From the IMG/VR virus record IMGVR_UViG_3300032316_000255, positions 1-31,005 of that record: a stretch of 31,005 bases of DNA; one strand, written 5' to 3'. The notes below the pieces were generated by a model. The model had not been told where the DNA came from, did not search any database, and saw nothing but the letters and a program-made list of their open reading frames with translations. Both the position numbers and the translations under genes were made by a program. Source of the stretch: a virus. Within the stretch, counting starts at the first letter, position 1. Every line of letters begins with the position of its first letter. Below, in pieces: positions 1 through 31,005 of this stretch.

Positions 1-1
1 G

Positions 2-673
2 AAATCGTTCACTCAAGATGAGTTGGACGCTATCGTTGGAAAACGCCTTGCAAGAGAACAGCGCAAATGGGAAAGAGATCAAGCCCAGAGGTTTGCGGAG
101 CAACAGGCTAGACAGCCCGTCGCCCCTCCACCTGCGCCAGATGATTTTGAGAACGCACATCAGTATGCGGAAGCATTAGCTGAACAGCGGGCTCAACAGC
201 TTCTGGCTCAACGAGAGAACGCAAGACAGCAAGCGGCGATCTTAGACAGTTATAAAGACCGCGAAGAGGAAGCGCGTGATAGATACGAGGACTTTGAACA
301 AGTCGCGTATAATCCGAATCTTCCTGTAACGGATTTTATGGCTCAAGCCATCCAGGCTTCAGACATTGGCCCCGAAGTGATCTACCACTTAGGCTCCAAT
401 CCGAAAGAAGCCAAACGGATCGCCAATTTGCCGCCGATTTTGCAGGCAAAGGAGATCGGTAGGATCGAGGCCAAATTGGTCGCGGAACCGCCGACAAAAC
501 GCACTTCAACTGCGCCAGCTCCTCTTGCTCCTGTCACGGCTACTCGGTCAAGCTCCGGCCCTAGATATGATACGACAGACCCACGGTCTACAAAGTCGAT
601 GTCAACGTCAGAATGGATTGAAGCCGAACGGTTGCGACAGATCAAGAAGTGGGAAGCGCAAAACCGTAGGTAA
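2..673 (+). CDS. Phage scaffolding protein (5' end cut by the window)
   Basis: The reading frame is open from the first bases, reading KSFTQDELDAIVGKRLARE, so the true start lies upstream and the internal TTG at 23 is not the start. The FTQDELDAI..RLARE opening is typical of phage scaffold or minor head proteins. The visible 223 residues are highly charged, with a Gln/Glu/Arg-rich predicted coiled coil (about residues 15-95), a short ordered middle and a Pro/Thr/Ser-rich linker. The tail is basic (KKWEAQNRR), as scaffolds that bind coat protein through a positive C-terminal helix often have. It lies 7 bases upstream of the coat gene, which is the P22 gp8-gp5 arrangement. The role is inferred: it would guide coat assembly into procapsids and then leave or be degraded. 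The family is inferred from position and composition, not from a catalytic motif. Confidence 0.75.
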   Translation, partial: KSFTQDELDAIVGKRLAREQRKWERDQAQRFAEQQARQPVAPPPAPDDFENAHQYAEALAEQRAQQLLAQRENARQQAAILDSYKDREEEARDRYEDFEQVAYNPNLPVTDFMAQAIQASDIGPEVIYHLGSNPKEAKRIANLPPILQAKEIGRIEAKLVAEPPTKRTSTAPAPLAPVTATRSSSGPRYDTTDPRSTKSMSTSEWIEAERLRQIKKWEAQNRR

Positions 674-680
674 TTAAATC

Positions 681-1877
681 ATGTCTAATTCGATTTTAAC
701 AATCGACATGATTACTCGCAAGGCTCTTGAGATCCTTGAGAATAGTCTTGTCCTCACGCGCACTGTAAACCGTCAGTATGACGACTCTTTCGCTGTAGAA
801 GGCGCTAAGATCGGCTCGACACTCCGCATCCGTCTTCCTGACCGCGCTTTGGTTACGGACGGCGCTGCCCTTCAGGTTCAGGACGACAACGAGCAATACA
901 CCACGCTTACTGTCTCCAGCCAGAAGCACATCGGCGTGAACTTCACGACCGCCGAACTCACGATGCAGTTGGACGACTTCGCTGAACGTGTTCTGAAGCC
1001 TCGTATTTCGCAGCTCGCGTCTTCTATCGACGCCGACGTTGCAAACAGCTTCAAATACATCGGCAACTCGGTCGGCACCCCAGGCACCACGCCTGCTACG
1101 TCGCTCGTTCTGTTGCAAGCCCAGCAAAAGCTCAACGAGAACGCCGCAGTCATGCAGCCTCGCTATGCCACTGTTAACCCAGCCGCTAACGCTGCGTTGA
1201 TCGAAGGCATGAAAGGTTTGTTCAACCCTGTGTCGGCTATTTCGAAGCAGTTCAAGAACGGCATGTTTGGTGAAGGCATCCTCGGCTACGATGAGCTGAA
1301 TATGTCTCAGTCAATCAAGCAGTTCACGACTGGCTCGCGCACCGGCACTGTTACGGTTAGCACGACCGTTACCGCTGAAGGCTCAACCAGCATCGTTCTG
1401 ACGGGCCTCGGCTCAACGGTCATCAAAGCTGGCGACGTGTTCACCATCGGTAGCGTCTTCGCTGTCAACCCACAGACCCGTGAGTCAACCGGCTCGCTGT
1501 ATCAGTTCGTTGCTCTTGCTGACGTTACGGCGTCAACAACCGCTACGGTCACTGTTCCTGCGATGTATTCGGCTACTCAGGCTCTCGCTACGGTTGATGC
1601 TCTGCCGGTTTCCGGCGCGGCTGTCACGTTCCTCGGCGCTGCTTCAACGCAGTATCCACAGAACTTGATCTATCACCGCGACGCGATCAGCTTCGCTACC
1701 GCCGACCTTCTGCTTCCGCAGGGTGTCGATATGGCAAGCCGTCAGGTTCACAATGGCATCAGCTTACGCGTTGTTCGTCAGTATGACATCAACAACGACC
1801 GTCTGCCTTGCCGTATTGACGTGCTTTATGGCTACAGCGTGATTCGTCCGCAGATGGCCGTTCGCCTTTGGGGCTAA
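681..1877 (+). CDS. Major capsid (coat) protein, P22 gp5-like
   Basis: This 398-residue protein begins MSNSILTIDMITRKALEILEN, followed by VLTRTVNRQYDDSF and KIGSTLRIRLPDR. These are hallmarks of the P22 coat protein family (HK97 fold with an inserted domain; P22 gp5 is about 430 residues). The middle part (about 215-320) is Thr/Val/Ser-rich and beta-like, where the family carries its inserted domain. The C-terminal part (LIYHRDAISFATADL, then SLRVVRQYDINNDRLPCRIDVLYG) is the conserved end of the family. It would form the icosahedral shell around the DNA. The gene follows the scaffold by 7 bases with an AGGT ribosome-binding site, and a stable hairpin (1883-1902) follows it. Codon choice is smoother than in the neighbours, as expected for a highly expressed gene. 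Confidence 0.93.
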   Translation: MSNSILTIDMITRKALEILENSLVLTRTVNRQYDDSFAVEGAKIGSTLRIRLPDRALVTDGAALQVQDDNEQYTTLTVSSQKHIGVNFTTAELTMQLDDFAERVLKPRISQLASSIDADVANSFKYIGNSVGTPGTTPATSLVLLQAQQKLNENAAVMQPRYATVNPAANAALIEGMKGLFNPVSAISKQFKNGMFGEGILGYDELNMSQSIKQFTTGSRTGTVTVSTTVTAEGSTSIVLTGLGSTVIKAGDVFTIGSVFAVNPQTRESTGSLYQFVALADVTASTTATVTVPAMYSATQALATVDALPVSGAAVTFLGAASTQYPQNLIYHRDAISFATADLLLPQGVDMASRQVHNGISLRVVRQYDINNDRLPCRIDVLYGYSVIRPQMAVRLWG

Positions 1878-1882
1878 TAAGC

Positions 1883-1907
1883 GATGGGCCTTCGGGCCCG
1901 TCCTTTT
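1883..1907 (+). terminator. Hairpin with UUCG tetraloop after the coat gene
   Basis: GATGGGCC-TTCG-GGCCCGTC forms an 8-bp stem with one G-T pair closed by a C(UUCG)G tetraloop. It is followed by CTTTTCTC. It starts 6 bases after the coat stop. The shape is that of a rho-independent terminator with a weak U tract, so it may be partial, giving more coat than downstream mRNA, or may act as a 3' stabiliser. Confidence 0.7.
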
Positions 1908-1930
1908 CTCATCTTTCTGGAGTTTAACCC

Positions 1931-2416
1931 ATGACAACTACTCAGAACGCGGCTTATCCGCTTGAGACGTTTGGCCCTTACGGCGCTATTCCGCAGGGCA
2001 CAGGCGGCTATCAGTTTTCGGCAGGCAATCTAACTGAGCCTCTTATCTTTGCGCAGCCTGCGCCTTCCGCTCTTACGGGCGCTACGGTCACGGTTACTGT
2101 TGACAACCTTGCCAACGGCCTCATTACCGTTGATTCTGGCGGCACGGACGCTGGCACCTACACGTTCCCAACGGGCGCGTTGATTGATGCGGCTTTCCCT
2201 AGCCTCAAAGTCAATTCAGGCTTTGACGTTCATATCATCAACCTCGGCGACAACGCCGCGAATGATGTGACGTTCGGCGCTGGCACGGGCAATTCGATTG
2301 TTGGTCAGGCTATTGTTGTTGACGCAGCCGCTGCGGCCCCAACAAACCCAGCATCGGCTACCTTCCGCTTCCGTAAAACCGGCACGGCTGCGTATTCGAT
2401 CTACCGCATCGCATAA
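1931..2416 (+). CDS. Small virion-associated protein, possible decoration protein
   Basis: This is a 161-residue acidic, Gly/Ala/Thr-rich protein with alternating beta-like stretches (TVTVTVDNLANGLITVDSGG, then FDVHIINLGDNAANDVTFGAG). It has no signal peptide, no Cys and no catalytic motif. It ends in ASATFRFRKTGTAAYSIYRI, the kind of beta-strand tail seen in capsid decoration or fibre-head proteins. The start is supported by CTGGAG 8 bases upstream of the ATG. It sits directly after the coat gene between two intergenic hairpins, so it is presumably made in large amounts. A head-decoration role is inferred from position and composition. I do not recognise the family. Confidence 0.6.
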   Translation: MTTTQNAAYPLETFGPYGAIPQGTGGYQFSAGNLTEPLIFAQPAPSALTGATVTVTVDNLANGLITVDSGGTDAGTYTFPTGALIDAAFPSLKVNSGFDVHIINLGDNAANDVTFGAGTGNSIVGQAIVVDAAAAAPTNPASATFRFRKTGTAAYSIYRIA

Positions 2417-2418
2417 TA

Positions 2419-2447
2419 GGGTGGGCGCAAGCCCACTCTTCTCTCTT
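2419..2447 (+). terminator. Hairpin with GCAA tetraloop
   Basis: GGGTGGGC-GCAA-GCCCACTC is an 8-bp stem with one G-T pair closed by a GNRA-type tetraloop. It is followed by TTCTCTCTTT and begins 3 bases after a stop codon. This is a second terminator-like or mRNA-stabilising hairpin in the capsid region. Confidence 0.65.
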
Positions 2448-2461
2448 TAGAGGACATTACC

Positions 2462-3001
2462 ATGCCAAACACCAAAGCGGTTGGTGTTGCTTTTTCTGAT
2501 CCTGAACTCGTAGCTGGCACAACCATCACGGGCGCAACGATCACTGGGGCGACGCTGGACTCTACAACCAAAGTTCTCTCTAACATCTACAGCGGCTATT
2601 CTGAGAGTCAGCAAGGCGCTACGATTGCGGTCACTACTGGCGGAACTAATGATGTTTTTCTCATCGTAGCCTCTGCGGGTGTTCTTACTTCAGCGCTCTT
2701 TTCTGGCGTAGATGCTTTGGCTGCTAATGACACGAACTACATTACGTTCAGCATTACCAATCTTGGTCAGGCTGGCGCTGGTTCAGCGGCTATGTTGGCG
2801 GCTACTGACGCTAACACAACCAAAGCAACGGGCGGTTCAGCTATTACAGCTAATGCCAAGCGCACATTGACGCTTAACGGCACCGCTGCCAATTTGGTTG
2901 TTGCTGATGGTGATCGTTTGCGTATCCGCGCTACGGTTTCTGGAACGCTTGCTAACACCGTTACATTCCCCGTCTATAATCTGGAATTTTCGGTAGCTTA
3001 A
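2462..3001 (+). CDS. Small beta-rich virion protein, unknown
   Basis: This 179-residue protein is rich in Thr, Ala, Gly and Val and begins MPNTKAVGVAFSDPELVAG. A short pseudo-repeat TTITGATITGAT follows. The body alternates hydrophobic and Thr/Ser residues and ends in a beta pattern (RLRIRATVSGTLANTVTFPV), as in virion proteins with a jelly-roll or Ig-like fold. There is no Cys and no membrane segment. AGAGGA lies just upstream of the ATG, and hairpins stand on both sides. A structural role in or on the capsid is inferred from the position between coat and tail-machine genes. Its N-terminus resembles that of the partial gene at the right end of the window (MANTKPIGVAYED). Confidence 0.6.
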   Translation: MPNTKAVGVAFSDPELVAGTTITGATITGATLDSTTKVLSNIYSGYSESQQGATIAVTTGGTNDVFLIVASAGVLTSALFSGVDALAANDTNYITFSITNLGQAGAGSAAMLAATDANTTKATGGSAITANAKRTLTLNGTAANLVVADGDRLRIRATVSGTLANTVTFPVYNLEFSVA

Positions 3002-3002
3002 T

Positions 3003-3033
3003 ATATAGCGGCCTACGGGCCGCTGTATTTCTT
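3003..3033 (+). terminator. Hairpin with UACG tetraloop
   Basis: AGCGGCC-TACG-GGCCGCT is a perfect 7-bp stem with a C(UACG)G, UNCG-type tetraloop. A few further A-T and G-T pairs extend it outward. It is followed by GTATTTCTTT. It is the third hairpin of this design between small late genes. Confidence 0.7.
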
Positions 3034-3046
3034 TAGAAAGTAACCA

Positions 3047-3250
3047 ATGGCTGTTATTTATTTGAAACACCCCGAACATGGGGTTAAAGTGGCGTGTCTC
3101 GACCTAGAGGCCGAAGCCGATATTGAGAACGGCTGGGAGAGGTTCGACCCAAATGACGACATACAGTTGCTATCAGCAAATAGTGGGGGCGATGAGGCTT
3201 CTCGGAGTGTTAGCCGAAGGCGAAACGCCTTCCGCCGAGACAGCGAATGA
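3047..3250 (+). CDS. Small hypothetical protein overlapping the gp4-like gene
   Basis: This 67-residue frame begins MAVIYLKHPEHGVKVACLD and contains the plausible globular stretch EAEADIENGWERFDPND. The last 25 or so residues (Arg/Ser-rich) are read in a different frame from the start of the gp4-like gene, over 98 bases. The GWERFDP stretch resembles small phage virion-assembly proteins found before head-completion genes, but I cannot name a family. The start has GAAAG about 9 bases upstream. The first half looks like real coding sequence. The low-complexity end may simply run on because the overlap lacks a stop. Confidence 0.5.
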   Translation: MAVIYLKHPEHGVKVACLDLEAEADIENGWERFDPNDDIQLLSANSGGDEASRSVSRRRNAFRRDSE

Positions 3251-3869
3251 CGCGCTCTTTGCGCTGAACCAGATGATCGACAGTTGGAATACCGAACGAC
3301 TGTCGGTGTTCTCAACGCAAGATCAAATATTCAACTGGCCGTCAGGCGAACGTAATCGCACATTAGGCCCGACGGGCGACTTTGTGGGTTTACGTCCTGT
3401 ATTGCTGGACGACGCGACTTATTTCCGCGATCCGCAGACTAATGTGTCTTACGGCATTAAATTTATTAACCAGCAACAATACGATGGTATTGCTGTCAAG
3501 ACGGTAACGTCTACATATCCACAAGTTATATTTACCAATATGACCTATCCAAACATTGATATGGTCATCTATCCAGTCCCTTTAAGACTGTTAGAATGGC
3601 ATTTTATCTCGGTTGAAAAACTATCCGAACCAGCGCTTCTTTCGACCGAAATGTCTTTCCCGCCAGGATACTTGCGGGCCTTCCGTTACAATCTGGCTTG
3701 CGAGCTTGCGCCTGAGTTTGGCGTCGAGCCATCGCCTACGGTCAGCCGTATCGCTATGTATAGCAAGCGCAATCTGAAGCGCATCAATAACCCTGACGAC
3801 ATCATGGCTCTGCCTTACAGCATTGTCGGCACACGCCAGCGCTATAACATCTATGCGGGCAACTACTGA
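3153..3869 (+). CDS. Head-completion / tail accessory factor, P22 gp4-like
   Basis: This 238-residue protein starts MTTYSCYQQIVGAMRLLGVL, then AETANDALFALNQMIDSWNTERL and FNWPSGERNRTLGPTGDF. These are signature stretches of the P22 tail accessory factor gp4 family, which binds below the portal, closes the DNA-filled head and begins tail assembly. The C-terminal half (EMSFPPGYLRAFRYNLACELAPEFG) is also family-typical. The ATG at 3153 is preferred over an upstream TTG because the protein alignment begins there and GGAGAGG lies upstream. It overlaps the previous small frame and shares TGATG with the next gene (1-base overlap), so the two tail-machine proteins are probably translationally coupled. 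Confidence 0.88.
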   Translation: MTTYSCYQQIVGAMRLLGVLAEGETPSAETANDALFALNQMIDSWNTERLSVFSTQDQIFNWPSGERNRTLGPTGDFVGLRPVLLDDATYFRDPQTNVSYGIKFINQQQYDGIAVKTVTSTYPQVIFTNMTYPNIDMVIYPVPLRLLEWHFISVEKLSEPALLSTEMSFPPGYLRAFRYNLACELAPEFGVEPSPTVSRIAMYSKRNLKRINNPDDIMALPYSIVGTRQRYNIYAGNY

Positions 3870-5422
3870 TGGTCGCAACGCCTATTCTTGGCTCTAGTTA
3901 TGTCACCCGCAGTCCAAATGCGGCTGACAACCGAATGATTAATTTGTTCCCTGAAGTTATACCTGAAGGCGGAAAAACCGCCGCATGGCTTCAGCGTGCG
4001 CCAGGATTACGTTTGCTCGCCCGCGTTGGGTCAGGGCCGATCAGAGGTCTTTGGACATTTGCCGACCCTAACACAGCGGTTCCTTACGGCTATGTCGTGT
4101 CAGGAACTAAGCTCTATAAATTAGCAACTGATTATACTTTTACGGATCTTGGCACTGTTATTGGAACAGGCCAAGTCAACATGGTCGATAACGGCACGCA
4201 GCTCTACATCGCTGCGGGCGCAAAGGGTTATATCTACAACGCCAATACAAACGTCTTTGCGGAGATCACTGATGTTGACTTTTATGGCGCAGTTGGTGTC
4301 GGTTTTCTGGATGGTTACTTTGTTTATAATGAACCAAACAGTCAAAACATATGGGTTTCATCCCTTAACGACGGCACGGCGGTAGATCCGACAGACTACG
4401 CCAGCATTGACGGCTCGCCTGACAATCTTGTCACGCTGCTTGTCGATCACCGCGAAGTCTGGTGCTTTGGTTCTAACTCCGTTGAAGTTTGGTATAACGC
4501 AGGTCTTCCGACATTTCCTCTAGCGCGTATTCAAGGCGCGTTCAACGAAATTGGTTGTCTTGCGGCTTACTCAGTAGCCAAACTCGACAATGGTATTTTC
4601 TGGCTTGGGTCTGACGCACGCGGTAATGGTATCGTCTATCGGTCAAAAGGCTACTCAGGCGAGCGCGTCTCGACGCACGCTGTTGAGTGGCAGATCCAGC
4701 AATACACTAATCTTTCAGATGCTGTCGGCTATACTTATCAACAGGACGGCCATAGCTTTTATGTTCTGAACTTTCCGACCGCTGATACGACATGGGTTTA
4801 TGACGTAGCTACACAGGTCTGGCATGAGCGGGCTGGCTGGGAAAATGACGCCTTCACCCGCACACGCGGTAACTGCCAGATGAACTTTAACAACACGATT
4901 GTTATCGGAGACTATCGCGTTGGTGAATTATACGCCTACGATCCTAACGTCTATTCAGAAGCAGGCACGATTCAAAAGTGGCTCCGCTCTTGGCGTGCGC
5001 TGCCAACAGGCCAGAACAATCTAACCCGCACGACGCAGCATAGTCTTCAACTAGATTGTCAAGCGGGCGTTGGTCTTGAAGGTGTTGATTATCAGTATTT
5101 AGATGGTTTGTTTCTCATAACGGAGAGCGGCGACCGGCTTCTTACGGAATCTAATGATTATATTATAGCGCAAGGCGCTCCGCTTGCCCCAGGCGTTGAC
5201 CCGCAGGTTATGCTGCGCTGGTCGGATGATGGCGGCCATACATGGTCTAACGAGCACTGGAAATCTATGGGCCGTATAGGTCAAACAGGCTACCGCACGA
5301 TCTGGCGGCGGCTTGGCATGACGTTGAAATTGCGTGATCGGGTGTATGAGATCTCAGGCACTGATGCGGTGAAAATCGCTATCATGGGCGCAGAACTGCA
5401 CATGAGCCCGACCAATGCCTGA
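3869..5422 (+). CDS. Packaged-DNA stabilisation / tail hub protein, P22 gp10-like
   Basis: This protein has 517 residues, against about 470 in P22 gp10. It opens TPILGSSYVTRSPNAADNR, then MINLFPEVIPEGGK and LQRAPGLRLL, all hallmarks of the Phage_stabilise family. A predominantly beta, propeller-like body follows (TKLYKL, YIYNANTN, HREVWCFGSNSVEVWYN). It ends VMLRWSDDGGHTWSNEHWKS and GRIGQTGYRTIWRRLGM, conserved in gp10-type and related virion proteins. In P22 this protein forms the hub below gp4, holds the packaged DNA and connects to the tail needle and spikes. No needle gene (gp26) is recognisable in this window. The gene overlaps the next by 8 bases. Confidence 0.88.
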   Translation: MVATPILGSSYVTRSPNAADNRMINLFPEVIPEGGKTAAWLQRAPGLRLLARVGSGPIRGLWTFADPNTAVPYGYVVSGTKLYKLATDYTFTDLGTVIGTGQVNMVDNGTQLYIAAGAKGYIYNANTNVFAEITDVDFYGAVGVGFLDGYFVYNEPNSQNIWVSSLNDGTAVDPTDYASIDGSPDNLVTLLVDHREVWCFGSNSVEVWYNAGLPTFPLARIQGAFNEIGCLAAYSVAKLDNGIFWLGSDARGNGIVYRSKGYSGERVSTHAVEWQIQQYTNLSDAVGYTYQQDGHSFYVLNFPTADTTWVYDVATQVWHERAGWENDAFTRTRGNCQMNFNNTIVIGDYRVGELYAYDPNVYSEAGTIQKWLRSWRALPTGQNNLTRTTQHSLQLDCQAGVGLEGVDYQYLDGLFLITESGDRLLTESNDYIIAQGAPLAPGVDPQVMLRWSDDGGHTWSNEHWKSMGRIGQTGYRTIWRRLGMTLKLRDRVYEISGTDAVKIAIMGAELHMSPTNA

Positions 5423-6020
5423 TGTAGTTAATAACACACAGATACCAGCGGCTCGCGTCAAAATGAACGACGACGTTACGGGCTTCGTTAATCGGCCTTG
5501 GTATCGTTGGTTTTTTAATACTTATACGGCTGTTGAAGCTGGTCGCCGATATGGATCATTCTATAGCACAACAACATTTACGCCTGCGGCTATAAACACA
5601 GCGTATGCAATAACCTTCAACAACACTTATACCCGCGCCGACGGATCCGATTTGACTTATGGTGTTTATATCGGCACACCAACGTCTCGCGTTTATGTAG
5701 ACAATACAGCTACATATAATTTTCAGTTTTCCGCGCAAATACATAATACGGCAGGCGGCACTAAGCGCGTTTATATATGGCCTCAAATAAACGGTATCAA
5801 TGTAGATGATTCGGCGACAGAAGTGACATTAACCGGCGGATCTAACGACGCGATTGTCGCCGCATGGAATTTCGTGCTAAACCTTCAGACAGGCGATTAT
5901 TTTGAGCTGGTCTATTCCTCTAGCAATTTAAATGTCTCAATTCCGTATGTGGCTGCGTCTAGTCCTGTTCCCGCAATTCCTTCGGTCATTCTGACCGTAA
6001 CAAGTAGTGTAGGTGGTTAA
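5415..6020 (+). CDS. Virion-associated protein, probable tail component
   Basis: This 201-residue protein has an N-terminal segment common to small tail proteins of podoviruses (ARVKMNDDVTGFVNRPWYRW, then FFNTYTAVE). The beta-rich remainder (YAITFNNTYTRADGSDLTYG, then YNFQFSAQIHN, KRVYIWPQINGINV, DYFELVYSSSNLNV) resembles a C1q/TNF-like or fibre-head sandwich. It has no Cys, signal peptide or membrane segment. It is wedged between the gp10-like hub and the tail fibre, overlapping the former by 8 bases and abutting the latter. An adaptor or accessory tail-fibre role is inferred from this position. I do not recognise a named family. Confidence 0.6.
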   Translation: MPDVVNNTQIPAARVKMNDDVTGFVNRPWYRWFFNTYTAVEAGRRYGSFYSTTTFTPAAINTAYAITFNNTYTRADGSDLTYGVYIGTPTSRVYVDNTATYNFQFSAQIHNTAGGTKRVYIWPQINGINVDDSATEVTLTGGSNDAIVAAWNFVLNLQTGDYFELVYSSSNLNVSIPYVAASSPVPAIPSVILTVTSSVGG

Positions 6021-7535
6021 ATGGCTGTTCTTACGCCAGTTGCTAAGATGCAATTCCTTGACGCGACAGGCGCTCCGCTTGTTGGCGGTCTTCTTTATAC
6101 CTACGCGGCGGGCACAACAACGCCTCAAGCGAGCTATACGGACTCTACCGGCGCGCAAGCTAATACTAATCCTGTTGTCCTAGACGCACGCGGCGAAGCG
6201 AATATCTGGCTGGCGTCTGCAACGTATAAATTTAAACTTGCGGCTGCGGATAATACTGAACTTTGGACGGTTGATAATATCTCCGCGCCTACTTCGTCGC
6301 TGTCGCCTGTTCTATCGGGCAACGTGACGATTGACTCTAACTCGGCTGGCCCTGCGCTTAAGATCACACAGACCGGCACCGGCCCTGTGTTGCGCGTGCA
6401 GGACAGCGTAGACCCTGACGTTACGCCTTTTATTATTGATTCTACAGGTCAAGTGGGTATTGGAACGCAATCGCCGTCAACAGCTTTTGACGTTAATGAT
6501 GGCGTCATTCAGCTATCCAGTAGCGGCGTGTCGCGCACGACCATATCGGCAGATGCGTCTAACTCGACAATAAACTCGCCAAGCACACGCGGGCTTATTC
6601 TCTCAACTGGCGGCACACCTCGCATTACTATAGCGAGCGGTGGCGGCGTTACTTTCTCCGGCGCTGTCACGGCGTCAGGCGGCGCAACTATCACAGGTAA
6701 TGTGGCCGTCACAGGCACGCTATCTTCTACAAGCACATTAACAGTATCTTCAGGCGGTGCAGCTATTACAGGCAATAGCACCGTCACCGGCACACTAAAC
6801 GCTACAAGCACATTAACGGCTCAAAATGGGTTAACCGTATCGGCAGGCGGCGCGGGCATTACTGGTAATAGCACCGTTACCGGCACGCTGACATCTACGA
6901 GCACATTAACGGCTCAGAACGGTTTGACCGTATCGGCGGGCGGCGCGGGCATTACGGGTTTGCTGACGGCTAATAGCGGCGTCTCTGTCCCATCGGGGAA
7001 TGTTAGCGTCACTGGCACCGTAACGGCTACGACTTTTACGGGCGCGTGGACGAACTTACCGGCTGGGACGGTCATGCTGTTCGTGCAAACGTCTGCGCCT
7101 ACAGGCTGGACAAAATCAACAGCGCATGACAACAAGGCGCTTCGTGTCGTATCTGGCGCAGCTTCGTCAGGCGGCTCGGTGGCATTTACAACAGCTTTTG
7201 CTTCTCAAAGCGTCAGCGGCACAGTTGGTAGCTATACGCTGACAACAGCCGATATACCGGCGCATAACCATACCGCAACATCAACTGTTACTGATCCAGG
7301 ACATTTTCATAATTATGATAAAGTAAGCGGCACCGCGCAAGCTGTCGGTGGATCTGGTTCCAGCTATTTTACGGGAACGGCTTCTACAGCTACTGACACA
7401 AAAACAACAGGCATTACGGTTGCCACAACTACGGCTAATACAGGCAGCGGTGGAGGCCATAGTCACAGTTTCACCGGCACGGCAATCAATCTTGCCGTTC
7501 AGTATGTAGACGTTATCATCGCAACGAAAGATTAG
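6021..7535 (+). CDS. Tail fibre with repeat shaft and collar-like tip
   Basis: The protein has 504 residues. Residues 1-90 (VAKMQFLDATGAPLVGGLLY, then DARGEANIWL) are a fibre N-terminal domain found in many phage tail fibres that attaches to the virion. Residues 220-340 form a Gly/Thr/Ser-rich shaft with two near-identical 31-residue repeats (251-281 and 282-312, core STLTAQNGLTVSAGGAGIT) and a shorter variant before them. Residues 345-504 resemble a tail-collar or T4 gp12-type tip: TVMLFVQTSAPTGW, then DIPAHNHTATSTV, DPGHFH and GGGHSHSF, ending LAVQYVDVIIATKD. The HxH pairs match metal-coordinating residues of trimeric fibre tips. It probably recognises the host receptor. It starts directly after the preceding stop. 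Confidence 0.8.
   Translation: MAVLTPVAKMQFLDATGAPLVGGLLYTYAAGTTTPQASYTDSTGAQANTNPVVLDARGEANIWLASATYKFKLAAADNTELWTVDNISAPTSSLSPVLSGNVTIDSNSAGPALKITQTGTGPVLRVQDSVDPDVTPFIIDSTGQVGIGTQSPSTAFDVNDGVIQLSSSGVSRTTISADASNSTINSPSTRGLILSTGGTPRITIASGGGVTFSGAVTASGGATITGNVAVTGTLSSTSTLTVSSGGAAITGNSTVTGTLNATSTLTAQNGLTVSAGGAGITGNSTVTGTLTSTSTLTAQNGLTVSAGGAGITGLLTANSGVSVPSGNVSVTGTVTATTFTGAWTNLPAGTVMLFVQTSAPTGWTKSTAHDNKALRVVSGAASSGGSVAFTTAFASQSVSGTVGSYTLTTADIPAHNHTATSTVTDPGHFHNYDKVSGTAQAVGGSGSSYFTGTASTATDTKTTGITVATTTANTGSGGGHSHSFTGTAINLAVQYVDVIIATKD
6696..6956 (+). repeat. Repeats encoding the tail-fibre shaft
   Basis: Two consecutive 93-base units (6771-6863 and 6864-6956), each encoding 31 residues, follow a shorter 75-base copy beginning at 6696. 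The DNA copies are similar but not identical (for example CAAAATGGG versus CAGAACGGT), so the duplication is not very recent. Confidence 0.75.
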
Positions 7536-7537
7536 AC

Positions 7538-7804
7538 ATGGAGCTGAAGAACGGAACTTTTTGTCCTTTAATTAAGAAAGACTGCGTGCAACTTAAGTGC
7601 GCGTGGTTTACCCTTCTCAGGGGCACAAACCCCAACACGGGCAAAGAGGTAGACGAATGGATGTGCGCTGTAACGGCGCTACCTATGCTACAGATCGAGG
7701 TCGCCAAAGAAGTCCGTCAGGGCGCAGCGGCAACTGAATCGTTCCGTAATGAAGTAGTTGGAATATCTCAGGCTCCGCAGGTTAGATTTTTGAGTAACTC
7801 GTGA
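7538..7804 (+). CDS. Small Cys-containing phage protein
   Basis: This is an 88-residue protein: MELKNGTFCPLIKKDCVQLK, then CAWFTLLRGTNPNTGKEVDEW and CAVTALPMLQIEVA. Four Cys (9, 16, 21, 43) are arranged as C-x6-C-x4-C-x21-C and could bind a metal or an iron-sulfur cluster. Similar short proteins are common next to tail-fibre or ejection genes in phages, but their role is not established as far as I know. It starts 2 bases after the tail-fibre stop and lies 13 bases before the first ejection-type gene, so it is part of the late operon. Confidence 0.65.
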   Translation: MELKNGTFCPLIKKDCVQLKCAWFTLLRGTNPNTGKEVDEWMCAVTALPMLQIEVAKEVRQGAAATESFRNEVVGISQAPQVRFLSNS

Positions 7805-7817
7805 TATAAGAGGCATC

Positions 7818-9443
7818 ATGGATCCGTTCACATTAGCACTTTTAGGCGGCACGGCGTTAGCGTCCGGCGGCCTTAACTATGCCGGATCTAGGGCCGCTGC
7901 GGGCGCTCAAGGCGGTGCGGCCTCTACTAGCGGTATGTTGGGATTTATTGCTCAACAGCAAGCGCGTGAAGAAGCACGCCGAATGGCCGAGAAAGGCGCT
8001 GAAGCGGGCCGTGAATTTTACGGCATGGGTTCCGCTGACGTAAAAGATTTTTATGGTAGAGGCACTAAAGCCCTAGAAGATTATTATGGTAAGGGCTCAC
8101 AGGTCTTAGAAGATTATTATGGCAAGGGCACTAAGTCCTTAGAAGATTATTATGGCAAAGGCACCGCCGACATAAAAGATTTCTACGGTAAAGGCGCGCA
8201 GGTCTTAGAAGATTATTATGGTAGAGGCGCTAAATCCTTAGAAGATTATTATGGTAAAGGCACTAAAGCCTTAGAAGACTATTATGGTCGCGGGCGCGAA
8301 GATGTTTTAGGCCAAGCTCAACGCGGCGAAGATATTGGCCGCGAATTTTACGGCCAAGGCGTAGCGGCTCAACAGCCTTACACAACCGCAGGCACGGCGG
8401 CTACTAATCAATTAGCTATGCTACTTGGCGCTGGAGTTGCACCGGCGGGCGGCGATTTTGGCGTTCAAGGCGCACCCGATAGCTTTGGCTCATATGCTCG
8501 TCAGCCGACGCTCGCTGAACTCCAAATGGATCCTGGCTATGAATTTCGGCGTCAAGAGGGCGAGAAAGCCTTACAACGCTCTATAGCTGCGGGCATTGGT
8601 GGTCAAAGCCGTGGTGGTGGCGGTCTTAAAGCGATGGCTGATTATAGCCAAGGGCTTGCCAGCCAAGAATACGGTAACGCCTATAACCGTTTTATGGCGA
8701 ATCGTGAAGCTGCCATGCGAGGTCTTCAGAATCTTGCTGGCACAGGTGCAAACGCAGCGGGCACTGTGTCAAATTTAGCGGGTAGTATAGGCAATGCGCT
8801 TGCCGGTAATCGCTTTAACACAGGCGCTAATTTAGGTAGCGCAGCCACAACGACAGGCGGTAATATTGGATCTGGCGCGTTTAATACTGGCGCTAATTTA
8901 GGAAGCGCAGCTACAACGACAGGTGGTAATATAGGATCTGGCGCTTTTAATGCTGGGGCGAATTTAGGTAACGCCGCTATGACAACGGGCGCTAACTTAG
9001 GTAATGCCGCTATGACAACGGGCGGTAATATTGGATCTGGCGCGTTTAATACCGGCGCTAATATAGGTTCGGCGGCTACAACGGCAGGGGCTAACCTTGG
9101 TAATCTTGCGTCTAACGCTGGCGGCACGGTCGCTGGCGCTTACACAGGCGCAATTCCTACATTGGCTGGTCTTACATCAGCTAATCCATATGGTGCGGGT
9201 ATGGAAAACGCTGCGGCAGCGCGCGCGTCTGGTTATGTGGGTGGCACCACAGCGCTTGGAAATGCTCTCAACAGCGGCATGGGTAATGCGCTGGCGTATA
9301 ATATGATGAACAATATGTATCCAGGGACAGCTAACAGGAATAATTTTTCCGGCGTAGGGTATGCTATGGGCGCGCCGACCTATGCCCCAGGGTTTACGCC
9401 TGGGTTTGGCGGGGCACCTACTTACGGCGCACCAAGATTTTAA
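7818..9443 (+). CDS. Ejection (internal virion) protein with two 11-residue repeat arrays
   Basis: This 541-residue protein occupies the position of P22 gp7, the first of three ejection proteins. Residues 1-45 are a small hydrophobic and Gly/Ala segment. Residues 65-163 are nine exact 11-residue units of type EDYYGKGTKAL, a hendecad pattern suited to an amphipathic right-handed coiled coil. Residues 230-310 hold a helical domain (AELQMDPGYEFRRQEGEKAL, then RFMANREAAMRGLQNL) that is common in phage internal proteins. Residues 336-434 are nine units of type GANLGSAATTT, small-residue repeats able to insert in or line a membrane. The C-terminus is Gly/Tyr/Pro-rich. It would be packaged in the head and leave with the DNA to help it cross the cell envelope. 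The function is inferred from order and composition. AGAGGC precedes the ATG. Confidence 0.72.
   Translation: MDPFTLALLGGTALASGGLNYAGSRAAAGAQGGAASTSGMLGFIAQQQAREEARRMAEKGAEAGREFYGMGSADVKDFYGRGTKALEDYYGKGSQVLEDYYGKGTKSLEDYYGKGTADIKDFYGKGAQVLEDYYGRGAKSLEDYYGKGTKALEDYYGRGREDVLGQAQRGEDIGREFYGQGVAAQQPYTTAGTAATNQLAMLLGAGVAPAGGDFGVQGAPDSFGSYARQPTLAELQMDPGYEFRRQEGEKALQRSIAAGIGGQSRGGGGLKAMADYSQGLASQEYGNAYNRFMANREAAMRGLQNLAGTGANAAGTVSNLAGSIGNALAGNRFNTGANLGSAATTTGGNIGSGAFNTGANLGSAATTTGGNIGSGAFNAGANLGNAAMTTGANLGNAAMTTGGNIGSGAFNTGANIGSAATTAGANLGNLASNAGGTVAGAYTGAIPTLAGLTSANPYGAGMENAAAARASGYVGGTTALGNALNSGMGNALAYNMMNNMYPGTANRNNFSGVGYAMGAPTYAPGFTPGFGGAPTYGAPRF
8010..8306 (+). repeat. Nine 33-base units encoding an 11-residue hendecad
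   Basis: Nine in-frame 33-base units encode (E/K)D(Y/F)YG(K/R)G-type 11-mers without insertion or deletion. Third positions differ between units (GGTAAG, GGCAAG, GGTAAA, GGTAGA), so selection on the protein pattern is likely. Confidence 0.9.
8823..9119 (+). repeat. Nine 33-base units encoding a second 11-residue repeat
   Basis: Nine in-frame units alternate GANLGSAATTT-like and GGNIGSGAFNT-like 11-mers, giving a 22-residue superperiod in part. Some DNA copies are nearly identical, so slippage or recombination here is possible. Confidence 0.9.
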
Positions 9444-9453
9444 GGTGATTTAA

Positions 9454-10761
9454 ATGCCAGTTGATTACACAATAGCTGCACGCGGCGCACAAGCTAATAC
9501 AGCGCCTGACTTTGCGAACATGCTGGCTCAATACCAGATGATGGGATTGCGGGCCCAACAGAATCAGTTGGCGCAACAGCAACTAGCTGAATATGAACGC
9601 GCGCGACAAGAAGACGAAATGGTTCGCCAGTATTATTCGCAGCCAGGAATGGATCCTTTTTCGCGGCAAACCTTTGCTGGTTTAGCGCCAAAAAGTCCTA
9701 CCGCCTTTTTTAAAGCAATGCCTGCTTACTCAGGAATGTTTGCTGAGAGAGCCAGAGAAGAGGCGTTAAGAGGATCTGAGCGCCGCGCGGAAGAAGAACA
9801 ACCATATAAAATGCAAGAGGCTATAGGAAAAGGACGTAAGGCAAGTTCTGAGGCAACCGCCGAAGATCTTAAATCTGCACAACGTCTTGTTGCACCTGCG
9901 TATATGGCGCGCGACCCTGCTACTTTTGAGTCGAGATACGCACAAGTATATTCAGATCTTCCTGAAAGAGTGCGCGACCGTCTAGGCCCAAGACCATCTA
10001 TGCAAGATATTGAGGCGTTTTTATCGACGCCAGAAGAAATCTTGCAGGCGCGTAAACCCATTCCAGGCATGAAGACTGGCGAACTCATTGCCACGCCTAC
10101 GGGTAGACCAGGGGAACCAGCTATAGCTGTCGAACCTCGGTATGTGCCTCCTACCAATGCGTTAGCGCCTCAAGGCGGCGTTAATAATATGGGCCGTTTA
10201 GTTACGGACATGGGGCCGCAACAAATAGATCCAGTTATTCAAAAAGAATTACTCCGACAGGAACAACTTAAACAACTGCCCCCAGGCCCAGCCCGCGAGA
10301 AAGCGGGCGCGCGTATGGACATTGGTGACAATTTAGGTGTTATTGATGAGCAATTAACGGGTCTTGCTGAAGCAGGCGGAATACCTCGCGCAGGCGCTAC
10401 AAGTTCTGAGAATTGGAAAGCTGCTTTCCGTAAAAGTTCGACCGGCCAAGCATTAGGCAATCTAAGCGATTCCGAAGTAAACGCGCGTTTAGCGGCGCTT
10501 CGCACAGCGTCTACGGTTCTTAAAGCGCAGCTTCGTAAAGGTCTTGAAATGGGCGTCACGCAGATGGACGCGGTTAAAGAATCGGAAAAGCTCGACCAAG
10601 CTCTGCTTAACCCAGATAGCGTTAAAGCATTAAGTCAAGGCTACGCTTCTATAGATGTGTTAAAGAAATTACTTGGCGGTGGTGCTCCTATGGCGCAGCC
10701 TGCGACAAGAGGTAGAGCGGGCGAAGCGCCTAAATCAAATGTCGGCGATTTTTTTAAGTGA
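9454..10761 (+). CDS. Second ejection-type internal virion protein
   Basis: This 435-residue protein occupies the position of P22 gp20. Its N-terminal 60 residues are Gln/Ala/Glu-rich and helical (LAQYQMMGLRAQQNQLAQQQ, then LAEYERARQEDEM), the usual opening of phage internal or ejection proteins. A long charged middle follows. The C-terminal helical domain (about 285-410) includes WKAAFRKSSTGQALGNLSDS, EVNARLAALRTASTVLKAQL and VKESEKLDQALLNPDSVKAL. The disordered end finishes SNVGDFFK. There is no signal peptide or Cys cluster. AAGGTGA lies 6 bases upstream of the ATG, and the gene is 10 bases after the previous and 6 before the next. A role in DNA ejection is inferred from gene order; sequence similarity to P22 gp20 itself is not obvious. 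Confidence 0.62.
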   Translation: MPVDYTIAARGAQANTAPDFANMLAQYQMMGLRAQQNQLAQQQLAEYERARQEDEMVRQYYSQPGMDPFSRQTFAGLAPKSPTAFFKAMPAYSGMFAERAREEALRGSERRAEEEQPYKMQEAIGKGRKASSEATAEDLKSAQRLVAPAYMARDPATFESRYAQVYSDLPERVRDRLGPRPSMQDIEAFLSTPEEILQARKPIPGMKTGELIATPTGRPGEPAIAVEPRYVPPTNALAPQGGVNNMGRLVTDMGPQQIDPVIQKELLRQEQLKQLPPGPAREKAGARMDIGDNLGVIDEQLTGLAEAGGIPRAGATSSENWKAAFRKSSTGQALGNLSDSEVNARLAALRTASTVLKAQLRKGLEMGVTQMDAVKESEKLDQALLNPDSVKALSQGYASIDVLKKLLGGGAPMAQPATRGRAGEAPKSNVGDFFK

Positions 10762-10767
10762 GTTGAA

Positions 10768-13467
10768 ATGGTTGATTTTGCCGCCAGTATTAAAGCAGCT
10801 AAAGATGCGGGTCATTCTGATGAAGAGATCCGTCAATATCTTTTGTCGCGGCCTGAAAGCGCTAAAGCGCGCGAAGCCGGACATACTGACGCTGAAATAT
10901 TAGATCATTTTGGGTTAGCTGAAGCCGCGCCAGCATCGCGCGGTGAGGTGTCGTTCTTAGACGACTTAGAAAAATACAGTAAAAAAACAGGCATAGGATA
11001 CATGCCACCTGAAGGTTTTGGCGCGACTACCAGCGGTAAAGTATTAAATTACTTAGGCGAGACAGTAGAGAATATACCTGAAAGCGCCGTCGGTTTTGCA
11101 GGCCAAGCGGGCGACTTGCTTACGCTTCCTTTTGACCCTGAACGCCGCGGCCAAATACTACCCGCATTAGGTGAAGCTGTCGCGGGCGCTCCAATGGCTA
11201 TTAGTAAGGGCATTACGAAAGCCGTTTCTAGCCCTAGACAAACGGCGTTAGATGTAGCCGAAGCATTTAAAAAAGATCCTGTCGGCACGATGGCTAATGT
11301 GTCAGCGTTAACAGGATTAGGCGGCGCGATAAGAGGTGGCGGCGCGCTGTCAACAATATCGCGTATGACAAGTCCTGCCGCTATACCTGAGTTAGGCGCA
11401 AGAGGCGCAGGCGTTATCGCTGAACGTGTAGCTCCATCTGTGCTTGCGCCGTTCAGCCAGCGCGCAGCGGAGAACGTCGTAGAGAATCAATTATTCGGCG
11501 ATGTGATGACTAACCCGCAAGCTGTAGCATCAGCGATGCGAGCTAACGTCCCTGTAACGCCAGGGGCACCAATAGCCACAGCGGGGCAGCGATTAGCTGA
11601 AGCTGGACTTTATGAGCCTAGATTAGCCGCGCGCGAAGCAAGTCTTTTATCCGTGTCTTCTCCGGCTGGTCGTGAGGCTATGGTCGCGCAGCAAACACGG
11701 TTGCAGGCTATTCAAGATCAGCTTGCACGAATTGACGCGCAGATACAGCAACAAGGTATGGCGATGTCGCCGCAAGCGCGGGCGCAGTTGAGTGAGACGC
11801 GCAATCAGTTGTTGCGTCAATACGCGACTGAAGAGGCTGCGGGTCGTCAAGCGCTCGGCGCTACGGGCGAGATGCTGCCTGCTACAGGTCAGCTCGCGCC
11901 AGGAGAGGCATTAAGTCAGCGTCTCGGCGAAGCGCGCGATGCTTTCCGTGAGCAGCGCATTACGCCGCTTTATGAAGATGCTTTTAGAACCGCTGGCAAT
12001 CGCCGGATTGATACGCGAGGCGTTATTCAAACGGCTGAAAATATTCTTGGTGGTCGGTTAGCTGATGTGCCGCTAGGCGTTGCAACAAGAACTGTTAGAG
12101 ATCTTAACGAGTTACAGCGCGGCGCGACATTACGTGAATTAGACCGTGTTCGTAAGTCCGTGAATAAAGATATTGCAGCCGCTCAAGCTGCCGGTAAGCC
12201 GATGGGCGACTTGTATGAACTGCATGGCGCTATCGACACCGCAGTCAGAGACAGCCGCGCTATTCCAGACCGCGCTAAATTTCAGTATGAAAACGCGCTG
12301 AACACTTATCGGACTGAGTTCGTCCCACGCTATAGACAGGGTATCGTCACTGACATCTTACGCACAACAAAGAAAAACCAACAGGGTTTGTTGCCAAGTC
12401 AAACGGTATCTAAGTTCTTAGCAAACGAAGATAACGCCGCGCAATTCGCACAGACCTTTGGTAATGATGCTGTTGCACGGCAGGCCATGACATCTGGTCT
12501 TCAAGATATGGCCCGCGCAGACGCGATTGATTTTACGACTGGTGCAATAGACCCTAGTAAGATTGACAATTTTGTAGGCAAGCACGCCCGTCAACTAGAG
12601 ATTATGGGTATTGACGCTAATCAAGTGTTTGGCCCTGTTCGCGCTGAAGCACAGCGGCTGATGACTGGTTTAGATGAGCTTACCAATAGCGCTGCAAGAG
12701 TGCGCGGCTATGCCGACGCAAAAGCGCTTACGACGGCAGCTCTTGGCGATAAGCGGCTGATGGGCGAGCTGACTCAGCGGCTGGAAGGCCCAGCCCGCGA
12801 AGCGTTTAATAAAGAGATAACAGACCGCGCTATCGGATTCATAGCTAATAAAACACCTGACGCGGCGATGAATTATCTGCGCGATAATAGCGATACAATT
12901 CGTATGGCTATTGGTCGTGATCCATATATGCGGCTGACAAATTTGGCAGCTAACCAGAAGGCGCTTGATGAAGTAGCTAAAGCCGCACCTATGCCTGACG
13001 GTAAAATAGTTATCAAATTAGCCGATACTTTCCCGCAGGAAAAACTTACCGATCTTAAAGTCGTGGCAGATGAATTAGCGCGTTTGGATAAAGCTGACAA
13101 GCTCGCGCAAGTGCGCCCTGCCCCGACAGCGTTGAAAGCGGTTACGGAAGAAGCTGAAGAAGCTGGCGTTCCTAGAACAGCATTTAAAGGCTTTTTAGAT
13201 CGTAAAGCGACGATTATGGAAAAAGTTTACTCTGCTTTTCAGAACTTTGCAGATCGTAAAACATCGGCAATTATAGCCGACGCTATGTATAAAAACCCTG
13301 AAAAATTAGCGGCTATGATTGAACGCGCAACTAAACGCGCCGCGCAACGCAGCGCGCCTAAACCGCCGGAAACACCTAGACGGACTTTAGGCCGCGCCGC
13401 GATTACGGGGGCTGTGTCAGTGCAAGATTCACTATATCCTCAAAATAGAAACGCGATGGCGAGATGA
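10768..13467 (+). CDS. Large ejection-type internal virion protein
   Basis: This 899-residue protein is the third and largest of the trio (P22 gp16 position). The N-terminus carries two tandem helical motifs of about 22 residues (AAKDAGHSDEEIRQYLL and KAREAGHTDAEILDHFG). Such AGHxDxEI motifs often open very large phage internal proteins. A Gly/Ala-rich segment follows (about 95-220: VGFAGQAGDLLTLPF, then APMAISKGITKAV), with possible membrane-active helices. Long helical, Gln/Arg-rich stretches fill about 290-800. I see no lysozyme or transglycosylase active-site motif, so murein cutting is not supported. The gene starts 6 bases after its neighbour, and its stop overlaps the ATG at 13464. Transfer into the periplasm or cytoplasm with the genome is inferred. 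Confidence 0.65.
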   Translation: MVDFAASIKAAKDAGHSDEEIRQYLLSRPESAKAREAGHTDAEILDHFGLAEAAPASRGEVSFLDDLEKYSKKTGIGYMPPEGFGATTSGKVLNYLGETVENIPESAVGFAGQAGDLLTLPFDPERRGQILPALGEAVAGAPMAISKGITKAVSSPRQTALDVAEAFKKDPVGTMANVSALTGLGGAIRGGGALSTISRMTSPAAIPELGARGAGVIAERVAPSVLAPFSQRAAENVVENQLFGDVMTNPQAVASAMRANVPVTPGAPIATAGQRLAEAGLYEPRLAAREASLLSVSSPAGREAMVAQQTRLQAIQDQLARIDAQIQQQGMAMSPQARAQLSETRNQLLRQYATEEAAGRQALGATGEMLPATGQLAPGEALSQRLGEARDAFREQRITPLYEDAFRTAGNRRIDTRGVIQTAENILGGRLADVPLGVATRTVRDLNELQRGATLRELDRVRKSVNKDIAAAQAAGKPMGDLYELHGAIDTAVRDSRAIPDRAKFQYENALNTYRTEFVPRYRQGIVTDILRTTKKNQQGLLPSQTVSKFLANEDNAAQFAQTFGNDAVARQAMTSGLQDMARADAIDFTTGAIDPSKIDNFVGKHARQLEIMGIDANQVFGPVRAEAQRLMTGLDELTNSAARVRGYADAKALTTAALGDKRLMGELTQRLEGPAREAFNKEITDRAIGFIANKTPDAAMNYLRDNSDTIRMAIGRDPYMRLTNLAANQKALDEVAKAAPMPDGKIVIKLADTFPQEKLTDLKVVADELARLDKADKLAQVRPAPTALKAVTEEAEEAGVPRTAFKGFLDRKATIMEKVYSAFQNFADRKTSAIIADAMYKNPEKLAAMIERATKRAAQRSAPKPPETPRRTLGRAAITGAVSVQDSLYPQNRNAMAR

Positions 13468-13472
13468 CACCG

Positions 13473-13733
13473 ATGGCTGAATATCAAGTGTTTTTTGATG
13501 TCGCCGTCGGAGTGATCGGCGTCCTGGGCGGATGGGTATTGAATACCGTCTGGGGCGCTGTCAAAGATCTGCAAGCCGCCGATAAAGAACTGGCCGAAAA
13601 GGTTGGTGAAATCGAGGTGCTTGTTGCTGGTCGTTACATCACACGCGAAGAATTTAATACCGTGCTCAATCAAGTGTTTGCAAAACTTGACACCATTCGA
13701 GATCTTGTAAGCCAGAAAGCAGACCGGCGATGA
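13473..13733 (+). CDS. Single-span membrane protein with coiled coil, lysis-cassette member
   Basis: This is an 86-residue protein from the ATG at 13473, or 89 from the ATG at 13464 that overlaps the previous stop. Residues 5-30 (FFDVAVGVIGVLGGWVLNTV) form one membrane segment. A charged amphipathic helix follows (DLQAADKELAEKVGEIEVLV), then YITREEFNTVLNQVFAKLD. One membrane span plus a coiled-coil tail next to the endolysin recalls XhlA-type haemolysin or accessory holin proteins. The coil normally comes before the span in XhlA, so the match is only by analogy. The stop overlaps the endolysin ATG (ATGA at 13730). A holin or holin-regulator role is inferred from position. Confidence 0.6.
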   Translation: MAEYQVFFDVAVGVIGVLGGWVLNTVWGAVKDLQAADKELAEKVGEIEVLVAGRYITREEFNTVLNQVFAKLDTIRDLVSQKADRR

Positions 13734-14233
13734 AAGAGAATTATCCACAGGCGCTTAAGCAGGTTCTCAAATATGAGGGCGGCTACGTTGACCATCCAAA
13801 AGATCCAGGCGGCCCGACGAATAAGGGCGTTACGCAAGCGGTCTATGATACTTGGCGCAAGTCGCAGAATCTCCCAACGCAGAGCGTGCGCGCTATTGCT
13901 GATTCGGAAGTTGCGGCGATTTACAAGAACCTCTATTGGGATCGTGTTTCTGGAGATAATTTGCCCGACGGCGTTGATTTTGCTGTGTTCGACTTTGCTG
14001 TGAATAGCGGAGTCAGCCGCGCAGCTAAAACCTTGCAAGCCGTTGTTGGCGTCACACAAGACGGCGTGATCGGCCCTGCAACGATCCAAGCCACTAAAAC
14101 CTACGTCGCTATGGCCGTCATAAATAAACGTCTGGCGTTCATGCAGTCGCTGTCGATCTGGTCAACGTTTGGCAAGGGATGGTCTGCGCGTATTGCAGAC
14201 GTTAAAGCGCAGATCATAGCGCTTGTTAAATAG
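13730..14233 (+). CDS. Endolysin, GH108-type N-acetylmuramidase
   Basis: This 167-residue protein is of usual length for the family. The N-terminus contains VLKYEGGYVDHPKDPGGPTN followed by KGVT, the Glyco_hydro_108 signature in which the Glu of EGGY (Glu16) is the catalytic acid. YKNLYWDRVSGDNLPDGVDF and AVFDFAVNSG match the second half of the domain. Residues about 100-165 (TLQAVVGVTQDGVIGPATI) form the PG_binding_3 peptidoglycan-binding part. There is no signal peptide or N-terminal anchor, so release through a holin is expected. The gene overlaps its upstream membrane-protein neighbour by 4 bases and precedes the small membrane and spanin genes, which completes a Gram-negative lysis cassette. 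Confidence 0.92.
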   Translation: MKENYPQALKQVLKYEGGYVDHPKDPGGPTNKGVTQAVYDTWRKSQNLPTQSVRAIADSEVAAIYKNLYWDRVSGDNLPDGVDFAVFDFAVNSGVSRAAKTLQAVVGVTQDGVIGPATIQATKTYVAMAVINKRLAFMQSLSIWSTFGKGWSARIADVKAQIIALVK

Positions 14234-14315
14234 AATCATTGTCGCTCTTACGGCGTCATATGTTGCAAAACTAGCGTTTATGCTTGGCATTTATTTTAGG
14301 AGGGCATTGGAATGA
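14223..14315 (+). CDS. Possible tiny membrane peptide (tentative)
   Basis: A 30-residue frame starts at a TTG inside the endolysin 3' end and finishes in an ATGA overlap with the next gene. The peptide reads LNRIIVALTASYVAKLAFML followed by GIYFRRALE, a plausible single membrane span with basic flanks. No good ribosome-binding site is visible. The hydrophobic composition and the coupling-type junction favour it, while the weak start and small size count against it. Confidence 0.25.
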   Translation: MLNRIIVALTASYVAKLAFMLGIYFRRALE

Positions 14316-14473
14316 TTAAGAACTGGAAAACCACCATCCCGGGCATTCTCACTCTCGTTGGTGTCCTCTTCAACGCTTGGCAAACTAAAACGCTTGACTG
14401 GCCTTCTTTGCAAGCTGCGTTGATTGCTATTGGTCTTATCGGCGCTAAAGATTTTAACGTAACCGGCGCATGA
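14312..14473 (+). CDS. Small holin-like membrane protein (53 aa)
   Basis: A strong AGGAGG (14298-14303) lies 8 bases before the ATG. The product starts MIKNWKTTIPGILTLVGVLF, continues NAWQTKTLDWPSLQAALIAI, then GLIGAKDFNVTG. It has a basic N-terminus, a hydrophobic segment at about residues 9-22 and a second at 32-44, so it may cross the membrane twice. Proteins with the KTTIPG opening and the GxxxAKDFNVTG ending recur beside endolysin genes in phages of Gram-negative bacteria and are usually called holins or putative membrane proteins. Its TGA overlaps the ATG of the i-spanin candidate (ATGA at 14470). Together with the neighbours this makes a holin the most likely role. Confidence 0.65.
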   Translation: MIKNWKTTIPGILTLVGVLFNAWQTKTLDWPSLQAALIAIGLIGAKDFNVTGA

Positions 14474-14682
14474 CGACCGCGATCCTAGTCGGCATACTTT
14501 TACTTGTGCTTTACGGCGCGGCTAAAATTATTATAGCCGACGCTTACGAGCGCGGGCGGCGCGATGAAGTTGTGCGCCGTGCAGACCTGCAAGCTAAACT
14601 GAAAGCACAACAGACCAATGTCGTTATGGCCCCTAAAACCGTGGACGATACTTCTACTGATCTTGACAACGGCACTTTCTAG
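14470..14682 (+). CDS. Inner-membrane spanin candidate (Rz-like)
   Basis: This is a 70-residue protein. Residues 3-22 (TAILVGILLLVLYGAAKIII) form a single N-terminal membrane anchor, followed by a charged helical periplasmic part (DAYERGRRDEVVRRADLQAK). The C-terminal tail reads TVDDTSTDLDNGTF. The N-in, C-out layout, the ATGA overlap with the holin-like gene, and an o-spanin lipoprotein frame starting inside its 3' end are the standard design of Rz/Rz1 pairs. It is short for an i-spanin (usually above 100 residues), so the periplasmic coil is minimal. The spanin pair would join inner and outer membranes and disrupt the outer membrane after murein loss. Confidence 0.7.
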   Translation: MTTAILVGILLLVLYGAAKIIIADAYERGRRDEVVRRADLQAKLKAQQTNVVMAPKTVDDTSTDLDNGTF

Positions 14683-14839
14683 CTGCCAGTCAACGAGCGG
14701 CGGATCGTGTCCGCCACTCGCTCAATATTCAGTCGCTCAACAGCGCGCCGTTGCCGCTGAACTTAGGCGGCTCCGTGGAACCGAAACGGCTCAGTTTATC
14801 GTCGATTACGGCAAGCTCCGCGCGGCGTGCAGGCTTTAA
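14618..14839 (+). CDS. Outer-membrane spanin lipoprotein (Rz1-like)
   Basis: This is a 73-residue lipoprotein read in the +1 frame relative to the i-spanin, overlapping its last 65 bases. The signal peptide is MSLWPLKPWTILLLILTTAL and the lipobox is ALSSC, with the lipidated residue at Cys23. The mature part of about 51 residues begins CQSTSGGSC and contains a helix (SVAQQRAVAAELRRLRGTET). The overlapping-frame arrangement and a lipoprotein signal right after an endolysin are diagnostic for Rz1-type o-spanins. Its last 111 bases overlap, in antisense, the end of the DUF6378-like gene on the other strand. No clear ribosome-binding site is seen, so translation may be coupled to the i-spanin. 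Confidence 0.8.
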   Translation: MSLWPLKPWTILLLILTTALSSCQSTSGGSCPPLAQYSVAQQRAVAAELRRLRGTETAQFIVDYGKLRAACRL

Positions 14840-15172
14840 TTCTTCTTTCTTAGCGGGCTTCAGATCAGCGCGCTTCTTGTAGCCAATGCCGGAACCTTCT
14901 TTCTGGGCCACATAGTCATTAGCAAACATCGCCGCAAACGCTTCGTAGTTCATTGCGTCAAGACGACTGTCAATATGCGTCGGGCTGCTAAACGCTCTTG
15001 CGTTCTTAACGCAGACCATGATGATGGCTACCTCAAAGGGGTGAATATCGCGGCCCAGACGCAAAGATGCCAGATCAGCAATAAGCTGAAAATTATCTTC
15101 AATTCCACCGTAATCAGCCCCTCGCTCGCCGATTATTTCGCTTGCCTGTTGTAGTAGATCGTGCGGATTCAT
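14729..15172 (-). CDS. DUF6378-like phage protein
   Basis: This 147-residue protein starts at the ATG at 15172, with AGGGGAAA upstream; a TTG one codon earlier is less likely. The conserved part is at residues 5-80: LLQQASEIIGERGADYGGIE, then DNFQLIADLASLRLG, VAIIMVCVKNARAF and PTHIDSRLDAMNYEAFAAMF. This RGxxYG, then NF, then M..VK..R, then H.DS.xD..NY pattern is the DUF6378 family common in phages of Proteobacteria. The role is unknown, though its layout resembles all-alpha nucleotide-handling enzymes (inference only). The C-terminal 60 residues are basic and repetitive (KPAKKEELKPARRAEL). It is the last gene of the leftward operon, overlaps its upstream gene by 59 bases, and collides with the o-spanin gene. 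Confidence 0.7.
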   Translation of the reverse strand: MNPHDLLQQASEIIGERGADYGGIEDNFQLIADLASLRLGRDIHPFEVAIIMVCVKNARAFSSPTHIDSRLDAMNYEAFAAMFANDYVAQKEGSGIGYKKRADLKPAKKEELKPARRAELAVIDDKLSRFGSTEPPKFSGNGALLSD

Positions 15173-15347
15173 CAATTTCCCCTAATAGTTCGGCTCGCTC
15201 ACGCAACATTCGCAACGTCGTGTAACGCTGATGCAAACGTATAATGACCGTAGACCTGCGAGCGTTCTTGCGCTCGTCACCCAAGAGATCCAATACCTCT
15301 TGTTCCGTATAGTCCGTCAGGACTTCGTTCAATTCACGCCAGTTCAT
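15114..15347 (-). CDS. Small hypothetical protein
   Basis: This is a 77-residue protein: MNWRELNEVLTDYTEQEVLD, then LLGDERKNARRSTVIIRLHQ and RYTTLRMLRERAELLGE. Short helical proteins with EQEVLDLLxxERxxxRRxTxxxRLHQRYxxLRxxRER-type sequences occur next to phage helicase or nuclease genes. I know no assigned function. The basic second half could bind nucleic acid. It overlaps the helicase gene by 14 bases and the DUF6378-like gene by 59, and the Arg/Lys-rich last 15 residues coincide with that second overlap. Co-transcription with both neighbours is clear from the overlaps. Confidence 0.65.
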   Translation of the reverse strand: MNWRELNEVLTDYTEQEVLDLLGDERKNARRSTVIIRLHQRYTTLRMLRERAELLGEIDESARSTTTGKRNNRRARG

Positions 15348-16614
15348 TTAAAGCTAACTCCGCTAACGAACGCTTGTCATGCAGACTTGCGTAGATGCGC
15401 TCGTCAATAGTCTTATTACAGATTATAACATAACACCACACTTCTTTTGTCTGCCCGCTGCGGTGCAATCGTCCAATGGTCTGTTCGTAAAGCTCAAGCG
15501 ACCACGGCAGAGATAAGAAAATGATTTTATTGCCGCCGAACTGTAGGTTCAGCCCGTGCCCTGCGCTCTTTGGATGCAGGGCCAAAAGCTCAAGTTCACC
15601 TTTGTTCCACTTGTCAACAACATTTGCGTCATCCATAGTAGAGAGTTGTGGATAACGTCTTTTAAGTTCTGCTAACTCTTCTTTGTAGTTATAAACGATG
15701 ATCGTGTTCGCTCGTTGATTCTCTTCGAGTATTTCATCCAACAGATCAAACTTATGGGATCCGATCCATTCCGGCTTATCCAGTCCGTAAATGAAGCCGC
15801 CGGCAAGTTGCTGAAGCTTTTGCGTAACAACCGCCGCCGTTGGAGCGCTGATGGTCTGATTAAGTTCAAGGACAAAATCCTTTTTCATTTTATTATACGG
15901 CGCGAGATCCATATCGCAACGCATTGGTATGACGTTTAGCGGCGGCAACTTATCTTTATACTCGCCAGCCTCTAGCACATACGACGCTGGTTTGATCGCG
16001 GCCATGACATGCGTGAGCGCTTCCGGCAGCGGTTCCCACTGTTGATAGTCACGATTAACACAGTAAAAATACTGTTGCAGGAACGCGCCTTTGCTGCGGC
16101 CTAACAGCTTCTGGTCAACGACTTTACATTGACCGAACACGTCTTCCAGACCGTTAGACGTAAACGATCCTGTCAAGCCCCAGCGTATGTGAAACTTGTC
16201 AAGGATTTTTAATAAGTATTTAAACCTTTTACCGCTTGGGTTTTTTAATCGCGTAAGCTCATCAAAAACCAAACCGTCAAAAGTAGTGGGATCAATGCTA
16301 GGAATATTGTCATAGTTCGTCACCACTATATCGGCGTCAGAGTCAAAGGCGGCTTTGCGTTGCGCTGGCGTGCCAACTGCAACAGATATATCAAATTCAG
16401 GGCACCATTTCTGCCCTTCCTGTCGCCAAACATCAGTGCAAACGCGCTTTGGTGCAAGCACTAACCAGCGATCAACGAAGCCGCGGGCTAACATTTCTGT
16501 CATCGCGGTTAATGTTATTGCTGTTTTACCTGCGCCGACAGGCGCAAGAATCAGTGCTCTATCGCGTGCGAAGAGAAAGTCTGCGGCTTCATGTTGATAC
16601 GGTCGTAAGTCCAT
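15334..16614 (-). CDS. SNF2-type superfamily 2 DNA helicase/translocase
   Basis: This 426-residue protein has LRPYQHEAADFLFARDRAL at the start, Walker A APVGAGKT (Lys30), and motif Ia LVLAPKRVCTDVW. The DEAD-like box is VFDELTRLKN (Asp118-Glu119), and motif III is LTGS (148-150). In the second RecA domain it has the SAGHGLNLQFGG stretch, the IIFLSLPWSLELYEQ strand, and motif VI QTIGRLHRSGQ with its arginine finger (about 378-388). It is a compact SNF2 family member without accessory domains. It would use ATP to move on duplex DNA during phage replication or recombination. Phage SNF2 proteins usually lie beside a VRR-NUC protein, as here, where the nuclease gene overlaps its start by 64 bases. 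Confidence 0.92.
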   Translation of the reverse strand: MDLRPYQHEAADFLFARDRALILAPVGAGKTAITLTAMTEMLARGFVDRWLVLAPKRVCTDVWRQEGQKWCPEFDISVAVGTPAQRKAAFDSDADIVVTNYDNIPSIDPTTFDGLVFDELTRLKNPSGKRFKYLLKILDKFHIRWGLTGSFTSNGLEDVFGQCKVVDQKLLGRSKGAFLQQYFYCVNRDYQQWEPLPEALTHVMAAIKPASYVLEAGEYKDKLPPLNVIPMRCDMDLAPYNKMKKDFVLELNQTISAPTAAVVTQKLQQLAGGFIYGLDKPEWIGSHKFDLLDEILEENQRANTIIVYNYKEELAELKRRYPQLSTMDDANVVDKWNKGELELLALHPKSAGHGLNLQFGGNKIIFLSLPWSLELYEQTIGRLHRSGQTKEVWCYVIICNKTIDERIYASLHDKRSLAELALNELA

Positions 16615-16874
16615 CTATCTACCTGTTCACGATTCCAGAGGCACGCATAACGCTGATTCAATTTACGCATATCTTCGGCAAATAATTTTTGTAGCGCGGA
16701 CAGCTTGCCGCCGTCCTTTTTTAACTCTACAAACCACGTCTCGCCGTTTGGCAAACAGACAATTCTGTCAGAAACGCCACGATTTGATAGGCTGTTAAAT
16801 TTAAATGCAAGGCCGTTAAGTGATTGAACGGACTTAACAAAGTAGCGTTCAATGTCTTTTTCCAAATCAATCAT
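16551..16874 (-). CDS. VRR-NUC domain nuclease
   Basis: This is a 107-residue protein. NRGVSDRIVCLPNGETWFVE followed by LKKDGGKLSALQKLFAEDM gives the PD-(D/E)xK core of VRR-NUC proteins. Asp36 lies in GVSDR, Glu50-Leu-Lys52 form the ExK, and Gln62 follows. The N-terminal helix EKDIERYFVKSVQSL is also family-typical. Stand-alone phage VRR-NUC enzymes act as structure-specific endonucleases, for example on branched DNA. It is the first gene of the leftward operon, and its end overlaps the helicase start, so the two are probably produced together and may process replication intermediates jointly. Its promoter should lie in the 64-base gap it shares with the rightward operon. Confidence 0.88.
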   Translation of the reverse strand: MIDLEKDIERYFVKSVQSLNGLAFKFNSLSNRGVSDRIVCLPNGETWFVELKKDGGKLSALQKLFAEDMRKLNQRYACLWNREQVDRWTYDRINMKPQTFSSHAIEH

Positions 16875-16884
16875 AAAAAACTTA

Positions 16885-16914
16885 TTGACACATCTGTAAT
16901 AAATTGTCTAGTAT
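16885..16914 (+). promoter_or_regulatory. Sigma70-like promoter for the rightward replication operon
   Basis: TTGACA (16885-16890), a perfect -35 box, and TAGTAT (16909-16914) as a -10 box are separated by 18 bases, with transcription expected near 16921 and the ATG at 16939. GAAAGG (16924-16929) is the ribosome-binding site. The spacer contains TGTAATAAAT, which recurs at two early-gene leaders on the other strand (27501-27510 and 27872-27881), so a regulator may bind here. Confidence 0.6.
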
Positions 16915-16938
16915 GCAAATCACGAAAGGTAGTCTACA

Positions 16939-18045
16939 ATGCACTCGGATATAGTCGGCGGTTCCACAGCGAAGCGCGTAATGAACTGCCCTGGCTCAGT
17001 TAAGCTGGCGCAATCCGTTCCCCCAAGACCATCATCAAAATATGCAGAGGAAGGATCACTGTTACATGACGCAATGGACAAGATCCTCTCTCACAGTGCA
17101 TCTCCTGATGATTTCGGTCTTGGCGATGATCTCATTGAGCGTAAACTACGCCCTGCCCTTGACGCGCTGAATGAGATTGATCCTGACACACAGATGGAAT
17201 TTCAGACTGAAGTTTCCGTCTCTTTCGGAGGGTATCTAGCTGGCGTATTCGGATCCTGTGACCTCATTGGTCGTATTGGCAATCGTGCAATTGTTCTCGA
17301 TTGGAAGTTTGGTGATGGGGTGGCGGTGGATGCTGTCGAGAACCATCAGCTTATGTTTTATGCCGCTGCGGCTATGCGGACTGATGACGTCCGTTGGGCG
17401 TTCGAGGGCGTTACTGAAATAGAGTGTGTCATTGTCCAGCCGCCATATGTCAAGCGTTGGCTTACAACGCCTGGGCGCGTTAAGGCGTTTGAGCGTGAGC
17501 TGTATGATGCTGTAACGGTAGCATTGCGGCCTAATGCGCCTGTGGCGCTTGGCGATCATTGCAAGTGGTGCCCTGCTAAACCTATTTGCCCTGCAATGAC
17601 GGGCGAGACAGAGCGCGCGCTAAAGACTAAACTCAACAGTATAACGCCAGAGGGCTACGGCAATGCGCTTATTATCGCTGACCGCGTTGAAGAGTGGGCT
17701 AAAGAAATACGCAGCATGGCGCAGCAAGCGCTTGAGAACGGTATCGCCATCCCAGGATTTAAACTTGTGCCAAAGCGTCCGACCCGTCAGTGGGTCAACG
17801 ACGAAGGCGCACTGGAAGCTCTTAGAGAAATGGGACTTGAGCTTGATGAATTAACAGAGACGAAGTTAAGATCGCCAGCGCAGTTAGAGAAGGTGTTGAA
17901 GAAACACAAGCTCGAACTGCCGAAAGATCACGTCGTCGCTGTTTCAACGGGTAACACGATTGCGCCGGAGTCAGATCCGCGTCCAGCCGTGTTGCAACTC
18001 GGTAAGCACATCCGTGCTGCCACACTTAAACTACAGGTGAAGTAA
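16939..18045 (+). CDS. DUF2800 protein, Cas4/AddB-like PD-(D/E)xK nuclease
   Basis: This is a 368-residue protein. The GSTAKRVMNCPGSVKL opening, AEEGSLLHDAM (His43), FGSCDLIG (Asp108), AIVLDWKFGDG (Asp121, Lys123) and NHQLMFYA (Gln137) give the RecB-type nuclease order H-D-(D)xK-Q. Cys17 together with Cys208, Cys211 and Cys217 (HCKWCPAKPICPA) reproduces the one-plus-three Cys iron-sulfur arrangement of Cas4 and AddB. DUF2800 genes head many phage replication modules, normally followed by an SSB-like gene and a family A polymerase, exactly as here. It probably trims DNA ends for replication or recombination. It is the first gene after the promoter at 16885, and its TAA overlaps the next ATG (TAATG). 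Confidence 0.88.
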   Translation: MHSDIVGGSTAKRVMNCPGSVKLAQSVPPRPSSKYAEEGSLLHDAMDKILSHSASPDDFGLGDDLIERKLRPALDALNEIDPDTQMEFQTEVSVSFGGYLAGVFGSCDLIGRIGNRAIVLDWKFGDGVAVDAVENHQLMFYAAAAMRTDDVRWAFEGVTEIECVIVQPPYVKRWLTTPGRVKAFERELYDAVTVALRPNAPVALGDHCKWCPAKPICPAMTGETERALKTKLNSITPEGYGNALIIADRVEEWAKEIRSMAQQALENGIAIPGFKLVPKRPTRQWVNDEGALEALREMGLELDELTETKLRSPAQLEKVLKKHKLELPKDHVVAVSTGNTIAPESDPRPAVLQLGKHIRAATLKLQVK

Positions 18046-18677
18046 TGTCCGATTTAGTAAAGTTTAATGTTGAACATAACGTAATAGCTAATCTTTCACA
18101 GGTGTTGCGTTCGGTTAAAACCGACTTTGCGCCTATGAACGCGGCAATTATCAAGATGGACAAGACCGGCCACTGGGTTGTCGGCGCTGACCAGACTGAA
18201 ATTGAGAAGACTAGCGTATGGGCGGTCAATCCTTTTTCTTTCATCCACGGCTTTATTGCTTGGGGACAAGGCGAAGTATTGGCTGAGAAGATGTATCCGA
18301 TAAATGTCGATCTTGATTCAATAGATCTTGGGCCACCTCCTAGTGGCGCTGCGCGTGGTTGGGAAAACCAACTGGGCATGGCTGTGAAATGTGTGCAAGG
18401 CTCTGATGAAGAGTTAAACGCGCGTTTCTCAACAACGTCAGTTGGTGGTAAGCGCGCCCTAACAGCGCTTATGCACCAAGTAGCGGATAAATCTGACTCA
18501 GATCCTGAAGCGATAGTGCCGCTGGTAGAACTTGGTAGTGAATACTACGCACATAAGGTTTATGGTCGTGTTTACACTCCTGTATTTAAGATCATTAAGT
18601 GGATCGGCTTAGACGGCAGCGCCGGTGAGGATGTGATACCTGAACCGGCAAGCACGGTGCGCCGCCGCCGTAGCTGA
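18045..18677 (+). CDS. Probable single-stranded DNA-binding protein
   Basis: This is a 210-residue protein: FAPMNAAIIKMDKTGHWVVG, then FIAWGQGEVLAEKMYP, GWENQLGMAVKCVQGS and YGRVYTPVFKIIKWIGLDG. The alternating beta pattern and the order nuclease, this gene, polymerase agree with the SSB-like (DUF2815-type) gene of comparable phage modules. The C-terminus is an acidic and Pro-containing linker (SAGEDVIPEPASTV) ending in RRRRS, which is not the usual acidic SSB tip. The OB-fold assignment is inferred from position and strand pattern; I see no exact motif. Coupling to the DUF2800 gene is by a TAATG junction. Two tandem hairpins follow it. Confidence 0.6.
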   Translation: MSDLVKFNVEHNVIANLSQVLRSVKTDFAPMNAAIIKMDKTGHWVVGADQTEIEKTSVWAVNPFSFIHGFIAWGQGEVLAEKMYPINVDLDSIDLGPPPSGAARGWENQLGMAVKCVQGSDEELNARFSTTSVGGKRALTALMHQVADKSDSDPEAIVPLVELGSEYYAHKVYGRVYTPVFKIIKWIGLDGSAGEDVIPEPASTVRRRRS

Positions 18678-18681
18678 TATT

Positions 18682-18708
18682 CATCTAGGTATGATCGTCT
18701 CCTAGATG
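18682..18708. promoter_or_regulatory. Perfect 8-bp inverted repeat, operator or attenuator candidate
   Basis: CATCTAGG and CCTAGATG are exact inverse copies separated by 11 bases. It starts 4 bases after the SSB-like stop. There is no T run after it, so a simple intrinsic terminator is unlikely. A protein-binding site or RNA stem is possible. Confidence 0.5.
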
Positions 18709-18713
18709 GATTG

Positions 18714-18747
18714 CGGGGCGGTATTCGCGTGACATCGGGCCGCCCCG
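18714..18747. promoter_or_regulatory. Second perfect 8-bp GC-rich inverted repeat
   Basis: CGGGGCGG and CCGCCCCG pair across an 18-base loop, 5 bases after the previous repeat. It is followed by TTAACTTCC, not a U tract. With the upstream hairpin it fills most of the 97-base gap before the HTH gene, so it may set expression of the second half of the operon. Confidence 0.5.
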
Positions 18748-18774
18748 TTAACTTCCAAACAGAAAGATAAGAAG

Positions 18775-18954
18775 ATGGCCGAACGTAAAGTTTGGAATGA
18801 TGCAACACGTCTAACGTCCAAAGAACAAGAGGTATATAAACTCTTTCAAAAGGGCTTTAGAGTTAAAGACATCGCTGTGATTCTTAGCATTACGCCAAGC
18901 GCAGCGCGGACAAGATTAGCTCTAGCAAAGGATAAGGTGCGCTGTGGCGGATAA
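18775..18954 (+). CDS. Small sigma-4/LuxR-type HTH protein (59 aa)
   Basis: The frame MAERKVWNDATRLTSKEQEV continues YKLFQKGFRVKDIAVILSIT, then PSAARTRLALAKDKV. The pattern LTSKEQEVYxLFxKGFxxKDIAxxLxITPSAARTRLxxAK is that of a sigma-70 region 4 or LuxR-type helix-turn-helix, with the recognition helix around residues 38-50. It has no other domain, so it is probably a small transcription regulator or RNA polymerase-binding factor. AGATAAGAAG stands before the ATG. Its end overlaps the GTG of the next gene by 11 bases. Sitting right after two hairpins, it might regulate them. That is inference. Confidence 0.7.
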   Translation: MAERKVWNDATRLTSKEQEVYKLFQKGFRVKDIAVILSITPSAARTRLALAKDKVRCGG

Positions 18955-19549
18955 ACTTTTCATACCGGCCTACTGGCCGTTCTTTAAATCGGGCGAACTG
19001 CGTCGCTTCGATTATACCGCGCCGGATACACCGTCGTTCACGTCTGTGTTTAGTTACGACAAGGGCAGCGATAGTATGTTGTATAACAACTACGACAGCG
19101 CCGGGACGTGGCTGAACAAATGGTATTATCAATATCGCACTGGCTTTGGCGTTGCTGAATGGCGCGATGATTATCCTGGCAACAAGAAAGTTGTTCTTAA
19201 TCCGCCGATAGGCTGGGGTGAATTTCAGGACGTTGGGTCTGATTACATTGATTACCCTGCGTTTGATTTCTTTAAATGCTGGCCGCCAGCCGCAAGTAAG
19301 GGCGTGCAGATCGTGCACTTTGAAGAGCACATCTCACAAATCAATGTGATGGGCGTGTATTACCAAGACGTGATCCAGTTCACCTATCTACAGAACTGGA
19401 ACGGCAAGCCCGCAACAGGCGCGCGTTACTGGATGGCGCTTGGCGTCGGGCCGATCAAGACGCAGTTCTTAACGCAGGACGCGAAAGATCCAACGAAGAT
19501 AGAGGAGTCAGTCGTATGGGAAGCGAAGATAACGACCGTGAACGGGTAA
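18944..19549 (+). CDS. Aromatic-rich protein of unknown function in the replication operon
   Basis: This is a 201-residue protein from a GTG start, with AAGGT 5 bases upstream. It is unusually rich in Tyr, Trp, Phe and Asp: FIPAYWPFFKSGELRRFDYT, LNKWYYQYRTGFGVAEWRDD, DYIDYPAFDFFKCWPP and FEEHISQINVMGVYYQDVIQ. No signal peptide, membrane segment or known catalytic motif is visible. The composition resembles extracellular beta proteins or carbohydrate-binding domains more than replication factors, so it looks out of place here. It overlaps the HTH gene by 11 bases and the coiled-coil gene by 34, so it is expressed with them. I do not recognise the family. Confidence 0.65.
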   Translation: MADKLFIPAYWPFFKSGELRRFDYTAPDTPSFTSVFSYDKGSDSMLYNNYDSAGTWLNKWYYQYRTGFGVAEWRDDYPGNKKVVLNPPIGWGEFQDVGSDYIDYPAFDFFKCWPPAASKGVQIVHFEEHISQINVMGVYYQDVIQFTYLQNWNGKPATGARYWMALGVGPIKTQFLTQDAKDPTKIEESVVWEAKITTVNG

Positions 19550-19905
19550 GAGATATTATTAAACGTCTGCTAAATCGCGCGGTAAATGCTGAGATTATAA
19601 AAGAAAAGCCAAACCTTTATTATGACGCAGCGCATCAAATTGAACAACTCTACGATGAGAATGAAACGCTGCGCCGCGACGTAAAGACAGCGGTTATGGG
19701 TGACAGCGCAGAATTGCGGGATGTAAAGCGCGAGAATGCGAAGTTTTACGCGCAGGCTGAGATGAACGCTCGGCTGCTAACTGAAAACGCAAGTCTCCGC
19801 GCTGAGAATAAGATGTTGCGAGAAAGATTAGACGAAATTTGGCAAGGATTACAAACAGTGTGCGGCGACGTCCGCGCCGCTATTCGGGAGAGTGGGGATG
19901 AGTGA
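19516..19905 (+). CDS. Coiled-coil protein of unknown function
   Basis: This is a 129-residue protein. After an N-terminal stretch (RVRDIIKRLLNRAVNAEIIK) and a helix beginning AAHQIEQLYDENETLRRDV, residues about 75-112 form a clear coiled coil (LLTENASLRAENKMLRERLD). It probably forms dimers, but no enzymatic motif is visible. AGAGGAG (19501-19507) is a strong ribosome-binding site 8 bases before the ATG, which explains independent translation despite the 34-base overlap with the previous gene. The following ATG at 19898 overlaps its stop. Confidence 0.7.
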   Translation: MGSEDNDRERVRDIIKRLLNRAVNAEIIKEKPNLYYDAAHQIEQLYDENETLRRDVKTAVMGDSAELRDVKRENAKFYAQAEMNARLLTENASLRAENKMLRERLDEIWQGLQTVCGDVRAAIRESGDE

Positions 19906-20074
19906 CGAAGAAACACGACTAAAGCAACTGATGGGCGATCTACTATTCACCATTAAAGAATACTCTGACAAACATGAGAAACCCGATGAGATACTTTTTG
20001 TTCTTGACCGCATCGTTGACGCTTATCGCACAGCCTTTGAAAGCACAGGAGGTGGAGACGCCAAGATTCACTGA
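19898..20074 (+). CDS. Small hypothetical protein (58 aa)
   Basis: The frame begins MSDEETRLKQLMGDLLFTIK, then EYSDKHEKPDEILFVLDRIV and DAYRTAFE, an all-helical acidic protein. The ATG at 19898 is preferred over a GTG two codons earlier because GGGAGAGTGGGG precedes it. It overlaps the coiled-coil gene by 8 bases. Its last 89 bases overlap, in another frame, the signal-peptide gene at 19986. Both frames look like real proteins; the helical pattern here continues through most of the overlap. The function is unknown. Confidence 0.5.
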   Translation: MSDEETRLKQLMGDLLFTIKEYSDKHEKPDEILFVLDRIVDAYRTAFESTGGGDAKIH

Positions 20075-20213
20075 GATGAATTACGGCGAACAGACTTTCA
20101 TCTACGACCGCAACGGGCGCATGGTCGCTGCGGGCGTAGGCGATGAGTATGGCATGTATTACAGCAACCGCTACGGCCAGACTATCGGCACAAGATATGA
20201 TGCGCCAAAATGA
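19986..20213 (+). CDS. Small secreted or periplasmic protein (75 aa)
   Basis: MRYFLFLTASLTLIAQPLKA is a classical signal peptide (basic start, 12-residue hydrophobic core, Ala at -1), with cleavage expected before QEVE. The mature part of about 55 residues reads FTEMNYGEQTFIYDRNGRMV, then GDEYGMYYSNRYGQTIGTRY. Its Tyr/Gly-rich character recalls small outer-surface or periplasmic proteins. An ATG at 19974 would add four residues, but only the one at 19986 has a weak GAGAA upstream. Its TGA overlaps the polymerase ATG (ATGA at 20210). A secreted product inside a replication operon is unusual and could alter the host envelope, for instance as superinfection exclusion. That is speculation from its location signal. 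Confidence 0.6.
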   Translation: MRYFLFLTASLTLIAQPLKAQEVETPRFTEMNYGEQTFIYDRNGRMVAAGVGDEYGMYYSNRYGQTIGTRYDAPK

Positions 20214-22132
20214 TCTGGCTCGATTTTGAAACGCGCAGCGAGTGCGATCTGACGACGGCGGGCGTATATAACTACGCTCGTCATCCGACGACGCAGATCT
20301 TGTGCATGGCCTTTGCATTTAACAACGATAGCGTCAACGTCACAACTAACGTGTCGGAGATGCGTAAGATAATATCTGAGGCGCATGACCAACAGATCTG
20401 CGCGCACAACGCCGCTTTCGAGCGGCTTATTATCACGCATGTGCTCGGCATACCGATGGTTATAGATCGCTTCTACTGCACCTCTGCACAGGCACGCGCT
20501 AACTGTATGCCAGGATCGCTAGAAGATGTCGGTCGTTTCATGGGCGCGTCAATGCGTAAAGATCACAAAGGTGGCGCGCTCGTTAAGAAGCTCTGCACGC
20601 CGCCGTTCAAAGGCACTGATGAAGACATGCAGGGATTGATTAACTACTGCGCGCAGGACGTTCGCGTCATGCGTGACTTTAGCCTACGCATACAGCCGTT
20701 GAGCGAAGAACAGCTTAAAGATTATCACGTCAACGAGCGCATCAACGACAGAGGCGTGCGCGTCGATGTCGGACTATGCAAAGCCGCGCTAGCGTATTCT
20801 GAGATTGAGGTTGTTGATATTCAAAAGCGCGTGACTGAGATTACGAAAGGCGCGATCACATCAGTCCGCAGTCCTAAGATGCGCGAGTGGGTGTTAGCGC
20901 GGCTGGGGCCGGATGCGTTAAAGCTGGCTGTCAAGAACGATAAGCCGTCTATCGACAAGAGCGTGCGGGCCGCGCTGTTGTCAATAGACGACCCTGACCA
21001 AGTGCCGCCCGATGTTCTTGAGGTTATCCAAGCCGCCGATGATATGTGGGCGTCGTCTGTCGCTAAGTTCAAACGCCTCGAACAACTCGCGGGTGATGAT
21101 AATCGCGTGCGCGGCGCGTTTGTATTCGCAGGTGGCAGCGCAACAGGTAGAGCGTCATCATACGGGGCGCAAGTGCATAACTTCGCGCGTAAGTGTGCAG
21201 ACAAACCAGACTCGGTTCGTCAAGATATGGTGCGTCGTAAACCGATAGTGCCTATACATGGTAAGCGCGTCACTGATGTGCTCAAGGGTATGTTACGCCC
21301 CGCGTTAATACCAGCCACTAACAAAAAGTTTGTAGTAGCAGACTGGGCGTCCATTGAAGCCCGTATAACTCCGTGGTTGTCCAATAACGGTCAAGCCAAA
21401 CTAACTTTGTTTGAGACGGGCGCTGATGTTTATAAAGTAAACGCCGCTAAAACATTTAATATTGAAGTAGACCAAGTAACAAAAGATCAGCGACAAATCG
21501 GTAAAGTTCAAGAGCTTGCGTGTGGTTTCGCTGGCGGTGTCGGCGCGTTCGCTGCGATGGGGCGCATCTACGGCATTGATTTACCTGAGAATGAAGCAAA
21601 CAAGATGGTCAAAGGCTGGCGCAAAGCAAATGATTGGGCCGCTGAGTTCTGGTCTGCGCTAGAAGTTGCATACATTGACGCAATGCGAAATGACGACAAG
21701 GAATATGAAGCGGGCCGCGTAAAATACTTGCGGCAAAACAGACACCTTTGGTATATTCTCCCTTCGGGCCGGATGCTTTGCTATCCGTATGCCGAATTTA
21801 ATGCCGCAAAAGAAGAGGTGACATACGCAAAAGCGTCTTTCAAGCCTAGCGCCGATGCTAAACAATGGCCGCGCGCGAGGTTATGGAAAGGATTAGCTTG
21901 TGAAAATATTACACAAGCTACCGCAGCAGATATTTTACGTCATGCTTTACGCTGCCTTGATAACGAAGGTTTTGATACTGTTCTACACGTTCACGATGAA
22001 ATTGTTATTGAGACAGATAATCCAGACAAAGCACAAAAAGCATTAGAAAGAATAATGAAAACGCCGCCAGCGTGGGCGGAAGGTTTACCTTTAGACATAG
22101 AAGTTTCCGTTATGGGGCGGTATGGCAAATGA
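20210..22132 (+). CDS. Family A DNA polymerase with 3'-5' exonuclease domain
   Basis: This is a 640-residue protein. The exonuclease domain has LDFETRS (Asp5, Glu7, motif I), CAHNAAFER (motif II, about 64-72) and YCAQDV (Tyr146, Asp150, motif III). The polymerase domain has GGSATGRASS (about 308-317), motif A VADWASIEAR (Asp378, Glu383), motif B DQRQIGKVQELACGF (about 426-440) and motif C HVHDEIVIET (Asp596, Glu597). All metal-binding residues are present, so it should be an active, proofreading replicative polymerase. There is no 5'-3' exonuclease domain, as usual for phage forms of about 600-700 residues. It is joined to both neighbours by ATGA overlaps, so replication proteins are made together. 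Confidence 0.96.
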   Translation: MIWLDFETRSECDLTTAGVYNYARHPTTQILCMAFAFNNDSVNVTTNVSEMRKIISEAHDQQICAHNAAFERLIITHVLGIPMVIDRFYCTSAQARANCMPGSLEDVGRFMGASMRKDHKGGALVKKLCTPPFKGTDEDMQGLINYCAQDVRVMRDFSLRIQPLSEEQLKDYHVNERINDRGVRVDVGLCKAALAYSEIEVVDIQKRVTEITKGAITSVRSPKMREWVLARLGPDALKLAVKNDKPSIDKSVRAALLSIDDPDQVPPDVLEVIQAADDMWASSVAKFKRLEQLAGDDNRVRGAFVFAGGSATGRASSYGAQVHNFARKCADKPDSVRQDMVRRKPIVPIHGKRVTDVLKGMLRPALIPATNKKFVVADWASIEARITPWLSNNGQAKLTLFETGADVYKVNAAKTFNIEVDQVTKDQRQIGKVQELACGFAGGVGAFAAMGRIYGIDLPENEANKMVKGWRKANDWAAEFWSALEVAYIDAMRNDDKEYEAGRVKYLRQNRHLWYILPSGRMLCYPYAEFNAAKEEVTYAKASFKPSADAKQWPRARLWKGLACENITQATAADILRHALRCLDNEGFDTVLHVHDEIVIETDNPDKAQKALERIMKTPPAWAEGLPLDIEVSVMGRYGK

Positions 22133-22857
22133 TCGCGGTATGGTTTTCATGTGGTGCAGCTAGTGCAGTTGCCGCTAAATTAGCATTAGAAAAGTATTCT
22201 GATGTTCGCGTGATAAATAATCCAGTGGCTGAAGAGGACGAAGACAATCGCCGCTTCTTGCGTGACGTTGAGGCGTGGCTTGGAGTTAAGATTGAAAGCG
22301 CCGTTAATCCTAAATATCCTACGTCGTCAGCTTATGACGTGTGGGCGCATCGCAATTACATGTCCGGCGTGAGCGGTGCTGTTTGCACAGTAGAATTAAA
22401 GAAGCGTGCGCGACAAATTTGGGAACAAACAAACAAAGCCGAATGGCATGTGCTTGGCTTTACTGTTGATGAAAAACATAGGTTTAATAGGTTTGTTTTA
22501 ACTGAACGCGATAACGTTTTACCTGTTTTAATTGACGCCGGATTAACAAAACAAGATTGTTTAGATCGCATCGTAGCCGCTGGCATAAAGCCGCCGCGCG
22601 TTTATGGTCTTGGCTTTCCTAATGCTAATTGCATTGGCTGCGTAAAAGCAACGTCGCCGACATATTGGAATCTTGTCCGTCGCACACATCCAGAAGCGTT
22701 TCAACAGCGCGCCGAACAATCGAGGGGGCTCGGCGTAAAATTGGTGCGGTATAAAAACAAACGCATTTATCTTGACGAGCTTCCATCGGATGCAAAAGGA
22801 AGACCGATAGCAAAAATGCAAATTGACTGCGGTATATTTTGTGAGGAAAGAATATGA
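22129..22857 (+). CDS. PAPS-reductase-like PP-loop protein
   Basis: This is a 242-residue protein from the ATG that overlaps the polymerase stop (ATGA). IAVWFSCGAASAVAAKLALE is a PP-loop-like segment in which the usual SGGxDS reads SCGAAS. CTVELKKRARQIWE, HVLGFTVDEKHRFNRF and GLTKQDCLDRI are further landmarks of adenine-nucleotide alpha hydrolase-type phage proteins annotated as PAPS reductase. Four C-terminal Cys (NCIGC at about 185 and CGIFC near the end) could hold zinc or an iron-sulfur cluster, as in RNA- or DNA-thiolating enzymes. The reaction is unknown: sulfate reduction, nucleic-acid modification and a defence-related role are all open. The fixed position between polymerase and primase suggests a DNA-linked job. 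Confidence 0.78.
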   Translation: MIAVWFSCGAASAVAAKLALEKYSDVRVINNPVAEEDEDNRRFLRDVEAWLGVKIESAVNPKYPTSSAYDVWAHRNYMSGVSGAVCTVELKKRARQIWEQTNKAEWHVLGFTVDEKHRFNRFVLTERDNVLPVLIDAGLTKQDCLDRIVAAGIKPPRVYGLGFPNANCIGCVKATSPTYWNLVRRTHPEAFQQRAEQSRGLGVKLVRYKNKRIYLDELPSDAKGRPIAKMQIDCGIFCEERI

Positions 22858-25226
22858 CTTTCGTTGATTTTCTTAAAAGCCTTGCATTTGATGGCGAGAC
22901 AGCGCTGTTTGTTAAACAAGTATTAAAGAAGCGTGACGGTCAAATTTATTATTTTCCTGACGGAACGCCCGATTCAACTTATCCTGCTTACTTACCAGAA
23001 CAGGCGCGCATACGCGAAGGCGATGCGTGGTATGGCAATACGGGCTGTTACATCTTAGAGCGTTTCACTGACGGTAAAGTTAGCGCATCAGCCGCTAATT
23101 GTGATTACGTTCTTGTTATGATGCTAGATGATATTGGATCGTTGAAAGATTACGGTCAACTAAAGATACCGCCGTTAGAACCTACGTGGAAGATGGAAAC
23201 AAGCGAAGGTTCTATTCAGTGGGGCTATGCTTTTAACCCAGATAATCAACCAACGACGAATGAGTTCAGCGCAGCGATTAACGCCATACGTGACGCGCTC
23301 TACACTGACAAGGGCGCGGTCAATCCCGTGCGTAACTTTCGTCTCCCTGGCAGCGTAAACTTTAAGCGCGGGCGTAACAACTTTGCGGCTAAATTGCTTG
23401 AGTTTCATCCAGACCGTTTGTTCTCACTCGACCAGATCTGCACCGCTCTTGATGTAACGCCAGGAGAGGCGAACACAGCGCGCGGGCACCACATACGCAT
23501 TAAAGATACCGGCGGTGATAATGTCACAGCGTGGCTGAACGAGAACAACCTTATCTTGTCCAGCAATAACAATGAAGGCTGGCGCAGCGTTATCTGTCCT
23601 AATCATGCAGAGCACAGCGAAGGATTAGAAGGCCGCTATCAGTCATCGACTCGATCATATTTTTGTTTTCACGGTCATTGCATAGATAAGATCGACAGCA
23701 ATTATTTTTTAAAATGGGTTGCTGACAATGGTGGGCCGCAAGAGAAGCAAGGTTTGCGGAGTGAACTGCTAACAGATCTCGGTAAGAAGGTTCGCGCTAA
23801 CATAGAACCAACTGCGGCGTTCCCAGATGATGCTAAAGCGCGTCAGACTGAAGCTGAAATCTTAACTGCAAAAGTAGAAGATCGCGGTAAATGGTTTAAA
23901 GAGTGGGCGTATGTTGTAACTGATGATGGTTATTTTAATTTAGTTAATCGTCGTGAGGTTTCGCGGCCATCTTTTAACGCGATTTTTCGTGGCACTAAAT
24001 GCGTGTCGATACATACTAATCGTCGCATCGAAGCGTCAACATATTTTGATGAAAACCGTGAAGCGTCAGGGGGCGAACTTGTCAATGAGATCACTTACGC
24101 AGCGGGTGAGAAGGCGCTTGTTACGCGCGATGGTCTTATCTATGGCAATAAATGGATTAACGCGCGCCCAGAGATCAAACACTCAACAACAAGCATAGAT
24201 CGTTGGTTGAAGCATTGTGAGACGCTTGTGCCAACAGACTTTGAGCGCGAGCATATCTTCGACATGATGGCGTTCAAGTTACAACATCCAGAGCTTAAAA
24301 TTAATCACGCGGTGTTGCATGGCGGCGATGAAGGCGCTGGCAAAGATCTTATGTGGGCACCGTTCATATGGAGCATCTGCGGCCCGTTCCAGCGCAACTA
24401 CGGTTTGATTAAGAATGAGTTGATTAACAATCAGTGGGGCTATCTTTTAGAAAGCGAGATCGTTGTCCTTAACGAGCTGAAGGAAGGCGAGGCCGTCGAG
24501 CGCCGCGCGTTGGCTAACCAACTAAAGCCGCTTATCGCTGCGCCGCCGGATCTTATCTCGATCAACCGTAAGGGCTTGCATCCGTATTATATGCTTAACC
24601 GTCTATTCGTCCTGGCGTTCACCAACCATCGCCTACCGATCACGCTTGAGTCGTCCGACCGTCGCTGGTTCTGCATATGGTCAACGTCGCCGCGTATGAA
24701 TAGTGAGGACGGCGCGGAAATGGCCGCTTGGTATCAGAAGGAAGGCTTTAACGCTATCGCTGGCTGGCTGCACGACCGCAATGTGGCTAAGTTTAATCCT
24801 GGCATGTTCCCACCTCTGACGGACTACAAGCGTTCGCTCATCGAGAGCGGCATGTCTATCGCTGAGAGTTACATCTTAGACGCGATCAATAACCAGAAGC
24901 ACCCGTTTACGCGGCGCGTTATCGGTAGCCCGTTCCATAAGATCTGCCAAGAGTTATCCAAGGATGATGACGCGCCGTTTACCAAGATGAAGATCCCGCC
25001 AGCGGCGCTATTTCAGGCGCTCAAAGAAGCCAAATGGATTGACTGTGGTTCTGTTGGCACAAAAGAGCATCAGACCAAGAAGCACATGTTCTGCGCGCCT
25101 GATATGTTGGATCAGTTTACTAAAACTGAACTGCGTAACATGCTCGAAAATACGGTGAAAACAAATGTTAAGACTGAAGATTCTAATGTTATCCCTATTG
25201 ATAAGTCTGTGCCTAAGTGGATGTGA
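22854..25226 (+). CDS. Primase-polymerase / superfamily 3-like helicase fusion
   Basis: This is a 790-residue protein. The N-terminal part carries VLVMMLDDIG (Asp92-Asp93), WKMETSEGSIQWGYAF (about 112-127) and RLPGSVNFKRG (162-172), the layout of archaeo-eukaryotic-type primases in phages and plasmids. A zinc-binding-like module follows (ICPNHAEH at 246-253, YFCFHGHC at 268-275). The C-terminal ATPase has Walker A GGDEGAGKD (Lys496), Walker B EIVVLNEL (534-541) and sensor VLAFTNHR (Asn590), as in D5/DUF5906 helicases. It should prime and unwind DNA at the fork. GAGGAAAG precedes the ATG, which overlaps the previous stop (ATGA). It is the last large gene of the operon. Confidence 0.9.
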   Translation: MTFVDFLKSLAFDGETALFVKQVLKKRDGQIYYFPDGTPDSTYPAYLPEQARIREGDAWYGNTGCYILERFTDGKVSASAANCDYVLVMMLDDIGSLKDYGQLKIPPLEPTWKMETSEGSIQWGYAFNPDNQPTTNEFSAAINAIRDALYTDKGAVNPVRNFRLPGSVNFKRGRNNFAAKLLEFHPDRLFSLDQICTALDVTPGEANTARGHHIRIKDTGGDNVTAWLNENNLILSSNNNEGWRSVICPNHAEHSEGLEGRYQSSTRSYFCFHGHCIDKIDSNYFLKWVADNGGPQEKQGLRSELLTDLGKKVRANIEPTAAFPDDAKARQTEAEILTAKVEDRGKWFKEWAYVVTDDGYFNLVNRREVSRPSFNAIFRGTKCVSIHTNRRIEASTYFDENREASGGELVNEITYAAGEKALVTRDGLIYGNKWINARPEIKHSTTSIDRWLKHCETLVPTDFEREHIFDMMAFKLQHPELKINHAVLHGGDEGAGKDLMWAPFIWSICGPFQRNYGLIKNELINNQWGYLLESEIVVLNELKEGEAVERRALANQLKPLIAAPPDLISINRKGLHPYYMLNRLFVLAFTNHRLPITLESSDRRWFCIWSTSPRMNSEDGAEMAAWYQKEGFNAIAGWLHDRNVAKFNPGMFPPLTDYKRSLIESGMSIAESYILDAINNQKHPFTRRVIGSPFHKICQELSKDDDAPFTKMKIPPAALFQALKEAKWIDCGSVGTKEHQTKKHMFCAPDMLDQFTKTELRNMLENTVKTNVKTEDSNVIPIDKSVPKWM

Positions 25227-25325
25227 GTTGACGAAGATCGTTTATCACACTTGCAAGGAGGGGCTGTGCCGTTGACATTTATGAGAAACGGTGGGATCAT
25301 GGTCTGACCCTTATGGAGGGTTAGC

Positions 25326-25547
25326 TCATGTTCGCCTTTGCATTACTGCAAGAATTTTTATTTTTGTTGTTTCGTCCACCTCATCCAGCGCCTTTTCGAG
25401 CGCCAAGCGAAGCCGGTTGCTTTCGTCAACGGCGGCGCTGATCGTCCATTGTGAGCGTTGCCTAGCTTCCTCGTATCCTTTAAGATAGGCGCTGCTTACT
25501 TCCTGTTGCAGCGCTTTCAAGCGCCGCTCGAATTCGGTGTTTGTCAT
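25326..25547 (-). CDS. Small helical hypothetical protein (73 aa)
   Basis: The frame from the ATG at 25547 reads MTNTEFERRLKALQQEVSSA, then YLKGYEEARQRSQWTISAAV and DESNRLRLALEKALDEVDE, a convincing two-helix amphipathic protein. The open frame continues upstream of this ATG, but there it runs antisense to the next gene and looks random, so I do not use it. Only a weak TAGG lies upstream of the ATG. The ATG shares the palindrome CATG with the start of the rightward gene at 25546. It converges with the primase gene across a 99-base gap. The function is unknown. A competing small frame on the plus strand lies within it. Confidence 0.5.
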   Translation of the reverse strand: MTNTEFERRLKALQQEVSSAYLKGYEEARQRSQWTISAAVDESNRLRLALEKALDEVDETTKIKILAVMQRRT

Positions 25548-25914
25548 GGATAACCTAATGGGGGCTGTTGAAGTAGATCGTAACGGCCCACCGTTGCGTT
25601 TATCGCAGCGGGAGCTATCCCCGCGCATAAGGAACTCGCTGGCGCGCTTAAAGAGCACTTTATACAATGATCCTACTGTTTACGAAAGCCTGCGCGACCG
25701 TATGACAAATAATCTTGCTAACATAATGGCAGATTATAATAGCTATATGCAGCCGCCGCCTATTCATTATCAAGCGCAGCCTATCTTTGGCGAGCTTCCC
25801 CAGATACCGCAATCGCCAGGCTACCCATACGACGAAACAGACGAATATTTGTTCGGCAAGACGCGCATGGGGCCGGTCAATTATTTTAACCCGCGCAATT
25901 ATTACGGCCCATAA
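25546..25914 (+). CDS. Hypothetical protein with proline/tyrosine-rich C-terminus
   Basis: This is a 122-residue protein. The N-terminal half is helical and basic (LRLSQRELSPRIRNSLARLK, then STLYNDPTVYESLRDRMTNN, LANIMADYNSY). The C-terminal third is rich in Pro, Tyr and Asn (QIPQSPGYPYDETDEYLFGK, MGPVNYFNPRNYYGP) and probably unstructured. No good ribosome-binding site precedes the ATG at 25546; ATG 25558 is an alternative. The stop lies right at the terminator of the opposing operon. No family is recognised. Coding is supported by the uninterrupted, protein-like composition. Confidence 0.5.
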   Translation: MDNLMGAVEVDRNGPPLRLSQRELSPRIRNSLARLKSTLYNDPTVYESLRDRMTNNLANIMADYNSYMQPPPIHYQAQPIFGELPQIPQSPGYPYDETDEYLFGKTRMGPVNYFNPRNYYGP

Positions 25915-25941
25915 AAAAGCCCCGCGCCTTTCAGCGCGAGG
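25912..25941 (-). terminator. Rho-independent terminator of the leftward small-gene operon
   Basis: Read on the minus strand, CCTCGCGC-TGAAAG-GCGCGGGG forms an 8-bp stem (one G-T pair) followed by CTTTTTT. It is positioned to stop transcripts coming leftward from 28013. Its T run overlaps the stop codon of the rightward gene that ends at 25914. It has no T run on the plus strand. Confidence 0.85.
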
Positions 25942-25971
25942 TCAAGTCAAGGGGAGGTCAACACGTCCCTC

Positions 25972-26034
25972 TTAGTAACATATACCCAGGCCGTCGTATA
26001 GCAGGGCCGGATCGACTAACTGATATGTAAACAT
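25972..26034 (-). CDS. Possible 20-residue peptide (tentative)
   Basis: A 21-codon frame between the DnaA-like gene and the terminator starts MFTYQLVDPALLYDG. An AGGG lies about 12 bases upstream. It is the only sensible frame in this 100-base stretch. It is too short to be sure of. Confidence 0.25.
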   Translation of the reverse strand: MFTYQLVDPALLYDGLGICY

Positions 26035-26057
26035 GTCATTTGATCCCTAGTAAGACT

Positions 26058-26384
26058 TCAATTAGCACCGTTACTAGCACCGTCAGCGCGCTTTGTTCTT
26101 TTGTACTGTGTCCCATTTAGTCTCGCCTCCCAACATCTAACACCATAAATGACCGTCGAATGATCGCGCTTGAATATGCGCGCCAGCTTTAGATAGCTTG
26201 AGTGTGTCTCATGCCGCGCGCGATACATAGCTTTCTGACGCGCCTGGACGAACTTGGGCTTGTTCTTGTGGGCGATGATGTCCGACGGGAATATGAGAAA
26301 CTCATCGGCCACTTCAGCTATTATCTCGCGCACGAACACGTCACCCTCTCGTTCGGTTGTCTCATCCCACCATGCGGAGCGCAT
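26058..26384 (-). CDS. DnaA domain IV-like DNA-binding protein (no ATPase)
   Basis: This is a 108-residue protein. After the helical REIIAEVADEFLIFPSDIIA comes FVQARQKAMYRARHETHSSY followed by LKLARIFKRDHSTVIYGVRC. This matches the C-terminal DnaA-box-binding domain: ARxRQxAMYLAR-type helix, then the signature helix RDHSTVIYG, equivalent to RDHTTVLHA in bacterial DnaA. The AAA+ domain is absent. It could bind DnaA boxes, either to mark the phage origin or to interfere with host initiation. It is the last clear gene of the leftward operon and overlaps its upstream HTH gene by 23 bases. The domain call is firm; the role is inference. Confidence 0.82.
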   Translation of the reverse strand: MRSAWWDETTEREGDVFVREIIAEVADEFLIFPSDIIAHKNKPKFVQARQKAMYRARHETHSSYLKLARIFKRDHSTVIYGVRCWEARLNGTQYKRTKRADGASNGAN

Positions 26385-26565
26385 CTTGGAGCTCTACTTT
26401 CTCTTTTACGACCTTGATACGCGATGCAATGCTGCCCGGTAGCTGGTTCATTGCCTCGCCTATCTGTTGGTTTGTTAGCCCTTGCTGTCGCATGCCCCAG
26501 ATTTGTTGTTCATAGGGCGTTAACGCGCCGGGATCTTTTAGCTGTCTTTGTGCGCCTGTTTTCAT
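26362..26565 (-). CDS. Small sigma-4/LuxR-type HTH protein (67 aa)
   Basis: MKTGAQRQLKDPGALTPYEQ continues QIWGMRQQGLTNQQIGEAMN, then QLPGSIASRIKVVKEKVELQ. LTPYEQQIWGMRQQGLTNQQIGE is a typical sigma-70 region 4 or LuxR-type helix-turn-helix. It is similar in layout to the 59-residue protein at 18775. It probably regulates phage transcription or binds host RNA polymerase. Its ATG overlaps the previous stop (ATGA at 26562-26565), and its end overlaps the DnaA-like gene by 23 bases. Confidence 0.7.
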   Translation of the reverse strand: MKTGAQRQLKDPGALTPYEQQIWGMRQQGLTNQQIGEAMNQLPGSIASRIKVVKEKVELQDALRMVG

Positions 26566-26702
26566 GCGCGCGCCCCTATCTCGCCCTCTATCAACTGGCG
26601 TCTAAAATCATCGCACTCATACTCTAGCATGACGCGCAGCGCGTCAGTGTCGAGTCGATACAACATTTGCAGAAATTCATAGTAGTCTTTCATCTTAGAC
26701 AT
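26562..26702 (-). CDS. Tiny acidic protein (46 aa)
   Basis: The frame reads MSKMKDYYEFLQMLYRLDTD, then ALRVMLEYECDDFRRQLIEG and EIGARA. It is helical and acidic with no motif I know. It begins 2 bases after the preceding stop with GAGGGA about 11 bases upstream, and ends in an ATGA overlap with the HTH gene. The tight packing and protein-like composition support it as a real gene. Confidence 0.6.
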   Translation of the reverse strand: MSKMKDYYEFLQMLYRLDTDALRVMLEYECDDFRRQLIEGEIGARA

Positions 26703-26704
26703 GG

Positions 26705-27010
26705 TTAGTAGTCCCTCTTATCTTCGCCAGCATCTTCCTCACACGCCTCTAATAGATCATCGCTATCAATAAGCGCGTCATGTATGAGCTTATAAAGCCA
26801 ATGATCTTGTGAGAGGTTAAGCGCTGGCACGTCTTTTTTATTAGAGTTTAACGTGATGGCCGTAATGTCTACGTCAGTCACCCACGGCTCAAATATACCT
26901 ACGTCAGGCTCGGCATCCGCGATGCTATAGTCTACGTCTATCTCGCCCGCCGCCATGACGGCATAGCCCTTGATCAGTTCAAGCTCATCGAAGTAATATG
27001 TGAATTTCAT
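26705..27010 (-). CDS. Hypothetical acidic protein (101 aa)
   Basis: The ATG at 27010 is chosen because AGGGGGAT stands 5 bases upstream. The open frame extends 25 codons further, but over the previous gene. The product reads MKFTYYFDELELIKGYAVMA, then AGEIDVDYSIADAEPDVGIF and EPWVTDVDITAITL, then an acidic end EACEEDAGEDKRDY. Strongly acidic, small, beta-plus-alpha proteins of this kind occur in phage early operons, sometimes as DNA mimics or host-enzyme inhibitors. Nothing here proves such a role. It is 10 bases after the previous gene and 2 before the next. Confidence 0.65.
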   Translation of the reverse strand: MKFTYYFDELELIKGYAVMAAGEIDVDYSIADAEPDVGIFEPWVTDVDITAITLNSNKKDVPALNLSQDHWLYKLIHDALIDSDDLLEACEEDAGEDKRDY

Positions 27011-27020
27011 TTTATCCCCC

Positions 27021-27209
27021 TTAGTCGTTCTCAGCTCGTGGGCCTTCATAGCTAAAGTAAGCATCAGCCCGGCGCTCATACTCATTGTCGAGCGCCTCGC
27101 GCATGGACTCGCGCGCGTCGATTAGATGCCACGGTAGAGGCGCGGGCTGCGCGTCGATGATCTTTATGAGCGCGTCGAGCGCTTCGATCTCTAGTTCAAG
27201 CTCTAACAT
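27021..27209 (-). CDS. Small helical hypothetical protein (62 aa)
   Basis: The frame from the ATG at 27209 reads MLELELEIEALDALIKIIDA, then PLPWHLIDARESMREALDNE and YERRADAYF. It has two amphipathic helices around a Pro-containing turn and is acidic, with no known motif. A GTG one codon upstream is a weaker start. The ATG overlaps the previous stop (TGATG), which implies coupling. Confidence 0.6.
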   Translation of the reverse strand: MLELELEIEALDALIKIIDAQPAPLPWHLIDARESMREALDNEYERRADAYFSYEGPRAEND

Positions 27210-27481
27210 CACGCCGCCTCTTCATCGCTGTATTCGTCGATCATGTGTTGCGCTATCTCGCGCCAATTAACATCATCCAGAAACGCAAAAGCGTAATCGC
27301 GCGCGACGCCTTCGCTGCTATTGGATACGATTATCTCTTCCGCATAATCTTTGAGGGTTTGCCCTAAATCATAGGCGTCTTCATGCGCGCCTTGCCAATA
27401 GTCGCGCGGGTTAAACCCGTCGAATATCTCTAAGTTTACGCGCCATGTGGCGTAGTTAGTCCAGCCGTTATAATCGCTCAT
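27209..27481 (-). CDS. Conserved small phage protein with YNGWTNYATW motif
   Basis: This is a 90-residue protein: MSDYNGWTNYATWRVNLEIF, then DGFNPRDYWQGAHEDAYDLG and FLDDVNWREIAQHMIDEYSD. The YNGWTNYxTWxVNL opening followed by a W/I-A-xHMIDE end is widely shared by small phage and plasmid proteins (DUF7249-type), often near antirestriction or early genes. The activity is unknown to me. AGGAGA precedes the ATG, and directly upstream lies the leader TGTAATAAATCCACAC that is also found before the gene at 27853. The next gene is coupled by TGATG. Confidence 0.75.
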   Translation of the reverse strand: MSDYNGWTNYATWRVNLEIFDGFNPRDYWQGAHEDAYDLGQTLKDYAEEIIVSNSSEGVARDYAFAFLDDVNWREIAQHMIDEYSDEEAA

Positions 27482-27500
27482 TGTGTTGTCTCCTGTGTGG

Positions 27501-27510
27501 ATTTATTACA
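27501..27510 (-). promoter_or_regulatory. Shared leader motif TGTAATAAAT
   Basis: The minus strand reads TGTAATAAATCCACACAGGAGA just before the gene at 27481. The same 10-mer plus CCACA and ribosome-binding site lies before the gene at 27853, and the 10-mer is inside the replication-operon promoter at 16895-16904. Confidence 0.45.
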
Positions 27511-27690
27511 TTAACTTCCTTGAACGGCATCGCCGCACTCTTTAACAAACGCATCAGCCGCGCGTTTGCATTCGGTTATAAAATCTTCGTCATTGATTGG
27601 TGAAACAATAGCCATACGCGCCAATATGCAGCGCGCCACCCATTCATTGTCGATCTCAAGAATATTCATCACATCTTCTACTAATAGCAT
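27511..27690 (-). CDS. Small hypothetical protein (59 aa)
   Basis: The frame reads MLLVEDVMNILEIDNEWVAR, then CILARMAIVSPINDEDFITE and CKRAADAFVKECGDAV. It is helical, with three Cys and no known motif. It begins one base after the preceding stop with GGGAGC about 8 bases upstream. Its composition is protein-like throughout, and it fills the space between two other small genes without gaps, supporting it as a real member of the leftward operon. Confidence 0.55.
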   Translation of the reverse strand: MLLVEDVMNILEIDNEWVARCILARMAIVSPINDEDFITECKRAADAFVKECGDAVQGS

Positions 27691-27691
27691 A

Positions 27692-27853
27692 TTACGCTCC
27701 CGCTAGTTTGCGCGCTATCGCAAGCGCTTCGTTCTCTTTGGCCGTGCGCTTCGCCGGATCTTTGCGCGCCGCGCGCACGACCAACAATTTAAACGCGCGC
27801 GTCTCTTTGACTTGCTTTGTCTCTGTCTCTAGTTTTTCAAACCATGTCGCCAT
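27692..27853 (-). CDS. Tiny basic helical protein (53 aa)
   Basis: The frame reads MATWFEKLETETKQVKETRA, then FKLLVVRAARKDPAKRTAKE and NEALAIARKLAGA. It is basic and helical, and could bind nucleic acid. AGGAGA lies 8 bases upstream of the ATG, preceded by the shared leader TGTAATAAATCCACAG. It has no named family. The opposing open frame on the plus strand here is a shadow without a ribosome-binding site. Confidence 0.55.
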   Translation of the reverse strand: MATWFEKLETETKQVKETRAFKLLVVRAARKDPAKRTAKENEALAIARKLAGA

Positions 27854-27871
27854 CGCTATTTTCTCCTGTGG

Positions 27872-27881
27872 ATTTATTACA
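27872..27881 (-). promoter_or_regulatory. Shared leader motif TGTAATAAAT, second copy
   Basis: The minus strand reads TGTAATAAATCCACAGGAGA 20 bases before the start at 27853. TAATAA could act as a -10 box, with ATAACA 17 bases upstream as a weak -35. Alternatively the motif is a regulator site. An ACTACCCTAA origin-type repeat (27885-27894) lies 3 bases away. Confidence 0.45.
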
Positions 27882-27911
27882 CAAACTACCCTAAATTGTT
27901 ATGTTGATTTG

Positions 27912-28013
27912 TTATGCGTAGCAAAAATATAGCACCGCCAGCGCCATCATCGGGACAAATAACGTCGCGGCAATGGTAAAAACGATAGTTTCGATGATCT
28001 GAATGGTTCGCAT
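27912..28013 (-). CDS. Tiny membrane protein (33 aa), first leftward gene
   Basis: The frame reads MRTIQIIETIVFTIAATLFV, then PMMALAVLYFCYA. Almost the whole peptide is one hydrophobic span with a short basic start, so it should sit in the inner membrane. AGGAGC stands 7 bases before the ATG, a good site that supports translation. It is the first gene after the non-coding region. Small early membrane peptides of phages can affect superinfection or membrane energetics; no specific role can be assigned. Confidence 0.55.
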   Translation of the reverse strand: MRTIQIIETIVFTIAATLFVPMMALAVLYFCYA

Positions 28014-28034
28014 GTGATTTGCTCCTGGTTGATG

Positions 28035-28068
28035 ATTGACTTTTCCACAATTGGATGATTTTGTCAAT
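28035..28068 (-). promoter_or_regulatory. Candidate early leftward promoter with inverted repeat
   Basis: On the minus strand a perfect -35 TTGACA (28067-28062) is followed after 17 bases by the weak -10 AAAAGT. The -35 lies in one arm of an inverted repeat, ATTGAC (28035-28040) and GTCAAT (28063-28068). TTTTCCACA (28041-28049), which fits the relaxed DnaA-box consensus TTWTNCACA, sits between the arms. The weak -10 suggests an activator or an imperfect call. Confidence 0.45.
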
Positions 28069-28491
28069 AACTTTTTTACAAGGGCGTTATTTAGGGTAAT
28101 CGAAAGGTAGTGAAAAGGTATAGGTTAGGGCGGTTTTTGGGTGTAACGTAACGCGCTGAATTGGCAGGGGTTTAGCTTGTTTTAGGGTAGTTAGGGTAAT
28201 TGATAAACCTTTATTAGAATTTTATGTAATAGTCTATAAGATTAGTATATTAACTTTATAATACAGTAGGTAGGACTGCGAAAACGATTGCCCTAATTAC
28301 CCTACGCCCGTTATATCGCGTTAAATCAGTTGTTTAGGAAGCAAAAGCGATTGCCTTTGCACTACCCTACGAAACTACCCTATTTTTGCCCTAGCCGCCC
28401 CGCCGACGCAAACTTGCAAACTTCCCCTGGGAAGTCCCCAGTGATGCGGTTGCGACTTGAAATGCGATTGCCCTAATTGCCCTAAACTAAA

Positions 28492-28540
28492 TGTCTACTT
28501 AGTTTATGTAAACGTAATTGTAGACTGGAGATTGTAGACA
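28492..28540. promoter_or_regulatory. GTAGAC repeats upstream of the terminase genes
   Basis: TGTCTAC (28492-28498) is inverted relative to two direct copies of ATTGTAGAC (28517-28525 and 28531-28539). The reverse complement GTCTACAAT also overlaps the start codon of the replication operon (16932-16940). A shared operator is possible. Confidence 0.35.
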
Positions 28541-28557
28541 GGGGGACTGGGCCTTGC

Positions 28558-28610
28558 GCAGTCTGGGAATATCTACGCAGGGACTGCACAAACTTTTTTA
28601 TTTTTTATTT
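28558..28610 (+). terminator. Weak hairpin plus T-rich tract before the small terminase gene
   Basis: GCAGTC (28558-28563) and GACTGC (28582-28587) can pair across an 18-base loop. They are followed by ACAAACTTTTTTATTTTTTATTTTT. This could stop rightward transcripts from the origin region. The T-rich run may also be the upstream part of a late promoter. Confidence 0.35.
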
Positions 28611-28615
28611 TTGTG

Positions 28616-28624
28616 TGCTATAAA
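28616..28624 (+). promoter_or_regulatory. Extended -10 element before the small terminase gene
   Basis: TGCTATAAA is an extended -10 box (TGnTATAAT type). Transcription would start at about 28631-28632, essentially at the ATG, giving a leaderless mRNA. No -35 box is evident; the upstream sequence is T-rich. Confidence 0.4.
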
Positions 28625-28631
28625 ACTTTTT

Positions 28632-29177
28632 ATGGCTTTCTATGCAGATGGTGGCTTTAGTTCCATCCCCCATGAGCCGCGCGAAATACGGGCAACCGAA
28701 GCACGGCTAGAAAAGATTTACGAAGCCGCTAAACGCGGACTCAAAGGCGACGCACTGGCGTTAGCTTCTGGGATGCTGCCGACTGAGTATCGGCGGTTAA
28801 TACAGCTCGACCCGATAGCGGAGTATGCAGAGATCAAAGGCCGCGCTGAAGGTGAGATGGAAATGGCTGATGTGTTGCGTAATGCGGCTATAGCTGGCGA
28901 CACCAAAGCGGCGTTAGATGTGCTAAAGCATGTTCACAACTGGGTAGCCAAACAGGCTGTCAGCGTAGAGGTTAACCAGACGATCAGCATCACGGCGGCG
29001 CTACAAGAAGCGCAACAGCGCGTGATTGAAGGGCAGATCATAGATGCAAACGACTATATACAGCCCGGAGGAAGAACAGCGTTTGATGGCGACGCTGTGG
29101 AATCCAGCGCTGAAAAACGACCCGCTGGCCTTCGTCAGATTAGCGTTCCCGTGGAAGAAACCGAATACGCCCCTTGA
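28632..29177 (+). CDS. Small terminase subunit
   Basis: This is a 181-residue protein from the ATG at 28632 (MAFYADGGFSSIPHEPREIR). The open frame starts 26 codons earlier at a TTG, but that part is hydrophobic and includes the T-rich promoter-like sequence, so I reject it. Residues 20-60 (EARLEKIYEAAKRGLKGDAL, then SGMLPTEYRRLIQLDP) look like the DNA-binding helix-turn-helix of small terminases. Residues 65-125 (KGRAEGEMEMADVLRNAAIA, then GDTKAALDVLKHV) form the oligomerisation helices. It would bind the packaging site and regulate the large subunit. The large terminase gene starts inside its 3' end, with a 134-base overlap in another frame. No ribosome-binding site is seen upstream. Confidence 0.82.
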   Translation: MAFYADGGFSSIPHEPREIRATEARLEKIYEAAKRGLKGDALALASGMLPTEYRRLIQLDPIAEYAEIKGRAEGEMEMADVLRNAAIAGDTKAALDVLKHVHNWVAKQAVSVEVNQTISITAALQEAQQRVIEGQIIDANDYIQPGGRTAFDGDAVESSAEKRPAGLRQISVPVEETEYAP

Positions 29178-30570
29178 GCACTTCGAGGGGCCGCGTAAAT
29201 GGCAGCGGGAAATTCTGACAGAATTACGCGAGCACATCAAAGCAAACAACGGCAAGATAGACTTTGAGACGCTGCGGATGGCGGTGTCATCGGGGCGCGG
29301 AATTGGTAAGTCTGCCCTCGTTAGCTGGCTGACGATCTGGATGCTGACCACGCGGATCGGCTCAACGACCATTGTGTCGGCTAACTCCGAAGCGCAGCTC
29401 CGTAGCGTCACTTGGGCTGAGATCACCAAGTGGTTGAGTATGTCGATACACAGTCACTGGTTCGAGGTATCCGCAACGCGAGTGCTACCGGCGAAGTGGA
29501 TAGCGGAGCTGGTCGAACGAGATCTGAAAATGGGAACACGCTATTGGGGCGTAGAAGGGCGGTTGTGGAGTGCAGAGAATCCTGACGCATATGCTGGCGT
29601 GCACAACTTCGCGGGTGTCATGCTGGTATTCGATGAGGCGAGCGGAATTGATGATAGTATCTGGTCAGTTGCAGCGGGCTTTTTTACGGAAAATACCCCT
29701 AATCGCTTTTGGTTGTGCTTCAGCAACCCCCGTCGTAACTCTGGTTACTTTTATGAGTGTTTTAACTCCAAGCGAGACTTTTGGCGAAATAAAATTGTCG
29801 ATGCCAGATCTGTCGAAGGCACGGATAAAGCCGTCTACCAACAGATCATTGACGAGTATGGCCCCGACTCAAGCGCAGCCCACGTCGAGGTCTACGGTCA
29901 GTTCCCCAACGCCAGCGACGACCAGTTCATCGGAAACGCGTTGGTTGACGAGGCAATGGAACGTCCCGCTATATCCGACCAGTCCGCGCCCATCGTGGTC
30001 GGAGTGGATCCAGCACGCTTTGGTGCCGACGCTACCGTAATAGCGATACGGCAGGGCCGCGACATACTGAGCATCCGACGACACCGTGGCGACGACACGA
30101 TGGAAGTCGTGGGCCGCGTGATCGACGTGATCGAAGAGTATAAGCCTGCGCTGGTCGTGATCGACGAGGGCGGACTCGGCGCAGGCGTCGTGGATCGGCT
30201 GAAGGAACAGCGCTACAAGGTGCGAGGCGTAAACTTCGGCAACAAGTCAACGAAGCCCATGATGTATGGCAACAAACGCGCAGAGATGTGGGGCGCGATG
30301 AAGGACTGGCTGAAAGACGCCTCCATACCGAAGGACAGGTATCTAAAGTCAGACCTGATCGGGCCTATGATGAAGCCCGACAGTAAGGGAACGATATTCT
30401 TAGAGTCTAAGAAAGATATGAAGTCGCGAGGTCTGGCCTCCCCAGACGCAGCGGATGCTATAGCGGTGACGTTCGCATTTCCTGTCGCCAGACGCGAGCA
30501 ACGAGTAGACAACCAGCGCCGCGTCAGCTATGGTCAAGGCTCCGCATCGTCTGGATGGATGGCTTCATAA
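29044..30570 (+). CDS. Large terminase subunit (packaging ATPase/nuclease)
   Basis: This is a 508-residue protein. The ATPase half has Walker A SSGRGIGKSAL (Lys89), Walker B VMLVFDEAS (Asp197, Glu198) and the coupling segment FWLCFSNPRRNSGYF. The nuclease half has the RNase H-like acidic residues GVDPARFGAD (Asp322), VVIDEGGLG (Asp374) and ASPDAADAIAVTFA (Asp468, Asp471). All catalytic residues are present. It would cut concatemers and pump DNA into the procapsid. The opening (MATLWNPALKNDPLAFVRLAFPW) is typical of this terminase group. The ATG at 29044 gives a 134-base overlap with the small subunit. A later start is possible but would lose conserved residues soon after. Its TAA overlaps the next ATG (TAATG). 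Confidence 0.95.
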   Translation: MQTTIYSPEEEQRLMATLWNPALKNDPLAFVRLAFPWKKPNTPLEHFEGPRKWQREILTELREHIKANNGKIDFETLRMAVSSGRGIGKSALVSWLTIWMLTTRIGSTTIVSANSEAQLRSVTWAEITKWLSMSIHSHWFEVSATRVLPAKWIAELVERDLKMGTRYWGVEGRLWSAENPDAYAGVHNFAGVMLVFDEASGIDDSIWSVAAGFFTENTPNRFWLCFSNPRRNSGYFYECFNSKRDFWRNKIVDARSVEGTDKAVYQQIIDEYGPDSSAAHVEVYGQFPNASDDQFIGNALVDEAMERPAISDQSAPIVVGVDPARFGADATVIAIRQGRDILSIRRHRGDDTMEVVGRVIDVIEEYKPALVVIDEGGLGAGVVDRLKEQRYKVRGVNFGNKSTKPMMYGNKRAEMWGAMKDWLKDASIPKDRYLKSDLIGPMMKPDSKGTIFLESKKDMKSRGLASPDAADAIAVTFAFPVARREQRVDNQRRVSYGQGSASSGWMAS

Positions 30571-30821
30571 TGGTATCGTTATCGGTAGGCCGTGGCGAGA
30601 AACTGTCCACGAAGGCTGGCGCTGGTTTGACCGCTAAAGGTCGTGCTAAGTATAACAAGGCCACTGGCAGCAAGCTGAAAGCACCTGCACCTAATCCAAA
30701 GACTAAAGCGGATGAAGGACGTAAAAAATCCTTTTGCTCAAGAATGGCGGGTGTAGTCGCTAAATCGAAAAACGCTGACCGCGCTAAAGCATCAATGAAA
30801 AGGTGGAACTGTGGCAAGTAA
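30570..30821 (+). CDS. DUF6321-like small basic phage protein
   Basis: This is an 83-residue protein from the ATG that overlaps the terminase stop (TAATG). The frame is open further upstream, but only inside the terminase gene. GLTAKGRAKYNKATGSKLKA, then PNPKTKADEGRKKSFCSRMA and ASMKRWNCGK contain the (R)KKSFCxRM signature and the terminal R-W-N-C that are common to DUF6321-type phage proteins. It is strongly basic, with two Cys, and probably binds nucleic acid or acts in the head. The function is not known to me. The next gene starts inside its end at a GTG. Confidence 0.8.
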   Translation: MVSLSVGRGEKLSTKAGAGLTAKGRAKYNKATGSKLKAPAPNPKTKADEGRKKSFCSRMAGVVAKSKNADRAKASMKRWNCGK

Positions 30822-30960
30822 GCCGGGACTTTACAGTAATATTCACGCAAAGAAAGCACGCATCGCAGCCGGATCGGGCGAGAAGATGCGTAAGGTTGGG
30901 GCTAAAGGCGCACCAACAGCCAAGGCGTTCAAAGAATCCGCCAAGACGAGGAAGAAATAA
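30811..30960 (+). CDS. Conserved small basic phage protein (49 aa)
   Basis: The frame from the GTG at 30811 reads MASKPGLYSNIHAKKARIAA, then GSGEKMRKVGAKGAPTAKAF and KESAKTRKK. The pattern GLYxNIHAKxxRIxxGSGExMRxxGxxGAPT is common in phage genomes beside terminase or portal genes; its role is unknown. It is very basic and short, with AAGGTGG upstream, an 11-base overlap with the previous gene and a TAATG junction with the next. Confidence 0.78.
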   Translation: MASKPGLYSNIHAKKARIAAGSGEKMRKVGAKGAPTAKAFKESAKTRKK

Positions 30961-31005
30961 TGGCGAATACTAAGCCAATCGGCGTCGCCTATGAAGATCA
31001 AGATA
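30960..31005 (+). CDS. Partial gene cut by the window end
   Basis: Only the first 15 codons are present: MANTKPIGVAYEDQD. This N-terminus is a recurrent opening of phage structural or head-associated proteins. It resembles that of the protein at 2462 (M-x-N-T-K-x-x-G-V-A). The ATG overlaps the previous stop (TAATG). The portal gene, which is missing from the window, would be expected close downstream. Confidence 0.6.
   Translation, partial: MANTKPIGVAYEDQD

Follow-up and report, generated by a model that had tools for sequence, protein, structure and literature searches.

The stretch of DNA analysed here, referred to as the window, is a virus record of 31,005 bases that carries P22-like structural genes, and the sequence most similar to it is MW202483, a 38.8-kb circular podovirus from Manatee Spring. 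The site of interest is the gap that separates a leftward operon of small genes from the terminase genes, which point rightward; the genes for the small subunit (terS, 28632-29177, plus strand) and the large subunit (terL, 29044-30570, plus strand) are its right-hand landmarks. A primase-helicase gene (22854-25226, plus strand) is found 2.8 kb from the site with the leftward operon in between, and a 108-aa protein corresponding to an orphan DnaA domain IV is encoded at 26058-26384 on the minus strand (PF08299, Bac_DnaA_C, E 4.5e-17). Elsewhere in the window, a 541-aa gene (7818-9443) contains 33-bp coding repeats at 8051-8307, which give a repeated DYYGKG-type peptide and are followed by glycine-rich repeats.

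Opposed repeats around an A+T-rich core

Between 28091 and 28485 there are eleven 10-mers of the TTAGGGYAAT type on either side of an A+T-rich core: the four to its left are on the plus strand and the seven to its right on the minus strand. All four left copies therefore point right and all seven right copies point left. The left arm consists of TTAGGGTAAT at 28091-28100, a weak copy with one mismatch at 28125-28134 (TTAGGGCGGT), and the pair TTAGGGTAGTTAGGGTAAT at 28182-28200, in which the copies at 28182 (TTAGGGTAGT) and 28191 (TTAGGGTAAT) follow each other with a period of 9 bp. This pair is identical or nearly so in four relatives (L010, L088, L089 and L090). The core at 28204-28263 has 51 A/T in 60 positions, making it the most A+T-rich 60-mer of the window, and is the presumed melting region. 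The right arm, written as reverse complement, begins with a pair at 28287-28305 (TTAGGGCAAT at 28287 and GTAGGGTAAT at 28296), continues with three copies at 28361-28394 (GTAGGGTAGT at 28361, ATAGGGTAGT at 28374 and, with two mismatches, CTAGGGCAAA at 28385), and ends with TTAGGGCAAT twice at 28467-28485 (28467 and 28476), a pair that is part of a 31-nt direct repeat of 28274-28304. The 9-bp distance is shared by all three tight pairs (28182/28191, 28287/28296 and 28467/28476).

This concentration of repeats clearly exceeds chance. When up to two mismatches to TTAGGGYART were allowed, 11 sites were found inside the region, whereas 1000 Markov shuffles of it averaged 2.2 and never exceeded 8. 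Under a limit of one mismatch the region has 10 copies and the remainder of the 31 kb has two, at 27358 and 27885, on the minus strand in both cases and just left of the site; the second of these is an outlying perfect iteron (TTAGGGTAGT, 27885-27894) that is also present in L010. A strand-aware detector of opposed arrays gave the window a score of 10, whereas the highest score among its five shuffles was 4. An Rfam scan of 27400-29100 found no family.

A preliminary description of this DNA had listed the repeat copies and an A/T-rich core between opposed arms, and the sequence check recovered the core and every copy named. Its reading of the right copies as CCCTAA is literally true for some of them, but others have CCCTA followed by C, T or G. 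The description had also pointed to a telomere-like TTAGGG core as something special. However, telomere repeats would be head-to-tail TTAGGG tandems at the end of a molecule, whereas the copies here are internal, dispersed and in 9-bp pairs, and the word is not conserved. TTAGGG as a conserved feature was rejected, as it is missing from most relatives; only this phage and its closest relatives use it, and a special TTAGGG core is thus not supported. Cumulative GC skew, which had been suggested as a check, does flip at the site, but it tracks gene strand and flips again at 14-16.5 kb, so it is uninformative on replication.

Between the arrays and terS, two further features were observed. Palindromic GTTTACATAAAC / GTTTACGTAAAC and GTAGAC-type repeats form a second repeat family (window 28500-28545), which is abundant in L005 and L007 at about 400-1300 bp upstream of TerL. 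Right before terS is a block at 28538-28610 (GGGGGACTGGGCCTTGCG...GGGAATATCTACGCAGGGACTGCACAAACTTTTTT) that was matched in 20 loci, some of them with different iterons, and a pac site or a late control element is a possible identity for it.

The array in related phages

Relatives were collected with a TerL search, which gave at least 80 loci, and with a primase-helicase search, which gave at least 80 matches that were mostly new. Apart from three, the loci compared are metagenomic contigs. Motif consensus calls were automatic and sometimes shifted in register; L005, L016, L029 and L162, in which the calls took other repeats (GTTTAC or GC-rich coding words), were dropped from the statistics, as were L100 and L144 likewise.

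The motif search in related phages that the preliminary description had proposed gave a divided answer. TTAGGG is usually missing at 79-98% TerL identity, but an equivalent opposed array is in the same place. Opposed arrays around an A+T core were found in the same divergent gap upstream of the terminase genes across the 119 loci analysed, where the mean detector score was 8.3; dinucleotide shuffles had a mean of 3.1, and stretches taken from elsewhere in these loci had one of 2.9. A score of at least 7 was reached by 71% of these loci, by 0 of 595 shuffles and by 0 of 168 control stretches. In the window the arrays sit 150-550 bp upstream of terS, and the distance from the end of the presumed initiator gene, that of the primase-helicase, to TerL is 2.5-7.5 kb in relatives.

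The word itself differs among these phages (TTAGGGTAA, TTTGGGTCA, TGTGGACAA, TGTGAGTCA, TTTAGGCTA and others). The left-arm word TTAGGGTAAT is shared by the window, L010, L088 and L089, while further left-arm words include TTTGGGTCAT, TGTGGACAAT, TGTGAGTCAT, TTTGGTCAT, TTTGGGTTGT, TTTAGGCTAT, GTTAGGCGGT, CTAGGTCAT, TTCGGCAGT, TGTAGGCAAT, ATAGTCATG, ATCGTCATG and ATTGGCAAT. Different words nevertheless share the same spacings: 9-bp pairs, a core of about 90-115 bp (e.g. about 108 bp), then 44, 19-20 and 48 bp. All five members of the group to which the window belongs keep the left pair TTTAGGGTARTTAGGGTAA, and most keep a CGATTGCCCTAATTRCCCTA block, while the intervening sequence has drifted. 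The arms are not strictly opposed everywhere, as the right side of some relatives also holds copies in the other orientation.

Some loci depart from the common spacing or the common repeats. A homing-endonuclease-like gene lies between origin and TerL in L005 (10712-11158) and shifts the spacing, and other extra sequence in the equivalent gap does the same in L029 and L027. In the more distant Phage DSL-LC05 (L006), this gap contains palindromic repeats of the TGACCCACTGGGTCA type (about 780-1140 bp upstream of TerL), and the left operon includes a repressor-like gene; the logic of its control or of its origin may be different.

Turnover of the motif among phages is typical of repressor/operator groups, and the site does lie between divergent operons. 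The arrays could on these grounds be operators through which a repressor or activator acts on the promoters from which the left (minus) and right (plus) operons diverge, and the repressor gene in DSL-LC05 would fit such a role. However, a promoter scan of the region, covering the sigma-70-like type only, found 0 compared to 2.4 expected by chance, no regulator gene family was found to be common to all loci, and the covariation described below is with the primase-helicase wing. Operators are therefore considered a very unlikely explanation of the arrays.

A second alternative comes from the gene content of the window. The preliminary description had noted a relaxed DnaA box at 28041 (TTTTCCACA) and a DnaA-domain-IV protein as a possible binding partner, and the arrays might accordingly be variant DnaA boxes for this orphan protein or for host DnaA. 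A true Bac_DnaA_C gene is indeed nearby, and words of class TGTGGACAA are one base off a backwards DnaA box (TTGTCCACA vs TTATCCACA) with a few copies being perfect boxes. The box at 28041 is present, but TTWTNCACA occurs three times in the window compared to about two by chance, and one relaxed box does not make the DnaA-box cluster of an oriC-like origin, the TGTGGACAA class being merely similar. The DnaA-domain gene was found in only 17 of 49 related records, while the 32 without it, several of them 34-37 kb long, have arrays. Where the gene is present, its divergence is also unrelated to iteron similarity (Mantel r=0.08, p=0.18), that is, the boxes do not follow the protein. A DnaA role is unsupported because of this combination of absence and lack of covariation, and it is regarded as highly improbable. 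The orphan protein may imitate or compete with host DnaA. In phages without the DnaA domain, a conserved small protein (cluster 7) was considered as a candidate binder and rejected, as by eye it is not DNA-binding and it is not universal.

The primase-helicase and covariation with the repeat word

The primase-helicase is the sole candidate binder present in every locus with enough sequence. It combines an AEP-type primase-polymerase, an SF3/D5-type helicase and a C-terminal winged helix, as judged from Pfam (DUF5906, E 8e-10), a PDB sequence match to the NrS-1 primase (E 0.0016) and matches of the predicted fold. The closest fold is the C-terminal region of the NrS-1 protein (6k9c, E 7e-13); others are poxvirus D5/E5, the ASFV primpol, SaPI PriRep1, the SaPI5 primase-helicase (7pds/7ola) and S-2L PrimPol, the last of which matches the N-terminal AEP domain. 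The element thus encodes its own fused primase and SF3/D5-type helicase. Between these two domains is a conserved set of Cys and His residues (C248, H254, C271, H273, H275 and C276; codons 248-276, window 23595-23685) that is probably zinc-binding.

The C-terminal domain (codons 641-763, 24774-25142) was modelled with AlphaFold2 at a mean pLDDT of 84 and a pTM of 0.73. Models of both the full protein and the C-terminal part alone have the order H-E-H-H-E-wing-E, and a Foldseek search with the C-terminal model returned mostly winged-helix proteins, although the matches were weak (best E 0.13). On these models the domain is a predicted winged-helix DNA-binding domain. Its wing (codons 728-748, 25035-25097) contains DCGSVGTKEHQTKKHMF, and changes in it follow changes of the iteron.

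In a comparison of 49 distinct loci, iterons were more alike where the primase-helicases were more identical (Mantel r=0.27, p=0.001), and this remained so after controlling for TerL and TerS (partial r=0.21, p=0.004). These whole-protein Mantel correlations are modest (r about 0.2-0.3). For TerS there was no covariation with the iterons in the same 49 loci once primase-helicase and TerL were accounted for (r=0.03, p=0.30). This result bears on whether the arrays are pac sites that the terminase small subunit recognises. In P22-like phages pac is near terS, and the arrays here are close upstream of that gene. However, the sites do not change with TerS, and the block right before terS at 28538-28610 is a better pac candidate, making this the explanation with the least to recommend it.

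In a sliding-window scan of the whole primase-helicase using all pairs of loci, no segment reached family-wise significance and the wing did not stand out. The best segments were 205-260, and a weak signal at 191-300 was lost on correction; the segment around the Cys/His set gave the best all-pairs covariation with the iterons, which was not significant. The wing signal emerges among close pairs only. When primase-helicases 3-15% apart were compared, wing divergence was 3.16 times the protein mean in 78 pairs with different iterons compared to 1.16 times in 93 pairs with the same iterons (within-cluster permutation p=0.002, the lowest possible with 500 permutations). In the tail (749-766) the effect had the same sign but was weaker, in the helicase domain it was nominally significant but tiny (0.03), and other large domains did not have the pattern of the wing. 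Individual pairs illustrate this. L094 and L141 have identical TerL, primase-helicases that are 94% identical, and different words, and 12 of their 43 primase-helicase differences are inside the 21-residue wing. L133 and L150 are near-identical outside the C-terminal domain, and both wing and word differ.

The close pairs also speak to the possibility that the iterons are mainly single-stranded priming sites of the primase domain rather than double-stranded sites of the wing. According to PMC8718748, the NrS-1 polymerase requires TTTGGTTA or GTGG/GTGA in the template to start DNA. In addition, TTTGGTTAT is found in the arms of L009, and the orientation of the arms would give outward synthesis. 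However, it is in the C-terminal wing that residues follow the word, divergence of the primase domain is lower when iterons differ (0.75 vs 1.00), and the weak all-pairs signal at 191-300 did not survive correction. Priming as the main function of the iterons is therefore given very little credence, and binding by the wing is preferred.

Within the wing, single residues tend to go with particular bases of the word. Arg737 is present in 28 of 75 loci, and a word beginning with TGT and then two purines was called in 26 of these 28 compared to 0 of the 47 others (Fisher p=4e-18, a value that overstates the evidence because the loci are related). The two exceptions are out-of-register consensus calls, for which the detector gives TGTGGACA (L132) and GTTAGTCA plus ATGTTAGT (L151). 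On a tree built without the C-terminal domain, with the traits of L132 and L151 entered as corrected, each of the two traits switches seven times, with agreement in all seven independent pairs (p=0.016). In a later set of 58 distinct new loci, chosen non-randomly as relatives of L131 and L151 near the switch points, related to each other and with automatic word registers, the rule held for 24 of 28 loci with Arg737 compared to 0 of 30 others; three of the four discordant loci have TGTT or TGTN words, and the fourth (L261) keeps the G only partly. In the same set Lys735 was found with TGTG[AG] in 24 of 25 loci compared to 0 of 33. The tree test and the later set are the safer figures. Gly735, the residue of the window, goes with TAGG words in 11 of 11 loci compared to roughly 8 of 64 others.

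Word changes track the wing of the primase-helicase, and not TerS or the orphan DnaA-domain protein. Contacts of arginine or lysine to guanine are ordinary protein-DNA chemistry, and direct reading of the iteron by the wing is therefore the simplest inference from these sequence comparisons. The covariation likewise suggests that the C-terminal domain sets iteron specificity.

A candidate replication origin and its known counterparts

Taken together, the data suggest that the region is a replication origin and that the phage primase-helicase reads its iterons as double-stranded DNA, using the wing of the C-terminal winged helix; we give this reading a probability of roughly 85%. The site is very probably where this freshwater phage starts DNA copying. 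The preliminary description had proposed opposed iterons around a melting region as a candidate phage origin and had named the primase-helicase among proteins to be tried for binding. The first proposal is strengthened by the conservation of array and layout in relatives, and the second by the covariation of wing and word. In the mechanism envisaged, the primase-helicase would bind both arms via the wing and assemble into SF3 helicase rings, the A+T-rich core at 28204-28263 would melt, the helicase would move outward, and the primase domain would start DNA in both directions. If the iterons were also templates, the orientation of the arms would give outward leading strands. Autoregulation by the primase-helicase may be a second role of the arrays.

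A broader reading, which is conceivable but which we hold only tentatively, joins three elements for this large family of aquatic phages: an origin word under diversifying selection, a simple wing code (735, 737 and neighbours) and many mutually exclusive origin groups. The code would pair Arg737 with G at the second base, Lys735 with G at the fourth, and Gly735 with TAGG words. The purpose of such diversification is perhaps escape from satellites, co-infecting relatives or origin-aimed nucleases, and if the reading is true, origin groups would be exclusive in the way that repressor immunity groups are. It is an old question how initiator and origin switch specificity together without loss of replication. 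Here there are well over 100 related origins in which the words differ but the layout is shared, and wing residues and bases are linked nearly one to one, so the recognition code is directly testable with short purified domains. From sequence alone, it also becomes possible to locate the origin in many uncultured phages and to name its binding partner.

The architecture is already known, because the origins of P4 and the SaPIs are built alike, and the two iteron sets flanking an A+T-rich region in the window fit this type. The apparent novelty lies in how far the iterons have turned over and in the residue-to-base code. In the literature consulted, mostly non-subscription papers, no report was found of twelve or more iteron words sharing one layout within a family, or of a wing-residue code for iterons.

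The SaPIbov1 origin, as reportedly described by Ubeda et al. in 2012, has two iteron sets flanking an A+T-rich stretch. The SaPI5 Rep is a fused AEP primase and helicase like the window protein, which matches its fold (7pds/7ola). In SaPI Rep / PriRep1 and SCCmec Cch2, the initiator helicase reads short repeats via its C-terminal domain (PMC7581432). However, SaPI and SCC origins are directly behind the helicase gene, whereas that of the window is 2.8 kb away, between divergent operons and beside terS. The window element is also a full phage with its own DNA polymerase A, and the iteron words differ. In the alpha protein of phage P4, which has primase and helicase in one protein as in the window, a winged-helix domain binds the origin repeats (PMC4234260). 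The type-1 repeats of P4 (GGTGAACA) are grouped 9-11 bp apart, much like TGTGGACAAT here, and its ori is 2.1 kb from alpha, so gene adjacency is no requirement there. P4 differs in its primase, which is of the Toprim type rather than AEP, in having a second essential site (crr), and in ori repeats that are not symmetric around an A+T core.

The closest solved fold is that of the primase-polymerase of the Nitratiruptor phage NrS-1. In its genome (L087, AB746912), opposed GGTTACACTTT / AAAGTGTAACC repeats at 17061-17270, immediately after the primase gene, surround an A+T-rich stretch. Where two of these repeats meet, they form the priming word TTTGGTTA (17198, minus strand), which has one exact copy in AB746912, while PMC7102993 speaks of two. 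The NrS-1 enzyme thus primes inside an iteron array, and by analogy the iterons of the window may double as template sites for the primase. An iteron role of the NrS-1 array is not reported in the available portions of two NrS-1 papers. The NrS-1 array differs in adjoining the gene and in its repeats being 12 bp apart, and the Head and Tail domains of the C-terminal region were described as new folds.

Joint change of initiator and iterons has a precedent in the PLE satellites of Vibrio, where the DNA-binding domain of RepA and the iterons change together in two groups and an iteron-aimed nuclease is thought to drive the change (PMC8263062). Origin-specificity groups in the phages described here could similarly shape co-infection and satellite parasitism, as for PLE origins. 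The differences are that RepA is an unrelated protein of the RepA_N family and that PLE has two origin groups, compared to a dozen or more here.
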